DNA of 64,000 nucleotides from the NCBI GenBank assembly GCA_035934015.1, contig DASYYH010000006.1, positions 124,001-188,000 of the forward strand. The letters run 5' to 3'. This document shows, piece by piece, positions 1 to 64,000 of this stretch (position 1 is its first letter; the number at the start of each line of letters is the position of its first letter). The notes under the pieces were generated by a model that was not told where the DNA came from, made no database searches, and saw only the letters and a list, made by a program, of their open reading frames with translations. This DNA is from Candidatus Acidiferrales bacterium. Its GTDB lineage: Bacteria > Acidobacteriota > Terriglobia > Acidiferrales > UBA7541. Position numbers and translations under genes: made by a program.

Positions 1-1534
1 CGGAAAGGATTGCGGGCATCAGATTTTCCTTCGTCCCCGTACGGCGTTGTACTTCGGCCAGCGTAGCCTTTGCTTTGTGGGCATCTCTTCGTGCCCGCAG
101 TGCGCGAAGACGGGCAACTTGCGCGTGCTCGACCTCCGGATCAATGCGCATCGTGGGAACCTGCGTGTTTCTGGCATCCTCGGTAAAGCGGTTCACGCCC
201 ACGACGATCACTTCTCCGCGCTCGACCGCCTGCTGGTAATCGTATGCATCCTTCTGAATTTCCGATTGTACAAAGCCAGATTCGATGGCGCGAAGCATGC
301 CTCCGAGCGCGTCGATTTTGGCGATGTATTCTTCCGCACCGCATTCGATTTCGTTGGTCAGAGATTCGATGGCATAGGAGCCGGCAAAGGGATCGATCGT
401 ATTCACAATGCCCGTCTCGTGAGCGATGATTTGCTGCGTGCGCAGCGCCAGCAGCGCGGATTGTTCCGTTGGCAGGGCCAGAGCTTCATCCAGGCTATTC
501 GTGTGTAACGACTGGCAACCGCCCAGAACCGCCGCAAGCCCCTGCAGCGCGACGCGAACGAGATTGTTTTCCGGTTGCTGTGCCGTAAGCGTCGAGCCGC
601 CGGTTTGCGCGTGAAAGCGCAGCAACATCGATCGCGGATCACGCGCGCCAAAGCGCTTTTGCATGAGGCGCGCCCAGAGGCGGCGAGCGGCGCGAAACTT
701 GGCGACTTCTTCCAGCAGTCCATTGTGCGAATTGAAGAAGAAAGAAAGCTGCGGCGCGAAATCATCCACGTGTAATCCCGCCGTCACCGCGGCATCCACA
801 TAGGCGATCGCATTTGCCAGCGTAAAAGCGACTTCCTGCACCGCGGTCGACCCGGCTTCGCGAATGTGATATCCGGAAATCGATATTGCATTCCAGTTGG
901 GTATCTCTGCATGGCACCATGCGAAAATGTCCGTTACGATGCGCATCGCAGGCCGAATCGGGTAAATGTACGTCCCCCGCGCGATATATTCCTTGAGAAC
1001 ATCGTTCTGAACGGTTCCCGCCAGCCGGCGAAGATTCGCACCTTGCTTCTTTGCAACCGCGACGTACAGCGCCAGCAAAATTGCCGCCGTCGAATTAATC
1101 GTCATGGAAGTGGAAACCTTGTCGAGAGGAATGTCTTCGAAAAGCGTCTCCATATCCTCGAGCGAATCGATAGCCACGCCGACTTTGCCTACTTCCCCCA
1201 ATGCCAGCGCATGATCCGAATCCATGCCGATTTGCGTGGGCAAATCGAAAGCGACGGAAAGACCGGTTTGCCCCTGCGACAGCAAATACCGATAGCGCTG
1301 ATTCGATTCGAAGGCCGTGCCGAATCCCGCATACTGGCGCATCGTCCAGAGCCGGCCACGATACATCGTTGGATAAATGCCGCGCGTGAAAGGGAACTGG
1401 CCCGGAAAACCTAACTCGCGATCGGGATTCCAATCGCCGAGGTTCTCGGATGTGATAACTGTTTCCATGGGCAAAGCCCCGGGAGAACTTCTCCGAACTT
1501 CATTGGATTCCGTCTTGGCGGGGATCTTGTTCAT
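1..1534 (-). CDS. Methylmalonyl-CoA mutase, large (catalytic) subunit, 3' end off the window
   Basis: Interconverts methylmalonyl-CoA and succinyl-CoA in the cytoplasm with adenosylcobalamin. About 511 codons are visible, read leftward off the window edge. Family motifs occur in order: [100 protein letters not shown] and [16 protein letters not shown] near residue 360. This is the catalytic TIM-barrel part. The cobalamin-binding domain is not visible and may lie beyond the edge or in a separate gene. The ATG at 1534 gives a short leader; an in-frame ATG at 1468 ([11 protein letters not shown]) is the alternative. It begins 13 bp after the upstream small membrane protein gene, so the two are probably cotranscribed. 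The identification is firm; the exact start is not. Confidence 0.95.
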
Positions 1535-1547
1535 CTTGGGACGCAAT

Positions 1548-1838
1548 TCAGCGTACGCGGCGCGCACTGCGAAACGAACTGACCGAAAAAAATGCCATCA
1601 TCAGCGTGTATCCCAGAGCAAGTCCCGCAATCCACCAATTGCTCGTCTGATGGAATTGTCTCCACGCAGCCACTCCGGAGTACAGCGCGAATAGCGCGAA
1701 AAGCGAACCAGTTGCCTCGTGAAAAAGCTGGCGCGTCACTTTCCAGATTGTGCGCACGATCGTCGTGCCGCCGCGCCACGCCGCCGAAATCAGATCGGGC
1801 CGAACGTTTGATCTGGCGCCGGATGCCATGGTTCCCAT
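1548..1838 (-). CDS. Small two-helix membrane protein, unknown function
   Basis: About 96 residues. A basic N-terminus ([18 protein letters not shown]) is followed by two hydrophobic segments around residues 40-58 and 70-85. The frame stays open to 2159, but that part lies antisense to the TTG-started gene at 1938, so a start at the ATG at 1838 or 1829 is more likely; GGGAACC precedes the second. It ends 13 bp before the methylmalonyl-CoA mutase gene and is probably in its operon. No family is recognised. It looks like the many short, poorly conserved membrane proteins of acidobacterial genomes. Confidence 0.6.
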
Positions 1839-1937
1839 TCTATTACATCCGGCGGGGAGTTGTCGGCTGGCGCACCAGGGCTTGTATCCTTTGCGCTGCC
1901 GCAATAGAATCGGAAATAGACAAGCGGGAGGGAGACC

Positions 1938-2273
1938 TTGCGCCTCGACGACAACTTGAAAGCTTTGCTCCGTGAATTGGGCCACGCAATCAACGATTCC
2001 GTGGCGGACTCTGAAAAGATTGCCGAGGCGATCGCGAACGTCCGCGCTGCCGGGTATGACATCGTGCTCAAGCTCGATGCCACGATCGGCCTTGCGCAGC
2101 GGTCGCAGCAGGAATCCAAAATGACGATGACCGACCGGCGCTTTTTGGAATCTCTGCATATTCGCGTCGATGAAGAAGTAATGGACGAGCAGGTCGAGTC
2201 AGGAAAAGTTGAAATAACGCCCCAGGACATCAAGTTCCTGAAATCTCTCAAGATTTCCATCGATGAAGCGTAG
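1938..2273 (+). CDS. Conserved hypothetical cytoplasmic protein, TTG start
   Basis: 111 residues, charged, soluble and mostly helical by composition. A related phrase occurs twice: DRRFLESLHIRVDEE near residue 67 and DIKFLKSLKISIDEA at the C-terminus, suggesting an internal duplication of about 30 residues. The TTG at 1938 is chosen because a strong Shine-Dalgarno run (GGGAGGGAG, 1926-1934) sits just upstream. Its last 11 bases overlap the start of the exported-protein gene at 2263, so the two are probably translationally coupled. No function can be given. Confidence 0.7.
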   Translation: MRLDDNLKALLRELGHAINDSVADSEKIAEAIANVRAAGYDIVLKLDATIGLAQRSQQESKMTMTDRRFLESLHIRVDEEVMDEQVESGKVEITPQDIKFLKSLKISIDEA

Positions 2274-2625
2274 ACACATAGCGGCCTTGTTCCTCGCAGC
2301 TGCCGTCGCAAGCGTGGAATGCATTCCGGCGCGCGCACAATCGACAACAGCGAAAACTGTGAAGGCAAAAAACGTCTTGCCCAAGGTGAAGCTGGACACT
2401 TTCAAGGGCGATGTGATCCGCATGGATACCACGTCGATTCAGGTGCGCGATCCCAAAGATACCTACGTCGTGCGTACCTTCACTTTTTCAACGTACCTCA
2501 AGAACAAGTTGCAGAAGCTCATCGATCAAGGCGGCTATCAGTCCGGCGATCACGTGACAATCAAATACGAGCACGGAACGAACGTCGCCGAAGAAATTCA
2601 CGGGAAAGCCTCGAAAGCCTTCTAG
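2263..2625 (+). CDS. Small exported protein, unknown function
   Basis: 120 residues with an N-terminal signal peptide: MKRRH, then a hydrophobic stretch ALFLAAAVASV and a likely cleavage after ARA-Q near residue 26. The mature part is about 95 residues, beta-rich by pattern (VKLDTFKGDVIRMD, SIQVRDPKDTYVVRTFTFS), ending in a short charged tail. It resembles the small OB- or SH3-like periplasmic proteins common in Acidobacteria, but no family can be named. Its ATG lies inside the end of the preceding gene, and the MEMO-family gene starts 35 bp downstream, so all three may form one transcript. Confidence 0.7.
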   Translation: MKRRHIAALFLAAAVASVECIPARAQSTTAKTVKAKNVLPKVKLDTFKGDVIRMDTTSIQVRDPKDTYVVRTFTFSTYLKNKLQKLIDQGGYQSGDHVTIKYEHGTNVAEEIHGKASKAF

Positions 2626-2660
2626 CCCGAATCGCTGTACAATCTCTCGGGAAGATTCGC

Positions 2661-3464
2661 ATGATTCGTCCTCCTGCGGTTGCCGGTCGTTTTTATCCTG
2701 CGGATTCATCCATCCTTCTGCGCCAGCTTGATCAATGCCTCAACCCGCGCGCCAAGAAAGTCCGTGCGCGCGGCTGCGTCGTGCCCCACGCAGGATATAT
2801 TTACTCCGGGTATGTCGCAGGAGCCGTTTACGCCGCGCTGGAGCTGCCAGCGCGCTTCATTCTCCTCGGGCCGCGCCACTATCCGCAGGGCGAGCGATTT
2901 GCAATCCTCTCCGAAGATGCCTGGCAAACACCTCTCGGCGATGCCCGCATCGATACGGCTCTGGCCGTGGAACTGAAAAAAGCCTTTCCGCTTTTGCGCG
3001 AAGATGATGTCGCCCATGCCGCGGAGCATTCCCTCCAGGTGCAGTTGCCATTTCTGCAGAGGCTCGCGGCAAATTTCACTTTTGCCCCGATTGTGATTGG
3101 CAGCGACCGATTTGATGCGCTCGAAATGCTCGGACACGCGGTTGCCGAAGTGGTGCGCGCACAAAAAGACGAAATTCTGATTGTGGCAAGCTCGGACATG
3201 AACCATCGCGAAAGCGATGCCATCACGCGTGTGAAGGATCGCAAAGCGATTGACGCCATCCTCGCTCTGGACGCGCGGTGGCTTTATGACACCGTACGAA
3301 CCGAACGGATCACCATGTGCGGGTATGGACCTACGGTGGTAATGCTGTCAGCTGCGAAAGAATTGGGCGCGACGCGCGCGGAACTTATACGCTACGCGAC
3401 GTCGGCGGACGTCAATCACGATACCGGCGACGTAGTCGGCTACGCGGGGATAATCGTCTGCTGA
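2661..3464 (+). CDS. AmmeMemoRadiSam system protein B (MEMO1 family)
   Basis: 267 residues, full length for the family. MEMO-like proteins share a fold with class III extradiol dioxygenases. The start RPPAVAGRFYPAD is the family signature, followed by VVPHAGYIYSGYVAG, LGPRHY, AEHSLQVQLPFLQ and VASSDMNHRESD. The His of PHAGY and the AEHS His correspond to conserved pocket positions. The ATG at 2661 lies directly before the signature. In other genomes this gene usually sits with an AMMECR1-domain gene and a radical SAM gene in a system of unresolved function. Neither is adjacent here, and the radical SAM gene at 59.2 kb belongs to another family. The biochemical role is not known. Confidence 0.9.
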   Translation: MIRPPAVAGRFYPADSSILLRQLDQCLNPRAKKVRARGCVVPHAGYIYSGYVAGAVYAALELPARFILLGPRHYPQGERFAILSEDAWQTPLGDARIDTALAVELKKAFPLLREDDVAHAAEHSLQVQLPFLQRLAANFTFAPIVIGSDRFDALEMLGHAVAEVVRAQKDEILIVASSDMNHRESDAITRVKDRKAIDAILALDARWLYDTVRTERITMCGYGPTVVMLSAAKELGATRAELIRYATSADVNHDTGDVVGYAGIIVC

Positions 3465-3494
3465 CGCGGGGCCTTCGCTGCCTGTGTTCACGAA

Positions 3495-5186
3495 TCAGCG
3501 GGGATGTCCTCCGGACGCTGCGGGTGCCGAAGAATGTGAGCCACCGGACGCCGGTGCAGCGCGGCCAAAAGAAGGCGCCGCTGATACTGAAAACCCCGGA
3601 CTCGAGTAACCCGCTCCCGAAGGATGCGAGAACGAGTTTCCGTTTCCCACGCCGCGTGATTGCTGGAAACTCATTCGCGGCGGGCTGTGCGGCATTCGGG
3701 CCGGCATATTCATCGCGTTCGCCAATCGCAGCGATTCACGCGGCGGTGCAGAAGGCAGTCTCGAATTCAACATTGGAATTTTTCCCGCGCTCGCCAGGGT
3801 TCTCTGCAAATGGACCATATCCGGCGCTGTTGGTGCGAGCGTTCGCGAAACAGCCGGCAAACCGCGATTTGATGCCCCCGCACCTTCCGTGAACTTGGGC
3901 AATCTGCCATTTTCCAGTGGCTGAGCCGTCAAAGGATGCACTCTTTCGCCAACGCCCCCGAACGCCATCAATCGTATGCCGTCCCCGCCGCCTAATCTCT
4001 TCGCCGTGAGGAGAAGCCGCGGCGGAGCCGGGAGTTTGCCTCGTGGAGTGAGCCTGCCCAGCGGCGAGGCTCCTCTTCCGGCAGCAGCCGCTCCACCGGC
4101 TCCGGAATAATAACCTGCAAGCCATCCTGCTCCCATTCCCGAGCAGCCGCCGACGAATTGGTCCAGCATCAATTGCGAGGGAGCCGAGAATGTTGCCGGC
4201 CACCATCCCACGTCGCTCCCATTCGAATACCAATTCACAGGAGCAGGGTTCCAGAAATCAAATGAGGACGGGAACCACATCCATCCATAAGATGGAGAGA
4301 AATTCCAATTGCCGAAATGGTATGGCAGCCAGCCCCAGGGTTCTGCGCTTATCCATGTCCAACCGAATCCTTGATAGAACCCCCAATTCCCGTTCGTGAA
4401 AGGCATCCAGCAGCTTCCCGTGCCATACGGCTGCCAGCCATACCCGAATCCAGGTAGATAACTCCACGATCCGTACGCGGCAAGGTCTCCGAGGCCATAG
4501 CTCACTGGAGAATTTGTGTACGAGAGCGCTTGCGCGGTTTCAGCCTCATTAAATTGCTGCCGCTGATTCACCCAGCGGTCCCATGGATCTGACTTTGGAT
4601 TTGCAGTTACCACTGCGGTCGTTTCATGGCCGCGATACGCCAGCGTCTTGCCTTTTGCCAGCATCTGCTGCCCGCTGGCATCGCTGACTTCCAGCTGGCC
4701 TTGCATCACGCTCACCGACGCGCCGTCGTGGAACCCATCCACTCGGAACAGCGAATGCTTCGGAACAGTGATCGTCTCTTTGCCTGCAACAAGAGTGAAC
4801 GAATCGGCTTTTTTCAGCATCGCATCAATGCTGACCATGCCTTGAGCCAGCGTCAGTTTCGTGATACGGCCGCCATCCGAAAGAGCGAGTTCCGTGAACT
4901 GCACCAGTGTGTTTTCGCCGATCCACGCCGTCGTGCCGTCTTCAAACTGCACTTCCGCCACGCCTTCGTTTGTGCCTACAGTCACGCCTTGCGTGATGGG
5001 CATATTTTGCGCTGCGGCCTGCCACTTCGGATTGCCGGGAAGAGAGATTTGGACGTCCCCCTCGGCAAGGCTGACGCGCACGATGCGCGCATAGCTCAGA
5101 TCGGAAGCGCGAGCTGGTTGAACGGAACCCGTGAAGAGAAAACCGGGAATGCTGAATAGCAAGGGACCAAGAATGAAACGCCGCAT
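3495..5186 (-). CDS. FecR-domain protein with tryptophan/glycine-rich DUF6600-like region
   Basis: 563 residues, predicted exported: signal peptide in residues 1-27, ending near ARAS. Residues about 35-165 match the FecR pattern (VRVSLAEGDVQISLPG, GVAEVQFEDGTTAWIGENT, HSLFRVD). Residues 200-330 carry repeated W/G/Y segments (YGSWSYLPGFGYGWQPYG, NGNWGFYQGFGWTWI, PWGWLPYHFGNW), the DUF6600-like aromatic repeat region often attached to FecR domains in Acidobacteria. The C-terminal 200 residues are low-complexity Pro/Ser/Gly/Ala. There is no anti-sigma transmembrane topology or TonB receptor gene beside it, so a ferric-citrate-type signalling role is unlikely; a surface or periplasmic structural role is a guess. 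It is transcribed toward the MEMO gene. Confidence 0.8.
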   Translation of the reverse strand: MRRFILGPLLFSIPGFLFTGSVQPARASDLSYARIVRVSLAEGDVQISLPGNPKWQAAAQNMPITQGVTVGTNEGVAEVQFEDGTTAWIGENTLVQFTELALSDGGRITKLTLAQGMVSIDAMLKKADSFTLVAGKETITVPKHSLFRVDGFHDGASVSVMQGQLEVSDASGQQMLAKGKTLAYRGHETTAVVTANPKSDPWDRWVNQRQQFNEAETAQALSYTNSPVSYGLGDLAAYGSWSYLPGFGYGWQPYGTGSCWMPFTNGNWGFYQGFGWTWISAEPWGWLPYHFGNWNFSPSYGWMWFPSSFDFWNPAPVNWYSNGSDVGWWPATFSAPSQLMLDQFVGGCSGMGAGWLAGYYSGAGGAAAAGRGASPLGRLTPRGKLPAPPRLLLTAKRLGGGDGIRLMAFGGVGERVHPLTAQPLENGRLPKFTEGAGASNRGLPAVSRTLAPTAPDMVHLQRTLASAGKIPMLNSRLPSAPPRESLRLANAMNMPARMPHSPPRMSFQQSRGVGNGNSFSHPSGAGYSSPGFSVSAAPSFGRAAPASGGSHSSAPAASGGHPR

Positions 5187-5338
5187 CGCGCACCCCCTTT
5201 TGGGGTATCTTGCAGACTTAGATGGCGCGCCACGTCAAGTAGTTGCGCGCTCGTTTACCTGATATGTATGCTCACGCTCCCGCAACTCTCCGTCAAGCGA
5301 ATTTATCGTCAGAGCCGGGTTCAGTCAGGTTGGAAAGA

Positions 5339-6019
5339 CTAGCGGCTGCTGCGGATTTCTTCGGCGATGGCTCGCGCGCTCTGCCGCGCCATATCCAGCA
5401 GATCGGTATCTCCCGCCACTTGATCGAGCGCCGGCAGCAAGGCTTGCGGTTCGGGAAGCAGCTTATTCTTCACATCATCCTGAATGCGATTGATGATCTC
5501 GTTCACGCCTAGATGGTCGTACCGCACCGTGCGTTCCAAATCGCTGAGGTCGAGCTCCTGCCGCTGCAGCCCATCGAAGATGGCAAGAAGCTGATCCGCA
5601 ATGCCGTTGATCGTGTAATTGAAGCTTACTTCGTGAATCTCCGGTCCATTCTGATAGCGAAATGTTTTCTGGCCGAGGTCCGCGATGCGTCTGTGCACGT
5701 CCAGATTCACACCCTGAAAGTCATGGAGCTGCGCGGCGAGGTCGAACATCTTGTGCGTCAGTGGCTCGCTGAGTTGCAGCGGCCGAGGATTTGGAGTGTC
5801 GTCGAGCTGGCGTATGTCCCATGTTCCAGAGCCGTTCGCGTTCACTTTGATTTCGACAAATTCCGGATAGCTGGACTTGAAGATTTTGCGAAACGTTAGC
5901 ATCGGCGCTTGAGTCGGCGCCGTACCCGGATCCTCCGTCTGCCCCTGCGCGATGGCAGGCGCAAAGGACGCAAGCAGCAAGGCCGCGGCAAATGCAATTT
6001 GTAGATGGCGATTTTTCAT
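5339..6019 (-). CDS. Exported protein, unknown function
   Basis: 226 residues with a signal peptide (AFAAALLLASFAPAIAQ, cleavage near residue 25). The mature part includes RKIFKSSYPEFVEIKVN and a helical C-terminus containing LDLSDLERTVRYDHLGVNE. No known domain is recognised. Its ATG overlaps the ruvC stop by 4 bp (ATGA at 6016-6019), placing it third in a likely yebC-ruvC operon. It is the kind of acidobacterial exported protein for which only position, not function, is informative. Confidence 0.75.
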   Translation of the reverse strand: MKNRHLQIAFAAALLLASFAPAIAQGQTEDPGTAPTQAPMLTFRKIFKSSYPEFVEIKVNANGSGTWDIRQLDDTPNPRPLQLSEPLTHKMFDLAAQLHDFQGVNLDVHRRIADLGQKTFRYQNGPEIHEVSFNYTINGIADQLLAIFDGLQRQELDLSDLERTVRYDHLGVNEIINRIQDDVKNKLLPEPQALLPALDQVAGDTDLLDMARQSARAIAEEIRSSR

Positions 6020-6633
6020 CGATGGATTGGGATGCGCACTGGCGAAAAATGGCTGCGCGGCAAAGCGTCACTTCCAGTTTTGCCTGTCGCGTGATTCGAT
6101 TTCACGCTTCGCGAAATTTGTGCTTGTGCTCTCGCCGCATGCGCGTGGCAGAGCGCTACAGCCAGTGCATCGGCTGCATCGGCCGGTTCCGGCAGTTCAC
6201 AGAGCCCCAGTTGGACTTTCACCATCTGTTGCATCTGTTGTTTCGATGCTCCGCCATAGCCGGCGATGCTGGCTTTCACTTCTCGCGGCGAGTAGCTTCG
6301 CGTGGGAATATCCGCCTGCGCCGCGGCAAGGAGGATCACTCCCCGTACTTCCGCGAGCTTGAGGGCCGTGCGCATGTTTAGCGCGGCAAACACAGATTCG
6401 ACCGCTACGGCATCTGGCGCAAATTCTTCCACCAGCTCCGCCACCACGCGATGGATTTCGCGCAGCCGCGCCGAAAAATCCGCTCGCGTCGGGAATCGCA
6501 GCGCGCCAAAGCGCAACATTCGCGCCGCCGTGCCTTCCAGTTCCACCACGCCGTAACCGGTCGCGCCGGCGAGCGCCGGGTCGAGACCCAGAACGCGAAA
6601 CGATTTGCTCGCCGATGCATTGTTCGCTGGCAT
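6016..6633 (-). CDS. ruvC: Crossover junction endodeoxyribonuclease RuvC
   Basis: Holliday-junction resolvase acting with RuvAB. About 205 residues. The catalytic acidic residues are in VLGLDPALAGATGYGVVE (Asp near residue 17), AVESVFAALN (Glu near 70) and PADAADALAVALCHAH (two Asp near 140), as expected for the RNase H-like fold. GVILLAAAQ and YSPREVKASIAGYGGASKQQM match the family. The C-terminal 35 residues after the last motif are basic and variable. The ATG at 6633 is used; 6648 is an alternative. It follows yebC by 130 bp, a common bacterial arrangement, and overlaps the next gene by 4 bp. ruvA and ruvB lie 50 kb away at 56.2 kb. Confidence 0.95.
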   Translation of the reverse strand: MPANNASASKSFRVLGLDPALAGATGYGVVELEGTAARMLRFGALRFPTRADFSARLREIHRVVAELVEEFAPDAVAVESVFAALNMRTALKLAEVRGVILLAAAQADIPTRSYSPREVKASIAGYGGASKQQMQQMVKVQLGLCELPEPADAADALAVALCHAHAARAQAQISRSVKSNHATGKTGSDALPRSHFSPVRIPIHR

Positions 6634-6763
6634 ATTCGCGCGCCTCACCCCGGCTCAGTCTACGCGCACACGAAATTGTTCCGGTAGTGAAATTTTCGAG
6701 GAGGGCCGCGCGAAAAACACTATGCAGGAGAGAAATACTAAACGTCGATGTTGCGCCGAACGC

Positions 6764-7516
6764 CTAACCGGCTACTGCTGCCTGGATTTCCTTTTCGTCG
6801 ATATCGAAATTGGCGTAGACGTGCTGCACGTCGTCATGCTCTTCCAGCGCTTCCACCATCCGTAGCATTTGCTGCGCCTGCGCTCCGGTGAGCTTGACGT
6901 AATTTTGCGGCACCCACGCGACCTCTGCCCCTGCTGGAGTAATTCCCGCGGTCGTCAGTGCTTCACGCACTTTTTCGAATTCTTCCGGAGGAGTCACAAC
7001 CTCCCACGAAGATCCATCGTCCTTCAGGTCTTCTGCGCCCGCATCGAGCACAATACCCATCATCTTTTCTTCGCTCGCCGCTTCTTTCGGAACCGTAATA
7101 TCGCCCTTGCGATGGAACATCCAGCCCACAGCGCCTGACTCCGCCATGTTGCCGCCGTGCTTGGACATCAGGTGCCGAATCTCGCTCACGATCCGGTTGC
7201 GGTTGCTGGTTACCACCTGCACCAGCATCCCCACGCCTCCTGGACCGTATCCCTCGAACGTCACTTCCTCCAGCGTTTCGCCTTCCATTTGCCCGCTTCC
7301 GCGAAGGATGGCGCGCTCGATATTGTCGTTGGGCATATTTTCGTTCTTCGCGGCCAGGATAGCCGTCCGCAGGCGAGGATTCGTGTTCGGGTCCGCTCCC
7401 CCCGATCGCGCTGCAATCATGATTTCACGGATGATTTTCGTGAAAATCTTGCCGCGGCGCGCATCTGTCGCCGCCTTTTTGTGCTTGATTGTCGCCCACT
7501 TTGAGTGCCCGGACAT
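6764..7516 (-). CDS. yebC: YebC/PmpR-family protein
   Basis: 250 residues, normal length for the family, beginning with the signature MSGHSKWATIKHKKAATDARRGK. Other family markers are GGADPNTNPRLRTAI, AKNENMPNDNIERAI, FEGYGPGGVG and NRIVSEIRHLMSKHGGNM. Members are cytoplasmic; some were described as DNA-binding regulators, and recent work on the family links some of them to relief of ribosome stalling at proline-rich stretches. Which applies here cannot be read from sequence. It is first in the run yebC-ruvC-exported protein on the minus strand. Confidence 0.95.
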   Translation of the reverse strand: MSGHSKWATIKHKKAATDARRGKIFTKIIREIMIAARSGGADPNTNPRLRTAILAAKNENMPNDNIERAILRGSGQMEGETLEEVTFEGYGPGGVGMLVQVVTSNRNRIVSEIRHLMSKHGGNMAESGAVGWMFHRKGDITVPKEAASEEKMMGIVLDAGAEDLKDDGSSWEVVTPPEEFEKVREALTTAGITPAGAEVAWVPQNYVKLTGAQAQQMLRMVEALEEHDDVQHVYANFDIDEKEIQAAVAG

Positions 7517-7763
7517 CCAGATTGCCTCGCAGAAGAAACTGGCAGGAGCAGGTATTGCTCTTGCTGCGATAGTCTAGCATAGCAAATCCGAAAGAAGAAG
7601 CAGTACACGCGCGGCCTCTCCGTGCGCCTGTGGTCTTGCATGATTGGAAGCGTAAGCCCTCCCAATGCTGGATTTTAGCAGTGCGAGGTGTTACAAGAAT
7701 CTTGAATACTGGGTGCGTTCCCTCGCCTCTGTCGTAAGGGCCGCCGGAAAGCCTTGGGACGAA

Positions 7764-8105
7764 ATGCTCGTGAGTTGTGAAGTCGTCGGATGCAAGACGC
7801 GAGTCCCGCCGGAACTCGAGCCGCAGCGGCGCTGCATTTTGCATTTCACTCTTGAACTGGAGCACGAGTGCATGCAGATGCGCAGAGAAACCGCCATCGG
7901 CAACAGCACCCGTGAACGCTACGCAGAAATGAAACGCTTCATCGCCGAGCACGGCCAGAAGCTCGCGCAGCTCGCGACCGGCGGACCAACGCTCACCGAC
8001 GAAACCAAGGCGCGCATCCTCAGCACATTCCTCACTTTGATGAACTGCCGCGAAAACGTAGAACGCATCGCCGCCCGTCAGGAAACAGAACGCCGCATCG
8101 GATGA
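7764..8105 (+). CDS. Conserved hypothetical Cys/His-containing protein
   Basis: 113 residues from the ATG at 7764. The frame is open from 7665, but the extra 33 codons look less protein-like. The N-terminus holds SCEVVGCKTRV, then QRRCILHFTLELEHEC, a spacing of Cys and His residues that could bind a metal but matches no motif I can name. The rest is charged and helical (MQMRRETAIGNSTRERYAEMKRFIAEHG). It stands between divergent yebC and convergent thiF, so there is no operon context. Function unknown. Confidence 0.6.
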   Translation: MLVSCEVVGCKTRVPPELEPQRRCILHFTLELEHECMQMRRETAIGNSTRERYAEMKRFIAEHGQKLAQLATGGPTLTDETKARILSTFLTLMNCRENVERIAARQETERRIG

Positions 8106-8126
8106 ATAAAGACTCGGGAGCTTCCG

Positions 8127-9191
8127 TTACGCGCCAATGTAACGAGCGTATAGGGAACGCGCCACAGCAGGATCACGCGTGCCCTTGATGACCGCGCGGC
8201 CGTCCGGGAAGACCGTAACGTCGTACGGCGCAACGCGAAACCGCAGCAGGAATTCATTGTGGCGAACTTCCGTGACTGTCCGTTCCAGTTTTTGACCGAG
8301 GCCTGCGAGATCTAATCGCCTGCTGCGCTCGTGTATCTGTACGGAATCGCGGCCGCACATCGTGACATGCGCCTGCGCCTCGCCCTCAAGGTAACTGAAT
8401 TCGCGCCGTCCGCAGGCGCGGCATTGCGGATTTCTCGCCACGCGAATCGACTGGAATCGTCCGCTCCACACGTCGCAGGAAATCAACCGCCGATTCAGCG
8501 CCTCCCGCTTCCCCGCAAGCAGTTTTATCGCTTCCGTAGCTTCGATAGACGCGATGAGGCTTGCCGCGCTATTCACAATCCCCACGGTGTCGCATGTCTC
8601 TTCAAGTCCATAGCCGCCAGCCTCGCCTTTTGATTCCAGCAGGCACGCGAGGCATGCTGTCTCTCCGGGGAGAATCGTTAGCGTGACACCGTAACTAGCT
8701 ACCGCTGACGCATAAACCCACGCAACGCCAAGCGAAACAGCAACATCATTGATAAGCAGGCGCGTTTCGAAATTATCCGTGCCGTCGAGGATGAGCTGAT
8801 AGCCGGAGAGCAACTCGAGAGCATTCTGGGGGTTCAGATCGCTGATGATGCCTTCGATCTGCGTCTCCGAATTGATCGCTCTCAGCCGGCGCTCTGCGGC
8901 AATGGCCTTGGGCAGGGATTCAAGCGCATCGGATTCCTCAAAAAGGGTTTGGCGCTGGAGATTCGATGATTCGACAAAGTCGCGGTCGACGATTCGCAGT
9001 TTGCCGATCCCAGCCCGAACAAGGAGGTTGGCAACGACTGTGCCCAATGCGCCGCAACCGACTAGCGCGGCGCTCGATTGCAGCAAACGCTCTTGGCCCT
9101 CTTCACCGATGCCCGCAAAAAGGATTTGGCGGGAGTACTTTTCGAATTGCTTCGGCTCCACAGTTTCTCCGAACGACAACACCCACTCCAT
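8127..9191 (-). CDS. thiF: ThiF/MoeB/HesA-family adenylyltransferase
   Basis: 354 residues. Adenylates the C-terminal glycine of a ubiquitin-like sulfur carrier (ThiS or MoaD type). Visible motifs: YSRQILFAGIGEEGQERL, the nucleotide loop ALVGCGALGTVVANLLVRAGIG, DRDFVESSNLQRQTLF, DGTDNFETRLLINDV, and zinc Cys pairs CLAC (near 183) and CRAC (near 255). ETCDTVGIVNSAASLIASIEATEAIKLL is the usual end of the fold. The last 80 residues (from MCGRDSVQIHE to DPAVARSLYARYIG) form an extra domain that I recognise from Bacillus-type ThiF proteins. No thiS, moaD or thi operon gene is adjacent, so the partner carrier is unknown and a MoeB role is possible. Confidence 0.85.
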   Translation of the reverse strand: MEWVLSFGETVEPKQFEKYSRQILFAGIGEEGQERLLQSSAALVGCGALGTVVANLLVRAGIGKLRIVDRDFVESSNLQRQTLFEESDALESLPKAIAAERRLRAINSETQIEGIISDLNPQNALELLSGYQLILDGTDNFETRLLINDVAVSLGVAWVYASAVASYGVTLTILPGETACLACLLESKGEAGGYGLEETCDTVGIVNSAASLIASIEATEAIKLLAGKREALNRRLISCDVWSGRFQSIRVARNPQCRACGRREFSYLEGEAQAHVTMCGRDSVQIHERSRRLDLAGLGQKLERTVTEVRHNEFLLRFRVAPYDVTVFPDGRAVIKGTRDPAVARSLYARYIGA

Positions 9192-9257
9192 AATATCGCC
9201 GTTTTTGAAATCGAGGGAAACGCGGGTGTGCTACCCTTGCCGGGAGTATTCCTGAGG

Positions 9258-12227
9258 ATGACATGGAAACGCAAACTGGCGCGGAGCAGCAGATTCTTCC
9301 GCCTTCGTGCGTTTCCCTTGTTCGCGCTTGCCACATTGCATTTCTTGGCGTCCTCAAGAGCGTGTTCTCAGGAACCCTCGCTTGAAGGCAAGCCTGTCGC
9401 TGCGGTTCGCGTAGTGGACGCAGCGGGAAATCCCATACCTCAAAAAATCGGCCTGCTGGCGCTCCATCCTGGTGCCGCGTTTCACATTGATGCCGAGCAA
9501 TTAAGCTTGCGCGAGTTGAACCAATCAGGTCTGTTCTCCGACGTCAGCACGCGTGCAATGTCGGAGGCCGATGGCCTGCATGTCGATTTCGTGGTGGTGC
9601 CCAATTTTTACAACAATGTTGCCCGCATCATTGGACTGAAGGATCCGCCCAATGAAGCGAGCGCTTTGGCTGCCCTGCACATGCCGCTCGGCGAACCTTT
9701 TCAGCTTTCCGCGCTCGAAGAAGGTCTTCGGCGCTTGAGTCAAACCCTGCAGGACGATGGTTTCTATGAGGCGAGCATCCATTACGGATTGGCCAGGCAT
9801 CCGGAAACCCAGCAGATCGACATCACTGTCGAAGTCGATCCCGGTCCGCGGGCGAAAGTGTCTGATGTGGGCGTCGACAATCAAACGCCATTCCCCGGCC
9901 AGCAACTACTCAAGCACGCCAAGATTTCCAAGGGAATCTCCGTCACTTCGGAGAGAATCGAGCGCAGCGTCGAGCGATTGCGAAACTATCTGGTCGCCGA
10001 CGGTTATCTCGGCGCGCGCGTCGCCGCGCTTAGGGGAAAGTATGATCCGAATACGCGCACGCTTCCCGTTACCTTGGACGTGACAGCTGGCCCTCGCGTC
10101 CGCGTAGAAGTATCCGGCGCAAAGATTTCTCCCGCGGAGATGCGCAAACTCGTCCCCATATATGAAGAGGGTGACGTTGATCCCGACCTTCTCGAAGAGG
10201 GCCTGCGAAACATTCGCGACATGCTTCAGAAGAAGGCCTATTTCGATTCCACGGCAACGTACGCGACCCATGTCGATCCTGCGACGCAGACAGAAGTGAT
10301 TCAATTCACCGTGGACCTCGGCATTCGCCACCGTCTTGTCGGAATCGAGATCGAAGGCAATAAGTACTTCAATACGGAACTGCTGAAAAGCCGCTTGCTG
10401 ATTCAGCCTCAGAGCTTCGGGTCTCGCGGTCGTTTCAGCCAGGCCATGGTTCGGACAGATGCCGATTCCATCCGCGGGCTTTATCTCTCGAACGGTTTTC
10501 TTCAATCTCAAGTGCAGCCTGAAGTTGAAGACAACTATCAAGGCAAAGAAGGCAACATCTTTGTCATTTTTCACATTTCGGAGCGCCAACAGACCCGCGT
10601 GGCCAGTCTTCAGTTGGAAGGAAATCACGCTCTGACGTCGAAGCAGCTCCTGACCGTCATCGGTTCGACCCCTGGCCAACCGTACTCGGAGGTCAATGTC
10701 ACTTCGGACAGGGACAATGTCCTGGCGTACTATTTCGATCAGGGCTTTCCTAATGCACAATTTGAGGTGAAGGCGACGCCGGCTGGTGCCGACCGCATCG
10801 GTCTTGTCTATGAAATCAGTGAGGGCCAGCGCGTCGACGTCAGTCAGGTTCTGCTTGCCGGCTACCGGTACACGCGTCCCGGAGTTATCCGCCGGCAGGT
10901 GAGCATCAAACCAAATGGCCCACTGCGCGAGGGTGACGTCATCGCAACGCAAGAGCGGCTCTACAACTTGGCTATTTTCGATCGCGTTCAGGTTGCGCCG
11001 CAAAATCCCAGCGGAACTTATCCGGATAAGAACGTCGTCGTGGATGTCGAAGAAGGGAAGCGATATACCGTGAGTTATGGATTCGGCTTCGAAGCCCAGC
11101 GCCTGGCCTCGACAACCAACGCCACACAGACCACGCTCACGGCAAGCCCTCTCGGAATTTTCGAGGTTTCTAAAATTAACGTGGGAGGCCGCGCACACAC
11201 GATTTCTTTGAAGCTCCGCGGCAGCACCCTCGAGTATCAGGGTCTCCTCAGTTACACCGCTCCAGACTTTCTGACGTATCCTTCATTGAACTTAATCATT
11301 ACCGGCTTTGCCGACAAGGCGAGTTACGTCAATACGTTTACGGCCACGCGCTACGAAGGCAGCGCCCAGATTGTGGAGAACATCACACCTTCCACATCCC
11401 TGACCTACCAGTATTTCTATCGCCATGTGACCGCCAGCAACCTGCAAGTGTCCGTCGAGGAAGTTCCTTTGTTCAGCCAGCCAACCAAGGTTTCCGGCTT
11501 TGAAACAACATGGATTCGCGACCGCCGCAACAATCCCGCCGACGCTACGCGCGGCACATACAACATGATCGATACGAGCGTCGCGACCCGTTCTTTGGGA
11601 GGCACGGCGACATACCTGCGCATTTTTGCCCAGAACTCATCCTTTACGCCGCTCGGAAAGTCTCTGGTCTTCGCGCGCTCGGCCTCCTTTGGTATCGAAG
11701 AGCCGTTCAACGGCTCCGCCGAAGACGACATTCCTCTTCCCGAGCGTTTCTTCGCTGGCGGCGGCACGAGCATCCGCGGCTTCGCTCTCGATCAGGCTGG
11801 GCCGCGCGACCCCACGACTGGCTTTCCCGTCGGTGGCTTGGCGCAGTTGAGCTTTAATCAGGAGCTGCGTTTTCCCATGCATCTTCCTTGGATTGGGAAC
11901 CGCTTGGGAGGCACGGTCTTTTACGACGCAGGAAACGTTTTCACTGACATCCACCACGTCTCTTTGCGGTATACTCCTTTGCCTCCGCCGTCAGGATGCC
12001 AGCCCGGGACGACGCTGCTGCAGTCGGAGTGTCCCAATTTGAATTATTTCTCTCACACGGTCGGTTTCGGTTTTCGTTACGGGACGCCGATCGGCCCGGT
12101 GCGTCTCGACTTGGCTTACCAGATCAATCCACCCTCGTTTGAATCACTGAATACGGCTACGAACCTTCCCCAGACCAACCAATTGCCTCACTTCCAATTC
12201 TTCTTCAATATAGGATCGATATTCTAA
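9258..12227 (+). CDS. BamA/TamA-type outer membrane protein with POTRA domains and beta-barrel
   Basis: 989 residues. The ATG at 9258 puts a signal peptide first (hydrophobic FPLFALATLHFLASS, cleavage near ACS-Q). Residues about 45-620 contain a series of POTRA-like repeats, seen as recurring phrases such as VRIIGLK/VGIEIEGNKYFNTELLKSRL, VASLQLEGNHALTSKQLL and VSQVLLAGYRYTRPGVIRRQV. The C-terminal 370 residues are a 16-strand-type barrel; the FFAGGGTSIRGFALDQ segment carries the VRGF/IRGF motif of the Omp85 family, and the protein ends in an aromatic-rich strand closing on Phe. It is the first gene of a three-gene overlapping operon ending in tamB, which favours a TamA-like role over the essential BamA role. 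With this POTRA number BamA cannot be excluded. Confidence 0.9.
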   Translation: MTWKRKLARSSRFFRLRAFPLFALATLHFLASSRACSQEPSLEGKPVAAVRVVDAAGNPIPQKIGLLALHPGAAFHIDAEQLSLRELNQSGLFSDVSTRAMSEADGLHVDFVVVPNFYNNVARIIGLKDPPNEASALAALHMPLGEPFQLSALEEGLRRLSQTLQDDGFYEASIHYGLARHPETQQIDITVEVDPGPRAKVSDVGVDNQTPFPGQQLLKHAKISKGISVTSERIERSVERLRNYLVADGYLGARVAALRGKYDPNTRTLPVTLDVTAGPRVRVEVSGAKISPAEMRKLVPIYEEGDVDPDLLEEGLRNIRDMLQKKAYFDSTATYATHVDPATQTEVIQFTVDLGIRHRLVGIEIEGNKYFNTELLKSRLLIQPQSFGSRGRFSQAMVRTDADSIRGLYLSNGFLQSQVQPEVEDNYQGKEGNIFVIFHISERQQTRVASLQLEGNHALTSKQLLTVIGSTPGQPYSEVNVTSDRDNVLAYYFDQGFPNAQFEVKATPAGADRIGLVYEISEGQRVDVSQVLLAGYRYTRPGVIRRQVSIKPNGPLREGDVIATQERLYNLAIFDRVQVAPQNPSGTYPDKNVVVDVEEGKRYTVSYGFGFEAQRLASTTNATQTTLTASPLGIFEVSKINVGGRAHTISLKLRGSTLEYQGLLSYTAPDFLTYPSLNLIITGFADKASYVNTFTATRYEGSAQIVENITPSTSLTYQYFYRHVTASNLQVSVEEVPLFSQPTKVSGFETTWIRDRRNNPADATRGTYNMIDTSVATRSLGGTATYLRIFAQNSSFTPLGKSLVFARSASFGIEEPFNGSAEDDIPLPERFFAGGGTSIRGFALDQAGPRDPTTGFPVGGLAQLSFNQELRFPMHLPWIGNRLGGTVFYDAGNVFTDIHHVSLRYTPLPPPSGCQPGTTLLQSECPNLNYFSHTVGFGFRYGTPIGPVRLDLAYQINPPSFESLNTATNLPQTNQLPHFQFFFNIGSIF

Positions 12228-12925
12228 TGAGAGCTCGAATCGCAATCATCGTTTCTCTTTTTTGTCTGGCTCTGCCGGCGCTTGCCCAGAGTTCGTCGAG
12301 TCCGAAAGATCCGCCGGCTCCCTCCGCTGGAGCCTCTGCCCCACAAGCAACCATCATTGATGGCATTGCCGCGCGCGTGGGAAACGACGTCGTCACCGAA
12401 AGCGAAGTCCGCGAATTGGAAAGCTACCAGCACCTCATCGATGGGGAAGTCCAAAGCCGCGCGCAGGTTGTCGAAGAACTCGTCAACCAGTGGATTGTTC
12501 GCACGGAGGCTGCGACGGCCACATTCCCGCATCCGACTGCCTCTGAGGTGGATCTCGAGTTCCAGACGCTGATTAAGCAGTTTCCGTCTTCCGAACAGTT
12601 TCAGACGCGTTTGGCACAGGTGGGTTTGACGCAGGACCAGACGCGTTCCATTCTCGAGCGCCAGCTATACTACGTGCGTTATCTCGATTACAAATTCCAT
12701 GCCGCCGCGCAAGTTACCTCCGCCGAGATTCAAGCCTATTATCAAAACGAGCTCTTGCCGCAGCTTCAAAAACGCGGCCTTGCCATTCCTCCGCTCAATC
12801 AGGTCAACGCTTCGATTCGCCAGTTGCTCACGCAGGAAGAAATCAATAAGAAGGCCGCACAGTGGCTTGAAGAGGCGAAGGCCAAGCTTCGTGTGGTCAT
12901 CCAGCCCCCGGGAGGGGGTGGATGA
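12227..12925 (+). CDS. Periplasmic SurA-like chaperone without PPIase domain
   Basis: 232 residues, exported (signal peptide ending LPALAQS). After a Pro/Ser/Ala linker comes the SurA N-terminal pattern DGIAARVGNDVVTESEVRELESYQ, then VVEELVNQWIVRTEA, and SSEQFQTRLAQVGLTQDQTRSILERQL, the helical chaperone module of SurA/PpiD proteins. The parvulin domain is absent; the protein instead ends with a short helix and a PPGGGG tail. The ATG overlaps the stop of the Omp85 gene (TAATG at 12225-12229), and its own stop overlaps tamB (ATGA), so it is translated with both neighbours. The inferred role is escorting outer-membrane clients, perhaps those of this operon. Confidence 0.85.
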   Translation: MRARIAIIVSLFCLALPALAQSSSSPKDPPAPSAGASAPQATIIDGIAARVGNDVVTESEVRELESYQHLIDGEVQSRAQVVEELVNQWIVRTEAATATFPHPTASEVDLEFQTLIKQFPSSEQFQTRLAQVGLTQDQTRSILERQLYYVRYLDYKFHAAAQVTSAEIQAYYQNELLPQLQKRGLAIPPLNQVNASIRQLLTQEEINKKAAQWLEEAKAKLRVVIQPPGGGG

Positions 12926-15900
12926 AGCGCGTTGTCGTTCGCATTCTCTCCGTTTGCTTGCTCCTCGCCGTAGCCCTCGCCGCAGTCATTACGGTAATCG
13001 TGGAGACAGGACTTGCCGAAAAATGGGCGCGGCCATATGTCGTGCACCGCATCGAGGCCAGTACTGGCGCTCGTGTTCAGCTCGGAGCATTTCATTTCCA
13101 CCTGCGCGGCCTGCGCTTGGAATTGGATGATCTCACATTGCACGGCCGCGAAACCGCTGGCCTGCCGCCATTCGTTCACATCGATCAGGTTCGCGTCGGC
13201 GTACACATCATTTCTTTGTTTGAGAGGAAAGCTTCTTTGAGCGATCTGGAGGTGATTCGACCCTCCGTTTTTGTTCGCATCGGAGAAAATGGGGAAAGCA
13301 ATATCCCCTCCCCTCAGCATCGAGGTCCCAGCAAGCCTTGGCGCGAGCAGCTCTTCAATCTAGAGATTGCAAATCTAAAGGTTAGTGACGGCTTCATCCT
13401 CTTCAACAATGCCCGCATTCCGCTCGACGCAGAGGGCAAGGATTTTCGGTTTCAGATGAACTATGAAGCGCAGCAGTTGGGCGGTGCCTATCTGGGCGAG
13501 TTAGGCTGGAAGCAGGTCGAAATAGCCGCGCGCCGCTTTATTCCGTTTCGTATGGATGTCTCGACGCGCTTCACGCTGACGCGCAGCGCGTTTTCGCTGA
13601 ACGATTTCCATCTGAAATTGCCTGACACGCAGCTCGACGCCTATGGCGAATTGCCGGGCTTCAAGCCTGTCGCGGCGAACTTTCACTGCCGCGGCGACAT
13701 CTCGCTGCCGGATTTGCGCTTGATTTTGCGCAAGCCTTCCATGCCCGATGGCCATGTTCAGTTCACGGCCAATGGCAGCTATCGCGACAGCCAGTTGCGC
13801 ATGTCCGGTCATTATCTCGCTCAGGGGATTGTCCTGAAATTTCATTGGTTCCACGCTGGAGGAATCCAAAGCTGGAGCGACTTCGAAGTTGCCGATAACC
13901 ACCTCACCCTGCCGGCCTTCGAAGCCAGGGCTCTTGGAGGCCAGGCCAAAGGCCATCTCGATATGGATTTCCACGGCTTGAATTTTCGCACCACGGCGCA
14001 ATTCAATGGCGCGAGACTCGCACAAGTCCTCGCCGCCGTCGATAACGAGGAAATGCCCGTAAACACTCTGCATTGGGACGGCGCTGCCGACACGGACGCG
14101 GTTCTGACCTGGACTCGCGATTTCAAGCAATTGACAACGCGCGGCGTTTCGGTCTGGTCCCCCACCGGTGTCGCACCGGGCAAGCTCCCAATCACCGCAC
14201 ATATCAATTTCGACTATGCCATGACTCGCGACTCCGTAATCATCTCGCCCAGCACGATTGATACGCCCGTGAGCACGGTCCTTTTCGCGGGTGCCATTGC
14301 CAAGAGAAAGTCGGACCTGGCCGTGAACTTTCATACCGGTCGCATCGCCGATTGGCAGGACTTCATCAATGACCTCCGCGGCAATCCGCCCAATCCGGAA
14401 GCCATCACCGGGGTCGCCGATTGGAACGGCAAGTTAACGGGCCCCATCACTGGTCCGGCGTTCGCCGGTTCTTTCCACGCCGTCCAGGCCCGCTATGGAA
14501 AGCTCTATTGGGCGGACATCACCGGTCGAATGTCTTACTCGCCGAAGGAGTTTGAATTAATTCATGCGGCCGTCGAACGCGGTTCGTCCTCGGCCATTCT
14601 CGATTTGACGCTCGGTCTCGATGGCCACTGGAATTTTCATAAGGAGGGCACATGGAGCCTTTCCGCGCATCTCGTTCGCGATTCGACCGATGACTTGCAA
14701 TCCATGTTCGGCGTTTCGTATCCGGCGCACGCTATCGTTACCGCCGATTTTCAGGGAAGTGGCACGCGCGGCGACCCGGTCCTCGATGGAACCTTCGACC
14801 TCACTCAAATGGTCGCCTATGACGTGCGTATCGATCATGCCAAGGGTGAGCTGCACTTGCGTCACGATCAAATTCGCATCATTGACGCCGAGGTGGATCG
14901 CGACACCGGCAAGGTTACCGGCAGCCTGGACTATCGTCTTTCGACGAAGGAAGTCAATTTTCAAATGGTGGGTTCGGCCATCCCGCTGAACAATTTCCGC
15001 TATCTCCAGTTGAAAGCTCTGCCGGTCAGTGGCCAGTTGGATTTCAAATTGTCAGGCGAAGGTCCCATCGCCGCCCCGAAGGGCCACGGCACTTTCCAGT
15101 TGACGAATCTTCAATTCGGCGCCGAAATTCCAGACAGCTTCGCGGGCCAGATCGATTCCGACGGACAATTTGCCAACCTGGTCATTTCCTCGACAAAGTC
15201 TGTCGAAAGTTTGAAAGCCAATGTGCGCCTTGGCCTTTCCGGAGGCTATCCGCTCACGGGTTCCATGAGCCTTTACCAGGTCGACCTTGATCCTTTCATC
15301 GTCGCCGCCTTCCATCTCCAGGGCTTGACCGGCCACAGTAATGGCGACGGCCAATTCACAATCTCTGGCAATTTGCTCCAGCCGGACACAATCATTTTTG
15401 ACGCCTATCTGTCGCGTCTCTCCTTCGACTACCAATACGTGAAACTGCACAATGAGGGGCCTATCCGGCTGATCTATAACGAGAGCGAGGTTCGCATTGA
15501 GCAGGCCTCCTTAAGCGGCCCGGACACAAACTTCCAATTTTCCGGCGATGCCAGGCTCACGGGAACGAAGGCCCTAAACCTGAATATTTCTGGTGCCATC
15601 AACCTTCGCCTGGCCGCAGCGTTGTTTCCCGATCTCGAAGCTCGGGGTGTGACGCAGCTGAATGCTTCCATCACCGGAACTCTCACAAATCCGCAAATTG
15701 TCGGCCAGGCAAGAGTCGAAAACGCTTCCGCTCACTATGGCGATTTTCCCGCCGGTCTGAGCGCCTTAAATGGAAATATCGTCTTCGATCGCAACCGCCT
15801 CATCTTCGAAAATATGACCGCGCAAGCCGGCGGCGGCGACCTGAAGATTTCGGGATCGGTCGGCTACGGCGAATCTCCGATGCACTATGAAGTAGACGCC

Positions 15901-16875
15901 ACGGCGCGCAGTGTGCGCATCCGTTACCCGGAGGGAATGAGCTGGCTGCTCGACGGCGGCGTTCAATTCAGCGGCACAACAAGAGCGGCTCTTCTTTCCG
16001 GCAATGTGACCGTTCAGCGCGTGGTTTTCGGTCAGGGTGTCGATTTGACTTCCATGCTCGTCGTCGCACAGAACTCCTCTTCGCTCACCGGCCCTGCCAT
16101 CACTTCCGCTTACCTCCGCAATCTGCAATTTGATGTCGGCGCAACGGCTGGTGCCGGCATGCGCATTGATTGGGCTGGCGCGCGGTTTACCGCCGAGGGC
16201 AGTGTTCGCGTTCGCGGCACCTGGGAACATCCGATTGTGCTTGGCAACGTTCATCTTCTCAGCGGTGAGATGGCCTTTCACGGAAACTCCTATCGCCTGA
16301 CGCGCGGCGACGTGAACTTCACGAATCCTTTCCGTTTCGATCCGGTTCTCAATATCGAAGCCGCCACGGATATCAATCCTTACGAAATCACGCTCGACTT
16401 TACCGGTCCGGCCAGCCGCATGCAGCTTTCCTATCGTTCCGATCCTCCTCTTCCGGGGACGGACATCATCAGCTTGCTCGCTCTCGGCAGTCCCGGCGAG
16501 CAAACTGCTTTTATGAATGCTTCTTCCTCTCAGACGCAAAACTTCGGCGCCACCGCGCTGCTTTCCGAAGCTATCTCCAGCCAGCTCGGCGGCCCCATCG
16601 AAAAGCTTTTTGGCGTCACCAATTTTCGCGTCGATCCATTCCTCGCCAGCAGCTTGGCGACTAGCGGCGTCGAGCAGAGCACTGCCGCGCGCGTTACGAT
16701 TCAGAAGCAAGTCACGCGCGACTTGAGCGTCACCTACAGCACCAACGCCAACTCCAACCAGCAGCAAGTCATCGAAGTCGATTACGCCGTCAGCCGCAAC
16801 ATTTCCATCGTCGCGCTCCGCGACATCAATGGAATTTTCGGCATCAATGTGAAATTCACCAGCCACTTCAAGTAG
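12922..16875 (+). CDS. tamB: Translocation and assembly module protein TamB (AsmA-like, DUF490)
   Basis: 1317 residues, within the TamB range. A single N-terminal membrane anchor (residues 7-27) is followed by an AsmA-like start (RIEASTGARVQLGAFHFHLRGLRLELDDL) and a very long repetitive beta structure of 20-40-residue segments (for example GQLDFKLSGEGPIAAPKGHG, GQLTFSG-type phrases). The C-terminal 250 residues match the TamB domain: ITLDFTGPASRMQLSYRSDPPLPGTDIISLLALG. TamB-like proteins span the periplasm and take part in outer-membrane protein assembly and, in several bacteria, phospholipid transport. It is the last gene of the Omp85-SurA-like-tamB operon and converges on modC with a 36-bp gap. 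Confidence 0.92.
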   Translation: MKRVVVRILSVCLLLAVALAAVITVIVETGLAEKWARPYVVHRIEASTGARVQLGAFHFHLRGLRLELDDLTLHGRETAGLPPFVHIDQVRVGVHIISLFERKASLSDLEVIRPSVFVRIGENGESNIPSPQHRGPSKPWREQLFNLEIANLKVSDGFILFNNARIPLDAEGKDFRFQMNYEAQQLGGAYLGELGWKQVEIAARRFIPFRMDVSTRFTLTRSAFSLNDFHLKLPDTQLDAYGELPGFKPVAANFHCRGDISLPDLRLILRKPSMPDGHVQFTANGSYRDSQLRMSGHYLAQGIVLKFHWFHAGGIQSWSDFEVADNHLTLPAFEARALGGQAKGHLDMDFHGLNFRTTAQFNGARLAQVLAAVDNEEMPVNTLHWDGAADTDAVLTWTRDFKQLTTRGVSVWSPTGVAPGKLPITAHINFDYAMTRDSVIISPSTIDTPVSTVLFAGAIAKRKSDLAVNFHTGRIADWQDFINDLRGNPPNPEAITGVADWNGKLTGPITGPAFAGSFHAVQARYGKLYWADITGRMSYSPKEFELIHAAVERGSSSAILDLTLGLDGHWNFHKEGTWSLSAHLVRDSTDDLQSMFGVSYPAHAIVTADFQGSGTRGDPVLDGTFDLTQMVAYDVRIDHAKGELHLRHDQIRIIDAEVDRDTGKVTGSLDYRLSTKEVNFQMVGSAIPLNNFRYLQLKALPVSGQLDFKLSGEGPIAAPKGHGTFQLTNLQFGAEIPDSFAGQIDSDGQFANLVISSTKSVESLKANVRLGLSGGYPLTGSMSLYQVDLDPFIVAAFHLQGLTGHSNGDGQFTISGNLLQPDTIIFDAYLSRLSFDYQYVKLHNEGPIRLIYNESEVRIEQASLSGPDTNFQFSGDARLTGTKALNLNISGAINLRLAAALFPDLEARGVTQLNASITGTLTNPQIVGQARVENASAHYGDFPAGLSALNGNIVFDRNRLIFENMTAQAGGGDLKISGSVGYGESPMHYEVDATARSVRIRYPEGMSWLLDGGVQFSGTTRAALLSGNVTVQRVVFGQGVDLTSMLVVAQNSSSLTGPAITSAYLRNLQFDVGATAGAGMRIDWAGARFTAEGSVRVRGTWEHPIVLGNVHLLSGEMAFHGNSYRLTRGDVNFTNPFRFDPVLNIEAATDINPYEITLDFTGPASRMQLSYRSDPPLPGTDIISLLALGSPGEQTAFMNASSSQTQNFGATALLSEAISSQLGGPIEKLFGVTNFRVDPFLASSLATSGVEQSTAARVTIQKQVTRDLSVTYSTNANSNQQQVIEVDYAVSRNISIVALRDINGIFGINVKFTSHFK

Positions 16876-16911
16876 GGATTTTCGCGGCGGCTTCGTCAAG
16901 CACGCGTGGGT

Positions 16912-17994
16912 TTACTCAGGTACCAGAAAAACGGACTCCGGTGCCAGCCGCACGTGCCACGGCTGCGGCTGGTCCTTGAAGCGCAGCCATTTTTCTTTGA
17001 ACACTTCCGCCTGCAAATGGTGTGCGGATTCGTCAGTGCCGGGCGCGGCGTGCAATCGCAGATACAGCGTGATGCGGAATGGCGTCTCGCTCGCGCGCGT
17101 CAGCCAGCAGGGAAATGTATTCGTCTGCGCCGCATCTCCCGCCGCCGCTTCCGGAAAATCCACATGATGCGCCCGAATCCCCACATATGCAGCCTGCGCC
17201 GCGAGCGGCTCGGCGACGTCCAGCGCGCAATTCCAATCGATCGCTTCGACGCGCGATGGCGAAATCGCACGTGCTCGCGAAAAATTCTTCAGTCCGGTGA
17301 GCAGCGCAACTTCCAGACTCGGTGGCCGCCGGAAAATTTCTTCTTTTGGTCCGCTCGCGGCCACACGGCCCTTCGAAAGCACCACAAAATTCTCCGCCAT
17401 GCGGTAAGCCTCTTCCACATTGTGCGTCACGAAAAGCGCCGGCCCGCGAAACTGTCCCAGCGTTTCGATGAGCTGCGCTTCGATCTGGCTGCGCAGATGC
17501 GTGTCCAGCGCTGCAAGCGGTTCATCCAGCAGGAGCGCCTCGGGTTCGATGGCCAGCGCACGTCCGAGCGCCACGCGCTGCTGTTCGCCGCCCGAAAGGT
17601 CGCGCGGAAATCGCTCCGCAAGCTGCTCGACGTGCATCTGTGCAAGCTGTTTCCCAACGCGCACCCTCCGCTCGGAATCCGCAATGTTCCCCAGTCCGAA
17701 CGCGACATTTTCCGCGACCGTCAAATGCGGAAAAAGCGCGTAATTCTGAAACACAAATCCGATGCGCCGCTTCCGGCTCGCAACATCCACTCCTTTGCTC
17801 GAATCAAAGAGTATGCTTCCATGCAGAATGATTTGCCCGCGGTCGGGTCGCTCCAATCCCGCGATGCAACGCAACGTCATGGTTTTTCCCGCGCCGGAAG
17901 CGCCGAGCACGGCCAGCGGCCCGTCGCCGCAGGAAAATTGCACATTGAGAGCAAAGTTCCCCATGCGCTTTTCGATTTGGATTTTCAGCGCCAT
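16912..17994 (-). CDS. modC: Molybdate ABC transporter ATP-binding protein ModC
   Basis: 360 residues. Cytoplasmic ATPase of the ModABC molybdate importer. Walker A is LGASGAGKT near residue 31, the Q-loop FVFQNYALFPHLTV, the ABC signature LSGGEQQRVALGRAL, Walker B ALLLDEPLAALD, and the switch His in LFVTHNVEEAYRM. The C-terminal 130 residues (RVEAIDWNCALDVAE onward) correspond to the Mop/TOBE-like regulatory region. It starts 1 bp after modB. No molybdate-responsive site or Moco riboswitch was noticed near the operon. Confidence 0.95.
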   Translation of the reverse strand: MALKIQIEKRMGNFALNVQFSCGDGPLAVLGASGAGKTMTLRCIAGLERPDRGQIILHGSILFDSSKGVDVASRKRRIGFVFQNYALFPHLTVAENVAFGLGNIADSERRVRVGKQLAQMHVEQLAERFPRDLSGGEQQRVALGRALAIEPEALLLDEPLAALDTHLRSQIEAQLIETLGQFRGPALFVTHNVEEAYRMAENFVVLSKGRVAASGPKEEIFRRPPSLEVALLTGLKNFSRARAISPSRVEAIDWNCALDVAEPLAAQAAYVGIRAHHVDFPEAAAGDAAQTNTFPCWLTRASETPFRITLYLRLHAAPGTDESAHHLQAEVFKEKWLRFKDQPQPWHVRLAPESVFLVPE

Positions 17995-17995
17995 G

Positions 17996-18682
17996 TCAGC
18001 GGCGAGCCAGCCGCGCGCGCGGCGAATTTTGCAGATGCGTCCAGTAATACATTCCCGCGACCATCGCCACCGAAATGGAAATATCGATCAGTGACCACGC
18101 GATCGCCTGCTTGTTGTCGCCCGACTCCACAGCAAAGTAAATCGCAAGCGGAATCGTCTGCGTCCGCCCCGGAATGCTGCCCGCCAGCATCAGCGTCGCG
18201 CCGAATTCGCCAAGCGCGCGCCCAAACGCCAGGATCGTTCCCGCAAGAATCCCCGGCCATGCCAGAGGCAGCGCCACACGGCGAAAAACGCGCCATTCCG
18301 AAGCGCCCAGCGTCCGCGCGGCCTGCAAGAAATGCGGATCAACTTGCTCTAGCGCTGCTCGCGCGCTCAGGTACATTAGCGGAAACGAAACCACTGCCGC
18401 CGCGATCACCGTTGCCGGCCACGAAAATACGACCGTCTCGCCAAAATGCATCAACAGGCGTCCGATCGGCCCGTTCCGCCCGAAGAGCAGCAGCAAAAGA
18501 AAACCAACCACCGTCGGCGGCAGCACCAGCGGCAGGAGAAAAAATCCGTCGAGAATCGCCGGCCCTGCCCCGCGCCGGTTCGCGCGCCACACAGCCACGG
18601 CCGTTCCCAGGACAAGCGTAATCGCCGTCGCCGTGACGCTCGTTTCCAGCGAAATCCACACCGGCGATAGGTCAGGAGTCAC
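17996..18682 (-). CDS. modB: Molybdate ABC transporter permease ModB
   Basis: 228 residues, five or so membrane helices. The EAA loop that docks on ModC is visible as AARTLGASEWRVFRRVALPLAWPGILAG near residues 120-148. PLVLPPTVVGFLLLLLFG and GRALGEFGATLMLAGSIPGRTQTIPLAIY are standard ModB sequences. It lies between modA (13 bp upstream) and modC (1 bp downstream) in one operon. Confidence 0.95.
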   Translation of the reverse strand: MTPDLSPVWISLETSVTATAITLVLGTAVAVWRANRRGAGPAILDGFFLLPLVLPPTVVGFLLLLLFGRNGPIGRLLMHFGETVVFSWPATVIAAAVVSFPLMYLSARAALEQVDPHFLQAARTLGASEWRVFRRVALPLAWPGILAGTILAFGRALGEFGATLMLAGSIPGRTQTIPLAIYFAVESGDNKQAIAWSLIDISISVAMVAGMYYWTHLQNSPRARLARR

Positions 18683-18695
18683 TTCGATTCCTCGT

Positions 18696-19487
18696 TCAAT
18701 TCGTCGCCTTCGCGCCGCCCGGCGCCAGAAAACCGTATTTTTCGAATATGGCTAGGGATTCCGGCGTCTCGATGGCATCCAACAGGCTCCGTGCCGCCTG
18801 CGGGGCCTTGGAAACATTCAGTGCAGCCACCGGATACAGGATCGGATTGTGAGAACCCTCCGGCGCCGTCGCAGCGATTCGCACGCGATTCGAAATCCGC
18901 GCATCGGTGGCGTAGACCATTCCCGCGTCCGCATTTCCCGTCTCGACGTACGCCAGCACTTCGCGCACGTCCTTGGCGTACACAATCTTCGATTGAATTC
19001 CCGGCAGCAAGTGCAAGTGCCCGAAAACTTCCTGCGCGTAAGCTCCTGCAGGAACCGTCCGCGGCTCTCCCATCGCAATCGATTTAACCGTTCGTCTCGC
19101 CAGATTCGCGAATCCTCCAGTGAATTTCGAGCTTGCTGGCACGATTAACACAAGCTGATTTGCCAGAAGGTCGCGTCGCGAACCGGGGACAACCAGATGT
19201 TTGTCTTCAAGCGTGTCCATCTCTTTCTCGGCTGCAGAAATGAAAATGTCTACCGGCGCGCCCTGCTCGATCTGCTGCTCCAGCGTGCCCGAACCTCCGA
19301 AATTGCATTCGACGCGCACGCCGGGATGCTGCTGCTCGTATGTCTGAGCGATCGATTGCAACGGATCCTTCAGGCTAATCGCCGCCGAAATCGTCAGCGT
19401 CACCGGCTCATTCGGCGAATGAATTGGACTCTTGCTGCAACTCGCCGCCAGCGCGCAAACGCCGAGCGCCGCGAGCCGCCAGCGCAT
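18696..19487 (-). CDS. modA: Molybdate-binding periplasmic lipoprotein ModA
   Basis: About 263 residues. I chose the ATG at 19487 because GAGGGAAAG precedes it closely and it gives a clean lipoprotein signal (RWRLAALGVCALAASC, lipobox Cys near residue 18). In-frame ATGs at 19505 and 19520 are possible. The mature protein is a type II periplasmic binding fold: LTISAAISLKDPLQSIAQTYE, NFGGSGTLEQQIEQGAPVDIFISAA, then VLAYVETGNADAGMVYATDA and a C-terminal FEKYGF. The AAxSL and SGTLEQQI segments hold the conserved oxyanion-contacting positions. The substrate is inferred as molybdate or tungstate from family and operon. Confidence 0.93.
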   Translation of the reverse strand: MRWRLAALGVCALAASCSKSPIHSPNEPVTLTISAAISLKDPLQSIAQTYEQQHPGVRVECNFGGSGTLEQQIEQGAPVDIFISAAEKEMDTLEDKHLVVPGSRRDLLANQLVLIVPASSKFTGGFANLARRTVKSIAMGEPRTVPAGAYAQEVFGHLHLLPGIQSKIVYAKDVREVLAYVETGNADAGMVYATDARISNRVRIAATAPEGSHNPILYPVAALNVSKAPQAARSLLDAIETPESLAIFEKYGFLAPGGAKATN

Positions 19488-19617
19488 CTTTCCCTCAAGT
19501 TTCATGTCCCGTGTCTCCAAAGCTCGCGTTCAGCGACGCCCATCGTAGACGAACCTGTCGCCGGGCGCAATTTGCGCTGGTCTGATACGATGACCATCCA
19601 ACTCTCGGCGAGAAGAT

Positions 19618-21045
19618 ATGGCGCCACTGGCAAAAACAAGTACAGAAGAAATTCTTGCGCGCCAATCCGGCCTGCGGCGTCAACTCACTTCGCGCCAGCT
19701 CTCGATGATTGCTCTCGGCGGCGCGATAGGCACCGGTCTTTTCCTGGGCAGTGCCGTCTCCATTCGTTTGGCCGGCCCGGGAGTCATTTTAAGCTACGCT
19801 GGCGGAGCGTTGGTCGCCCTCGCGCTCATGTGGGCGCTCGGAGAAATGGCCGTCGCGCATCCCGTTGCAGGCTCGTTCGGCGTCTACGCGGAGATTTACG
19901 TTCATCCCTGGGCTGGCTACGCCATGCGCTATTCCTATTGGCTTGCGCAGGCCGTCGCCGTTGGCAGCGAAGTCGTCGCCGCCTCGATTTATTGCCATTT
20001 TTGGTTCCCGCGAATTCCCGGCTGGTTGTGGATCATCGCTTTTTCCGCGGCGCTCATCTACATCAATGCGCGCAGCGTCGGGAATTTCGGCAGCTTCGAA
20101 TATTGGTTCGCGCTCATCAAGGTCGCGACGATTTGCATGTTTCTCGCCTTGGGAGCCGCGCTTCTTTTCGGCATCGGTTTTCCGCGCATCGGCTTCGCCA
20201 ACTTCACCGCGCATGGCGGTTTCTTGCCGCACGGCTGGACTGGCGTCGGACTCGGCGTCGCCATGGCCATTTTCAGTTTTATCGGCATCGAAGTCGTTGC
20301 TGTCGCCTCGGGAGAAGCGAAAAACCCGGAAGTCGCTGTTCCGCGTGCGCTGCGCTGGACGCTGGCGCGCCTCGCGCTCTTTTACATCGGCGGCATGGTC
20401 GTCCTCGTCGGCGTCATGCCTTGGACGCAGGCTGGCCTCGCCGAAAGCCCGTTTGTCCGCGTTTTTCAGAGCGTTGGCATCCCTGCCGCTGCGGCCATCA
20501 TGAACTTCGTCGTGCTCACCGCCGCGCTTTCCAGCATGAATACAAACCTCTACCTAACCTCTCGCATGCTTTTCTCGCTCTCGCGCGGCGGATACGCTCC
20601 GCAGTGGCTCTGCAAACTCAATTCTCGTGGCTCTCCGCTCATCGCGCTTCTTGTCTCCAGCATCGGCATGGCCGTGGCTCTCGTTCTCGATCTCCGCTTT
20701 CAGGATACGGCCTTCGTTTACACGCTCGGCGCTGCGTTTTTCGGTGGTCTGTTCGTCTGGATGATGATTTTTCTGACCCATTTGTTTTTTCGAAGGCACT
20801 TTGGACGCTTGGGTACGTCCGCGCTGCCAGCTCGCTTCGCACCGCGGTCCGCGTGGACTTCCGTCGCAGGCCTCGCAGCGCTCGCCGGTGTGACGATTTC
20901 GACTTGGTGGATTCCCGGCATGAAAATCACGCTGCTCGCCGGCCCCCCGTGGCTTGCCTTCATCACGATATGCTATTTTGTCTCTGCGAGGCAGCGCGGT
21001 CCTGAGACAAGCGAAGTCGCGCAAAAGGACGATTCCCATGGATGA
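19618..21045 (+). CDS. APC-superfamily amino acid permease
   Basis: 475 residues, about twelve membrane helices, closest in pattern to the AnsP/ProY/GabP group of H+-coupled amino acid transporters. The signature RQLTSRQLSMIALGGAIGTGLFLGS (residues 20-44) contains the unwound TM1 motif, followed by PGVILSYAGGALVALALMWALGEMA and FSFIGIEVVAVASGEAKNPEVAVP in TM6. The substrate is not readable from sequence. The ORF overlaps the kynureninase-like gene by 8 bp, which hints at import of an aromatic or other substrate for that enzyme, but this is only inference. Confidence 0.9.
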   Translation: MAPLAKTSTEEILARQSGLRRQLTSRQLSMIALGGAIGTGLFLGSAVSIRLAGPGVILSYAGGALVALALMWALGEMAVAHPVAGSFGVYAEIYVHPWAGYAMRYSYWLAQAVAVGSEVVAASIYCHFWFPRIPGWLWIIAFSAALIYINARSVGNFGSFEYWFALIKVATICMFLALGAALLFGIGFPRIGFANFTAHGGFLPHGWTGVGLGVAMAIFSFIGIEVVAVASGEAKNPEVAVPRALRWTLARLALFYIGGMVVLVGVMPWTQAGLAESPFVRVFQSVGIPAAAAIMNFVVLTAALSSMNTNLYLTSRMLFSLSRGGYAPQWLCKLNSRGSPLIALLVSSIGMAVALVLDLRFQDTAFVYTLGAAFFGGLFVWMMIFLTHLFFRRHFGRLGTSALPARFAPRSAWTSVAGLAALAGVTISTWWIPGMKITLLAGPPWLAFITICYFVSARQRGPETSEVAQKDDSHG

Positions 21046-22213
21046 ACTGCTCAACTGGCGCAGTCAGTTTCCGATTCTCGAGACCACCACCTACATGATC
21101 AGCAATTCGCTCGGCGCCATGCCGCGCGCTGTCTACGACCGCGTCCACGATTACGCCGAAAGCTGGGCCACGCGCGGTCTTCGTGCCTGGGAAGAGGGCT
21201 GGTGGGACATGGCCGTTTCCGTCGGCGACAAAGTCGGCGCCATCATCGGCGCGGGCCCCGGCGAAATTTCTCTGCACCAGAACGTCACCATCACGCAGGC
21301 CGTGATTTCCTCCTGTTTTGATTTTTCCGGACCGCGCAACAAAGTCGTTCTCGTCGATCTGGAATTTCCATCCATCGTTTACTTTTATATGGAACAGCGC
21401 CGCCGCGGCGCGCGCGTCGAAATGCTCAAGAGCGAAGACGGAGTCCATATTCCTCTCGAACGCGTCCTCGCCGCCATAGACGAAACAACTCTTCTCGTTC
21501 CGATTTCTTATGTGCTTTTCCGCAGCGCCACCATCATCGACGCAAAAGCGATAATCGAACGCGCTCATAAAGTCGGCGCTTACGTGATTCTCGATTGTTT
21601 TCAAGCCGCCGGGACCGTGCCCGTCAATGTTCGCGACCTCAAGACCGATTTCGCCGTTGGCGGCGTGCTGAAATGGCTCTGCGGCGGGCCAGGCGTTGCT
21701 TATCTTTACGTTCGTCCTGATCTGCGCGCGAAATTCTCGCCTTCGCTGACCGGCTGGCTCGCCCATCAGCGTCCTTTCGATTTTGAAATTGGCGAAATCG
21801 ACCCGCGCGAGGATTCCTACCGCTTCTTGAACGGCACGCCGCAAATCCCAGCGCTTTACGCCTGCCAGCCGGGACTCGAAATCATCCACAAAGTCGGTAT
21901 CGATCGCATCCGTGAAAAATCCATTCGCCAGACGGAGCGGCTCATTGCCGGCGCTCTTCAGCGCGGCTGGCGCGTGAATTCGCCGCGCGATTCCGCCGAG
22001 CGCGGCGGCACAGTCTCCGTCGATTGTCCGCACGCCAGGGAAGTGAAAAACGAATTGATCGCCCGCAACGTCATGGTCGATTACCGCCCTGGCGCCGGCG
22101 TGCGCCTCTCACCTCATTTTTATAATCGCGACGACGAAATCGATTTTGCCCTGGCCCAAATCGAGGAAATCCTCGCAACGCGCGCTTGGGAGCGCCATCT
22201 CCAGCCGGCGTGA
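21038..22213 (+). CDS. Kynureninase-like class V aminotransferase-fold PLP enzyme
   Basis: 391 residues. Cytoplasmic fold type I PLP enzyme. AWEEGWWDMAVSVGDKVGAIIG and LHQNVTITQAVISSCF resemble kynureninase, and the PLP site ILDCFQAAGTVPVNV then FAVGGVLKWLCGGPG holds Asp and the Schiff-base Lys. VRLSPHFYNRDDEIDFAL is the usual C-terminal piece. The ATG at 21038 overlaps the permease end by 8 bp, with AAAAGGA upstream. No other tryptophan-to-anthranilate or nicotinate genes are nearby, so substrate could be kynurenine or another amino acid (a cysteine-desulfurase-like function is also possible). Confidence 0.82.
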   Translation: MDELLNWRSQFPILETTTYMISNSLGAMPRAVYDRVHDYAESWATRGLRAWEEGWWDMAVSVGDKVGAIIGAGPGEISLHQNVTITQAVISSCFDFSGPRNKVVLVDLEFPSIVYFYMEQRRRGARVEMLKSEDGVHIPLERVLAAIDETTLLVPISYVLFRSATIIDAKAIIERAHKVGAYVILDCFQAAGTVPVNVRDLKTDFAVGGVLKWLCGGPGVAYLYVRPDLRAKFSPSLTGWLAHQRPFDFEIGEIDPREDSYRFLNGTPQIPALYACQPGLEIIHKVGIDRIREKSIRQTERLIAGALQRGWRVNSPRDSAERGGTVSVDCPHAREVKNELIARNVMVDYRPGAGVRLSPHFYNRDDEIDFALAQIEEILATRAWERHLQPA

Positions 22214-22905
22214 GCCGGCGCTGGTGCAAATTGGCCGACGTTCAGAACGCCGCAGATTGGGAATCGTTGCGCATGGCGATGGTTGTCGAACAGATTCGCA
22301 AGCGCGGCATCTATTCGCCGCGCGTTCTCGCCGCCATGGAACGCGTTCCGCGCCATCTGTTCGTTCCGCCCGAACTCGCCGAGCGCGCCTATAATGATGA
22401 ACCGCTCTCCATCGGCGAGCGTCAAACCATTTCGCAGCCCTACATGGTGGCGGCCATGACCGAAGCGCTGGAACTCGGCGGCAACGAACGCGTCTTGGAA
22501 ATCGGCGCCGGCTCTGGCTATCAAGCGGCAATCCTCGCCGAGCTCGCGCGTGAAGTCATCACGGTGGAAGCGCGCCCGCCGCTCGCCGAAGCCGCGCGCG
22601 AAAGGCTCGCCGCGCTCGGCTACAAAAACGTCCGCGTCGAAATTGGTGATGGCACGCTTGGCTGGCCGCCCGGAGCGCCGTTCGATGCCATTCTTGTTGC
22701 CGCCGCCGCGCCGCAAATCCCCGAACCGCTCACCGAACAGCTTGCCGAAGGCGGACGCATGGTGATTCCCGTCGGCCGCATCGACCGCCAAATGCTCTTG
22801 CGCGTTCGCAAATCCGCTGGCCACATCGTCGAAGAGAAATTGTTCCCTTGCCAGTTCGTGCCACTGCAAGGCCGGCATGGCTGGCCCGTCGCGACAACCG
22901 GATGA
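22210..22905 (+). CDS. pcm: Protein-L-isoaspartate O-methyltransferase
   Basis: About 231 residues. Methylates isoaspartyl residues in damaged proteins using S-adenosylmethionine. Motifs: RVPRHLFVPPELAERAYND, the family-defining GERQTISQPYMVAAMTEAL, SAM motif I VLEIGAGSGYQAAILAEL, post-I VITVEARPPLAE, and FDAILVAAAAPQIPEPL. I prefer the GTG at 22210 because it overlaps the stop of the upstream gene as GTGA; an ATG at 22273 (MAMVVEQIRKRGI) would also give a complete domain. The 3' end overlaps the glycosyltransferase gene by 4 bp. Confidence 0.93.
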   Translation: MSRRWCKLADVQNAADWESLRMAMVVEQIRKRGIYSPRVLAAMERVPRHLFVPPELAERAYNDEPLSIGERQTISQPYMVAAMTEALELGGNERVLEIGAGSGYQAAILAELAREVITVEARPPLAEAARERLAALGYKNVRVEIGDGTLGWPPGAPFDAILVAAAAPQIPEPLTEQLAEGGRMVIPVGRIDRQMLLRVRKSAGHIVEEKLFPCQFVPLQGRHGWPVATTG

Positions 22906-23642
22906 CGCCGCCTCTCGCCTTATCGGTCGTCATTCCCGCCTATAACGAAGAGGATCGTCTGCCTCTCGCGCTTGAGCATGTTTCGCAGTATCTCCGTCGC
23001 AATCATCCATCTTCCGAAATCATCGTTGTCAACGACGGTTCCACAGATGCCACGCCTCAAATTGTCGCCGAATGGCAGCAGAAAATTCCCAGCCTGCGTT
23101 TGGTTTCCAACGATCGGAATCGTGGCAAGGGTTATAGCGTCCGTCACGGAATGCTCGAAGCGCGCGGCCGCGTTGCTTTGTTCACCGACGCGGATCTTTC
23201 CGCGCCCATCGGCGAAGCTGCAAAATTATTCGCTGCTCTCGAATCCGCCGACGTCGCCATCGGCTCGCGCGACATCGATCGCCGCCTCATCGAAGTTCAC
23301 CAGTCTCGCATGCGCGAACTGGCCGGAATTATTTTCAATTGGATTGTGCGCTTGTTTACCGGCCTGCCGTTTCACGATACGCAATGCGGCTTCAAAGCCT
23401 TTGCCATGCTCGAGTCGCGAATCATTTTCGAGCAGCAGCGCATCGAGGATTTCGGCTTCGATCCCGAAATTCTTTTTCTCGCGCACCGCCACGGTCTGCG
23501 AACCGCCGAGGTCCCGGTTCGCTGGGCGCATGACGCGCGAACGAAAGTCCACGTCGTGCGCGATAGCCTGCGCATGCTCGCGGATCTTTTCTTGATTCGC
23601 TGGAACGCGATAACCGGCCGCTATCCCAAATCCGCGAAGTGA
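22902..23642 (+). CDS. Family 2 glycosyltransferase (dolichyl-phosphate beta-glucosyltransferase-like)
   Basis: 246 residues, GT-A fold. LSVVIPAYNEEDRLPLALEHV starts the nucleotide-binding fold, then IIVVNDGSTDATPQI, the DxD-type metal site ALFTDADLSAPIGE, and the conserved QCGFKAF and RIEDFGFDPEILFLAHRHGL of polyprenyl-phosphate-dependent GT2 enzymes. There are no clear transmembrane helices, so it probably acts at the cytoplasmic membrane surface on a lipid carrier phosphate. Substrates are not known. ATGA overlap with pcm makes it the fourth gene of a coupled chain. uppS, which makes the lipid carrier, lies 1.7 kb downstream in a separate unit. Confidence 0.88.
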   Translation: MTPPLALSVVIPAYNEEDRLPLALEHVSQYLRRNHPSSEIIVVNDGSTDATPQIVAEWQQKIPSLRLVSNDRNRGKGYSVRHGMLEARGRVALFTDADLSAPIGEAAKLFAALESADVAIGSRDIDRRLIEVHQSRMRELAGIIFNWIVRLFTGLPFHDTQCGFKAFAMLESRIIFEQQRIEDFGFDPEILFLAHRHGLRTAEVPVRWAHDARTKVHVVRDSLRMLADLFLIRWNAITGRYPKSAK

Positions 23643-23675
23643 TGCCCGGCTCTGCCGCGTTCGTATTCGGGTTGG

Positions 23676-24206
23676 TTATTGTTTCGGTCGCGGTTGCGCC
23701 GTCGGCGGCAGCATTCCGTTCAACCGCAAATACGCTGCTTCCGCGCTGTAGTGATCGTAAAGGTCCGCCACCAGCGTGATCATCACTCGCGCGCGAGGAA
23801 CGTTGCCCCGGAACAACGGCAGCATTTCTCCCAGCTTCGAATCGTCGGTCTTATCGAGGACTCCGCTGCAATAATCGAACGAAGTCTTGAGCGCGCCAAC
23901 GAGCTTGTCTTTGGGATCCGTCTCGGTGAGTTTCTCTCCCTCCGGCGGTTTCGTGCCCGCAATCGTCGAGCACAAAAACGTGTTCGATTGCGCCAGGTGC
24001 ATGACCATATGTCCGAACGTAAGTTGCTCCGGCGTGGGTTTGTAGCCGTATTTGTCCGCCGGCATTTCTTCCGCGGCGGCAATGATGGCCTTGGCGTGCT
24101 GCGCCACCATCTGCTTCACCGAATCCGAAACCGGATTGGATGATTGCGCGTTCGCCGCCAGCGGCATCAAAGCCGCGATCGCGGCGCAAATCAAGATTCG
24201 CTTCAT
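23676..24206 (-). CDS. Exported DinB-like protein
   Basis: About 176 residues from the ATG at 24206, which starts a signal peptide (KRILICAAIAALMPLAANAQ). An ATG at 24266 would bury it behind 20 basic residues. The mature region is a four-helix bundle typical of the DinB/YfiT family: KQMVAQHAKAIIAAAEEMP, the metal-ligand His region LTFGHMVMHLAQSN and ADLYDHYSAEAAYLRLNGMLPP. DinB relatives are usually cytoplasmic metal-binding enzymes or of unknown role; an exported form is atypical, though I have seen such forms in Acidobacteria. It is divergent from the promoter-operator region at 24.3 kb. Confidence 0.8.
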   Translation of the reverse strand: MKRILICAAIAALMPLAANAQSSNPVSDSVKQMVAQHAKAIIAAAEEMPADKYGYKPTPEQLTFGHMVMHLAQSNTFLCSTIAGTKPPEGEKLTETDPKDKLVGALKTSFDYCSGVLDKTDDSKLGEMLPLFRGNVPRARVMITLVADLYDHYSAEAAYLRLNGMLPPTAQPRPKQ

Positions 24207-24311
24207 GGAAATCCTCCTCAGTGGAAACGACCGAAAAGCATAGTCCCGCACCCACGCGAGCGACAACTAAATTCGCATCTCCTCGCCTCTGCGCGGATCT
24301 TCGTGTCATTC

Positions 24312-24358
24312 ACTTTGCAAAACAAAGTACTTGACATTATTTCCCCTCGTGCTATGCT
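24312..24358 (+). promoter_or_regulatory. Palindromic operator and sigma70-type promoter
   Basis: A perfect inverted repeat ACTTTG-caaaa-CAAAGT occupies 24312-24328. Two bases later there is a perfect -35 box TTGACA (24331-24336), a 16-bp spacer and a -10 box TATGCT (24353-24358). The predicted start of transcription is near 24365, which would put the ATG at 24366 within a base of the 5' end. The palindrome abuts the -35 box, as expected for a repressor or activator site. The winged-helix gene two ORFs downstream is the obvious candidate for the binding protein. The sites are seen directly; the regulation is inference. Confidence 0.75.
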
Positions 24359-24365
24359 TTCACCG

Positions 24366-24968
24366 ATGAACTCCTCCTCGCCTCTTCGCCGTCCCGTTGC
24401 CATCGACGATCACGCTCGCGATAACCTCCGCTTCATTCGCGAAACCATGGAGCGCGCTGGCTCTTTCACTGCCGTTCCCGGCTGGGGCGGAATGGTCCTC
24501 GGCATCACGGCCGTCGGCGCCGCAATCGTCGCCGCGCAGCAAACGAGCCCCGGCGCTTGGCTCACCGTTTGGCTCGTCGAAGCGGCCATTGCTTTCGCCA
24601 TCGCCGGCTGGAGCACGCTTCTCAAGGCGCGCCGCGCCAAAGATTCTCTTCTCTCCGGCCCTGCGCGCAAATTTGCGCTCAGTTTTGTTCCTCCGCTTTT
24701 TGTCGGCGCGATTCTCACCTACGTTCTTTTTCACGCCGGGCTTGTCGCCGCCATCCCTGCGACGTGGCTGCTTCTCTATGGCACGGGCGTTGTCACCGGC
24801 GGCGCCTTTTCGATTCGTGTGGTTCCTTTGATGGGGCTTTGTTTCATGGTTCTCGGCACGGTCGCGTTTTTCTGTCCGGCTGGCTGGGACAAGTTCCTGC
24901 TCGGCCTGGGCTTTGGCGGATTTCACATTCTTTTCGGGGCAGTGATTGCGAGGAACTATGGCGGGTAA
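24366..24968 (+). CDS. Multi-pass membrane protein upstream of a winged-helix regulator
   Basis: 200 residues. About six hydrophobic segments (for example GWGGMVLGITAVGAAIVAA, WLVEAAIAFAIAGWSTLL, FVPPLFVGAILTYVLFHAGLVAAIP, WLLLYGTGVVTGGAFSIRVVPLMGL), after a soluble start DDHARDNLRFIRETMERA. The N-terminal helix motif and paired membrane-protein/HTH gene arrangement are common in Acidobacteria, but I do not know a function. I chose the ATG at 24366; the ATG at 24354 sits inside the predicted -10 box. The frame overlaps the regulator gene by 11 bp, so the two are coupled and a membrane-sensor role feeding the regulator is a reasonable guess. Confidence 0.75.
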   Translation: MNSSSPLRRPVAIDDHARDNLRFIRETMERAGSFTAVPGWGGMVLGITAVGAAIVAAQQTSPGAWLTVWLVEAAIAFAIAGWSTLLKARRAKDSLLSGPARKFALSFVPPLFVGAILTYVLFHAGLVAAIPATWLLLYGTGVVTGGAFSIRVVPLMGLCFMVLGTVAFFCPAGWDKFLLGLGFGGFHILFGAVIARNYGG

Positions 24969-25347
24969 ATCAGCGGCGGTGCGGTCTCCGCAGGACGTAA
25001 AATCCGTGCGTCACGAGTGGGAGGCGGTTCGCGGTCGGGTGGCTGAAGAATCCACTCGTTCGCTCGACCGCCTGATTCACGAGCGCACGCGTCTGGGCAT
25101 CATCAGCGCACTGGCCGTGAACACGACTCTAAGTTTCAACGAATTGAAGAAGCTCGTCGGCGCCAGCGATGGCAATCTGAGCGTCCACGCGCGAAAGCTC
25201 GAAGACGCCGGCTACATCGCTTGCGCCAAGTCGTTCGCCGGGCGCATGCCCAAGACGGAATATCGCCTCACGCCTTCGGGCCGCAAGGCTTTGCAGCATT
25301 ATCTGGATCATATGGAAGCGTTGATTCGCGTTACGCGGGAAGGATAG
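24958..25347 (+). CDS. Winged-helix transcriptional regulator (PF13601-like)
   Basis: 129 residues. Winged-helix DNA-binding domain: RLIHERTRLGIISALAVNTTLSFNELKKLVGASDGNLSVHARKLEDAGYIACAKSF, then the wing GRMPKTEYRLTPSGRKALQHYL. This matches the MarR/ArsR-like helix-turn-helix group called HTH_34. The ATG at 24958 has GAGGA just upstream (24949-24954), and overlaps the membrane-protein gene by 11 bp; a TTG at 24946 is an alternative. Target sites are inferred to include the palindrome at 24312-24328 and perhaps the half-site at 25385-25395. No ligand-binding domain is visible. Confidence 0.88.
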   Translation: MAGKSAAVRSPQDVKSVRHEWEAVRGRVAEESTRSLDRLIHERTRLGIISALAVNTTLSFNELKKLVGASDGNLSVHARKLEDAGYIACAKSFAGRMPKTEYRLTPSGRKALQHYLDHMEALIRVTREG

Positions 25348-25351
25348 GTAG

Positions 25352-25367
25352 GGCAAAATTTTTTGCC
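25352..25367. repeat. GGCAAAA-tt-TTTTGCC palindrome before uppS
   Basis: A perfect 7-bp inverted repeat with a 2-bp centre lies 5 bp after the regulator stop codon and 11 bp before the uppS ATG. The loop is too short for a good RNA hairpin, so it is better read as a DNA-level site or an AT-rich weak terminator. The next 30 bp also contain AAAGTACTTTG (25385-25395), which shares the ACTTTG half of the operator at 24312. Confidence 0.5.
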
Positions 25368-25377
25368 TTCATACTTC

Positions 25378-26124
25378 ATGAAAAAAAGTACTTTGTATAT
25401 TGTTCCGCCGCAGGGAATTCACGTCGCCATCGTCATGGATGGTAATGGCCGCTGGGCCGAGATGCGCGGCCTGCCGCGCTCGGCCGGGCATCGCGCCGGT
25501 GTGGAAGTCGTCAATCGAATTGTCCGGACCGCTCCGCGTCTCGGCATCGATACGCTCACGCTTTTTGCTTTCTCCTCGAACAACTGGCAGCGCTCGTCGG
25601 ACGAAGTCGGTGCGCTTTTCGGCCTTCTCGAATCCTATTTCTTCAATGAAGCGCGCCATGCTGCGGAGCACGGCGTTCGCATCAGCGTCATTGGCCGCCG
25701 CGATCGCTTGCCGAGCGCGCTCGTTTCCGCGATTGAGTCGGTCGAAGATGCCACGGCGGAAAATAGCGGACTCCATCTGCGCATCGCCGTGGATTATTCC
25801 GCGCGCGACTCCATGCTCCAGGCCGCTTGCTGGATGGTCTCGGCAACCGAAGTCACCCAGCAGGAATTTTCCCGCCGTCTCGGCGATGTCACGCACTCCT
25901 CCGATGGTTCTCCCGACGTGGATCTGCTGATCCGCACGGGCGGTGAGCAGCGCCTCAGCGATTTCATGCTCTGGGAGTGCGCGTATGCCGAGTTGCATTT
26001 CCTCGAGCGCATGTGGCCCGATTTCGACGCCGCCGATTTGGAAACCGCCGTCCGCGATTTCCATGCTCGCGACCGCCGCTTTGGCAGCGTTCCGGTGACC
26101 GTCGCCACCGCGGCAATCCAATAA
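25378..26124 (+). CDS. uppS: Isoprenyl transferase (undecaprenyl diphosphate synthase type)
   Basis: 248 residues. Cis-prenyltransferase that builds the lipid carrier for cell-wall and glycan synthesis. Signature HVAIVMDGNGRWAEMRGLPRSAGHRAGVE with the catalytic Asp of MDGNG, LTLFAFSSNNWQRSSDEVGALFGLL, and the C-terminal LLIRTGGEQRLSDFMLWECAYAELHFL that contacts diphosphate. The ATG at 25378 gives a short leader MKKSTLYIVPPQGI; a TTG at 25363 is in frame. Upstream palindromes suggest it has its own or shared control with the regulator gene 31 bp away. Confidence 0.93.
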   Translation: MKKSTLYIVPPQGIHVAIVMDGNGRWAEMRGLPRSAGHRAGVEVVNRIVRTAPRLGIDTLTLFAFSSNNWQRSSDEVGALFGLLESYFFNEARHAAEHGVRISVIGRRDRLPSALVSAIESVEDATAENSGLHLRIAVDYSARDSMLQAACWMVSATEVTQQEFSRRLGDVTHSSDGSPDVDLLIRTGGEQRLSDFMLWECAYAELHFLERMWPDFDAADLETAVRDFHARDRRFGSVPVTVATAAIQ

Positions 26125-26185
26125 CGATTCGCAGAAGCGCCGGACACTTTTGTTTTCTATTTTCTATAGGACAGGAGCGTCGCAC

Positions 26186-26557
26186 ATGAACACATCGGAA
26201 GCCATTCACCCTGTTGGATCCGTTGAGCTGCGCGGAATTCTCGATGACGCTATTCGTTACTGGGAACTCCGCCGCATTCCTTACAATTTCATTCTCGCCG
26301 CTGTCACGATCGCCTGGGGCGCCGCCGACTGGACGCATCTTCGCCAGACGCCCGTATGGGCAATCTTGCTCACGCTTTTCGTTCTCGCGGCGCTTGCAAA
26401 CGTCCTTTATTGCTCGGCCTATCTCGTGGATATCTTCATCCAGAGCTCTTCGTTCCGTGATCTGTGGCGCCGTCGCCGCTGGATTTTGTGGCTCGCGGGG
26501 ACGTTGCTCGCCGTCGCTTTGGCCAACGCCTGGATCATCGCCCAGATTAGCCAGTAA
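26186..26557 (+). CDS. Small membrane protein, first of two tandem paralogues
   Basis: 123 residues. A soluble N-terminus of about 40 residues ends in RYWELRRIPYNFIL, then three hydrophobic segments, AAVTIAWGAADWTHL, VWAILLTLFVLAALANVLYCSAYL and WILWLAGTLLAVALANAWI. AGGAG at 26172-26176 supports the ATG at 26186. The same layout, with motifs YWExRRIxYN, LANVxYCxAY and SxxLRxLWRxxRW, is repeated in the next gene, so the pair arose by duplication. Function unknown. Confidence 0.75.
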   Translation: MNTSEAIHPVGSVELRGILDDAIRYWELRRIPYNFILAAVTIAWGAADWTHLRQTPVWAILLTLFVLAALANVLYCSAYLVDIFIQSSSFRDLWRRRRWILWLAGTLLAVALANAWIIAQISQ

Positions 26558-26588
26558 CCGGTTGCGTGTCACGCTCTGGAGGCTCAAT

Positions 26589-26978
26589 ATGAGCTCGCAA
26601 AATTCTTTTCCGTCGCCACTGCCCTCAGGATCGCCGGGAGTCTTCTCTGACGCCTTCGCGTATTGGGAGCGCCGCCGCATCATCTACAATCTTCTGCTCT
26701 TTGGCGTCGTTGTCGCTTGGGTCGTAGCCACGTGGCCGCATTTTCGTCCGGCGTTTACGTGGTCGAGCCTTCTCGCCTTCGTGGTTCTTGGCCTGCTCGC
26801 GAATGTCTGTTACTGCGCTGCGTACTTTGCCGATATTCCCATGCAAAGTTCATCCCTTCGAGGACTATGGCGCCACTGGCGCTGGAGCCTGTGGCTCGTC
26901 GGCACGCTTTTCGCCATTCTTCTCGCGAACTATTGGATCGCCGACGAAATCTATTCTTTCGTTCCCAACGTTCGCTGA
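26589..26978 (+). CDS. Small membrane protein, second of two tandem paralogues
   Basis: 129 residues, homologous along its length to the gene 31 bp upstream. It contains AYWERRRIIYNLLLFGVVVAW, LGLLANVCYCAAYFADIPMQSSSLRGLWRHWRWSLWLVGTLFAILLANYW. The conserved Tyr/Cys pair YC-A-Y-D and the basic LRxLWR segment suggest retained structure. The ATG at 26589 follows GGAGGCTCA. Neither copy has a known domain. Confidence 0.75.
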   Translation: MSSQNSFPSPLPSGSPGVFSDAFAYWERRRIIYNLLLFGVVVAWVVATWPHFRPAFTWSSLLAFVVLGLLANVCYCAAYFADIPMQSSSLRGLWRHWRWSLWLVGTLFAILLANYWIADEIYSFVPNVR

Positions 26979-27036
26979 CGCCAACGAAAGGTTCGAAAAT
27001 TTTACAAAGGACACGGGCCTGAAAGGAGAGCGCCAA

Positions 27037-27267
27037 ATGAAAGCGATTTGGTTCAAACCCTGGGGTTGGTTTTATCGGCCCATCGCTTGGCCCGGCTGGC
27101 TCGCATTTTTACTGACAATTTTTTTCTGCTTGCAAGTCTTCACGGCCATTGACCGCCATTCGCATTCTGCTTCTGACACGCTTTACGGAATTTTTCCCTT
27201 TTGGGTTTCGGCGTGGACGCTTCTCGGCTGGCTCGCCTCGCGTACTTCTCGGGACGCCAGCCGCTGA
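27037..27267 (+). CDS. Short membrane protein
   Basis: 76 residues with two hydrophobic segments (WPGWLAFLLTIFFCLQVF and LYGIFPFWVSAWTLLGWLA). AAAGGAGAG at 27021-27029 gives a strong ribosome-binding site for the ATG at 27037. A tryptophan-rich start (FKPWGWFYRPIAWPGW) is notable. It follows the two tandem membrane genes in the same direction and probably shares their transcript. No function can be assigned. Confidence 0.65.
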   Translation: MKAIWFKPWGWFYRPIAWPGWLAFLLTIFFCLQVFTAIDRHSHSASDTLYGIFPFWVSAWTLLGWLASRTSRDASR

Positions 27268-27290
27268 CCTCGGTGCACTTTCTTGCGCCG

Positions 27291-27752
27291 CTAGCTCTGG
27301 CCGTGCGCCTTGGTTCGGACTCGCGTCGCCGCGAACGCCTTCTGAATCACGCGTGTTGCCGCGTCGGTCAGTTCGTATTGCGATAGTTCCGCTTCGCTCG
27401 CCCACGCCACCGCCGTCACGTCTCCGCCAGGCTGTGCTGTCCCGCCGCGGAATTCGCACAGATAATCGAGAATCACGAAGTGATATTGCGCGCGCCCGCT
27501 CGCATCTCGAAACACCTTTTCGTAGACTTCCAATAATTCTGTCGGCTTCGCTTCGATTCCTGTCTCTTCCAGCAATTCCCGAGCGATCCCTTCGGAAATG
27601 GTTTCGCCCAGTTCCAGAATTCCTCCCGGAATTGACCACCGGCCTTCCAGCGGAGCCTGCCCGCGCCGAATCAGCAGCGCCCGCGAATCCGCAATCACCA
27701 CTCCGCCGACGGCAATTACCGGATGTTCCGGATATTCTCTCTCTTCGCTCAT
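27291..27752 (-). CDS. Nudix hydrolase
   Basis: 153 residues from the ATG at 27752, which has GAAGGAA immediately upstream; the frame is open to 27818. The Nudix box GGILELGETISEGIARELLEETGIEA (about residues 45-70) has the Gly, Glu and REXXEE residues needed for Mg2+ and diphosphate chemistry. The beta-fold flanks, HPVIAVGGVVIADSRALLIRRG and PLEGRWSIP, are of the ADP-ribose pyrophosphatase/MutT class. The substrate is unknown. It converges on the short membrane gene with a 23-bp gap. Confidence 0.9.
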   Translation of the reverse strand: MSEEREYPEHPVIAVGGVVIADSRALLIRRGQAPLEGRWSIPGGILELGETISEGIARELLEETGIEAKPTELLEVYEKVFRDASGRAQYHFVILDYLCEFRGGTAQPGGDVTAVAWASEAELSQYELTDAATRVIQKAFAATRVRTKAHGQS

Positions 27753-27914
27753 AGTTCCTTCTTGCAAATCATCCGATAGGCCAGTTTGAATTTTCTGCGT
27801 CGCAACACAAGAAGTCACAATTCTACCGTATCATTGCCGCACACCACGGTTGCTTGACACAGACGTTATATAATACGCTTCCGGTGGTTCAAAATGGCCT
27901 AAGGAGAGCCTAAC

Positions 27915-28178
27915 GTGGTCAGATGCCCCGATTGCGATGCCGAAATCGACGTGGATGAAGACGAAGTCGAAGAAGGCGAAATTTTGACTTGTCCTGAGTG
28001 CGACGTCGAAATCGAAGTCGTCCAGACTCATCCCGTTCGCCTCAATCTCATCTCCGATGATGACGAGGATGAGGAAGAAGAGTCGGAAATGGGCGGCGAT
28101 GACGACGAAGAAGGGGACAGGGACGAGGACGAAGACGAAGAAGAAGAGGCCGACGATGAGAGCGCGTCTGCTGGATAA
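27915..28178 (+). CDS. LysW-like zinc ribbon protein with acidic C-terminal tail
   Basis: 87 residues. Residues 1-37 match the LysW/ArgW amino-group carrier fold: VRCPDCDAEIDVDEDEVEEGEILTCPECDVEIEVV, with CPDC and CPEC ligands for one zinc. The usual LysW C-terminus that ends in EDWGE is missing. Instead there is a 45-residue run that is mostly Asp/Glu (for example DDDEDEEEESEMGG and DEDEDEEEEADDES), ending SAG. Without the terminal Glu it cannot act like canonical LysW, unless the tail is processed. The GTG at 27915 has AAGGAG upstream. An AT-rich TATAAT lies at 27869. No lysine or arginine biosynthesis genes adjoin it. Confidence 0.82.
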   Translation: MVRCPDCDAEIDVDEDEVEEGEILTCPECDVEIEVVQTHPVRLNLISDDDEDEEEESEMGGDDDEEGDRDEDEDEEEEADDESASAG

Positions 28179-28291
28179 GTTCGCTTGCCGTCTGCATCTC
28201 TTTTACGCCTCTTTCGCATCCAACCCTTAAACGCATGCACCCTTCGCCGGTTTTTGCAGCAGGTCGGGCACAGGAGCAATCTTTGAGACCA

Positions 28292-28651
28292 ATGGGCATA
28301 GCGTCTTCCGCAGTTCTTGTTCTGCTCGCCTTGATGGTCAGCGCTCCAGCAGCGCGAGCTCAGGATGAGCGCAACGCTTCTCAATTGCGCACTGTTCATG
28401 GCATCGTCATGGACAAGAGCGAAAATCCCATTCCTAGCAGCGTCGTCTATCTCCGCAACATGAGCACCAATGCGGTTCGGACTTATATTCCCGGTCCCGA
28501 TGGCGTCTATCGTTTCACGGGTCTCGATCCCAACGTTGATTTTCAAATTCAAGCTGAGTACAAACATCTGAAGTCCGCAAAGCGCACCATTTCCAGCTTC
28601 GACAGTCGGCGCGACATCGAAATCAATCTCATCATTCCCCTGAAGAATTGA
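28292..28651 (+). CDS. Exported carboxypeptidase-regulatory-like domain protein
   Basis: About 119 residues. The ATG at 28292 precedes the signal peptide (ASSAVLVLLALMVSAPAARAQ). The mature part is an Ig-like CarboxypepD_reg domain: TVHGIVMDKSENPIPSSVVYLRNM, GPDGVYRFTGLDPNVDFQIQAEYKH. The domain is common in acidobacterial exported and TonB-dependent receptor proteins, but this copy stands alone. A role in surface or periplasmic binding is a guess. The frame is open from 28235. Confidence 0.78.
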   Translation: MGIASSAVLVLLALMVSAPAARAQDERNASQLRTVHGIVMDKSENPIPSSVVYLRNMSTNAVRTYIPGPDGVYRFTGLDPNVDFQIQAEYKHLKSAKRTISSFDSRRDIEINLIIPLKN

Positions 28652-28740
28652 TTCTTGTAAAAACGCTCGCCCTCGTTCGCAAAACGCCTTTCTGGCCGCT
28701 TTCGGTTATAATGATTGCAGCGATCTGCTAAGAGGACGCC

Positions 28741-28974
28741 ATGCCCATCTACGAATATGTCTGCGACGACTGCAAAGCGCGCTTCGAGCGCATTGTGAAT
28801 TCGCAAAACGGACGCACCGAATGTCCCAAGTGCGGTAGCCGTCGTTCTACCATCCAGTTTTCCACCTTTGCCGCGCATACGGGCAACGGCGGCGCATCCG
28901 CGAGCTCCTCTTCCGATAAATCCGCCGGTTCCGGTTCTTGCGCATGCACTCCGCACTCCTGCGGCTGTCATTAG
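28741..28974 (+). CDS. FmdB-family zinc ribbon protein
   Basis: 77 residues. MPIYEYVCDDCKARFERIVN and TECPKCGSRR give the paired CxxC metal site of the FmdB family, followed by a Ser/Gly-rich linker and a Cys/His-rich end (SCACTPHSCGCH) that could bind more metal. FmdB-like proteins are regulators or chaperone-like zinc ribbons of uncertain function. TAAGAGGACGCC before the ATG contains a good ribosome site, and a TATAAT box lies at 28707-28712. Confidence 0.9.
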   Translation: MPIYEYVCDDCKARFERIVNSQNGRTECPKCGSRRSTIQFSTFAAHTGNGGASASSSSDKSAGSGSCACTPHSCGCH

Positions 28975-29167
28975 AATCGCCCCGCCCGGGCCAGCCTCAT
29001 TCCGCGAATTTCTCTTCACTCTGTCTCTCTGCGCTGCTGTGATTTGTTAACTCTTTATCTATAGCCGGTCGAACATCCTGCCCCGAATCCCCTGGATTGC
29101 GTCAGAATTGAGTCTTGTGACCGTCGGCGAAACCGGACTCGCCGGAGAGGAATTGAGGAAAAAACGC

Positions 29168-30658
29168 ATGACGCAACGGAAGCATTTGCGGCTTTTTCCG
29201 TGGCTTGCCGCATGTCTCTCGTGTTTGGCAGGGTGCAGCCACGCCATTTTTCCAACGAATGGAAATAAGGGCGGCGGCGGAAACGCCCCCGTAGTCTTGG
29301 CCATCCACGACGGCGCTGTCGCTTCCAGCATCGGCATTACTTCCATTGAAATCACAGTGACCGGCGCCGTCCTGCAGCCCGGCAACGTTGCACTTCTTTC
29401 CGCGCCCGGACAAACCATCGAGCTGACGCAGTTGCTCACCAACTCCGTCGTTTTTCCCGTCCAAAGCATCGCCGCCAACAGTTACACCAGCTTGGTGCTG
29501 ACCGTCTCCAACCCGCAAATCACGATTTTGAATGACACTGGCGCGTCGCTTCCTCTTGGCAATGGCCAGAGCTGCGCGGTCGGCGCCTCCTGCATCGTGT
29601 CACCCGCGATTTCCAACGGCTCCACGATTACCGTCCCGATCACCGTCTCGCCTTCCGCCAGCGAAGGCACGCTTCTCGAGCTCGACGCCAATCTCAACAA
29701 TATCGTTGGCCAGACGCAGCAGGGCTTCAGCCTCGACTTCACGCAGGCCGGTGCATTGAGTGTCGCCGTCACGCAGAACCCTCAGCTCGCTGCATCATTG
29801 GGCGATTTTTCCCTGCACGGTCAGATCACCAGCGTGAACGCCAGCCAGAATCAATTCAGCATCAAGGCCTCTACCGGCCAATCCTTTACCATCGGAGTCA
29901 ACACCAGCGGCTCCTCCGCCACCACCTTTGAATTTCAGCGCGCCAATTGCGTCGCCAACAATTTCACTTGTCTTTCCTCGGGCCAGACCGTTGACGTCAG
30001 CGCATCCATCATCGGCAACGGCACCTACTCCGCCGTCGAAGTGGATTTCGATCAGCCTTCGGGCGCCCAGCTCGTCAGTGGCACGATCGTATCCCTGGCG
30101 AATATCAATAACGCCACTCCATCCTTGCAAATGATCGTCCACAATACGCTCCCCGCGAATGCCTCTCTGCCCGTCGGTACGCCCGTCACCGTGAATTTGG
30201 CCAATACCGTTACATTTGAAATTAACAACGGCCAATTCGGCTTGCCCGTCGGCGCCACGTTCGGCTCGACCGGCGATTTGCTCGTCGGCCAGGAAGTCGA
30301 AGTCGACATCGTCAACGGCCAAATCACCACGAATCCGCTTTCCTTCAGCACGGATACGATCGCCCTTGAGCAAACGCAGGTTTCCGCCACCGTCACATCA
30401 ACCAATTCCCTGACGAATCTTTTCACCATCGGCAGCCAGGCCGCTCCGCTTCCGGCGATATACGCCGACAATCCGCTGCAAGCCATCTTGCAAATGCAAG
30501 TGAGCGTCAGCTCACCCACGATCTATCAAAATCTCTCTCCCGCCAGCCTGACCGGAGTCACGGTCAATACGCAGGTTTCCACCGGCGGCTTTCTCTTCAA
30601 CACCATCGGCACCGTCGGCTCGCCCACCATTCAAGCCGTAATCGTCCGCGGCCCGTAA
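29168..30658 (+). CDS. DUF4382/DUF5666-type lipoprotein
   Basis: 496 residues. The ATG at 29168 gives a lipoprotein signal (FPWLAACLSCLAGC, lipobox Cys near residue 23). The N-terminal 140 residues are the DUF4382-like domain (VVLAIHDGAVASSIGITSIEITVTGAVLQPGN, TIELTQLLTN). The rest contains repeated DUF5666-like segments, seen as HGQITSVNASQNQFSIKASTGQSFTIGV and VSGTIVSLANINNATPSLQMIV, each a beta-barrel-like module. Exported; function unknown. It is followed by a strong terminator at 30726-30764. Confidence 0.8.
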   Translation: MTQRKHLRLFPWLAACLSCLAGCSHAIFPTNGNKGGGGNAPVVLAIHDGAVASSIGITSIEITVTGAVLQPGNVALLSAPGQTIELTQLLTNSVVFPVQSIAANSYTSLVLTVSNPQITILNDTGASLPLGNGQSCAVGASCIVSPAISNGSTITVPITVSPSASEGTLLELDANLNNIVGQTQQGFSLDFTQAGALSVAVTQNPQLAASLGDFSLHGQITSVNASQNQFSIKASTGQSFTIGVNTSGSSATTFEFQRANCVANNFTCLSSGQTVDVSASIIGNGTYSAVEVDFDQPSGAQLVSGTIVSLANINNATPSLQMIVHNTLPANASLPVGTPVTVNLANTVTFEINNGQFGLPVGATFGSTGDLLVGQEVEVDIVNGQITTNPLSFSTDTIALEQTQVSATVTSTNSLTNLFTIGSQAAPLPAIYADNPLQAILQMQVSVSSPTIYQNLSPASLTGVTVNTQVSTGGFLFNTIGTVGSPTIQAVIVRGP

Positions 30659-30725
30659 GAATCTCCGGTCCATTTTTCTGGGTATCATTCGCGCCGAAGC
30701 CAGCGCACGGCAGTTTCCAAAACGA

Positions 30726-30764
30726 AACGGGGCCGGATTTCTTCTCCGGCCCCGTTCGATTTTT
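30726..30764 (+). terminator. Rho-independent terminator after the lipoprotein gene
   Basis: An 11-bp perfect stem (AACGGGGCCGG paired with CCGGCCCCGTT) around a 9-nt loop, followed by cgaTTTTT. It ends about 68 bp after the lipoprotein stop codon. The RHS fragment ORF on the other strand runs through it, which argues that the left part of that ORF is not coding. Confidence 0.85.
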
Positions 30765-30779
30765 CCTGTGCGCCGTTCG

Positions 30780-31528
30780 TAGGCCTTGCTCGCCGCCTGT
30801 CCGCCGAACGGGTCGGGGATCATGAAGCGCTCTACTTGCGACGAATTGTACCTAGCGCCGAAGTTGTCGAGGTTCGATTCCCAATCGCGCTCTTTGCCGG
30901 TGAAGTACTTCGCACTCGGATCGCAACTCCCGCTTATATTTAGCCCATCTCCAAGCGGCAAGCTCGTGATCGTCTCGCAACTGCTCCCACTTACGTTTGT
31001 CTCCACCCGCTCCGTCCCCAGATGGTCGGTGTGATTGAAGAACGTCGTCGGCGTACTCAGATCGTTCTCATACGTCCCCAAGTGCCTCCCGCCCGCGTAC
31101 AACTCTCCCCGGATCCACCATCCCGTCCCGCTCACCTGCGTAATATAGTTCCCGGCCAGGTCGTAGAGGTAGTCATCCGTGATCCCGCTCCCCGGGACGG
31201 TCCTCCGCACCCGCCGCCCTTCCGCATCATACGTGTAGCAAGCTGTCGCCGCTGTGCCCGTATTGCTCTGGCACCATCCCTCCGTCCCATCCACTTGCGC
31301 CAGATGATGCTCCGCATCGTAATAGTAGCTGTGCGACCCGTCGTTCATCAAATTCCCTGCCGCATCGTAGCTGTAGCCGTCGATTTGATTCGCCGTGGTC
31401 ACGCTGATGCGCAAGTTGTCCGGCTGCGCGCCCGCATCCTTAAACATCAAAGGGTGCGCCGCCACTTCGTATAATCCTCCGAATGTATCGCTTAACGTGG
31501 GCCACCCGCCACTTCTTCGCTGTCGCAC
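30780..31528 (-). pseudogene. RHS/YD-repeat gene fragment 1 (tip only, tail lost)
   Basis: Reads leftward. It has YD repeats (YSYDAAGNLMNDGSHSYYYDAEHHLAQ), then YTYDAEGRRVRRTVPG, TYENDLSTPTTFFNHTDHLGTERVET and the RHS core-end phrase FTGKERDWESNLDNFGARY, RFMIPDPFGG. After DPFGG the sequence does not match a typical RHS tail; the open frame runs through a terminator and into the antisense of the lipoprotein gene. There is no long N-terminal sheath: the frame starts at a GTG at 31528 after an in-frame stop. So it is a decapitated, tail-less relic, 376 bp of which are near-identical to the second fragment. Confidence 0.8.
30861..31236 (-). repeat. RHS tip direct repeat, copy 1
   Basis: Matches 32681-33056 at a constant offset of 1820 bp without gaps, with scattered substitutions mostly toward the left end. 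Similarity resumes at 31373 at an offset of 1682 bp and then runs to about 31428. The 138-bp difference is a 46-codon piece present only in this copy. Confidence 0.85.
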
Positions 31529-31543
31529 GAACGTAGTCTGAGA

Positions 31544-31921
31544 TCATGTCGCGACGCTGAGATGGATCGTCAGCTCCTGCGCGGCGTGCTTTTTGATACG
31601 CACTCGAAGCTCGTAGATATCCATGCCCGGTGCCGATACCTGGATGTAAAACAGCTTTCCCGTCGCCGGTTGTTCCAGCGAGAAGTGGCCCTTCTCATCA
31701 GTCTTCGTGGACGCAAGCACTGTCTTCCAGTCAGAGGTACAGAGTTCAACTGTCACACCATTTGCTGGTTCGTCTGTTCCACGAACAAGAACCTGACCGG
31801 CGAGCGCGCGACTCACGGAGATTTTTTTTTGCATGACACGCTCGGTCGAGTACCCAGCTCCTACAGCGAGGAGGAGAACCAGCGCCAACAGTACAAACCG
31901 ATATAGCATTCTCTTGGTCAT
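31544..31921 (-). CDS. Small membrane-anchored Ig-like protein, candidate immunity protein
   Basis: 125 residues from the ATG at 31921. The N-terminus has one hydrophobic segment (FVLLALVLLLAVGAGY), a signal peptide or anchor. The rest is a CarboxypepD_reg-like beta domain (LAGQVLVRGTDEPANGVTVELC, TKTDEKGHFSLEQPATGKLFYIQVSAPGMDIYELRV). Its ATG overlaps the stop of the RHS tip gene (ATGA at 31918-31921). That coupling, directly behind a toxin-like tail, is the arrangement of polymorphic toxin immunity genes. The beta domain itself is not known as an immunity fold, so an accessory or unrelated periplasmic role remains open. Confidence 0.7.
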   Translation of the reverse strand: MTKRMLYRFVLLALVLLLAVGAGYSTERVMQKKISVSRALAGQVLVRGTDEPANGVTVELCTSDWKTVLASTKTDEKGHFSLEQPATGKLFYIQVSAPGMDIYELRVRIKKHAAQELTIHLSVAT

Positions 31922-33096
31922 TGCTTGATGATGATTCCACCTTGCGCATTTCGAGAGTTCGCTGGCCCTCCAGCACCGGTGTTGTACTCCTTGAGGTAGG
32001 GACGTTGATCTCTCAACTCTAGTTCTCGTTGCAGAGCCGCATCGTGACCTGCCGCGTAACTCCCGCCCTTTCCACCGTCGATCTTCTCGTAGGCCTCGGC
32101 AAGCTCGTGAAACGCAACAGTCCACTCTGGAGCTACCTTTAGATTGGTATTTGACACTCGCGTCATATTCGGATTGTCGAGATTGAGACCGAGGATGTCA
32201 CTGACGCCAGACGGAGGATTACCGATTTGGCGTTGGTCGCCAAATGCTGGAAGGTTAGCCAAATCGAAAGAAATTTTATCGATTCTGACGGGTCCCTTAT
32301 TCGTCATGACCGTGGGGCCGACACTGAAGTCGTATGTATTCTTGCTACCGACGAGATCGTTGACGAGCGCCGCTCCCTCGTTCTTGCTTAGATCAAGGTC
32401 TTTGGTGTCGAAACTAACGACCCCTGTTTTTGCATCCATCGAGAGTCGATTTGCAGCATCTCCAGCGATCTGTTGCAGGTCCGAAAAACACTGTTTTTGG
32501 CTTTCGGCATCTCCGACACACTGCAAAATCTCTCCAGTCGGATCGATAAAACGAAATGGATTATTCGCAACATAGGCGTAGAGGTTGAGCTGTTGCGGAT
32601 TCATCAGCCGTTCTGTCGTTATCAGAACTGGATCGGTGGTCATGAAGCGGCCCATGCTCGAACCGTAGTAGCGTTTTCCGAAGTTATCCAGGTTCGATTC
32701 CCAGTCGCGTTCTTTGCCCGTGAAGTACTTCGCGCTCGGATCGCAACTCCCGCTCGTGTTCAACCCATCTCCGAACGGCAAGCTCGTGATCGTCTCGCAC
32801 GCCGTCCCGTTCACTGCCGTCTCCACCCGCTCCGTCCCCAGATGATCCGTATGATTGAAGAACGTCGTCGGCGTACTCAGATCGTTCTCATACGTCCCCA
32901 AGTGCCTCCCGTCCGCGTACAACTCTCCCCGTATCCACCATCCCGTCCCGCTCACCTGCGTAATATAGTTCCCGTCCAGGTCGTAGAGGTAATCATCCGT
33001 GATCCCGCTTCCCGGCACTGTCCTCCGCACCCGCCGCCCTTCCGCATCATACGAGTAGCCATCCATTTGATTTGCCGTGGTCACGCTGATGTTCAA
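31918..33096 (-). CDS. RHS/YD-repeat tip with toxin-like C-terminal domain (5' truncated)
   Basis: 392 residues from a TTG at 33096; the frame is open a little further to about 33200, so the true start is unclear and the gene looks like the 3' end of a lost long RHS gene. Residues 1-165 are YD repeat and core end (YSYDAEGRRVRRTVPG, DHLGTERVETAVNGT, FTGKERDWESNLDNFGKRYYGSSMGRFMTTDP), closing with LNLYAYVANNPFRFIDPTGE. After that comes a different 225-residue tail, with WTVAFHELAEAYEKIDGG then SYAAGHDAALQRELELRDQRPYLKEYNTGAGGP. HELxEAY plus a downstream His could be a metalloprotease-like site, but it is not a strict HExxH. The tail is followed by a coupled small gene. Lower GC and a different style suggest transfer. 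Confidence 0.75.
   Translation of the reverse strand: MNISVTTANQMDGYSYDAEGRRVRRTVPGSGITDDYLYDLDGNYITQVSGTGWWIRGELYADGRHLGTYENDLSTPTTFFNHTDHLGTERVETAVNGTACETITSLPFGDGLNTSGSCDPSAKYFTGKERDWESNLDNFGKRYYGSSMGRFMTTDPVLITTERLMNPQQLNLYAYVANNPFRFIDPTGEILQCVGDAESQKQCFSDLQQIAGDAANRLSMDAKTGVVSFDTKDLDLSKNEGAALVNDLVGSKNTYDFSVGPTVMTNKGPVRIDKISFDLANLPAFGDQRQIGNPPSGVSDILGLNLDNPNMTRVSNTNLKVAPEWTVAFHELAEAYEKIDGGKGGSYAAGHDAALQRELELRDQRPYLKEYNTGAGGPANSRNAQGGIIIKQ
32681..33056 (-). repeat. RHS tip direct repeat, copy 2
   Basis: The partner of 30861-31236. Relative to copy 1, 138 bp (46 codons) are missing between this block and the next homologous block (33055 onward), exactly between two YD motifs (YSYDA and YTYDA), which shows deletion by recombination between YD repeats. 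Confidence 0.85.
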
Positions 33097-33233
33097 ATTA
33101 TCCGGCTGCGGCCCTTGTAGCGAAATCGCGGATATATCGGAGATCGCATTCTCCTCCGCGAAACTGGATATGCTGGACCGGCAAAAGATTCACAGAGCAA
33201 TACTCGCCCGAAAACGTGTTGAGTGCTTCCCGG
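33097..33233. other. Junction between RHS remnant and the anti-sigma gene
   Basis: Matching with RHS copy 1 ends near 33112. Rightward there is no further RHS similarity; an in-frame TGA for the RHS frame lies near 33205. Nothing else was recognised: this looks like the break point of the lost RHS gene body. Confidence 0.5.
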
Positions 33234-34862
33234 CTACGCCGCAATCGGCGCTGGCGCCGTCATCACCCGGTGCAAGTGCCTGTATATCGCCAGCACAATC
33301 GCGCCGAGCCCCCACCAAAGAACGACCAATTTGGCCAGAATGCCCACATGGTATGGCACCATCTCCAGCGCATGAATGATTACCAGCCCGATGGCCAGCC
33401 GCCCCACGAGCGCTCCGGTTCCCGTGGCCGCGCCGAGAATATAGTTTCCCGCCTGTGTCGCCACGAACACTTGCGCCGCATAGAGCGCAATCAGCCAGAT
33501 GAATATCGTCGGTATCGCCAGCCCGATTCCAACGACAGTGAAGCAGACCAAGCCGGCTATGATAGGCGTCGCGAACATGAACAGCACGCCAAGCCCAAGC
33601 GACGGCAGGATTCTCCGGCTCGCCTGCAAGCCTTCATTGAAAAATCCGGGCAGCAACAGCAGTAGTACGAGTCCGAACAAAAATGCCGCGCCCCAGAACT
33701 CCGCGCGATGCCAATAAAATCTCCAGTTTGAGTAGTCGGGACCCTCTTTCAATGGGGTGAACGCGACAGGACTTCCCAATTTTGCCTCTGGAGCCACCTC
33801 TGCTGGATAGTGTCCCGTGTACTTCGCCTGCCCCTGAATATTTGCATCAGGCCCGATCCGCAGATTATCGCCCCTGATTTTGATTCCTTGTCCGATTGTG
33901 CCGTCCAGTGTTGTGTCGCCCACTGCCGCAGTGATGTCTCGTCCCACGCTTCCGGAAATCATTGCATTCCCGCCGGCGAGCGTTAAGCTTCCCCGTATCT
34001 TTGCATTCGTGCCCATTTCGAAATCCTGACAAGCGGCCAAAACGTTTTTGCCAACGCTTCCGTTGATGTTCAACGTTTGCGCGTAACCTCGAATGTTCCC
34101 GTCGACTTGCCCATTAATTCGCAACTCGCGTGCCATCGAAATCACGTCTCCCGTCACGTGCCCATCCACCTCGACTTCCGCACTGAATACGATCAAATCG
34201 CCATTCACTGTGCCTTCAATGCGCGCGAACTCAGCGGACACAAATAAATCGGTATTGACCGTCTGGCCAGAAGCCAGCGTATAGCTGAGGTGGCGGCCAT
34301 GCACCGCTTCGGATGCCTGCGCCACAGGAGCCGCCAGCATCAGTGGGAACACCAGCACGGCGGCGAAAATCCCCAGCACCATTCCCACAGCCGTGCTGCG
34401 CCCCCAGAACCTTCTCAGCATCACGAGCGCGAGAATGGCAAACACGGAGGCGGCGAAGAAACTAAGGAAGCTGAGCACGCTGGACCATCCCTTCCAAAAT
34501 GCGCCGCTGAAAAAGAGCATGGTCATCAAATTTCCTCCCGTAAATCCTGCTTGATTGAGCTGCTGCTCGAAAGGTTCCACGAATCCGTTCCACACCGTGA
34601 AAATTCCCGCCGCTGCCATTCCAAACACCGTAATCCATCCCCATGGCAAATCGGATTTTCTCGCTGGCGCTGCAAACCGCGCGGGCACGGGATCTTTTTC
34701 CTGCAGGCTTTGTTCCAGAAAAAGCGTTTCTCTTTTCAGCGACTCGAGTAGCGCGCGGCACTCTGCACAGATGTTCGTGTGCGCCAGCGTTTCCGCTGCC
34801 TGCCCGCGGTCCAGTTGCCCGTCGAGATACAAAAGCGCGGTCATCTCATCGAAGTGATTCAT
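33234..34862 (-). CDS. Zinc-binding anti-sigma factor fused to a bactofilin-like and membrane module
   Basis: 542 residues from the ATG at 34862, which overlaps the sigma factor stop (ATGA). Residues 1-45 form a ZAS anti-sigma motif: HTNICAEC gives HxxxCxxC. A first membrane helix (WITVFGMAAAGIFTVW) is followed by others near residues 100-170, an exported loop starting ASEAVHGRHLSYTL, then a beta-helix-like polymer-forming region with G-D-V-I repeats (GTVNGDLIVFSAEVEVDGHVTGDVI, RINGQVDGNIRGYAQTLNINGSVG) as in bactofilins. The C-terminal 180 residues have about four more helices. It should hold the sigma factor at the membrane; the polymer-forming loop may sense or organise the envelope. The open frame to 35387 is not used. 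Confidence 0.82.
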   Translation of the reverse strand: MNHFDEMTALLYLDGQLDRGQAAETLAHTNICAECRALLESLKRETLFLEQSLQEKDPVPARFAAPARKSDLPWGWITVFGMAAAGIFTVWNGFVEPFEQQLNQAGFTGGNLMTMLFFSGAFWKGWSSVLSFLSFFAASVFAILALVMLRRFWGRSTAVGMVLGIFAAVLVFPLMLAAPVAQASEAVHGRHLSYTLASGQTVNTDLFVSAEFARIEGTVNGDLIVFSAEVEVDGHVTGDVISMARELRINGQVDGNIRGYAQTLNINGSVGKNVLAACQDFEMGTNAKIRGSLTLAGGNAMISGSVGRDITAAVGDTTLDGTIGQGIKIRGDNLRIGPDANIQGQAKYTGHYPAEVAPEAKLGSPVAFTPLKEGPDYSNWRFYWHRAEFWGAAFLFGLVLLLLLPGFFNEGLQASRRILPSLGLGVLFMFATPIIAGLVCFTVVGIGLAIPTIFIWLIALYAAQVFVATQAGNYILGAATGTGALVGRLAIGLVIIHALEMVPYHVGILAKLVVLWWGLGAIVLAIYRHLHRVMTAPAPIAA

Positions 34863-35470
34863 GCCTTGCTCCCCGCCGCAGAACTCTTCAGCCCTTTGCC
34901 GCCTTCTTCCAGAACTTTTCGCAATTGATGCCGCGCGCGCAGCAGCAGCACGCCTACAAATGCGCGCCGCACGCCGAGCGTCTCCGCAATTTCGTCGTAA
35001 CTCATATCCGAAAAATAACGCAGCGTCAGCGCCATGCGTGTGCGGTCCGGCAAAATATCGAGCGCCTTGCGGACTTCTTCGCGCGATTTTTCCGCAAGCA
35101 GTTGCTCGAGCTGTCCCGGATCCGGATGTTCCAGCGGCATCGATTCGACGTCGCCCGTTTCCAAATCCTGCCGCACGCGCCGCCGCCGCAGCATGTCCCA
35201 GCAGTGATTCGCCGCCACGCGATAGAGCCACGCAGTGAACGGCCGCGATGCGTCGTATTGATCGAGTTTGCTGCGCACTTTGATGAAAACCTCCGACGTC
35301 GCGTCTTCGGCGTCTTCGCGCGAAGGCATCGCGCGCCGGCAAAATCGAAAAATCGCCGGAGCGTGCTCGCGATAAATTTCCGCCCACGCTTCGGCGTCGC
35401 CCTCCCGTGCGCGGGCGATCACGTCGATCAGGCCTGGATTTTTTTCGTGCGCTTCGCCGCCGGGCTGCAT
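34859..35470 (-). CDS. ECF-type RNA polymerase sigma factor
   Basis: 203 residues. Region 2: VIARAREGDAEAWAEIYREHAPAIFRFCRRAMPSREDAEDATSEVFIKV and FTAWLYRVAANHCWDMLRRRR for core and -10 binding. Region 4: ALDILPDRTRMALTLRYFSDMSYDEIAETLGVRRAFVGVLLLRARHQL for -35 recognition. The coupled anti-sigma gene downstream makes a standard ECF sigma/anti-sigma pair. A candidate promoter lies at 35476-35504. Target genes are unknown; the adjacent M28 peptidase gene is one possibility. Confidence 0.92.
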   Translation of the reverse strand: MQPGGEAHEKNPGLIDVIARAREGDAEAWAEIYREHAPAIFRFCRRAMPSREDAEDATSEVFIKVRSKLDQYDASRPFTAWLYRVAANHCWDMLRRRRVRQDLETGDVESMPLEHPDPGQLEQLLAEKSREEVRKALDILPDRTRMALTLRYFSDMSYDEIAETLGVRRAFVGVLLLRARHQLRKVLEEGGKGLKSSAAGSKA

Positions 35471-35475
35471 ATAGT

Positions 35476-35504
35476 TCTACGCGCCGCCGCTTCCGAAAGT
35501 TACA
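35476..35504 (-). promoter_or_regulatory. Candidate ECF-type promoter for the sigma gene
   Basis: On the minus strand there is TGTAACTTT (35504-35496), a short gap, then CGTAGA (35481-35476), close to ECF -35 and -10 boxes. The predicted start would fall next to the ATG at 35470, so the transcript would be nearly leaderless, or the true start codon lies further in. Weak: only similarity to a general pattern. Confidence 0.35.
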
Positions 35505-35636
35505 GGCGGCTCTTTCCGAACAGGATCTGAGTTCTCGGGAACCTTTGTATCGCAGGAAGTCTATCGCGGAACCAGCAAACGCCGGCGATTTTTACGCTAA
35601 ATTCGAAAGGTACCAGGACGGGCAAAAGATCGAGGC

Positions 35637-37388
35637 TCAGTTCGCCGGGATGTGGTGCGGCTTGGTCGCCTCGGAGCCGGGGCCGGGTTCGGGCGCGGGC
35701 TTGGGCATATCGGACGCGGCGAAGCGCGGCACCATATCGTCGGCCATGGCGACAGCGTAAACCGCCGAGGCAATCTCGACGGCACCTTCGCGCACGTCGG
35801 GCTCGTAAATGCGCTCGTAGGTGTCGAGATTTGTGTGATGCGTGAAGGAGCCGTAGTCGAACGGATCCTGCGCAAGGCCGATTCCCGGCAGACCGGCATT
35901 GTTGAATGAAGTGCTGTCGGTGCCGCCGGTGCGACGACTGTCGGTTGGGATCGAGCCCATAAAGCCCCAGTCCGCGAACGGGGCGAGCGCGTTGCCAATC
36001 ATCTGAGCGGCGGCTGCGGGACCGAAGACCATCGCGCCGCGAGGCTTGCCCGTGCCGGAATCGATGTTGAAATAGGCGTCGAGCGTGGCGTACTCGGGCT
36101 TGGGATCTTCGAAGCTGCCGAAATGCTGCTTCACGTAGGCGAGCGAGCCGAGCAAGCCTTCTTCTTCGCCGCTCCACAGAGCGACGCGAATCGTGCGGCG
36201 CGGATGCACGTGCAGCGCGGCGAGAATGCGGATGGCCTCGAGCATCATCGAAGCGCCGATGCCGTTGTCGGTGGCGCCGGTGGCGCCGTGCCAGGAATCG
36301 TAGTGACCGCCGAGCATGACGACTTCGTCTTTTTTATCCGTGCCGGGGATTTCGCCGATGGCGTTGTAGACCGTGGTGCCGCGAGGATATTCGCGATTCT
36401 GAATATTGACGCGGAGGGTGACGGGCGTGCCGTCGTCCATGATGCGCGAAATGCGGCCGTAGTCTTCGTTGCGCATGATGAGCGTGGGAACGGCGCGCGT
36501 CCAGTCGTAAGTGTTGTTTTGCTGCGCGACGATTATGCCGTGGGCGCGGGCAGCGTCATTGACGCGCACGAGCGCGCCGTTGTCGACTAGGAATTGATCG
36601 ACCTGGCGCGAAACTTCCGCGCGCGACAATTCGCCTTCGGGTAATGGCTGCGGCTGAGGAAAGCGAAAAGGACGTGGATTCGCGGAACTGAATCGCGACT
36701 TCCATTCTTCTTCGGGACGGCGCATGGGAGCGGGAAACATATCTTCGGGAACTTCGACGTGCTTTCCGACAAAGACAATCGCGCCGCGGACTTTGGCGCG
36801 GACGGAGTTCAAGTAGGCATCGAGCTCAGCTTGCGTGGGCTGCTTGGGCGGTTTTGGCTTCGCGGCTGGAGGCATCGGCGGCGCGCCCCAATTGGGTTCC
36901 TGCGGATGTGGCGTGTTTCCGAAGAAATTGAAGCCGCCGGTGGGCGCGGCCAATCCGGGAGGATCAATGAGAACGACGCTCGCGGTGGCGACACCTTTGG
37001 TGCTGGGAGTCCACGCAAGAGGCTTGACCATCAACTGACCGTGAAACGGAGAAACGGCATCGGCCTGCAATTCCATATTCTCCCAGCCGGGGACGGGCGT
37101 CGCAGCGCTCGGCGGCTGAAAAGTCCACGGCTCGAGATGAACGTTGGAAAGGCCCCAGGAGGTCATGGTTTTCACGGCCCAGTCGTCGGCGGCCTTGAGA
37201 TTCGGCGTGCCGGTGAGGCGCGGGCCATGGACGTCGGCGACTTCGTGAATGATCCACATCATTCTGGAATTGTTGGTCTCTTCCGCGCGGAACTGCGCGT
37301 AGACTGCGGAAACTCCCGGAGCCTGCGCAGCCATGGGCGTGACGGCCATGATGATGAGTGCAGCGAGAGATGCGAGAATTTTTTTCAC
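35637..37388 (-). CDS. M28-family exported metallopeptidase
   Basis: 583 residues. The GTG at 37388 has GGAGGAACC upstream and begins a signal peptide (KKILASLAALIIMAVTPMAAQ); the frame is open to 37487 but that part is not protein-like. A PA-type insert near 220 (RGAIVFVGKH) precedes the peptidase fold. Metal ligands are visible: HYDSWHGATGATDNGIGAS (His and Asp), SGEEEGLLGS (Glu, Glu), YFNIDSGTG (Asp) and FTHHTNLDTYERI (His). It is a zinc aminopeptidase/carboxypeptidase Q-like enzyme acting outside the cytoplasm. The Pro/Glu-rich C-terminus ends GSEATKPHHIPAN. Confidence 0.92.
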   Translation of the reverse strand: MKKILASLAALIIMAVTPMAAQAPGVSAVYAQFRAEETNNSRMMWIIHEVADVHGPRLTGTPNLKAADDWAVKTMTSWGLSNVHLEPWTFQPPSAATPVPGWENMELQADAVSPFHGQLMVKPLAWTPSTKGVATASVVLIDPPGLAAPTGGFNFFGNTPHPQEPNWGAPPMPPAAKPKPPKQPTQAELDAYLNSVRAKVRGAIVFVGKHVEVPEDMFPAPMRRPEEEWKSRFSSANPRPFRFPQPQPLPEGELSRAEVSRQVDQFLVDNGALVRVNDAARAHGIIVAQQNNTYDWTRAVPTLIMRNEDYGRISRIMDDGTPVTLRVNIQNREYPRGTTVYNAIGEIPGTDKKDEVVMLGGHYDSWHGATGATDNGIGASMMLEAIRILAALHVHPRRTIRVALWSGEEEGLLGSLAYVKQHFGSFEDPKPEYATLDAYFNIDSGTGKPRGAMVFGPAAAAQMIGNALAPFADWGFMGSIPTDSRRTGGTDSTSFNNAGLPGIGLAQDPFDYGSFTHHTNLDTYERIYEPDVREGAVEIASAVYAVAMADDMVPRFAASDMPKPAPEPGPGSEATKPHHIPAN

Positions 37389-37849
37389 GGTTCCTCCTCG
37401 ACGGCGCAAATGGCGAAACACAGCGGAAGCCGACCTGATTCTTCCCGGAGCGCCCGCCAATATACGCTTAGAGGAGGCTTGGCGCAATTTATTGGAGCGG
37501 ATTGGGAGCGGAGCGATGGGTTTACGAAATCAATGAGCGATTTAGAATTTTGAGTGAGTGCCGCGAAAGGTGTGGCGCGGGGAAACGCTGCAAGAAAAAT
37601 CGCGCGGGAAGAAACAAATAAAAATAATTTTGATTTGTGCTGGCAAGTGAGATGCCAATTGTGTTATTTCTCTCTGCAATGACACGGGGATTTCATTTGC
37701 GGTGGTCGCAAACGCACATTTCCCACCACAAATTCTTCTGCCTGCTGCGATATACCGCCAGTTATTTTTAACTGCGAATGCTGTTTGCCTTTGCGACGCT
37801 CGAACACGGCGAGCGTGCGAATTCCCATTCTCGGGTGAAGGGAGGATTC
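37389..37849. other. Divergent intergenic region, M28 peptidase / DHS-like gene
   Basis: 461 bp without a credible gene. It contains an AT-rich stretch (37600-37670) where promoters for one or both divergent genes could lie, and GGGAGG at 37840-37845, the ribosome site of the DHS-like gene. No clear -35/-10 pair, terminator or repeat was recognised. Confidence 0.5.
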
Positions 37850-38848
37850 ATGCAGACAGTGATGGAGACGCAGACGATGAGCGCGATCTCGTCGTTCATG
37901 AAAAAACATTTCCGGCATTTCAATGCGGCGGTGGTGATTGACGCGGCGGAGGCGTACATCAAGCACGTGACGAGCGGCGGAAAAATGTTCCTGACGCTGG
38001 CCGGCGCGATGAGCACGGCGGAACTGGGGCTGTCGCTGGCGGAAATGATCCGGCAAGGCAAAGTGCACGGGATTTGCTGCACGGGCGCGAATCTGGAAGA
38101 GGATCTTTACAATCTGGTGGCGCATTCGCATTACGAGCGCGTGCCGCATTACCGGCAACTCAGCCCGCGGGAAGAGGCGGACCTGCTGGACCGGCATTTG
38201 AATCGCGTGACGGACACATGCATTCCGGAAGAAGAAGCGATGCGACGCATCGAGCGAATCGTGATGGAGGAATGGCACGCGGCGGACCGCGCGGGCGAGC
38301 GATATTTCCCGCACGAATTTTTGTACAGGATTTTGCTCAAAGGAAAATTGAAACAGCACTACGAAATCGATCCGAAGGACAGCTGGATGCTGGCCGCGGC
38401 GGAAAAAAATCTGCCGCTTTTCGTGCCGGGATGGGAGGACTCGACGCTCGGCAACATGTTCGCGGGACAGACGATTCAAGGCAAAGTGAAAAATGTGACG
38501 ACGATGCGCGGCGGCGTCGAGTACATGATCGAGCTGGCGCGCTGGTACATGGAGACGGCGACGCGGACGCCGCTGGGATTTTTCCAGATCGGCGGCGGGA
38601 TCGCGGGAGATTTTCCGATCTGCGTGGTGCCGATGCTGAGCCAGGATTTGCGGCGAGACGATGTGCCGCTGTGGGCGTATTTCTGCCAGATCAGCGATTC
38701 GACGACGAGCTATGGATCGTATTCGGGCGCGGTGCCGAACGAAAAAATCACGTGGGGAAAGCTGGGAATTAACACGCCGCGATTCGTGATTGAATCGGAT
38801 GCGACGATTGTGGCGCCGCTAGTTTTCGCGTACGTTCTCGGATGGTGA
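37850..38848 (+). CDS. Deoxyhypusine synthase-like enzyme
   Basis: 332 residues. The family uses NAD and spermidine to modify eIF5A in eukaryotes and archaea; bacteria have no eIF5A, and some bacterial members make homospermidine or related polyamines. Visible motifs: FLTLAGAMSTAELGLSLAEMI (NAD fold), GICCTGANLEEDLYNLV, GWEDSTLGNMFAG, GFFQIGGGIAGDFP, and the segment ITWGKLGINTPRFVIESDATIVAPLV, where the Lys of WGK corresponds to the catalytic Lys. So the active site looks intact. The ATG at 37850 follows GGGAGGATTC. No polyamine genes adjoin it, so the product is open. Confidence 0.85.
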   Translation: MQTVMETQTMSAISSFMKKHFRHFNAAVVIDAAEAYIKHVTSGGKMFLTLAGAMSTAELGLSLAEMIRQGKVHGICCTGANLEEDLYNLVAHSHYERVPHYRQLSPREEADLLDRHLNRVTDTCIPEEEAMRRIERIVMEEWHAADRAGERYFPHEFLYRILLKGKLKQHYEIDPKDSWMLAAAEKNLPLFVPGWEDSTLGNMFAGQTIQGKVKNVTTMRGGVEYMIELARWYMETATRTPLGFFQIGGGIAGDFPICVVPMLSQDLRRDDVPLWAYFCQISDSTTSYGSYSGAVPNEKITWGKLGINTPRFVIESDATIVAPLVFAYVLGW

Positions 38849-38890
38849 GAACTGAAACCGAAAACGAAAACGGGACGCGAAGCAGCGATC

Positions 38891-39544
38891 TCAGCGCGAT
38901 TTTTCGAGAGCAAGAGCGAGGCCGAAGCCGACGAGCACGGCGCCGGTGACGCGGTCAATAGCCTTGGCGACGCGCGGGCGGCGCAGCCACGAGGAAAGCA
39001 AATTCGTGGCGGAGATGAGCACGACGAACCAGAGCAGTCCTTCGGCGACGTGAATGGAAGCGAGCAGCAGGATGAAGGAAGTCACGCCGACGCCAGCGGG
39101 AATGAATTGCGGCAGGAAAGTGACGTAGAAGACGCCGACTTTGGGATTGAGGATGTTGCAGAGGAAGCCGCGGGCGAACCAGCGTGCCGCGCTTTCAGAA
39201 GAAGCCGCTGCTGCGACTTCTGCAGAAGCCAGACGTTCTGTCTCGGCGAGCGCCGCGGATTTGCGAAAGAATATTTTTCCTCCGAGATAAATCAAGTAAC
39301 AAGCGCCGACGATGCGAAGCGCGTTGTAGGCAAGATGCGAAACGGCGAGTAGCGCGCCGAGTCCTACCGAAACCGCGAGAGCCCAGCCGAAAAGTCCGCT
39401 GCAAATTCCCGTGCCAGCGAGCCACGCGCGGCGAGGACCTTCGACGGCGGCGGTGCGGAGGACGAGAGCTGTGTCTAGGCCGGGCGTGATGGTGAGAAGC
39501 GCCGCGGCGATGGCGAAAGCGATGAGCGCGTGAGGGACGGTCAT
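38891..39544 (-). CDS. LysE/RhtB-family amino acid exporter
   Basis: 217 residues from the ATG at 39544, which directly precedes the family start ALIAFAIAAALLTITPGLDTALVLRTA. Other open-frame ATGs lie to 39616. About six membrane helices; GPRRAWLAGTGICSGLFGWALAVSVGLGALLA and YLIYLGGKIFF are typical. The C-terminal helix (AKAIDRVTGAVLVGFGLALALE) closes the fold. The exported substrate is not known. It converges on the DHS-like gene. Confidence 0.9.
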   Translation of the reverse strand: MTVPHALIAFAIAAALLTITPGLDTALVLRTAAVEGPRRAWLAGTGICSGLFGWALAVSVGLGALLAVSHLAYNALRIVGACYLIYLGGKIFFRKSAALAETERLASAEVAAAASSESAARWFARGFLCNILNPKVGVFYVTFLPQFIPAGVGVTSFILLLASIHVAEGLLWFVVLISATNLLSSWLRRPRVAKAIDRVTGAVLVGFGLALALEKSR

Positions 39545-39684
39545 TTTGCGCGTCTTGATTCGAAACCAAATCCAAATCCGATTCCACATGTAACGGACAT
39601 CCCGGCGCGGAATCACTGGCTATTGTAGATGCGAGAACGCGCGCGGCGTCGCGGAAAAAATCGGGCGGACGGCACGAATTTCGA

Positions 39685-39933
39685 TCATTCCCTGGGCTTG
39701 AGCTTGAGACGGGACTTATTCTCTTCGAGAAAAGCGCGGAGGCCGTCGGCGCTGTCGAGGAGACGAATCCACTGCTCGTAATAAAGCGTGACGGGGAAGC
39801 GGCCGAGACCGTAAATGCTGACGCCGCCTTTTTCGCCGACGCGAAACTCGAGCGAGCCGCGCTTTCGCGAGCCGGCCTGCTGTTCGAGTTCGGCGATGCG
39901 GGCGAGAAGTTCTTCCTTGGTCGGTTCGGACAT
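39685..39933 (-). CDS. Small conserved hypothetical protein
   Basis: 82 residues: a coiled N-terminal helix (KEELLARIAELEQQAG), then GSLEFRVGEKGGVSIYGLGRFPVTLYYEQWIRLLD, a compact pattern that recurs in uncharacterised bacterial proteins, and a short helical end. No function known. No operon partner. Confidence 0.65.
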   Translation of the reverse strand: MSEPTKEELLARIAELEQQAGSRKRGSLEFRVGEKGGVSIYGLGRFPVTLYYEQWIRLLDSADGLRAFLEENKSRLKLKPRE

Positions 39934-40027
39934 AAGCGCGATTCCTTTCGGGCGAAGGTTTCGATGAGCTATGGAAATTCTACTACGAGTTCGGCGGTTC
40001 GCGGAATGAGAGGCGGCGCTGGGCGCT

Positions 40028-40085
40028 GGTTCAGCGTGAATTCTGAATTCTTGCGCCAGGATCGAGAAAATTCAAACTGAACACC
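40028..40085. repeat. Degenerate copy of the 51.0-kb palindromic element
   Basis: The right arm AAAATTCAAACTGAACACC (40067-40085) is nearly the same as that at 51068-51085. The left arm (40028-40043, GGTTCAGCGTGAATTC) is its imperfect complement. It lies about 70 bp before polA, in the 221-bp gap between polA and the small hypothetical gene, which otherwise shows nothing. Confidence 0.55.
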
Positions 40086-40154
40086 ACCATGCGGCGCCAG
40101 CGCGCGGCGTCTCTTGCTATACTGGCTGGCCTGCCGAATGCGGCGGGGCGATTC

Positions 40155-42833
40155 ATGACATCTGCAACTTCCGAGCGCAAGAAACTATTTCTGGTGGACG
40201 CGATGGGGTACATCTTTCGCGCCTACTACGCACCCATGGGCGAACGATTCGAGCACAACGGCCTGCCGACGAAAGTTCCTTACATTTTTGCGACGATGAT
40301 CCGGCGGCTGATCGAAAGCAAAGAGCTTGCGCCGGATTATCTGGGCATCGTGTTCGATACGCCGGAGCCGACGTTTCGCGACAAGCTTTTCGACCAATAC
40401 AAGGCGCAGCGCGCGCCCGTGCCGGACGATTTGATCGTGCAATTGCCATTTGTGCGGAAATATTGCGAAGCGATGCGGCTGCCGATTCTGGAGATGGCGG
40501 GATACGAGGCCGATGACGTGATCGCGTCGCTGGCGCGGCAGGCGGCTGAGAAAAAACTCGATATTTACATCGTGACGGCGGACAAGGATTTCATGCAGCT
40601 GGTGGGCGGGCCGGTGCGGATGCTGAATCCGTCGAAGGGCGACCTGATCATTGACGAGAAAAAAGTCGAGGAACTGATGGGCGTGCCGCCGTCGAAGGTC
40701 GCGGACGTGATGGCGCTGATGGGCGATGCGATCGACAACATTCCCGGCGCGCGAGATCCGAACGAGAAGCCGGCGCCGGGCGAGCGGCGGAAGCCGGGCA
40801 TCGGCGACGTGGGGGCGCGGACGCTGATCCAGCAATTCGGCAGCGCGGAAGAAGCGATCCGGCGAGCGAAGGAAGTGAGCCGCACGAGTTATCGCGAGGC
40901 GCTGGAGAACAACGCGAAATTCGTGAAACTGAGCAAGGAGCTGGCGACGATTCACGCCAAAGCTCCGGTGAAGCTGGAACTCGACACGCTGCGGCTGCGG
41001 CAGCCGGACTTGAATGTGCTGCGCGAATTTTATGCGGAGCTGGGATTCACGTCGCTGCTGAAGAGCTTGCCCGCGGTGACGATGAGCGGCGAAACGGATT
41101 ACGCGAATTTCGAATCCGCGAAAGAGCTGCGAGAATTTCTGGAAAAACTGTCGGCGAAAGATGAGGTTGCGGTGTGGCTCGCGTTCGAGAGCGACGATCC
41201 GGACGACGAGGGATATGGCACGCGCGTGCGAGCGATTGAAGTCTCGAACCGTGCGGGATTCGCGCGCGTCTGTGCGAATGACGAAAGGGATTCCGCGCTG
41301 GCAGCGATTGCGGATTGGATGACAGACGCGAAACGACCGAAGATCGCTCATGATGCGAAATTGTTCGAGCTGCTTGGGCTGAGCGACGCGGAGGCAGCGA
41401 AACGCAATGCGGCTGGGGTACGGCACGCGACGATGCTCTATTCGTATTTACTGCGGCCGACGACAGCGAATCACGCGTTTGCAGAAGCCGTGCTGCGGCA
41501 ATTGAACGTGACGCTCTCCGGCGCGGCCGGCGAGCATGCAGATTTTCTGATGCGGCTGGCGCCGGCGCTGCGCGCGGAAGTGGAAAAACAGAAACTGGCC
41601 GAGCTCTACGCGAAAATCGATCTGCCGCTGGCGGGCGTGCTTTCGCGTATGGAACGCGCAGGCGTGCATATCGATCCGAAGTCGCTGAAGAAAATTTCGG
41701 CGACGCTGGAAAAGGAAATTGGCGCGCTGGAAAAGAAGATTTTCAAGCTCGCGGGAGTGGAGTTCAACATCAATTCGCCGGTGCAACTGGCGGAGGTGTT
41801 GTATGACCGGCTGGGACTGGCGCTGCCGAAGCGCACGCGCGCGAAAGCGCGTTCGACGGCGGCGGAAGTGCTGACGGAACTTGCCGCGCTGCATGAAATG
41901 CCGCGGCTGGTGATGGAGTATCGCGAGCAAGCGAAACTGAAATCCACTTACGCGGACGCGCTGCAGGAGCGGATTTCACCGCAGACGGGGCGATTGCACA
42001 CGCAACTGAGCCAGACGGGCGCGGCGACAGGACGACTGGCGTCTTCGAATCCGAATTTGCAGAACATTCCCGTGCGGACGGAGCTAGGACGCGAGATTCG
42101 CGCGGCGTTTGTGGCGGAGAAAGGAAACGTGCTGCTGTCAGCGGATTATTCGCAGATCGAACTGCGCATCCTGGCGCACTTCTCCGAGGATCCAGTGCTG
42201 GTGGAGGCGTTCCGGCGCGCGGAAGATATTCATTCGCGGACGGCGCAGGAAGTTTTCGGCGTTGCGCCGTTCGCGCAGACGGCGGAGCATCGGCGCGCAG
42301 CGAAAGTGATCAATTTCGGAATTATCTATGGGCTTTCGGCGTTCGGGCTGGCGCAGAATCTGCAGATTGACCAGAAAGAGGCCGTGAAATTCATCGCCGC
42401 GTATTTCGTGCGCTACAAGGGCGTGAAGAAATATCTCGAGCGGCAAGTGGAGGAGACGCGGCAAATCGGATTTACGCGAACGTTGTTCGGGCGCATCCGG
42501 CCGATCCCGGAAATCAATTCGCCGCAGGCGAATTTGCGAAACTTCGCCGAGCGCACGGCGATGAACACGCCGCTGCAGGGTACGGCCGCGGATTTGATCA
42601 AACTGGCGATGATTGACATCGACGGGAAGCTGAGCGAAGGAGAATTCGCGTCGCGGATGATTTTGCAGGTGCATGACGAATTGTTGTTTGAAGGACCGAA
42701 GAGCGAGATGGAGCGGCTGACGCCGATGGTGCGGGAGGCGATGGAGAAAGTTTACGAACTGCGCGTGCCGCTCGTGGTGGACATGAAGATGGGCGAGAAC
42801 TGGCGCGATATGGAGCCGGTGGGCGTAAAATAA
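40155..42833 (+). CDS. polA: DNA polymerase I
   Basis: 892 residues from the ATG at 40155; a frame-compatible start at 40089 adds 22 basic residues. Residues 1-290: 5'-3' exonuclease (FEN) domain, with the metal-site region AGYEADDVIASLA and VTADKDFMQLV, and an unusual 16-residue insert between DNIPGA and GIGDVGA. Residues 310-500: the 3'-5' exonuclease fold, whose catalytic acids appear lost (WLAFESDD, AHDAKLFEL). Residues 510-892: polymerase domain, motif A SADYSQIELRILAH, motif B RRAAKVINFGIIYGLSAFGLA and motif C LQVHDELLFE. Repair and Okazaki-fragment processing are expected. Confidence 0.95.
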   Translation: MTSATSERKKLFLVDAMGYIFRAYYAPMGERFEHNGLPTKVPYIFATMIRRLIESKELAPDYLGIVFDTPEPTFRDKLFDQYKAQRAPVPDDLIVQLPFVRKYCEAMRLPILEMAGYEADDVIASLARQAAEKKLDIYIVTADKDFMQLVGGPVRMLNPSKGDLIIDEKKVEELMGVPPSKVADVMALMGDAIDNIPGARDPNEKPAPGERRKPGIGDVGARTLIQQFGSAEEAIRRAKEVSRTSYREALENNAKFVKLSKELATIHAKAPVKLELDTLRLRQPDLNVLREFYAELGFTSLLKSLPAVTMSGETDYANFESAKELREFLEKLSAKDEVAVWLAFESDDPDDEGYGTRVRAIEVSNRAGFARVCANDERDSALAAIADWMTDAKRPKIAHDAKLFELLGLSDAEAAKRNAAGVRHATMLYSYLLRPTTANHAFAEAVLRQLNVTLSGAAGEHADFLMRLAPALRAEVEKQKLAELYAKIDLPLAGVLSRMERAGVHIDPKSLKKISATLEKEIGALEKKIFKLAGVEFNINSPVQLAEVLYDRLGLALPKRTRAKARSTAAEVLTELAALHEMPRLVMEYREQAKLKSTYADALQERISPQTGRLHTQLSQTGAATGRLASSNPNLQNIPVRTELGREIRAAFVAEKGNVLLSADYSQIELRILAHFSEDPVLVEAFRRAEDIHSRTAQEVFGVAPFAQTAEHRRAAKVINFGIIYGLSAFGLAQNLQIDQKEAVKFIAAYFVRYKGVKKYLERQVEETRQIGFTRTLFGRIRPIPEINSPQANLRNFAERTAMNTPLQGTAADLIKLAMIDIDGKLSEGEFASRMILQVHDELLFEGPKSEMERLTPMVREAMEKVYELRVPLVVDMKMGENWRDMEPVGVK

Positions 42834-42885
42834 TGCGGCGGTTTCGAGCTGCGAAGCAGAATCGCAAGAATCGGAGGAGGAGAAA

Positions 42886-43263
42886 ATGGCGCATGATCAT
42901 GCGGCGGGGTTTTTGGCGATCGTCAACGACGCGAAGAAGCGCGTGAAGGAAGAGGATTTCCGCGAGACGAAGAGGCGGTTGGACGCGGGAGAGAAAATGA
43001 TTCTGGTGGACACGCGCGAAGACAATGAATGGTCGAAGGGGCGTATTCCGGGCGCGATTCATCTGGGCAAAGGCGTGATCGAGCGCGATATCGAGAACGC
43101 TGTACCGGACAAGAATGCGCGGCTGGTGCTTTACTGCGGCGGAGGGTTCCGCTCGGCGCTGGCTGCGGATAATCTGCAGAAGATGGGATACAAGAACGTG
43201 ATTTCGATGGACGGCGGCTGGCGCGGGTGGACGGAGGCGGGATTTCCGACAGTGAAGGATTAG
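42886..43263 (+). CDS. Rhodanese-domain protein
   Basis: 125 residues, one rhodanese domain: MILVDTREDNEWSKGRIPGAIHLGKGVIE then the active-site loop LVLYCGGGFRSALAADNLQKMG, whose Cys would carry the persulfide, and GYKNVISMDGGWRGWTEAGFP. GGAGGAGGAG before the ATG is a strong ribosome site. It is separated from polA by 52 bp and converges on the next gene with a 9-bp gap. Probably a sulfurtransferase; substrate unknown. Confidence 0.93.
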   Translation: MAHDHAAGFLAIVNDAKKRVKEEDFRETKRRLDAGEKMILVDTREDNEWSKGRIPGAIHLGKGVIERDIENAVPDKNARLVLYCGGGFRSALAADNLQKMGYKNVISMDGGWRGWTEAGFPTVKD

Positions 43264-43272
43264 CGCGGCGGG

Positions 43273-44949
43273 CTAGAGCTCGGTGAGGACGCGATGGACG
43301 AGATGGATGGCGATGGCGCCTTCGCCGACGGCGGAAGCAACGCGCTTCACGTTTCCTGAACGAACATCGCCTACGGCAAACACGCCCGGGAGGCTCGTTT
43401 CCAGCATTTGTGGAGGGCGTTGCAATGGCCATATCGGTTTTTCGCTGGCCACGTCGATATCTCTGCCGGTGAGAATGAAGCCCTTGTCGTCGAGAGCGAG
43501 ACATCCGCGCAGCCAGTCGGTTCGGGGCGAGGCTCCGGCCATAATAAAAACGTGGCGAATGTTGCGAGTTGAAGTCTGGCCGGTAACGTTGTCGCGCCAA
43601 GTCACGCGCTCCAGATGAGAATCGCCTTCGAGGCCGACGATTTCCGTTTTGTAGTGCAATTCGATGGCGGGATTTTGCTCGATGCGCTGAATGAGATAGC
43701 GCGACATGGTGTCTGACAACTGACCGGAGCGCACCAGCATATAAACCTTGCTCGCGGTTTGCGAAAGATAGACAGCGGCCTGGCCGGCGGAATTACCTCC
43801 GCCGATGATGATGACTTCTTCCTGCTCGCAGAGTTGCGCTTCCATGAATGTTGCGCCGTAATAAATGCCCTGGCCTTCGAACTTCGCAAGATTCAGAATG
43901 CCCGGCTTTTTGTATTGCGCGCCGGTGGCAATGACCAGCGAGCGCGTGACGAGCCTGGTGCCATTGTCCAAGACCACTTTGTACGGGCGCTTGGCGCAGT
44001 CCAATTGCACCACGTCGTGCGCAATCATCATTTTTGCGCCGAATTTTTGCGCCTGGACAATGGCACGATTGGCGAGTTCCTGGCCGGAGACTCCGGTCGG
44101 GAAGCCAAGATAATTTTCGATCTTCGAGCTCGAGCCCGCCTGGCCACCGGGAGCTTCGGTTTCGACGACGAGCACGTCGAGGCCCTCGGAGCCAGCGTAG
44201 ACGGCCGCTGCAAGGCCGGATGGTCCGGCGCCGACAATAATCAAGTCGCGCACCTGCGTTTCATCGATGCCGGAATTAAAACCAAGGCAATCGGCGAGCT
44301 TCGGAATCGTTGGGTTGCGGAAGACGAAACCAGTGCCACCGCAAATGATGACGGGGATCTCGTCGATGCTTACGGAGAAGCGGTCGAGAATCTCTTGCGA
44401 AGCCTTATCGGTTTCGAGATCCACATAGGTATAAGGATGGCCGTTACGGTTCAGAAATTCGCGCAGGCGGAGGGTCTGGGCCGAGTGTCGCGAACCCATA
44501 AGAATGAGATTGCCCTGCCCGCGGTTGATGAGCTCGAGACGGCGCAGAATGAAAGCGCGCATGAAAATTTCGCTGAGTTCCGCGTCGCGGGCAATGAGCG
44601 AGCGCAGGCCATCTCCGGCGAGTTCCAGGAATTCACCGGGCTCGGCGACACGTCCCCGGACGAGGCAGCGCTTTCCGGAGATCATGGTGATCTCGCCAGT
44701 GAACTCCCCGGGACCATGCGTCGCGACAGGCCGCTCACCGGTGAAGTCGGGCTGGACGATTTCCATGCGGCCGGAGAGAAGGACAAAAAAGGGAACGTCC
44801 ATGTCACCCGGTTCGAAGAGAATGTCGCCGGTTTCAACGTGTCTCAACCGGCCATGCGAACGAATGCGGTCAATCTGTGGCTCAGACAGAACTGGAAACG
44901 CTTGCGTCCGAGGATCAAGCACAGAAGGGATTGGTGTCGAGAAGGCCAT
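43273..44949 (-). CDS. Cyclic-nucleotide-binding / glutaredoxin-like / thioredoxin-reductase-like fusion
   Basis: 558 residues from the ATG at 44949; the frame is open to 45162, but that runs through tRNA-Asn. Domain order: a CNB domain (about 25-140: VETGDILFEPGDMDVPFFVLLSGRMEIVQ, GEFTGEITMISGKRCLVRG), a glutaredoxin-like stretch (about 150-230: ILMGSRHSAQTLRLREFLNRNG, IDEIPVIICGGTGFVFRNP), then a FAD/NADPH reductase (DLIIVGAGPSGLAAAVYAGSEGL, EVIIIGGGNSAGQAAVYLSQTASKVYML, GVFAVGDVRSGNVKRVASAVGEG). The redox CxxC is absent: the equivalent position reads YYGATFMEAQLC. So it reduces something other than thioredoxin directly, or uses another Cys. CNB suggests control by a cyclic nucleotide. Confidence 0.88.
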   Translation of the reverse strand: MAFSTPIPSVLDPRTQAFPVLSEPQIDRIRSHGRLRHVETGDILFEPGDMDVPFFVLLSGRMEIVQPDFTGERPVATHGPGEFTGEITMISGKRCLVRGRVAEPGEFLELAGDGLRSLIARDAELSEIFMRAFILRRLELINRGQGNLILMGSRHSAQTLRLREFLNRNGHPYTYVDLETDKASQEILDRFSVSIDEIPVIICGGTGFVFRNPTIPKLADCLGFNSGIDETQVRDLIIVGAGPSGLAAAVYAGSEGLDVLVVETEAPGGQAGSSSKIENYLGFPTGVSGQELANRAIVQAQKFGAKMMIAHDVVQLDCAKRPYKVVLDNGTRLVTRSLVIATGAQYKKPGILNLAKFEGQGIYYGATFMEAQLCEQEEVIIIGGGNSAGQAAVYLSQTASKVYMLVRSGQLSDTMSRYLIQRIEQNPAIELHYKTEIVGLEGDSHLERVTWRDNVTGQTSTRNIRHVFIMAGASPRTDWLRGCLALDDKGFILTGRDIDVASEKPIWPLQRPPQMLETSLPGVFAVGDVRSGNVKRVASAVGEGAIAIHLVHRVLTEL

Positions 44950-45092
44950 TTTCTCTCTGGAAGCGTTTGAAAGGTTATTAGAGCACGAAGTCGAGGGTTT
45001 GGCGAGTCGAGGTGCCTGTGTAGCGCGCCGGTGGATCGGATAGAAAAGCTCCATCTTCGAAAACCCGATGAGATTCAGAATGGGCGAACGGT

Positions 45093-45168
45093 TGGCTGGG
45101 GCGGTTGGATTCGAACCAACACCGTCTGCATTAACAGTGCAGCGTCCTACCGATTGGACCACGCCCCA
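45093..45168 (-). tRNA. tRNA-Asn (anticodon GTT), CCA encoded
   Basis: 76 bases on the minus strand. Acceptor arm TGGGGCG paired with CGCCCCA, D arm with AATCGGTA loop, anticodon stem CTGCA/TGCAG with loop CTGTTAA (anticodon GTT), T arm GTTGG-TTCGAAT-CCAAC, discriminator G and encoded CCA at 45093-45095. All stems pair. It lies 144 bp upstream of the fusion-reductase start and 546 bp before uvrA. No integrase or att-like duplication was noticed beside it. Confidence 0.95.
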
Positions 45169-45714
45169 ACGCGGGCGAGGAATTTCTGTGAATATTTTAG
45201 ATGAGGGGAGGGGTTTGCGGGATTTCCGCTCGCTTCAATAGGGGGTGGAAGCGGTGGTGGAGGGCGGCGAAACCGATGAGCACACCCCCGCCGTTTAGAG
45301 GGTAGGTTTTCGTGGAGGTCGGCGGGAGAGGTGTCGAGGGAAGCAAGCCGGCCCAGCCCTCAATCCCCTAAAGGGATCCTCGGCTTGCTTTCCCCCTACG
45401 CGAGAGGGATAGGCACGCGGGAAGCCATTCATAAGCCTTTTAATTTCAGTCAATTGCTGATTGGGCGGCGAGTAAAAATCTCCAGTGCCCAGTAAAAACT
45501 CCCCGCGAAGGCGTGATTTGACCTCGATTGGATAGTCTAAATGGAGGCAGGGTCGCGCGTCACGATCCAGAAGATTCAAATTCCTCCACCATGTGCCTGC
45601 TGCGGTTCTTGACCAGCGCGCGGATGGCTTGCTATGTTGATGGATTAAGCTGGGCGAATTCTACGCACAGGGCGACGGACGCGCCTGTACGAGACCAGTT
45701 CAGCCACTGAGCCT
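45169..45714. other. Gene-free region between tRNA-Asn and uvrA with repeat remnants
   Basis: 546 bp without a credible gene. It holds a 10-bp perfect inverted repeat AAGCAAGCCG...CGGCTTGCTT (45341-45350 and 45381-45390) with a nested ATCCCctaaaGGGAT inside, a 20-bp-spaced direct repeat AGTAAAAA (45471 and 45491), and a degenerate right arm of the 51.0-kb element (45559-45590). This mix looks like the decayed remains of a mobile element, not a regulatory region for uvrA alone. No clear uvrA promoter or LexA box was found. Confidence 0.5.
45341..45390. repeat. AAGCAAGCCG inverted repeat with nested stem
   Basis: Perfect 10-bp arms around a 30-bp loop that itself contains ATCCC-ctaaa-GGGAT. 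It could fold as an RNA or DNA cruciform. Without a T-run it is not a standard terminator. Confidence 0.6.
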
Positions 45715-48528
<2,814 letters not shown>

Positions 48529-48581
48529 GCCCGTAGCAGCCCTCCTTCATAGTCCTCGATTCAGACCTTGGAATACTTAGA

Positions 48582-49031
48582 ATGATGGCACTCAGCTTCG
48601 TCAACTGGATACTTGCCGTAGTTGGCGCGATAGGCGGTTGTTTCGGCGTTGCCAGTTTTTTTTATGTGCGTCGGCAAACGAACTTGATGAACAGTCAGGC
48701 TCGGGGCGAGGAAATTCGCAAAGTCGATGATGCCGAGTGGTCAGCCAGGTTTGAGGAGGCAGCCACCACACTTGCGAGGGTTGGCCCGAAATGGATTGGC
48801 CCAGAGGGGGAGTTTTACCACTCGCAATTTGCTGACCCGAATGTGAGGACGAGAATCGAGCAGCACTTGATTCATATTGGAGGACAGAATCGGGATGTTT
48901 TCCAAGCGAAGTCTGTCAATACCGAGGCGTTGCGCGTCCCTGCCATTCGCCAAACCATTGACGAAGTCCTGAAAACATTGAACAGTTTCAAGACCGAACG
49001 ACCGGATGATGCTGAACGGCTTGGCCTCTGA
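48582..49031 (+). CDS. Membrane-anchored hypothetical protein
   Basis: 149 residues. One N-terminal helix (FVNWILAVVGAIGGCFGVASFFYV) followed by a soluble part with EEAATTLARVGPKWIGPEGEFYHSQF and RTRIEQHLIHIGGQN. No domain is recognised. It begins 53 bp after uvrA. The base composition is less GC-rich and the codon use more mixed than in uvrA, which suggests later arrival. It is next to the decayed hicBA remnant, so this stretch may be a small accessory segment. Confidence 0.65.
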   Translation: MMALSFVNWILAVVGAIGGCFGVASFFYVRRQTNLMNSQARGEEIRKVDDAEWSARFEEAATTLARVGPKWIGPEGEFYHSQFADPNVRTRIEQHLIHIGGQNRDVFQAKSVNTEALRVPAIRQTIDEVLKTLNSFKTERPDDAERLGL

Positions 49032-49101
49032 GCTTGGAAGAGAATCTATCGCATAGCGAAATCCGATTGGCGGAAGGCGGCGAGCGCCTTATAATTCAAC
49101 T

Positions 49102-49326
49102 ATGAAGCAAGTAACGCTCCCCATCGTGATCGAGGCTGACTCGGACGGTTACTTCGTTTCTTGTCCGGCGTTGCAGGGCTGCTACAGCCAGGGAGATACC
49201 TACGAGCAAGCCATTGAAAACATTAAGGACGCAATCCATCTGCGCATTGAAGACCGCCTCGCCGACGGCGAAGAAATCCCTACACACGTTTCAGTGAGTC
49301 TTTCCACCGTCGAAATCGCTGTCTGA
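49102..49326 (+). CDS. HicB-family protein (antitoxin of a decayed hicBA pair)
   Basis: 74 residues: LPIVIEADSDGYFVSCPALQGCYSQGDTYEQAIENIKDAIHLRIEDRLADGEEIP is the complete HicB partial RNase H-like domain. There is no C-terminal DNA-binding domain. In hicBA operons HicB neutralises HicA, an mRNA interferase. Here the following hicA is only a 19-codon stub, so the antitoxin has no partner. The stop overlaps the hicA start (TGATG). Confidence 0.85.
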   Translation: MKQVTLPIVIEADSDGYFVSCPALQGCYSQGDTYEQAIENIKDAIHLRIEDRLADGEEIPTHVSVSLSTVEIAV

Positions 49327-49385
49327 TGCCGAAGCTCCCCCGCCTCGCAGCTAGAGAAATCATCGCTGTGCTCGAAAAACTATGA
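49326..49385 (+). pseudogene. Truncated hicA toxin remnant
   Basis: Nineteen codons, MPKLPRLAAREIIAVLEKL, match the N-terminus of HicA, which normally continues for about 40 more residues with a catalytic His. The frame ends in TGA at 49383-49385, and this stop overlaps the ATG of the next gene. The abrupt loss points to a deletion that fused this stub to the threonine dehydratase-like gene. Confidence 0.8.
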
Positions 49386-50350
49386 CGAACCCTGAGATCA
49401 ATCGAGAGCGAATCCAAGAAGTGGAGCGGATCATACGGCCGCACGTTCGGCGGACGCCGGTCATCGAAGTGGCGGGCGGAGACATCGGGCTGGATGGAGT
49501 CAGTGTAGTTTTCAAGCTGGAATTGTTTCAGCATGCGGGCTCGTTCAAGGCGCGCGGCGCGTTTGCGAATCTCTTGACGCGGACGGTGCCTCCGGCGGGA
49601 GTTGTCGCGGCGTCGGGCGGGAATCATGGCGCGGCCGTGGCGTTTGCGGCGATGAAGCTCGGCAAGCCAGCGCGAATTTTTGTACCGAAAGTCGCGTCGC
49701 CGGAAAAGATCGAGCGGATTCGCGGATACGGCGCGGAACTCATGATCTCCGGCGAACGCTATGCGGATGCGCTCGAGGCGAGCGAGAAATGGGCTGCGGA
49801 ATCCGGCGCGCTGCGGGTCCATGCATACGATCAAGTGGAAACACTGCTCGGGCAGGGAAGCACCGGACTGGAATTCGAAGAGCAGGAGCCGAAGCTCGAC
49901 ACGCTTCTTGTTGCCGTGGGCGGCGGAGGACTCATCGGCGGCGTCGCGGCGTGGTATGCGAAGCGCATCAAAGTTGTTGGCGTCGAGCCGGAAAAAGCAC
50001 CGACGCTGACGAATGCGCTGCGCGCCGGGCGGCCAGTGGACAGCGAAGCGGGAGGAATTGCGGCGGATTCGCTCGCGCCGAAGCGAGTGGGCGAAATCAT
50101 GTTCCCGATTGCGCAAGAGCTGGTGGAACGCGTCGTGCTCGTCTCCGACGAAGATATTTTGCGCGCGCAGGAAATGTTGTGGAGAGCGCTGCGCGTGGTT
50201 GCGGAGCCGGGAGGCGCGGCGGCGTTTGCGGCGTTGCTATCGCGGCGATACGAAGCGCGGGCCGGGGAACGGATTGGCGTTGTCGTTTGCGGAGGGAACA
50301 CAGCCGCAGTTGATTTCAACCGCGCGCACGGGGCCGCGCAGAAAAAGTAG
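49382..50350 (+). CDS. Threonine/serine dehydratase-like PLP enzyme
   Basis: 322 residues, fold type II PLP. The Lys of FQHAGSFKARGAFANLL binds PLP; ASGGNHGAAVAFAA and the phosphate loop GGGGLIGGVAAWY follow. ILRAQEMLWRALRVVAEPGGAAAFAALL is typical of the family's end. There is no C-terminal ACT domain, so it is the catabolic threonine dehydratase or serine racemase type. It probably deaminates L-threonine/L-serine, or racemises serine. The ATG at 49382 overlaps the hicA stub by 4 bp, possibly a chance of the deletion. Confidence 0.87.
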   Translation: MTNPEINRERIQEVERIIRPHVRRTPVIEVAGGDIGLDGVSVVFKLELFQHAGSFKARGAFANLLTRTVPPAGVVAASGGNHGAAVAFAAMKLGKPARIFVPKVASPEKIERIRGYGAELMISGERYADALEASEKWAAESGALRVHAYDQVETLLGQGSTGLEFEEQEPKLDTLLVAVGGGGLIGGVAAWYAKRIKVVGVEPEKAPTLTNALRAGRPVDSEAGGIAADSLAPKRVGEIMFPIAQELVERVVLVSDEDILRAQEMLWRALRVVAEPGGAAAFAALLSRRYEARAGERIGVVVCGGNTAAVDFNRAHGAAQKK

Positions 50351-50398
50351 ATCCGGGCAGATACTTCTTCGAAGAATCGTGCGCGATTTAGACTTACC

Positions 50399-50950
50399 TC
50401 ATTCCGAGGATCGTCCTGTTTTTCCAGCTGCGTCAAACATTTTCTTCACGCGCTCGAACTGCGCTGGGTCGGGGTTCGTTTGACGAGTGGTGAAGACGAG
50501 CCGATGCCCGGCAGGATCGGTGACGCGCAGATCTCGGGTGTTCCAGGGCGTGTCGATGGGGCCTTCAATCGCTGAGACGCCGAGACTTGCAGCGGCGCGA
50601 GCGCGCCCAGCGAGCGCGTCTACATCCTCGGCCTGAAAACTCAGCGTCATGCTCGCCGGAGCTTGATTTGCCGTGTTCGAGGTTATGGGGACAAGCAAGA
50701 GGTCCTGATATTTTGCGCGGCGCAAGTGGACGAGGCTGTGTTGACCGCCGATGGCGGGACCCTGGAACATGATGCGAAAACCGAGGGCCTCCTCATACCA
50801 TTTGGCGACAGCCGCAACTTCGGCGACGGAAAGCGTCGCGAACATGGGCATGGGATAGACTTCAAATCCATTGAATTCACCGAGCGCGACAGGCTCTCCT
50901 TGCGCGTCCACCGCACGCATTGCCTTTGATTTGCTTTCTTCAGGTTGCAT
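50399..50950 (-). CDS. VOC-family protein (glyoxalase-like)
   Basis: 183 residues from the ATG at 50950, with GAGGA just upstream; the frame is open to 51007. A duplicated beta-alpha-beta-beta-beta fold is suggested: MFATLSVAEVAAVAKWYEEALGFRIMFQGP, HSLVHLRRAKYQDLLLVP, then SLGVSAIEGPIDTPWNTRDLRVTDPAGHRLVFTTRQ. A substrate cannot be named. The C-terminal tail FERVKKMFDAAGKTG is extra. It is convergent with the threonine dehydratase-like gene. Confidence 0.82.
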   Translation of the reverse strand: MQPEESKSKAMRAVDAQGEPVALGEFNGFEVYPMPMFATLSVAEVAAVAKWYEEALGFRIMFQGPAIGGQHSLVHLRRAKYQDLLLVPITSNTANQAPASMTLSFQAEDVDALAGRARAAASLGVSAIEGPIDTPWNTRDLRVTDPAGHRLVFTTRQTNPDPAQFERVKKMFDAAGKTGRSSE

Positions 50951-51027
50951 AGTGTCCTCGGGCAAATTCGCGCTCAAATTATGAGGTTCAAGGGCGAGCA
51001 AGTGCAAGCCAGTTCGGGTTATGGCGA

Positions 51028-51085
51028 TGGCTCAGTTTGAATTTTGACGCCTTGTGTCACGATCAGGAAAATTCAAACTGACCCA
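51028..51085. repeat. Long inverted repeat TGGCTCAGTTTGAATTTT
   Basis: The left arm (51028-51045) and right arm (51068-51085, AAAATTCAAACTGACCCA) are complementary in 17 of 18 positions around a 22-bp loop. It occupies the 104-bp gap between VOC and mglA. Degenerate relatives occur at 40028-40085 and 45559-45590. It reads as a small palindromic mobile or REP-like element, perhaps the end region of a lost insertion sequence. Confidence 0.75.
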
Positions 51086-51111
51086 CGGCCCAAAGTTGTG
51101 CCGCGAAGCGA

Positions 51112-51699
51112 TCAGGAATTTTTCTTCAGTTCGGCGAGGACCAGCTTGGCGACTTCCTTGAGCGTATCGAAGATGCCTTTTCCTTCGATGGCGACGGCTT
51201 CGATGACAGGCTCGCCTTTTATCTGGAGTTGCTTCGTCAAATCCGCGATGGGCATAGCGTTGGGCAGATCGCGCTTATTGAGCTGAAGCGCGTAGGGAAT
51301 CGTGTCGAAGTTGAGATTGTGATCTTTCAGATGCTCTTTGAGGTTGTCGATTGTTTCCAGATTCGCGTCGAGGCGCTCTTCCTGAGAGTCGGCGACGAAA
51401 ACCACACCATCAGCGCCCTTTAGAATCAAGCGGCGGCTGGCTTCATAGAAGACCTGTCCGGGGACGGTGTAAAGATGGAAGCGCGTGCGGAAGCCACGAA
51501 CGGTGCCTAGATCGAGCGGAAGAAAATCGAAGAACAGAGTGCGATCGGTTTCCGTGGCGAGAGAAACCATTTTTCCTTTTTGACCTGTGCCCGTATGGTC
51601 GTAGATCCACTGCAGATTGGCGGTTTTCCCGCCAAGGCCAGGGCCATAATAGACAAGCTTACAGTTGATTTCCCGAGCGGGAAAATTTATGAACGGCAC
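51112..51699 (-). CDS. mglA: MglA-like small Ras-family GTPase
   Basis: 195 residues. The polarity and gliding GTPase family: P-loop YYGPGLGGKTANLQ, TRFHLYTVPGQVFYEASRRLILKGADGVVFVADSQEE (the switch II TVPGQ is the MglA form) and the guanine motif LQLNKRDLP. In Myxococcus it is inactivated by MglB (Roadblock); no mglB-like gene is adjacent here, so the regulator must be elsewhere, if present. The parS-like site is 176 bp upstream. Confidence 0.92.
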   Translation of the reverse strand: MPFINFPAREINCKLVYYGPGLGGKTANLQWIYDHTGTGQKGKMVSLATETDRTLFFDFLPLDLGTVRGFRTRFHLYTVPGQVFYEASRRLILKGADGVVFVADSQEERLDANLETIDNLKEHLKDHNLNFDTIPYALQLNKRDLPNAMPIADLTKQLQIKGEPVIEAVAIEGKGIFDTLKEVAKLVLAELKKNS

Positions 51700-51874
51700 A
51701 TTTCCCTCAGAATTTTTTTCCCCGCCTACTTATAGCATAGGGAAGTCACGCAGGCCATCTTGCGTCTTAAGCATTGATTCGGAACAGGCAATGAACCCCC
51801 ATTTGCCATCAATTCTACCAATTTCTCTACCAATTTCGGGAGGAAGGGGCGATTTGAGTGTGCCGTATGAGCAA

Positions 51875-51890
51875 TGTTCCACGTGGAAAT
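51875..51890. promoter_or_regulatory. Candidate parS (ParB) site
   Basis: TGTTCCACGTGGAAAT at 51875-51890 matches 14 of 16 positions of the commonly cited ParB consensus TGTTCCACGTGGAACA, with a perfect 12-bp palindromic core TTCCACGTGGAA. It lies in the 276-bp gene-free stretch between divergent mglA and the TPR gene, which otherwise holds only AT-rich DNA and possible promoters. parA, parB and gidA are not in the window. Confidence 0.55.
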
Positions 51891-51975
51891 GGGGAGTGGA
51901 TGTAAACTTTGTAAGAATTGTGATGAAATTAGGTGGGTTGACGGCGGAAAAAGTCACTGCTATTGTATGGTTATC

Positions 51976-52608
51976 ATGGCGAAGACAACCGGCAGGGCGA
52001 AGAGACGCACTACCCGGGCGTCGTCCGCACGCCGGAGTTCCCGCAAGAGTATAAAATCAAAAGACTTACAGCAGAAGCGGCACGCCAGCCCTATTCGCGA
52101 TTCCAACGATCAGGCGACACAGCAGCAGCTTAGGGCTTATGAAGAGGGTCTGAAGCAGTTTCAGCAGCAGAAGTTCATGCGCGCCAAACAGGCTTTGGAG
52201 CGAGTGCTGGAAGGGCCGAACAAAGAACTCGTGGACCGCGCACGCGTCCACCTGCGAATCTCGGAACAGCGCCTGACTCGCATCTCCGAACCCATGCTCA
52301 AGGGAGCCGAGGATCATTACAATCAGGGCATCGCCATGATGAATCTCGCTCGCTGGGATGATGCGCGTGAACATCTGGATCGGGCACGCAAGGCCGCACC
52401 GAAGGCTGATCACATTGTTTATGCCATGGCGGCTCTGGACTGCTTGACCGGCGAAGCGGATTCGTCGATGGAGAATTTGAAAGTTGCGATTCAGTTGCGA
52501 CCGGAAAATCGCTACCGGGCGCGCAACGACGAAGACTTTGCGTTTTTGCAGGAGGATCCGCGCTTCACTGAACTTCTTTATCCCGAGCGCGAAAGCTCAG
52601 GCGGTTAG
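51976..52608 (+). CDS. Cytoplasmic TPR-type protein with basic N-terminal tail
   Basis: 210 residues. The first 45 are Arg/Ser/Lys-rich (TGRAKRRTTRASSARRSSRKS), then tetratricopeptide-like repeats (EEGLKQFQQQKFMRAKQALERVLEG, HYNQGIAMMNLARWDDAREHLDRARKAAP, HIVYAMAALDCLTGEADSSMENLKVAIQL). A basic tail plus TPRs suggests binding nucleic acid or the membrane surface, but it is unassigned. The ATG at 51976 is the third ATG-type start in a longer open frame and is preferred because of the clean domain. Confidence 0.72.
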   Translation: MAKTTGRAKRRTTRASSARRSSRKSIKSKDLQQKRHASPIRDSNDQATQQQLRAYEEGLKQFQQQKFMRAKQALERVLEGPNKELVDRARVHLRISEQRLTRISEPMLKGAEDHYNQGIAMMNLARWDDAREHLDRARKAAPKADHIVYAMAALDCLTGEADSSMENLKVAIQLRPENRYRARNDEDFAFLQEDPRFTELLYPERESSGG

Positions 52609-52623
52609 TTCGATTTTTCTCCA

Positions 52624-53649
52624 TTGCGCAGGCCCACACATAATCGTTCAAAATCCATCCGAATTGTCGCGCTAGGCGGGGGCACGGGGCTTTCGATGCT
52701 GCTGCGCAGCTTGAAGGAATATATCGCCAGTCGACGGCAGAGTGGCGTTCCGCGGCCCATCTCTGACATCGCAGCCATTGTCACGGTGACCGATGATGGA
52801 GGAAGTTCCGGCCGGCTGCGGCGCGAATACTCGATTTTGCCGCCGGGCGACATACGCAATTGCATGGTGGCGCTCTCGCGCGATGAAGCGCTGATGGGAA
52901 AACTCTTTCAGTATCGATTTCCTGCTGGACGTGGTCGCGGCCTGGCCGGTCACAGCTTTGGCAACCTTTTTCTCGCGGCGCTAACCCATGTTACCGGAGA
53001 TTTTCCCGAGGCCGTCCGGTTATCCGCGAAAGTTCTGGCGATTCGGGGGAGGATTTTTCCGTCGACCCGCGCGAACGTCACGCTAGAAGCAGAGCTTGAG
53101 AATGGACAGGTTGTCGCCGGAGAGACGAATATCTCGCGTTCGCAGCGGCGCATTCGCAGAGTGCGATTGGTACCTCAAAATGCGGGTCCGCTGCCGGAAG
53201 CGCTCGAAGCGATTCGGAAGGCGGATCTGATTCTCCTCGGCCCCGGCTCCCTCTATACGAGCCTTATCCCGAACCTGCTGGTACGCGGCGTTGCGCACGC
53301 TATCCGCCGCTCGCGTGCCAAGTGCATTTATATTGCGAATCTGATGACGCAGCCGGGTGAGACGGATGGCTACTCCGTAGCGGACCACGTTCGCGCGATC
53401 TACGAGCATGCGCATGAGCGTTTGTTCGACTACGTTGTCGTGAACCGCGCGCCGGCGGCGTCGAGGATTTTGCACCGCTATGGCGTGCGCGGGGCGAAAC
53501 CGGTCGCAGCATCACTCGAAGAACTGCGGCGTATGGGACTGACTTGCGTTACGGGGGACTTGCTGCAACAGGATGGCGTTGTGCGGCACGATCCCAAGCG
53601 CCTGGCGCAATTACTGCTGCGGCACTTTGTGCAGAGAAGCGCAGCGTAA
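52624..53649 (+). CDS. yvcK: YvcK/CofD-family protein (gluconeogenesis factor)
   Basis: 341 residues. Required for growth on gluconeogenic carbon sources in Bacillus; related to the 2-phospholactate transferase CofD. Motifs: RIVALGGGTGLSMLLRSLKEY, VTVTDDGGSSGRLRREY, LPPGDIRNCMVALS, SFGNLFLAALTHVTGDFPEAV, and LGPGSLYTSLIPNLLVRGV. These include the DDGGS/GxLR signature. The TTG at 52624 lies 16 bp after the TPR gene's stop; no ATG precedes the first motif closely, so the start is uncertain. uvrC and the whiA-type partners often found beside yvcK are absent. Confidence 0.92.
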   Translation: MRRPTHNRSKSIRIVALGGGTGLSMLLRSLKEYIASRRQSGVPRPISDIAAIVTVTDDGGSSGRLRREYSILPPGDIRNCMVALSRDEALMGKLFQYRFPAGRGRGLAGHSFGNLFLAALTHVTGDFPEAVRLSAKVLAIRGRIFPSTRANVTLEAELENGQVVAGETNISRSQRRIRRVRLVPQNAGPLPEALEAIRKADLILLGPGSLYTSLIPNLLVRGVAHAIRRSRAKCIYIANLMTQPGETDGYSVADHVRAIYEHAHERLFDYVVVNRAPAASRILHRYGVRGAKPVAASLEELRRMGLTCVTGDLLQQDGVVRHDPKRLAQLLLRHFVQRSAA

Positions 53650-53733
53650 TTTGGAAATTTCGGTTCGACTCACGCCCAATTTTCCGTTTTGCAGAGCCGC
53701 TTTCCTGTGTATATCTCCTGGGCACGCGCTGCC

Positions 53734-53763
53734 TTGCATGGCAAGGGCACAGCTTCGTATACT
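53734..53763 (+). promoter_or_regulatory. Sigma70-like promoter of the glutamate dehydrogenase gene
   Basis: TTGCAT (53734-53739) and TATACT (53758-53763) with an 18-bp spacer lie 116 bp before the ATG at 53879. GAGGAGAG near 53862 serves as the ribosome site. It is the best -35/-10 pair in the 229-bp gap after yvcK. Confidence 0.5.
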
Positions 53764-53878
53764 GGCCGACGCTGCCCTGGCAGCCCCGGAGCCGGCCTAA
53801 GCGCAACCAAAGAGTTTCCGCCGCACGGAACCGCCAGCGTCATCATCCAAATTTCATTTTGTCGAGGAGAGCGTTTGC

Positions 53879-55150
53879 ATGGCCACAATGTCGATGGAGC
53901 ACGAACTGAATCCCTACGAGGCCGCGGAAGCACGCTTCGAAGAAGCGGCCAATAAGCTTGGATTGGCGCAAGACCTTTATCGTTATCTGAAATTCCCGAA
54001 CAAAGAAATCACCGTCTACATTCCCGTGAAGATGGACGATGGACGGCTGGAAGTTTTCACCGGCTATCGCGTGCAACATTCGCTGGTGCGCGGACCGGGC
54101 AAAGGCGGCATTCGCTATGCACCAAACGTCACCATCGATGAAGTGCGCGCGCTGGCATCTTGGATGACGTGGAAGTGCGCGGTGGTCGACATCCCATTTG
54201 GCGGAGCCAAAGGCGGAATCATTTGCGATCCGGAGAAGATGTCACAGCGCGAATTGGAGGGGCTGACGCGCCGCTACACGGCGGAACTTTCGGATTGGTT
54301 CGGGCCGGAGCGCGATGTTCCTGCGCCGGACGTAAATACCAATGCGCAGATCATGGCCTGGGTGATGGATACGTACTCGATGCACGTGAGGCATACGGTG
54401 ACGGCCGTTGTCACAGGAAAACCGCTCGAGCTTGGCGGTTCGCTGGGGCGTCCGGAGGCAACCGGCCGCGGCGTCATGATGGTCTGCGACAAGGCGACCA
54501 CGAAGCTTGGGATGAGTAAACGCGATTGTCGCGTGGTGATTCAGGGCTTCGGCAACGTCGGCTCCATGGGCGCGAAGCTCATGCACGAAGCGGGATACAA
54601 GATTGTCGGGCTTGCGGACGTGCATGGCGGACTCTACAACGAGAAGGGGCTTGACGTGCCCAAAATAGTTGACTGGGTTTATACGCAGCGCAAATCGCTG
54701 CAGGATTTTCCGGGTGGCGGCCAGAAAATGTCTTCGACCGATATTCTGTATCAGCCTTGTGAAATTCTTGTGCCGGCGGCAGTGGAAAATCAGATCACGA
54801 GCCAGAACGCCAGCCGGATTCAAACGAAGATCCTCTGTGAAGGCGCGAACGGCCCGACAACCGTTCCGGCGGATGAGATTCTCGGGAAGAAAGGCGTGTT
54901 CATTATTCCGGATATTCTGGCGAATGCTGGCGGCGTCACGGTCAGCTACTTCGAATGGGTACAAGACCGGCAGGGATTCTTCTGGCGGGAGCGCGAAGTG
55001 AATGAAAGGCTGCAGGACGTGATGGATCGGAGCTTCGACGATGTGGTGCGTTACTCGGAGAAGCATCACGTGAACAATCGCATCGCCGCCTATATGCTGG
55101 CGATCGACCGCGTGGCCATCGCCCTGACACACCGCGGAATTTACGCTTAA
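53879..55150 (+). CDS. gdhA: Glutamate dehydrogenase (Glu/Leu/Phe/Val type)
   Basis: 423 residues. Interconverts glutamate and 2-oxoglutarate plus ammonium with NAD(P)H. Motifs: [22 protein letters not shown] (substrate-binding Lys), [18 protein letters not shown] (catalytic region), [11 protein letters not shown] and the dinucleotide fold [21 protein letters not shown]. The central length and C-terminus ([22 protein letters not shown]) are normal. The coenzyme preference cannot be fixed from sequence. It is transcribed alone. Confidence 0.95.
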
Positions 55151-55241
55151 TACACGATTTTACTGGACAAGCGAGATAGAATAGCGGCGGTCGCGCGGGG
55201 TGGGCCGCGCGGCGAAGAAGCTGTCGAGGGTCATCCTGGGC

Positions 55242-56036
55242 ATGACTTCTGAATCTATCTCGCATGGGGCGCTGAAAAGCGAAGCGGAACACCGGCGCGA
55301 TATTTGCGCGACGGGCCGATGGCTGTATCAACGCGGATTTGTCGCCGCGACGGACGGCAACGTTTCGCTCCGGCTTGATCCCAGCCGAGTTCTTACTTCG
55401 CCGACCGGCGTTTGCAAAGGGATGCTTTCGCCGGAGGATCTCGTTATCACGGACTTCGCTGGCAATAAACTTTCTGGTGGCCGCAATCCCTCCTCCGAAT
55501 TGGCAATGCATCTCCTAATTTACCGGTTACGCCCGGACGTGAACGCAGTCTGCCACGCGCATCCGCCGACCGCGACGGGATACGCTGCTGCGGGCATTCC
55601 GCTGAATAAGGCGCTGCTCAGCGAGGCGATTTTGGGGCTTGGTTCCGTGCCGCTCGCACAATATGGGACTCCCGGAACGCCCGAGCTTGCCGATTCGATT
55701 GAGCCATTTGTGCAATCGCACGATGCAATCCTGATGGCGAATCACGGCGTTGTGACTTACGGGCCAGACCTGCTCACGGCTTACTATCGCATGGAGACCG
55801 TCGAGCATTTTGCGCGCGTCTCCCTGGTGACGGAGTTGCTGCACAAACAGGCTCTGTTGTCGCGCGAGGACGTCGACAAGCTGCTTGCTGCGCGCGCTCG
55901 CTATGGGCTGGAGTCCGCTTCTGCAGGATGTCCTGTGACCGCCGATTCAGCGGAGCCCGATCGCGTGACCCTGACGCGGCGCGAGCTGGAAGCGCTGGTG
56001 GAAGAAGCCGTGCGCAACGATCGCGCCCGCCACTAG
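55242..56036 (+). CDS. Class II aldolase/adducin-family protein
   Basis: 264 residues. Zinc-dependent aldolase fold: AATDGNVSLRLDPSRVLTSPTGVCKG, the sugar-phosphate loop ISSE-like PSSELAMHLLIYR, the metal ligands HAHPPTATGY (two His) and ANHGVVTYG (third His). L-fuculose-1-phosphate or L-ribulose-5-phosphate type enzymes are the closest; substrate unknown. A C-terminal extension with LTRRELEALVEEAV forms an amphipathic helix. The ATG at 55242 or a GTG at 55200 may start it. It is followed by ruvA after 120 bp but is not obviously linked. Confidence 0.85.
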   Translation: MTSESISHGALKSEAEHRRDICATGRWLYQRGFVAATDGNVSLRLDPSRVLTSPTGVCKGMLSPEDLVITDFAGNKLSGGRNPSSELAMHLLIYRLRPDVNAVCHAHPPTATGYAAAGIPLNKALLSEAILGLGSVPLAQYGTPGTPELADSIEPFVQSHDAILMANHGVVTYGPDLLTAYYRMETVEHFARVSLVTELLHKQALLSREDVDKLLAARARYGLESASAGCPVTADSAEPDRVTLTRRELEALVEEAVRNDRARH

Positions 56037-56156
56037 ACTTCAATCCACCCTCGCCAATACTCGCCCGATGCATGCTGAATCCGGAATTTCCGAAGGCGAG
56101 GCGCGGGTTCGCGACTGCGTTGACACTCCCGCGGCGCTAATCAATAATCGCTGAAG

Positions 56157-56783
56157 ATGATCGGACAACTTCGCGGCGCGCTCGTGGACAAGCGGCCGAA
56201 TCAGGTGATTGTGGACGCCGGTGGCGTGGGCTACCAGGTGCAAATCCCGCTTTCGACGTTTGCAGGGCTCGGCGCGCTGCACGCCGAAGTCACGCTGCTG
56301 ATTCACACGCATCTGCGCGAAGACCAGATCGCGCTGTATGGTTTCTTGACTGCACGCGAAAAGCAGCTTTTCGAGATGTTGATTTCGGCATCAGGCGTCG
56401 GGCCCAGCCTGGCGTTGAAAATTCTGTCGGGCATGGGATTGGATGATTTGGTACCGGCGATTCGCAAGGGCGACGTCGTGCGCTTGAAACAGATTCCCGG
56501 CGTCGGGCAAAAGACGGCGGAGCGGATCATCCTCGAACTTCGCGACAAGCTCGCTGCGGTGGAAGTCACGGAGACTGGCAAACCTGCGACGCGCTCGCAA
56601 GTGGAATCCGATGTGGCATCGGCGCTTGTGAATTTGGGATATGACGAGCGCTCCGTCGAGAAGATTCTGGAGCATGTGCGGGGAAGCGCGACCACGACTT
56701 TTGATGCGCTTCTTCGCGCCGCATTGCAGAAGCTTGGCAGCGCGGCAATCGAAAAGGGCGCACGCGCGGCGCGCGGCGATTAG
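56157..56783 (+). CDS. ruvA: Holliday junction branch migration protein RuvA
   Basis: 208 residues. N-terminal OB fold (MIGQLRGALVDKRPNQVIVDAGGVGYQVQIPLSTF), tandem helix-hairpin-helix motifs (LISASGVGPSLALKILSGM and IPGVGQKTAERIILELRDKL), then domain III (DVASALVNLGYDERSVEKIL) that contacts RuvB. The ATG at 56157 is the family start. The stop precedes the ruvB start by 46 bp. Confidence 0.97.
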   Translation: MIGQLRGALVDKRPNQVIVDAGGVGYQVQIPLSTFAGLGALHAEVTLLIHTHLREDQIALYGFLTAREKQLFEMLISASGVGPSLALKILSGMGLDDLVPAIRKGDVVRLKQIPGVGQKTAERIILELRDKLAAVEVTETGKPATRSQVESDVASALVNLGYDERSVEKILEHVRGSATTTFDALLRAALQKLGSAAIEKGARAARGD

Positions 56784-56829
56784 TAGTTCTGGCAAAGTTT
56801 TTCAAAGGGCTGGTTCATTGAATCAAAAC

Positions 56830-57855
56830 ATGGCGGAATCAAAACACCGCGTAGTCTCCGGGCAAGCGTTTGATGAAGACGCGCGTCTTGATGCGAGCGT
56901 CCGTCCGAAGCGATTCGACGATTTCGTCGGCCAGTCGCGAATCAAGGAAAATCTGAAAATCGCGGTCGAAGCCGCGCGCAGCCGGGGCGAAGCGCTCGAC
57001 CATGTTCTGCTGTATGGGCCGCCTGGACTCGGCAAGACAACACTCGCGCAAATTCTCGCCAACGAAATGGGCGTTGGCATCAAGATCAGTTCTGGTCCGT
57101 TGCTCGAGCGCAAAGGCGACATGACGGCGGTGCTGACGGCTATGGCCCCTCGCGAACTTTTCTTTCTGGACGAAATTCATCGTCTAATGCCGGCGCTGGA
57201 GGAAATACTTTACCCGGCGATGGAAGATTTCCGGATTGACTTGATCATCGGCCAGGGCGCGGGGGCGCGGATCCATCCGTATCAGCTTCAAAAGTTCACG
57301 CTCGTGGGCGCCACGACGCGCGCGGGACTAATCATGGCCCCGATGCGTTCGCGGTTTGGAATTGTTCACCGACTCGATTTCTATACGCCGGCGGATTTGC
57401 TTGAAATCATTGTACGGTCGGCGGGAATTCTGGGAATTGGCATGGACGATGCCGGCGCGCAAGAGATCGCGCGGCGCAGCCGCGGGACGCCGAGGGTGGC
57501 CAATCGTCTCTTGCGCCGCGTGCGCGATTTTGCGGAAGTTCGCGCCGGAGGAAAAATTACGCTGTCTGTGGCCAAAGAAGCGCTGCAGATGCTGGGGGTG
57601 GACGACCATGGCCTCGATGAAATTGATCGCAATCTGCTGCTGGCGATCATTCAGAAGTACGGCGGAGGTCCAGTGGGATTGAACACGCTGGCCGCGTCGC
57701 TGAGCGAAGAGGAAGATGCCATCGAAGAGATTTACGAGCCGTACCTGATGCAACTTGGATTGCTGGACCGCACGCAACGCGGACGCGTGGCCACTGCGCT
57801 GGCGTACAAACATTTCGGCATGGACGAGCCGCGCAGGCAGCCGCAGCTTTTCTAA
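56830..57855 (+). CDS. ruvB: Holliday junction helicase RuvB
   Basis: 341 residues. AAA+ motor of the RuvAB complex. Visible: RPKRFDDFVGQSRIKENLKIAVEAARSRGE, Walker A YGPPGLGKTTLAQILANEMG, Walker B LFFLDEIHRL, sensor region LVGATTRAGLIMAPMRSRFGIVHRLDFYT and the winged-helix end (DRTQRGRVATALAYKHFG). The ATG at 56830 is preferred to a TTG at 56818. The stop overlaps folK (TAATG). Confidence 0.97.
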   Translation: MAESKHRVVSGQAFDEDARLDASVRPKRFDDFVGQSRIKENLKIAVEAARSRGEALDHVLLYGPPGLGKTTLAQILANEMGVGIKISSGPLLERKGDMTAVLTAMAPRELFFLDEIHRLMPALEEILYPAMEDFRIDLIIGQGAGARIHPYQLQKFTLVGATTRAGLIMAPMRSRFGIVHRLDFYTPADLLEIIVRSAGILGIGMDDAGAQEIARRSRGTPRVANRLLRRVRDFAEVRAGGKITLSVAKEALQMLGVDDHGLDEIDRNLLLAIIQKYGGGPVGLNTLAASLSEEEDAIEEIYEPYLMQLGLLDRTQRGRVATALAYKHFGMDEPRRQPQLF

Positions 57856-58385
57856 TGCGGAAATTCGCCCGAAACATGAAGACCGTATATCTTTCACTGG
57901 GATCGAATCTCGGAGATCGCGAAGAGAGACTTGCCGAGGCCGTCAGCGGCCTCGAACGACGCGGCATTCGCGTTGTGCGGCGCTCATCGATTTATTCGAC
58001 CGAACCTGTCGATGTGGAAACGCAGGGCTGGTTTCTGAATTGCGTCGTCGAAGGCGAAACGGACCTGATGCCACGTCAACTTCTGAGCGTGATGCGCGAG
58101 ATTGAGAATGAAATTGGCCGCAAGCGTCTGGTGCACAGAGGCCCGCGCGCGATTGACATAGATCTCCTGCTTTTTGGCTCGAGCATTATCCACGCAAAGG
58201 ATTTGGAAGTGCCCCACCCACGCATGGCGCAACGCCGATTTGTGCTTGCGCCGCTGGCGGAACTCGCGCCTGCGGTTCGGCATCCGGTCGAGAACAAAAC
58301 GATCGCTGAATTACTTGCGGAAACGGCAGATCACGGCGCAGCTCACCGTTGCAAGGCGGGCGAGCTGGGCGAGAAGGGAAGATAG
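57855..58385 (+). CDS. folK: 2-amino-4-hydroxy-6-hydroxymethyldihydropteridine diphosphokinase
   Basis: 176 residues. Transfers diphosphate to the pterin in folate synthesis. LSLGSNLGDREERLAEAV starts the fold, then STEPVDVETQGWFLN, RGPRAIDIDLLLFG (the two acidic ligands) and VPHPRMAQRRFVLAPLAELAP. The ATG at 57855 overlaps the ruvB stop; an ATG at 57888 (MKTVYLSLG) also works. The charged tail after residue 150 is variable. Other folate genes are not adjacent. Confidence 0.93.
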   Translation: MRKFARNMKTVYLSLGSNLGDREERLAEAVSGLERRGIRVVRRSSIYSTEPVDVETQGWFLNCVVEGETDLMPRQLLSVMREIENEIGRKRLVHRGPRAIDIDLLLFGSSIIHAKDLEVPHPRMAQRRFVLAPLAELAPAVRHPVENKTIAELLAETADHGAAHRCKAGELGEKGR

Positions 58386-58403
58386 CGCACCGCGCGCGAT
58401 GCG

Positions 58404-59018
58404 TTAAAGAAGGTCCCGGCTCTTTGCTTCTTCCTGACGTTTCTTGCGGTCTTCCTCTTCCTGCCTTTCGAATTCGGCGATCTCTTCTTCGGTCATCATG
58501 TAGTCTTCACGAGAAGCAAACATCTTGCCGCTACGCCGGTCGTGACCGCTGCGTTTTTGCTTGCGCTCTTTCAGTGCTATGGACTTTACATCCCGCGCGG
58601 GCTGAGGAATCGCCTGCGCGTCCACAAGCAAGTCGCTGACTTTCTCCAGGAAATCATGAAGGTGAAACGGCTTGATCGCGTAGGGGAGGTGTTCGCGGTC
58701 CAGGATTCGATGCGCCCATCGGGCCGTCGCCGTGGGTACCAGGAATAGAGCGCGCAGCGGCTTGGCATTTGGTTCTGTGTCGGCATCGGCTCGCGCGAGT
58801 TCCTTGAGCATGGCGAACAGTGGACTGTCGGCGTCCACGAGGGCGATGTTCGCGATCACCAGCGTCCAGTGGCGGTGAGCTAATTCCGCCATTGCTTCTC
58901 GCGGGTCAGGCACGCCGCGAGAGAACCATCCCTCGGCGTCGAACATCTGCTGCAGGGCATCCTGCGTCACGCCGTCATCGTCGACAATAAGAATATTGAT
59001 ATCGCTCGGACTTCGCAT
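58404..59018 (-). CDS. Response-regulator-like protein with degenerate receiver domain
   Basis: 204 residues from the ATG at 59018; an open extension to 59243 overlaps the promoter region of the radical SAM gene. The receiver fold is NILIVDDDGVTQDALQQMF (acidic cluster at 13-15), then WTLVIANIALVDADSP, where the position of the phospho-acceptor is Asn57, and ALFLVPT, PYAIKPFHLHDFLE (conserved Lys). The remainder is a charged, coiled tail (KERKQKRSGHDRRSGK, EEEIAEFERQEEEDRKKRQEE). No DNA-binding domain. It cannot be phosphorylated in the usual way, so it is probably a protein-interaction module. Alternatives: phosphorylation at Asp62 or Asp64. Confidence 0.82.
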   Translation of the reverse strand: MRSPSDINILIVDDDGVTQDALQQMFDAEGWFSRGVPDPREAMAELAHRHWTLVIANIALVDADSPLFAMLKELARADADTEPNAKPLRALFLVPTATARWAHRILDREHLPYAIKPFHLHDFLEKVSDLLVDAQAIPQPARDVKSIALKERKQKRSGHDRRSGKMFASREDYMMTEEEIAEFERQEEEDRKKRQEEAKSRDLL

Positions 59019-59123
59019 TCCGCCGCCTTCGGAGGAAGTATAACTTCTCAAAAATCGATTGCATTTCGCTGCGACGGGGGTGTTTCCAAGGCAGACGCTG
59101 GCCGGAGGGTCAGTACGTCTAAG

Positions 59124-59178
59124 GCGAATAAAAAGCGAATTATTTCTCTTGACAAAGCGAAGAAAAAGCGAATATAGT
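59124..59178 (+). promoter_or_regulatory. Sigma70 promoter with paired GCGAA-N6-GCGAA operators
   Basis: A perfect -35 TTGACA (59149-59154), an 18-bp spacer and a good -10 TATAGT (59173-59178). GCGAA occurs at 59124, 59135, 59157 and 59168: two pairs, each GCGAA-N6-GCGAA (11 bp apart), the pairs being 33 bp apart, that is, three helical turns. The second pair lies inside the -35/-10 spacer, so a bound protein would block polymerase. The regulator is unknown. The predicted start of transcription is near 59185. Confidence 0.7.
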
Positions 59179-59212
59179 TGCCGCATTCCATTCGGCGAGG
59201 CATTCGTTACCG

Positions 59213-60433
59213 ATGGCCACTTTTCCCACGCTTCGAGCCGCACCGGCGTCCAAAAGACGCCTTACGCGACGCTTGATCGACACCAGCCTCACTTTATTTC
59301 CCGCTGCCGCACCCAACGGCACTTGTGAGCCTCGCGGCGCTTCTCCGCCCCCTCCGGCCGAAAGCCGGAGTATGAAGCCCGCAGAGGGACTGGTCGGTAT
59401 CGCACGCCTCGCCGCTTCCTCCCCTTTGGCTGAAGCCAAACGCGGGACCGAGTATTTCCGTCTTTCTGTCCGCTCGATATTGAATCGTTGCAATTCGCCG
59501 CGAGTCCCTTTTGGCTGGACGGTGAATCCCTACCGGGGATGCGAATTCGGATGCAAATACTGCTACGCACGCTACACCCACGAATACATGGAAATCGACG
59601 GCGGCGAATTCGAGCGGAAAATCTACTTGAAGGAAAATGCCAGCGCGCTGGTGGGGCGCGACCTCGAAAATGAGAAAATCTGGGGCGATCACATCGCCAT
59701 CGGCACGGCCACGGATCCTTATCAGCCGGCCGAACAGGAATTTCAGATAACGCGGTCGATTCTAGAGCGATTGGCAGAGCGCGAGGGACTAAGTCTTTCG
59801 ATTACGACGAAATCGGATCGCGTGATCCGCGACATCGAATTACTGAAGAAAGTCGCCGAGCGTTCGGCGATTAGTGTCAATCTCTCCGTGACAACTCTGA
59901 ACACGCGGCTTGCGCGATTGTTGGAACCTCGCGCGCCACGACCGGACCTCCGGCTTGCCGCTTTGCGGCGGTTGCGAGACGCGGGCATTTCGGCGGGCGT
60001 TCTGGCGATGCCGATTCTGCCCGGGATCACCGATGCAGAAGAGGACCTCGATGCTTTGGCTTGCGCTGTGCGCGAGGCGGCAGGGGAGTGGTTTGCAGGA
60101 AGAGTGCTTTTCCTGATGCCCGCAGCAGCAAAACAGTTCCTTCCTTTCATTTACACGAAATTTCCGAAGCTCGCGCGCCGCTATCGCGAATGGTATGCGA
60201 ACCGCGCCGATGCTCCGGAATCGTATCGCCGGGAGATCAGCGAGCGCATGGAACGCCTGCGCAAGAAATATGGCTTCGATACGCGCCCGGAGCGTTCGCC
60301 GAACAAATCTTGGCGATCGCCGCAACTGGCGCTTGCCCTGGGGACGCAAACGCCGCCGTGCGTTCATGCAATCACGCTGCCTGTTGTGTCGCGAGCGGGT
60401 GAGCTGCGCTCCGAAAATCGCGTCACGGCATGA
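59213..60433 (+). CDS. Radical SAM protein (SPL-like/Rv2578c-type family)
   Basis: 406 residues from the ATG at 59213, 28 bp after the predicted transcription start, or 353 from the ATG at 59372, where the family homology begins (VGIARLAASSPLAE). The cluster motif is GWTVNPYRGCEFGCKYCYARYTHEYME (CxxxCxxC near residues 108-115). Later motifs: IAIGTATDPYQPAEQEFQITRSILE, SITTKSDRVIRDIE, LSVTTLN, and AGISAGVLAMPILPGITDAEEDLD. It is cytoplasmic and of unknown substrate; relatives are annotated as spore photoproduct lyase-like or Rv2578c family. A hairpin at 59352-59370 overlaps the ribosome site of the second start. Confidence 0.87.
   Translation: MATFPTLRAAPASKRRLTRRLIDTSLTLFPAAAPNGTCEPRGASPPPPAESRSMKPAEGLVGIARLAASSPLAEAKRGTEYFRLSVRSILNRCNSPRVPFGWTVNPYRGCEFGCKYCYARYTHEYMEIDGGEFERKIYLKENASALVGRDLENEKIWGDHIAIGTATDPYQPAEQEFQITRSILERLAEREGLSLSITTKSDRVIRDIELLKKVAERSAISVNLSVTTLNTRLARLLEPRAPRPDLRLAALRRLRDAGISAGVLAMPILPGITDAEEDLDALACAVREAAGEWFAGRVLFLMPAAAKQFLPFIYTKFPKLARRYREWYANRADAPESYRREISERMERLRKKYGFDTRPERSPNKSWRSPQLALALGTQTPPCVHAITLPVVSRAGELRSENRVTA
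59352..59370 (+). promoter_or_regulatory. Hairpin CTCCGGC-cgaaa-GCCGGAG before an internal ATG
   Basis: A perfect 7-bp stem with a 5-nt loop ends 1 base before the ATG at 59372. The GGAG of its right arm is the only Shine-Dalgarno candidate for that start. If translation starts at 59372 it would be sequestered; if it starts at 59213 the hairpin is just coding sequence. Confidence 0.45.
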
Positions 60434-61064
60434 TGATTCGCGGAGCATCGCTTTCTTTGCCAGCGGTCTGCGGAAATTGAGCTTGCAGAGAGTTGATGAA
60501 TGCGCGCGAGCGCGGTCGGCCATTTGTCTCTCGCGTTCCTACGCGCAAGAGAAAGACGAGCAGCCGAAAGATTTCCGAATCCTTTAGCCTGCTGAATCCT
60601 GTTTGTTGCGCATCCTGCTTCTTAATCTCTTGCAAGAATTCCGAGAGTTGGCGGCAGAGCGCGCGCGGCAAAGGAGCATCAGGCTCGCGCGCGAAGTAGA
60701 TTCCGGATTCGAGCGTGCGATAGGTTTCCGCAAGCGCCGTCAGCGCGGCGAGAATTTCCGGATCGTTTGCTGTCGTATTTTCACGCACGAATTTTAGAAT
60801 GGAGAGCCCGAGCGCAGAAAGCAATTCCTGATTGCGCCGGAGGATCTCCACGGAAAGTTCGAGATCCGGAAACGGGACGTCCTTCGGATCGAGCGGCTTG
60901 CGATGCTCGATTTCGTAACGATGGGCGGCGACTAAGTGCGGGCAAGCGGGCGTGCAAGCAATGGTGACTTCACGATTCGTGCCGCAGCAGATGGCGCAGA
61001 TATTTTCGCCTTTCGCCGGGCAAAACCGCTTCGGCGCACGTCTCTCACAGATTGGACAGCTCAC
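60423..61064 (-). CDS. Cys-rich zinc-ribbon-like hypothetical protein
   Basis: 213 residues. The first 42 hold eight Cys (MSCPICERRAPKRFCPAKG, ICAICCGTNREVTIACTPACPHL), consistent with two small zinc sites. The rest is helical (LELSVEILRRNQELLSALG, IKKQDAQQTGFSRLKDSEIFRLLVFLLRVG). No domain named. The 3' end overlaps that of the radical SAM gene by 11 bp, convergently, so antisense interference between the two transcripts is possible. Confidence 0.75.
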   Translation of the reverse strand: MSCPICERRAPKRFCPAKGENICAICCGTNREVTIACTPACPHLVAAHRYEIEHRKPLDPKDVPFPDLELSVEILRRNQELLSALGLSILKFVRENTTANDPEILAALTALAETYRTLESGIYFAREPDAPLPRALCRQLSEFLQEIKKQDAQQTGFSRLKDSEIFRLLVFLLRVGTRETNGRPRSRAFINSLQAQFPQTAGKESDAPRIIMP

Positions 61065-61225
61065 GAATGTCTCCCAGAGTCACTGACGAATCTCCAGATT
61101 ATGAGAATCGAGCGAATGCAGCAAGCCTGAGCAGTTGTGGACACTGGGAAATTCTCGCGGAAAAGGAATTGCGAGCAGAGAGTGAGCGGCCAGCCACTAT
61201 ACGCGGCCGGCCGCTCGAATCGCGT

Positions 61226-61954
61226 TTACTGCAACGACTTCGGGTCTGATTTGTTCGTTGGCGAATGCTTTTCCAGCGTATCGATCAGCAATCGCGCGGG
61301 TGCCGGAATGCCCACGCCGCCCTTCAAGACGATATCCTTGGCATCTATCTTCCTACCGTAGATTTTCTCATTCCCACCGTTATCGGGCCGCAAAGTAGAT
61401 CCATTGAGCGAAATACCAGCAAACAGACCGCGCGACCGTGAGTAGCTGAGAATTTCCGCGCGCATTGTGACATCGGTGTCTGCGGAAGCATCCCGCCCTT
61501 TCGGTCCGGCGGCCGCGGATGCGTCAGCACCCAGCTTCACTTTGCTGCTGAGGATCGCATTCGCGCCGCGAGCATTCATTACCAGCAGGACAAAATCGGT
61601 CGCCTGCCCGCCGAGTTGAAAGCCGATGCCGCCGCCTTCGAGCGCGATCATTGTAGGCGCGCCCCATCGGCCACGGAAATGATCGCCCGTGCGGCAGGTC
61701 ATTGCTCCGCGGCCGTAGCTGCCGCTAATTCCAAATGCCACTTTGAGCACCGAGGGGATCACGATCACGCATTCCGCCTTGTCGAGCAAGTCCTGCGGGA
61801 TGTCGTCAGGTATGTTCAGGATATCCTTCATCACTTCGCCGGCGTTTTGAAGGCGTTCGGCGTCCTTGTTATCCGCGCGTGCGGTGGAGGGCGTGAGAAT
61901 CACTGGCAAGAGGACCATTGCCAGGGCCGTTAAGATGGTCAGCATTTTGCGCAT
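61226..61954 (-). CDS. Exported SYLF-domain (Ysc84-like) lipid-binding protein
   Basis: About 242 residues from the ATG at 61954, giving a signal peptide (LTILTALAMVLLPVILTPSTARA). SYLF pattern: DLLDKAECVIVIPSVLKVAFGISGSYGRGAM, CRTGDHFRGRWGAPTMIALEGGGIGFQLGGQATDFVLLVMNARG, and VTMRAEILSYSRSRGLFAGISLNGSTLRPDN. The domain binds lipids, and bacterial copies are usually periplasmic. It stands alone. Confidence 0.9.
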   Translation of the reverse strand: MRKMLTILTALAMVLLPVILTPSTARADNKDAERLQNAGEVMKDILNIPDDIPQDLLDKAECVIVIPSVLKVAFGISGSYGRGAMTCRTGDHFRGRWGAPTMIALEGGGIGFQLGGQATDFVLLVMNARGANAILSSKVKLGADASAAAGPKGRDASADTDVTMRAEILSYSRSRGLFAGISLNGSTLRPDNGGNEKIYGRKIDAKDIVLKGGVGIPAPARLLIDTLEKHSPTNKSDPKSLQ

Positions 61955-62130
61955 GAGAAGATACCTCCTGTATTTCGCAACCAAATTTGGCTCATCTTAT
62001 TCACAAACAAGACAACTTACAATGGCTGGGATCGGCCGGCTGGACGATGACCGATGTGAGGCCTAAAGAGAGTCGCGCCATCGCTGCTCTAGAAAAATCT
62101 GGCATATAATCGCGACTCTGTAATTCTATC

Positions 62131-63834
62131 ATGATGCGGCTCCTTATGCGAAAACCTTGGCTTTCGTCATGCGGCGCAAAATTCACGAGAAGCATCGGCG
62201 CAACTGTGCTTTTGTTTTCAGGTTGCCTGGTGCCCTGGGCACTGGCCAAACCGCCGGCTAATAAAGCAGCGGCGCTCCGCGAAAGCGCCGGCGTCGCAAG
62301 GTTTCGCCGCAGTGTAGAATCCGCGCTTGCTCAGCCAAACGCGCAGAAACTGTTCGCCGGTATCCTGATTGCTGACGCTGATTCCGGCAAAACGCTTTAC
62401 GAATTGAATTCCGGCCGCTACTTCACACCTGCTTCCAACACGAAACTTTTTACGACCGTGCTGGCTCTGACAGATCTCGGGCCCAATTATCGTTTCCACA
62501 CGACAATCGAGACTACAGGAACGGTTGATGCATCTGGACGCCTGAGCGGCGATCTCATTTTCGTCGGAGGCGGCGATCCGGATTTTTCCAATCGCACCAT
62601 TCCCTATGACGCGAAAAATCCCGTGACCGGCGACTCGGACGCGCCGCTTGCCGCGCTGGCGGATGCGATCGTCGCCAAAGGCGTCAAGGAAATCGATGGC
62701 GACATCGTTGCGGACGACAGTTATTTTCCCTACGAACCTTTTCCGGGCGGCTGGGCAATGGGCGATTTGCCATTCGATTATGGCGCTGCAGTCAGTGCGA
62801 TTTGCTTCGACGACAACGGACTGGATGTCAAGGTAATGCCCGGCGATCGCGTCGGCGAGCAAGCTACCGTCACTGTCGAGCCGTGGCCCGGCTACGACGT
62901 TTACGATTATGCGATCACAACTGGCGCGGATGATTCGCCGGTGGCCATTGATACGGTGGAGGAATCCGGTGCGAAACCTTTCCTTGTGCGTGGTTCAGTG
63001 CCTCTCGGACACGCGCCGGTGGACTTGGCGATGGCAATGCCCGATCCTGCAAAATACACGGCAAACGTGCTCGAGCAACTGCTTCTTGCGCGCGGTGTTC
63101 GCATTCGGGGTGATGTTCGCGTTCGCCATGCACCACCGCCGCCAGAGATTGTTAGCGCGGGCCCAAGCTCCATCGATTGCTGCAGGATGATGCAGTCGGG
63201 AAAAACAGGAAATGGGTCAACGAGTCAGGCGATGAATACCGCGCCGGATTCCACGGTGCTCGCCGAACGCGATTCGCCGCCACTTATCGAAATTATCCGC
63301 GTGTTGAACAAGGTCAGCGAAAATCTGCACGCCGAAATCCTGCTGCGCGCCATAGCGCGAGAGAAAACGGGCGTGGGCTCACGCGCAGCAGGCCTTCAGG
63401 CCGAACGAAATTTCCTCACGTCGATTGGCATAACGCCGAGTGACGTTCTTGTGAATGACGGCTCCGGTTTGTCGCGCGAAAATCTTGTCACGCCACAGGC
63501 GGTTGTCGCGCTCCTCGAATATGCGCGTCGCCAGCCGTGGGGCGATTCGTTCGCAAGCACTTTGCCGGTCGCCGGAGTTGACGGTACGCTTGACAATCGC
63601 ATGAAGGGCACGCCGGCCGAAGGGCGCGTGGAAGCGAAGACCGGTTCGGTGGAGCACACGCAAGCGTTATCCGGTTTTGCGACGACCGTGAACGGCGAGC
63701 ACCTCGGGTTTTCCATTTTTGTGAATCACAACGGCACGACGGGCCGCGATGCGGCGAATCTGATTGACACAATCTGCGAAGCGATGGTCGAGAATCTCGG
63801 AACGCCCGCGAAAAAAGCCAAGAAGCATCGATGA
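62131..63834 (+). CDS. dacB: D-alanyl-D-alanine carboxypeptidase/endopeptidase (PBP4 family, S13)
   Basis: 567 residues, exported (hydrophobic signal ATVLLFSGCLVPWALA). SxxK is in YFTPASNTKLFTTVLALTDLG, SxN in VLNKVSENLHAEILLRAIA and KTG in GRVEAKTGSVEHTQALSGFATTV, all intact. The large insert domain after the SxxK region contains VGGGDPDFSNRTIPYD and GWAMGDLPFDYGAAVSAICFDDNGLDV. It trims peptidoglycan cross-links and terminal D-Ala. A TATAAT at 62105 may be its -10. The stop overlaps the LOG gene (ATGA). Confidence 0.95.
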   Translation: MMRLLMRKPWLSSCGAKFTRSIGATVLLFSGCLVPWALAKPPANKAAALRESAGVARFRRSVESALAQPNAQKLFAGILIADADSGKTLYELNSGRYFTPASNTKLFTTVLALTDLGPNYRFHTTIETTGTVDASGRLSGDLIFVGGGDPDFSNRTIPYDAKNPVTGDSDAPLAALADAIVAKGVKEIDGDIVADDSYFPYEPFPGGWAMGDLPFDYGAAVSAICFDDNGLDVKVMPGDRVGEQATVTVEPWPGYDVYDYAITTGADDSPVAIDTVEESGAKPFLVRGSVPLGHAPVDLAMAMPDPAKYTANVLEQLLLARGVRIRGDVRVRHAPPPPEIVSAGPSSIDCCRMMQSGKTGNGSTSQAMNTAPDSTVLAERDSPPLIEIIRVLNKVSENLHAEILLRAIAREKTGVGSRAAGLQAERNFLTSIGITPSDVLVNDGSGLSRENLVTPQAVVALLEYARRQPWGDSFASTLPVAGVDGTLDNRMKGTPAEGRVEAKTGSVEHTQALSGFATTVNGEHLGFSIFVNHNGTTGRDAANLIDTICEAMVENLGTPAKKAKKHR

Positions 63835-64000
63835 ACAAATCTGCGTCTGCAAAGAACATCGAAAGGATCGTTACAGTCTTTGGCAGTTCGCGCCCGCGCG
63901 AAGGCGATAGACATTACACTCTGGCGCGTGAACTGGGCGCGACGCTTGCTTCGCGTGGCTTCGTCGTTTGCAACGGCGGTTACGGCGGAGTGATGGAAGC
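63831..64000 (+). CDS. LOG-family protein (lysine decarboxylase-like fold), 3' end off the window
   Basis: 57 codons are visible: RIVTVFGSSRPREGDRHYTLARELGATLASRGFVVCNGGYGGVMEA. The family hallmarks VFGSSR and NGGYGGVMEA are nucleotide-binding. Characterised members hydrolyse nucleoside 5'-monophosphates such as cytokinin precursors. The rest is beyond the window. The ATG overlaps the dacB stop. Confidence 0.85.
   Translation, partial: MNKSASAKNIERIVTVFGSSRPREGDRHYTLARELGATLASRGFVVCNGGYGGVME

What the first reader, a model, noticed from the sequence alone, without database searches (positions are those of the whole stretch)
31544..33096. Orphan RHS tip with toxin-like tail and a coupled small gene
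After the RHS core end the gene switches to a unique 225-residue tail with HELxEAY and a downstream His, then its TGA overlaps the ATG of a small membrane-anchored gene. That is the layout of a polymorphic toxin plus immunity gene. The proposed immunity partner has an Ig-like CarboxypepD_reg fold, which I do not know in this role. HELxEAY is not a strict HExxH, so the enzymatic activity is uncertain.
Basis: partly seen in the sequence, partly recalled or inferred. Interest (0 to 1): 0.72.

Follow-up and report, generated by a model that had tools for sequence, protein, structure and literature searches.

The report
Orphan Rhs protease-like toxin with partner
This is a mobile toxin-and-antidote cassette of an Acidobacteriota bacterium: a protein tail shaped like an unusual zinc protease, followed by a small exported protein of transthyretin-like shape that probably blocks it.

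Summary
On the minus strand a truncated Rhs gene (31918-33096) ends its core and continues into a 204-residue tail; its stop shares ATGA with a 125-aa gene (31544-31921). The tail belongs to a family without a Pfam model, found here only in Acidobacteriota, as Rhs tails and as exported SPOR-domain or free-standing proteins. AlphaFold2 (pLDDT 81) gives a zincin-like fold: ranks 1-12 of the structural second look are zinc metalloproteases. The site is HExxE plus an invariant downstream His and Glu, not HExxH. The partner is a transthyretin-like (CarboxypepD_reg) protein. It follows 8 of 9 distinct Rhs-linked tails; its profile hits none of 29 other Rhs loci. Tail and partner similarities agree (r 0.89; 6 of 40320 permutations). 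Between three genomes the shared DNA runs from the end of the core through tail and partner. Against: 3 of 5 strong partner homologues in 91 relatives stand alone. Best reading: an orphan polymorphic-toxin module, a zincin-type peptidase acting in the cell envelope with an exported TTR-fold immunity protein, dormant here for lack of an Rhs N-terminus. Toxicity, catalysis and neutralisation are inferred. The kind is known; the toxin family, its site and its partner look like a new variant.

The parts
31918..33096 (-). N-terminally truncated (orphan) Rhs tip gene, 392 aa, TTG start: end of Rhs core plus tail
32533..33096 (-). remnant of the Rhs/YD core, ending in DPTG
   Evidence: TIGR03696 at residues 107-188
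31921..32532 (-). 204-residue tail, proposed zincin-type toxin domain
32089..32109 (-). HELAEAY (HExxE) motif, tail residues 142-148
   Evidence: 15 of 15 covering rows keep H, E, E
32023..32046 (-). downstream invariant His (tail residue 163) to Glu (170) in the next helix
   Evidence: 15 of 15 covering rows; helix
31544..31921 (-). 125-aa partner gene, proposed exported immunity protein; start overlaps the tip's stop by 4 bases (31918-31921)
31559..31804 (-). CarboxypepD_reg / transthyretin-like domain of the partner (residues 40-121)
   Evidence: Pfam E 6e-8; Z 12.0 to carboxypeptidase D TTL domain
30512..31528 (-). second, tail-less Rhs-core copy; 30858-31239 is 91% identical in DNA to 32678-33059

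Best explanation
It is an orphan Rhs toxin/immunity cassette. The tail is a zincin-type metallopeptidase domain with an altered metal site: HExxE in the active-site helix and an invariant His and Glu in the next helix, where common zincins have HExxH followed by Glu or Asp (recalled). Carried by a full-length Rhs protein that leaves the cell by the Sec route, it would reach neighbouring bacteria and cut a target in the cell envelope. The downstream gene makes an exported transthyretin-like protein that would wait in the producer's periplasm and cap the active site, possibly with the strand that precedes its beta-sandwich. In this genome the cassette has no Rhs N-terminus, so it is a reserve: usable after recombination into a full Rhs gene, or kept for the antidote. 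Shown here: anatomy, coupling, conservation, predicted folds, matched pair types, extent of the shared DNA, purifying selection. Inferred: metal binding, peptidase activity, toxicity, neutralisation, compartment, delivery.
For: Same tail with a CarboxypepD_reg-type partner at gaps of -4 to +40 bases in 8 of 9 distinct Rhs-linked loci. Partner profile hits none of the 29 other Rhs loci and none of six SPOR-type loci (the profile is built from the partners, so only the misses are informative); in the independent Pfam scan 2 of 21 downstream proteins had the domain, by inference our own L080 and a receptor of at least 472 aa, L073. Tail and partner similarity r 0.89, 6 of 40320 permutations. Shared DNA between three genomes runs from about the end of the core to the partner's end. 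dN/dS 0.09-0.22 for three tail pairs. Fold: pLDDT 80.9, pTM 0.83, VIA-align ranks 1-12 all zinc metalloproteases, Z 7.1 to 3.6. H, E, E of HExxE and downstream H and E in 15 of 15 rows. A full-length 2121-aa protein with RHS repeats and this tail in Aminicenantes. In G557 the tip lies behind a 1923-aa Rhs gene with another tail. No T6SS sheath gene in 6 of 6 carrier genomes, control rang in E. coli.
Against: No experiment. Foldseek alone finds no PDB match to the tail below E 1, and Z under 8 can be chance (note). HExxH is absent. G272 has a different, 220-aa neighbour. 3 of 5 strong partner homologues in 91 relatives stand alone. Only 3 of 8 partners pass Pfam's CarboxypepD_reg cut-off, and the Aminicenantes match is E 0.009. 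The partner's synonymous divergence is much higher than the tail's, unexpected for a unit that moves whole.
Confidence: 0.68

Rival explanations
1. Toxin and immunity pair, but not a peptidase: the zincin-like scaffold has lost or changed its chemistry (no metal, or another hydrolase), and the partner is still its immunity protein.
For: HExxE instead of HExxH in 15 of 15 covering rows; no match to a known peptidase family; no Foldseek match below E 1.
Against: His, Glu, Glu, His and Glu stay invariant across Rhs tails and SPOR proteins, which argues for a kept site.
Confidence: 0.17
2. The domain is an ordinary envelope peptidase that Rhs proteins use for their own processing or anchoring, and the small protein is an accessory or substrate, not an antidote.
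For: The same domain occurs with a SPOR domain and no partner in Blastocatellia and free-standing in G601.
Against: In Rhs genes it takes the variable C-terminal place after DPTG and comes with a coupled small gene; it also lies in an array of orphan tips in G272.
Confidence: 0.1
3. A decayed Rhs fragment beside a chance neighbour from the very common CarboxypepD_reg proteins of Acidobacteriota.
For: No Rhs N-terminus here and a tail-less second core copy; partner-profile matches in 91 of 91 relatives, the listed ones past the best five lying mostly in frames of several hundred residues or more.
Against: 8 of 9 tails have such a neighbour, the profile hits 0 of 29 other Rhs loci; similarity of the pairs agrees; low dN/dS in both genes.
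Confidence: 0.05

Closest known systems
Orphan rhs-CT/rhsI modules of Salmonella (Koskiniemi et al. 2014, PMC3967940; abstract and passages seen)
   Same: Truncated Rhs fragment with a variable C-terminal toxin, no export or initiation signals, directly followed by an immunity gene; can be activated by recombination with a main rhs gene
   Different: No main rhs gene was found in this genome (weak searches); toxin family and partner differ; no T6SS sheath gene in the carriers searched
Zincin toxin domains of polymorphic toxins: Tox-MPTase1-5, HopH1/NleD-like, ALF-like (Zhang et al. 2012, PMC3482391; passages seen)
   Same: C-terminal metallopeptidase-like domains, often behind RHS repeats
   Different: Those are listed with HExxH; this family has HExxE. 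In the passages seen no immunity protein is listed for Tox-MPTase1-5 and HopH1; here a partner is present. No Pfam model matches the tail
Transthyretin-like / CarboxypepD_reg domains (carboxypeptidase D, SusC N-terminal domain)
   Same: Fold: Z 12.0, 2.1 A over 81 residues to human carboxypeptidase D; Z 11.0 to a SusC N-terminal domain
   Different: A single small exported protein coupled to a toxin tail, not part of a peptidase or receptor
Periplasmic inhibitors of secreted zinc proteases (serralysin inhibitor Inh/AprI; recalled, search listing only)
   Same: Small exported beta protein encoded beside a zinc protease; N-terminal segment enters the active site (recalled)
   Different: Other fold (recalled), no relationship tested; only an analogy for how the partner may work
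Bacterial teneurin-like proteins (PMC13018210; passages seen)
   Same: YD-shell proteins with variable toxic C-termini and a downstream immunity gene; also in Acidobacteriota
   Different: The passages seen name no zincin tail or transthyretin-like immunity protein; the TTR domain there is part of metazoan teneurin itself

Membership tests
Orphan Rhs toxin/immunity module | End of Rhs core, DPxG junction, then a variable tail | tested here: met
   TIGR03696 E 5.2e-17 up to residue 188, tail after DPTG
Orphan Rhs toxin/immunity module | N-terminal Rhs part and export signal missing | tested here: met
   ORF starts at TTG inside the YD region; frame open for 423 residues only
Orphan Rhs toxin/immunity module | Small gene directly downstream | tested here: met
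   ATGA overlap; 8 of 9 loci
Orphan Rhs toxin/immunity module | Same tail on a full-length Rhs protein elsewhere | tested here: met
   L033, 2121 aa with RHS repeats
Orphan Rhs toxin/immunity module | Tail toxic, neighbour neutralises it | not testable with these tools
   needs expression experiments
Zincin metallopeptidase superfamily | Zincin fold | tested here: inconclusive
   Predicted model; VIA-align ranks 1-12 all zinc metalloproteases, best Z 7.1; Foldseek nothing below E 1
Zincin metallopeptidase superfamily | HExxH zinc motif | tested here: not met
   HExxE in 15 of 15 covering rows
Zincin metallopeptidase superfamily | Third metal ligand in a following helix | tested here: inconclusive
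   Invariant His and Glu in the next helix; geometry not measured
Tox-MPTase1-5 / HopH1 toxins | HExxH (as listed by Zhang et al. 2012) | tested here: not met
CarboxypepD_reg / transthyretin-like domain (partner) | Profile match and fold | tested here: met
   Pfam 33.4 bits against cut-off 32.3 for the window protein; Z 12.0. Of the eight partners three pass the cut-off
T6SS-delivered Rhs effector | T6SS sheath gene (VipB, PF05943) in the carrier genome | tested here: not met
   0 of 6 carrier genomes; control E. coli rings

The most novel reading that the evidence does not exclude
A new toxin family in which a zincin uses a rearranged metal site: HExxE in the active-site helix and His in the next helix, the usual two-His-one-Glu set with the second His and the Glu exchanged. 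It is neutralised outside the cytoplasm by a transthyretin-fold inhibitor, and it shares ancestry with SPOR-domain envelope proteins of Blastocatellia that have no such partner.
Probability: 0.4. Interest if true: 0.68.

Novelty: new variant of a known kind. Interest (0 to 1): 0.55.

Why it matters
If true, it adds a peptidase toxin family with a non-canonical metal site and gives the very common CarboxypepD_reg/transthyretin fold a role as an exported inhibitor. It shows exchange of Rhs cassettes among Acidobacteriota in genomes where no T6SS sheath gene was found. It also offers a toxin domain with a SPOR-domain relative that lives without a partner, so the envelope target might be reached through that protein.

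Tried and rejected
Family libraries gave nothing convincing for the tail: Pfam (best E 0.015), NCBIfam, PHROGs (best E 0.11), PADLOC. The tail profile found one PDB sequence, a ribosomal protein, E 0.15. No relatives in viral contigs (84 pattern stretches, none confirmed), plasmids or phages. Foldseek against PDB and viral models gave nothing significant for the tail. Restriction to Acidobacteriota is not proven: the genome-contig scan used two short patterns and the genome searches stayed inside the phylum.

HExxE precedents: of four papers that hold the word I saw passages of two. The M35 paper prints both HEXXE and HEXXH, and HEQSH for one protein, so HEXXE looks loose there; the CLCA1 paper has HEXXE in one sentence. 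I found no clear precedent in these. Other searches: zincin with Rhs and polymorphic toxin, 4 papers, passages of one seen; Acidobacteria with Rhs and polymorphic toxin, 6 papers, passages of two seen, listing only.

'Any Rhs tip has such a neighbour' was rejected. Of 30 fetched Rhs loci 6 gave no Rhs frame to my script and 3 no downstream gene. The downstream protein of the other 21 was scanned, for L074 in another frame than the script's first choice; 2 of 21 matched CarboxypepD_reg. The answer does not name the two members; I infer L080, our own family, and L073. The profile test used all 30 loci whatever frame; some are short at contig ends, so a missing neighbour may be off the record.

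L068, a HEFEH tail with a small, apparently exported neighbour, looked like a second case, but neither protein matches by profile comparison or Pfam.

A full-length Rhs gene in the own genome was not found with the tip (longest open frame 507 aa), nor with two N-terminal queries. The first rang nowhere, the second only in its source genome and one relative, so this is weak. A complex of tail and partner could not be predicted.

Rows dropped: G168 (E 0.003; its region shows no such tail); G682 (partial at a contig end). G601 (E 1e-6) counts only as a free-standing relative.

Full report
What is there. The window lies in a genome of 3.37 Mb in 28 contigs. Its relatives in the named collection are titled Terriglobia, Candidatus Acidiferrum typicum, Acidobacteriota, Candidatus Aminicenantes and Blastocatellia. 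On the minus strand an ORF of 392 aa (31918-33096, TTG start) holds the end of an Rhs core, with Rhs_assc_core at residues 107-188, then a 204-residue tail. Its TGA overlaps by four bases the ATG of a 125-aa gene (31544-31921). A second, tail-less Rhs-core copy follows (30512-31528); 30858-31239 is 91% identical in DNA to 32678-33059.

The tail family. 3 of 201 near genomes match, the own one included: one at 82% identity and one, over a part, at 42%. 8 of 396 genomes of the phylum match at E 0.01 or better, one of them (G168) weak and dropped. 9 of 162 genomes of another class match, and 8 loci in the named collection. These samples overlap. Three settings were seen: Rhs tips; proteins with an N-terminal SPOR domain in Blastocatellia (SPOR tested and found in two, L026 and L041; the others have a similar N-terminus by eye); and one free-standing protein with a hydrophobic leader in G601. 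H, E, E of HExxE and the downstream H and E are identical in 15 of 15 rows of alignment A4 that cover the site, nine Rhs-linked and six SPOR-type; by eye the G601 protein keeps them too. N98, L99, D104 and P111 (model numbers, 5 more than tail numbers) are identical in 15 of 15 rows that cover them.

Fold. AlphaFold2 on 16 aligned rows gave pLDDT 80.9 and pTM 0.83. Foldseek has no PDB match below E 1. In the VIA-align second look of 400 chains, ranks 1 to 12 are zinc metalloproteases: a BoNT-like catalytic domain Z 7.1 (4.6 A, 144 residues), GtgA 6.0 (3.6 A, 136), anthrax lethal factor 5.8 (4.3 A, 132), deuterolysin 5.3 (4.2 A, 118), NleC 4.5, vibriolysin 4.3, BepA 4.0, AsaP1 4.0 and PPEP enzymes 4.0 to 3.6. 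Rank 13 is another anthrax lethal toxin chain, and the first unrelated row is rank 14, Z 3.3. Z under 8 alone would not carry this; the uniform top rows together with the HE helix do. The helix 141-156 of the model carries HExxE and the next helix, 164-181, the His and Glu. I infer ligands H142, E146 and H163 (tail numbers) with E143 as the base: the two-His-one-Glu set of gluzincins (recalled) with its second and third places exchanged. Geometry was not measured.

The partner. Pfam gives CarboxypepD_reg over the cut-off for the window protein (E 6e-8). Its model (pLDDT 85.5) matches the transthyretin-like domain of human carboxypeptidase D, Z 12.0, 2.1 A over 81 residues; Foldseek's best E is 1.2e-4. 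Nine distinct Rhs-linked tails are known to me: window, G058 (L013/L029), G013 (L014/L034), two in SRVP_3 (L028; L030, with the same proteins in L031), G557 (L046), Aminicenantes (L033/L047), OFTM328 (L032) and G272 (L049). Eight have a CarboxypepD_reg-type protein directly downstream at gaps of -4 to +40 bases. E-values run from 5e-11 to 0.009, and three of the eight pass the cut-off. The ninth, G272, has a 220-aa protein without a Pfam match at E 0.1. In G013 other sequence precedes the tail in place of an Rhs core and an Rhs tip follows. In OFTM328 and G557 the genes are frameshifted.

Control. 30 Rhs loci taken from 151 relatives include one of our family, L080. The partner profile hits L080 and none of the other 29, and none of six SPOR-type loci. 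The profile was built from the partners, so only the misses are informative there. The independent Pfam scan of 21 downstream proteins finds the domain in 2: by inference L080 and a receptor of at least 472 aa, L073.

A paired and mobile unit. Over eight tail/partner pairs the similarity matrices correlate at r 0.89; 6 of 40320 permutations do as well (for G557 only the C-terminal piece of the tail). The two copies in SRVP_3 are of different types and each has its own partner type. Common descent of linked genes gives such agreement, so this shows co-inheritance, not binding. In the DNA comparison of the window with G058 and SRVP_3, the Rhs cores upstream are more divergent (33-57% and 51-70% per 60 columns between 33043 and 32694). 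Similarity rises at about 32690, is mostly 70-100% in the tail and 38-77% in the partner, and drops after about 31555. dN/dS is 0.09-0.22 for three tail pairs and 0.11-0.19 for four partner pairs, the latter with nearly saturated dS.

Results against the reading. In 91 relatives the partner profile has five strong hits (E below 1e-15): two paired (G000, G013) and three solitary (G109, G040, and G044, where the 213 bases up to the contig end show no tail). The partner's synonymous divergence far exceeds that of the adjoining tail, which I cannot explain. Only predicted folds stand behind the enzyme.

How it would work. The full-length Rhs protein that carries this tail (L033) and the one next to the G557 tip (L046) begin with hydrophobic leaders by eye. 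No T6SS sheath gene was found in six carrier genomes while the control rang. Sec export is thus the likelier route. Exported partners and SPOR-linked relatives point to the envelope as the place of action. In the own genome only short frames match the tip, 507 aa at most, and two N-terminal queries found no full gene (weak). This copy is therefore dormant unless it recombines, as reported for a Salmonella orphan rhs gene (PMC3967940, abstract and passages).

Known or new. Zhang et al. 2012 (PMC3482391, passages) list zincin toxin families with HExxH and, in the passages seen, no immunity protein for Tox-MPTase1-5 and HopH1. Words beginning with transthyretin or carboxypeptidase do not occur in the held part of that text (300,000 of 357,715 characters). 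A paper on bacterial teneurin-like proteins (PMC13018210, passages) reports downstream immunity genes for those proteins. No paper of the library holds Rhs, immunity protein and 'carboxypeptidase regulatory-like' together. 'Transthyretin-like', 'immunity protein' and 'effector' occur together in 13 papers, 12 listed, of which I saw passages of one. The kind is known; the tail family, its site and the partner look like a new variant of it.

Noticed in passing
L023, L024, L026, L035/L039, L040, L041: Blastocatellia proteins with an N-terminal SPOR-like region and the HELAEAY domain, no partner gene; an rpsO-like motif lies downstream in 3 of these 6 loci (L023, L024, L026).
   Followed up: partly
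L068:294-2104: Rhs tip with a HEFEH tail, overlapped by 4 bases by a small, apparently exported protein with a beta-rich look; perhaps another zincin/exported-partner pair, but no Pfam or profile support.
   Followed up: partly
window 31544-31921 against 31921-32532: Synonymous divergence of the partner is much higher than that of the adjoining tail in the same genome pairs (proportion of differing synonymous sites 0.71-0.73 against 0.30-0.47). Unexplained.
   Followed up: partly
L049:1-5859 (G272): Array of several orphan Rhs tips with different tails and small genes; the HETAEAY tip is overlapped by a 220-aa exported-looking protein and then a lipoprotein-like 175-aa one.
   Followed up: no
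L016, L017 (own genome, C11 and C3): Further short Rhs frames of up to about 490 aa with other tails and no full-length Rhs gene nearby.
   Followed up: partly
L046:6516-14008 (G557): Full-length 1923-aa Rhs gene with another tail, then an orphan tip with the HELAEAY tail (frameshifted) and its partner: a main gene plus orphan arrangement.
   Followed up: partly
window 28235-28651 (+): A second small CarboxypepD_reg protein (138 aa, Pfam E 2.7e-9) a few kilobases away on the other strand, not next to an Rhs tail.
   Followed up: no
L028:7217-7732 (-): Transposase-like ORF (by eye) between the HELAEAY module and the next Rhs tip in SRVP_3.
   Followed up: no
L051-L080: Many Rhs-core matches in the relatives lie in short open frames of 200-600 aa, so orphan-like tips seem common in this family, though broken assemblies may add to it.
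   Followed up: no
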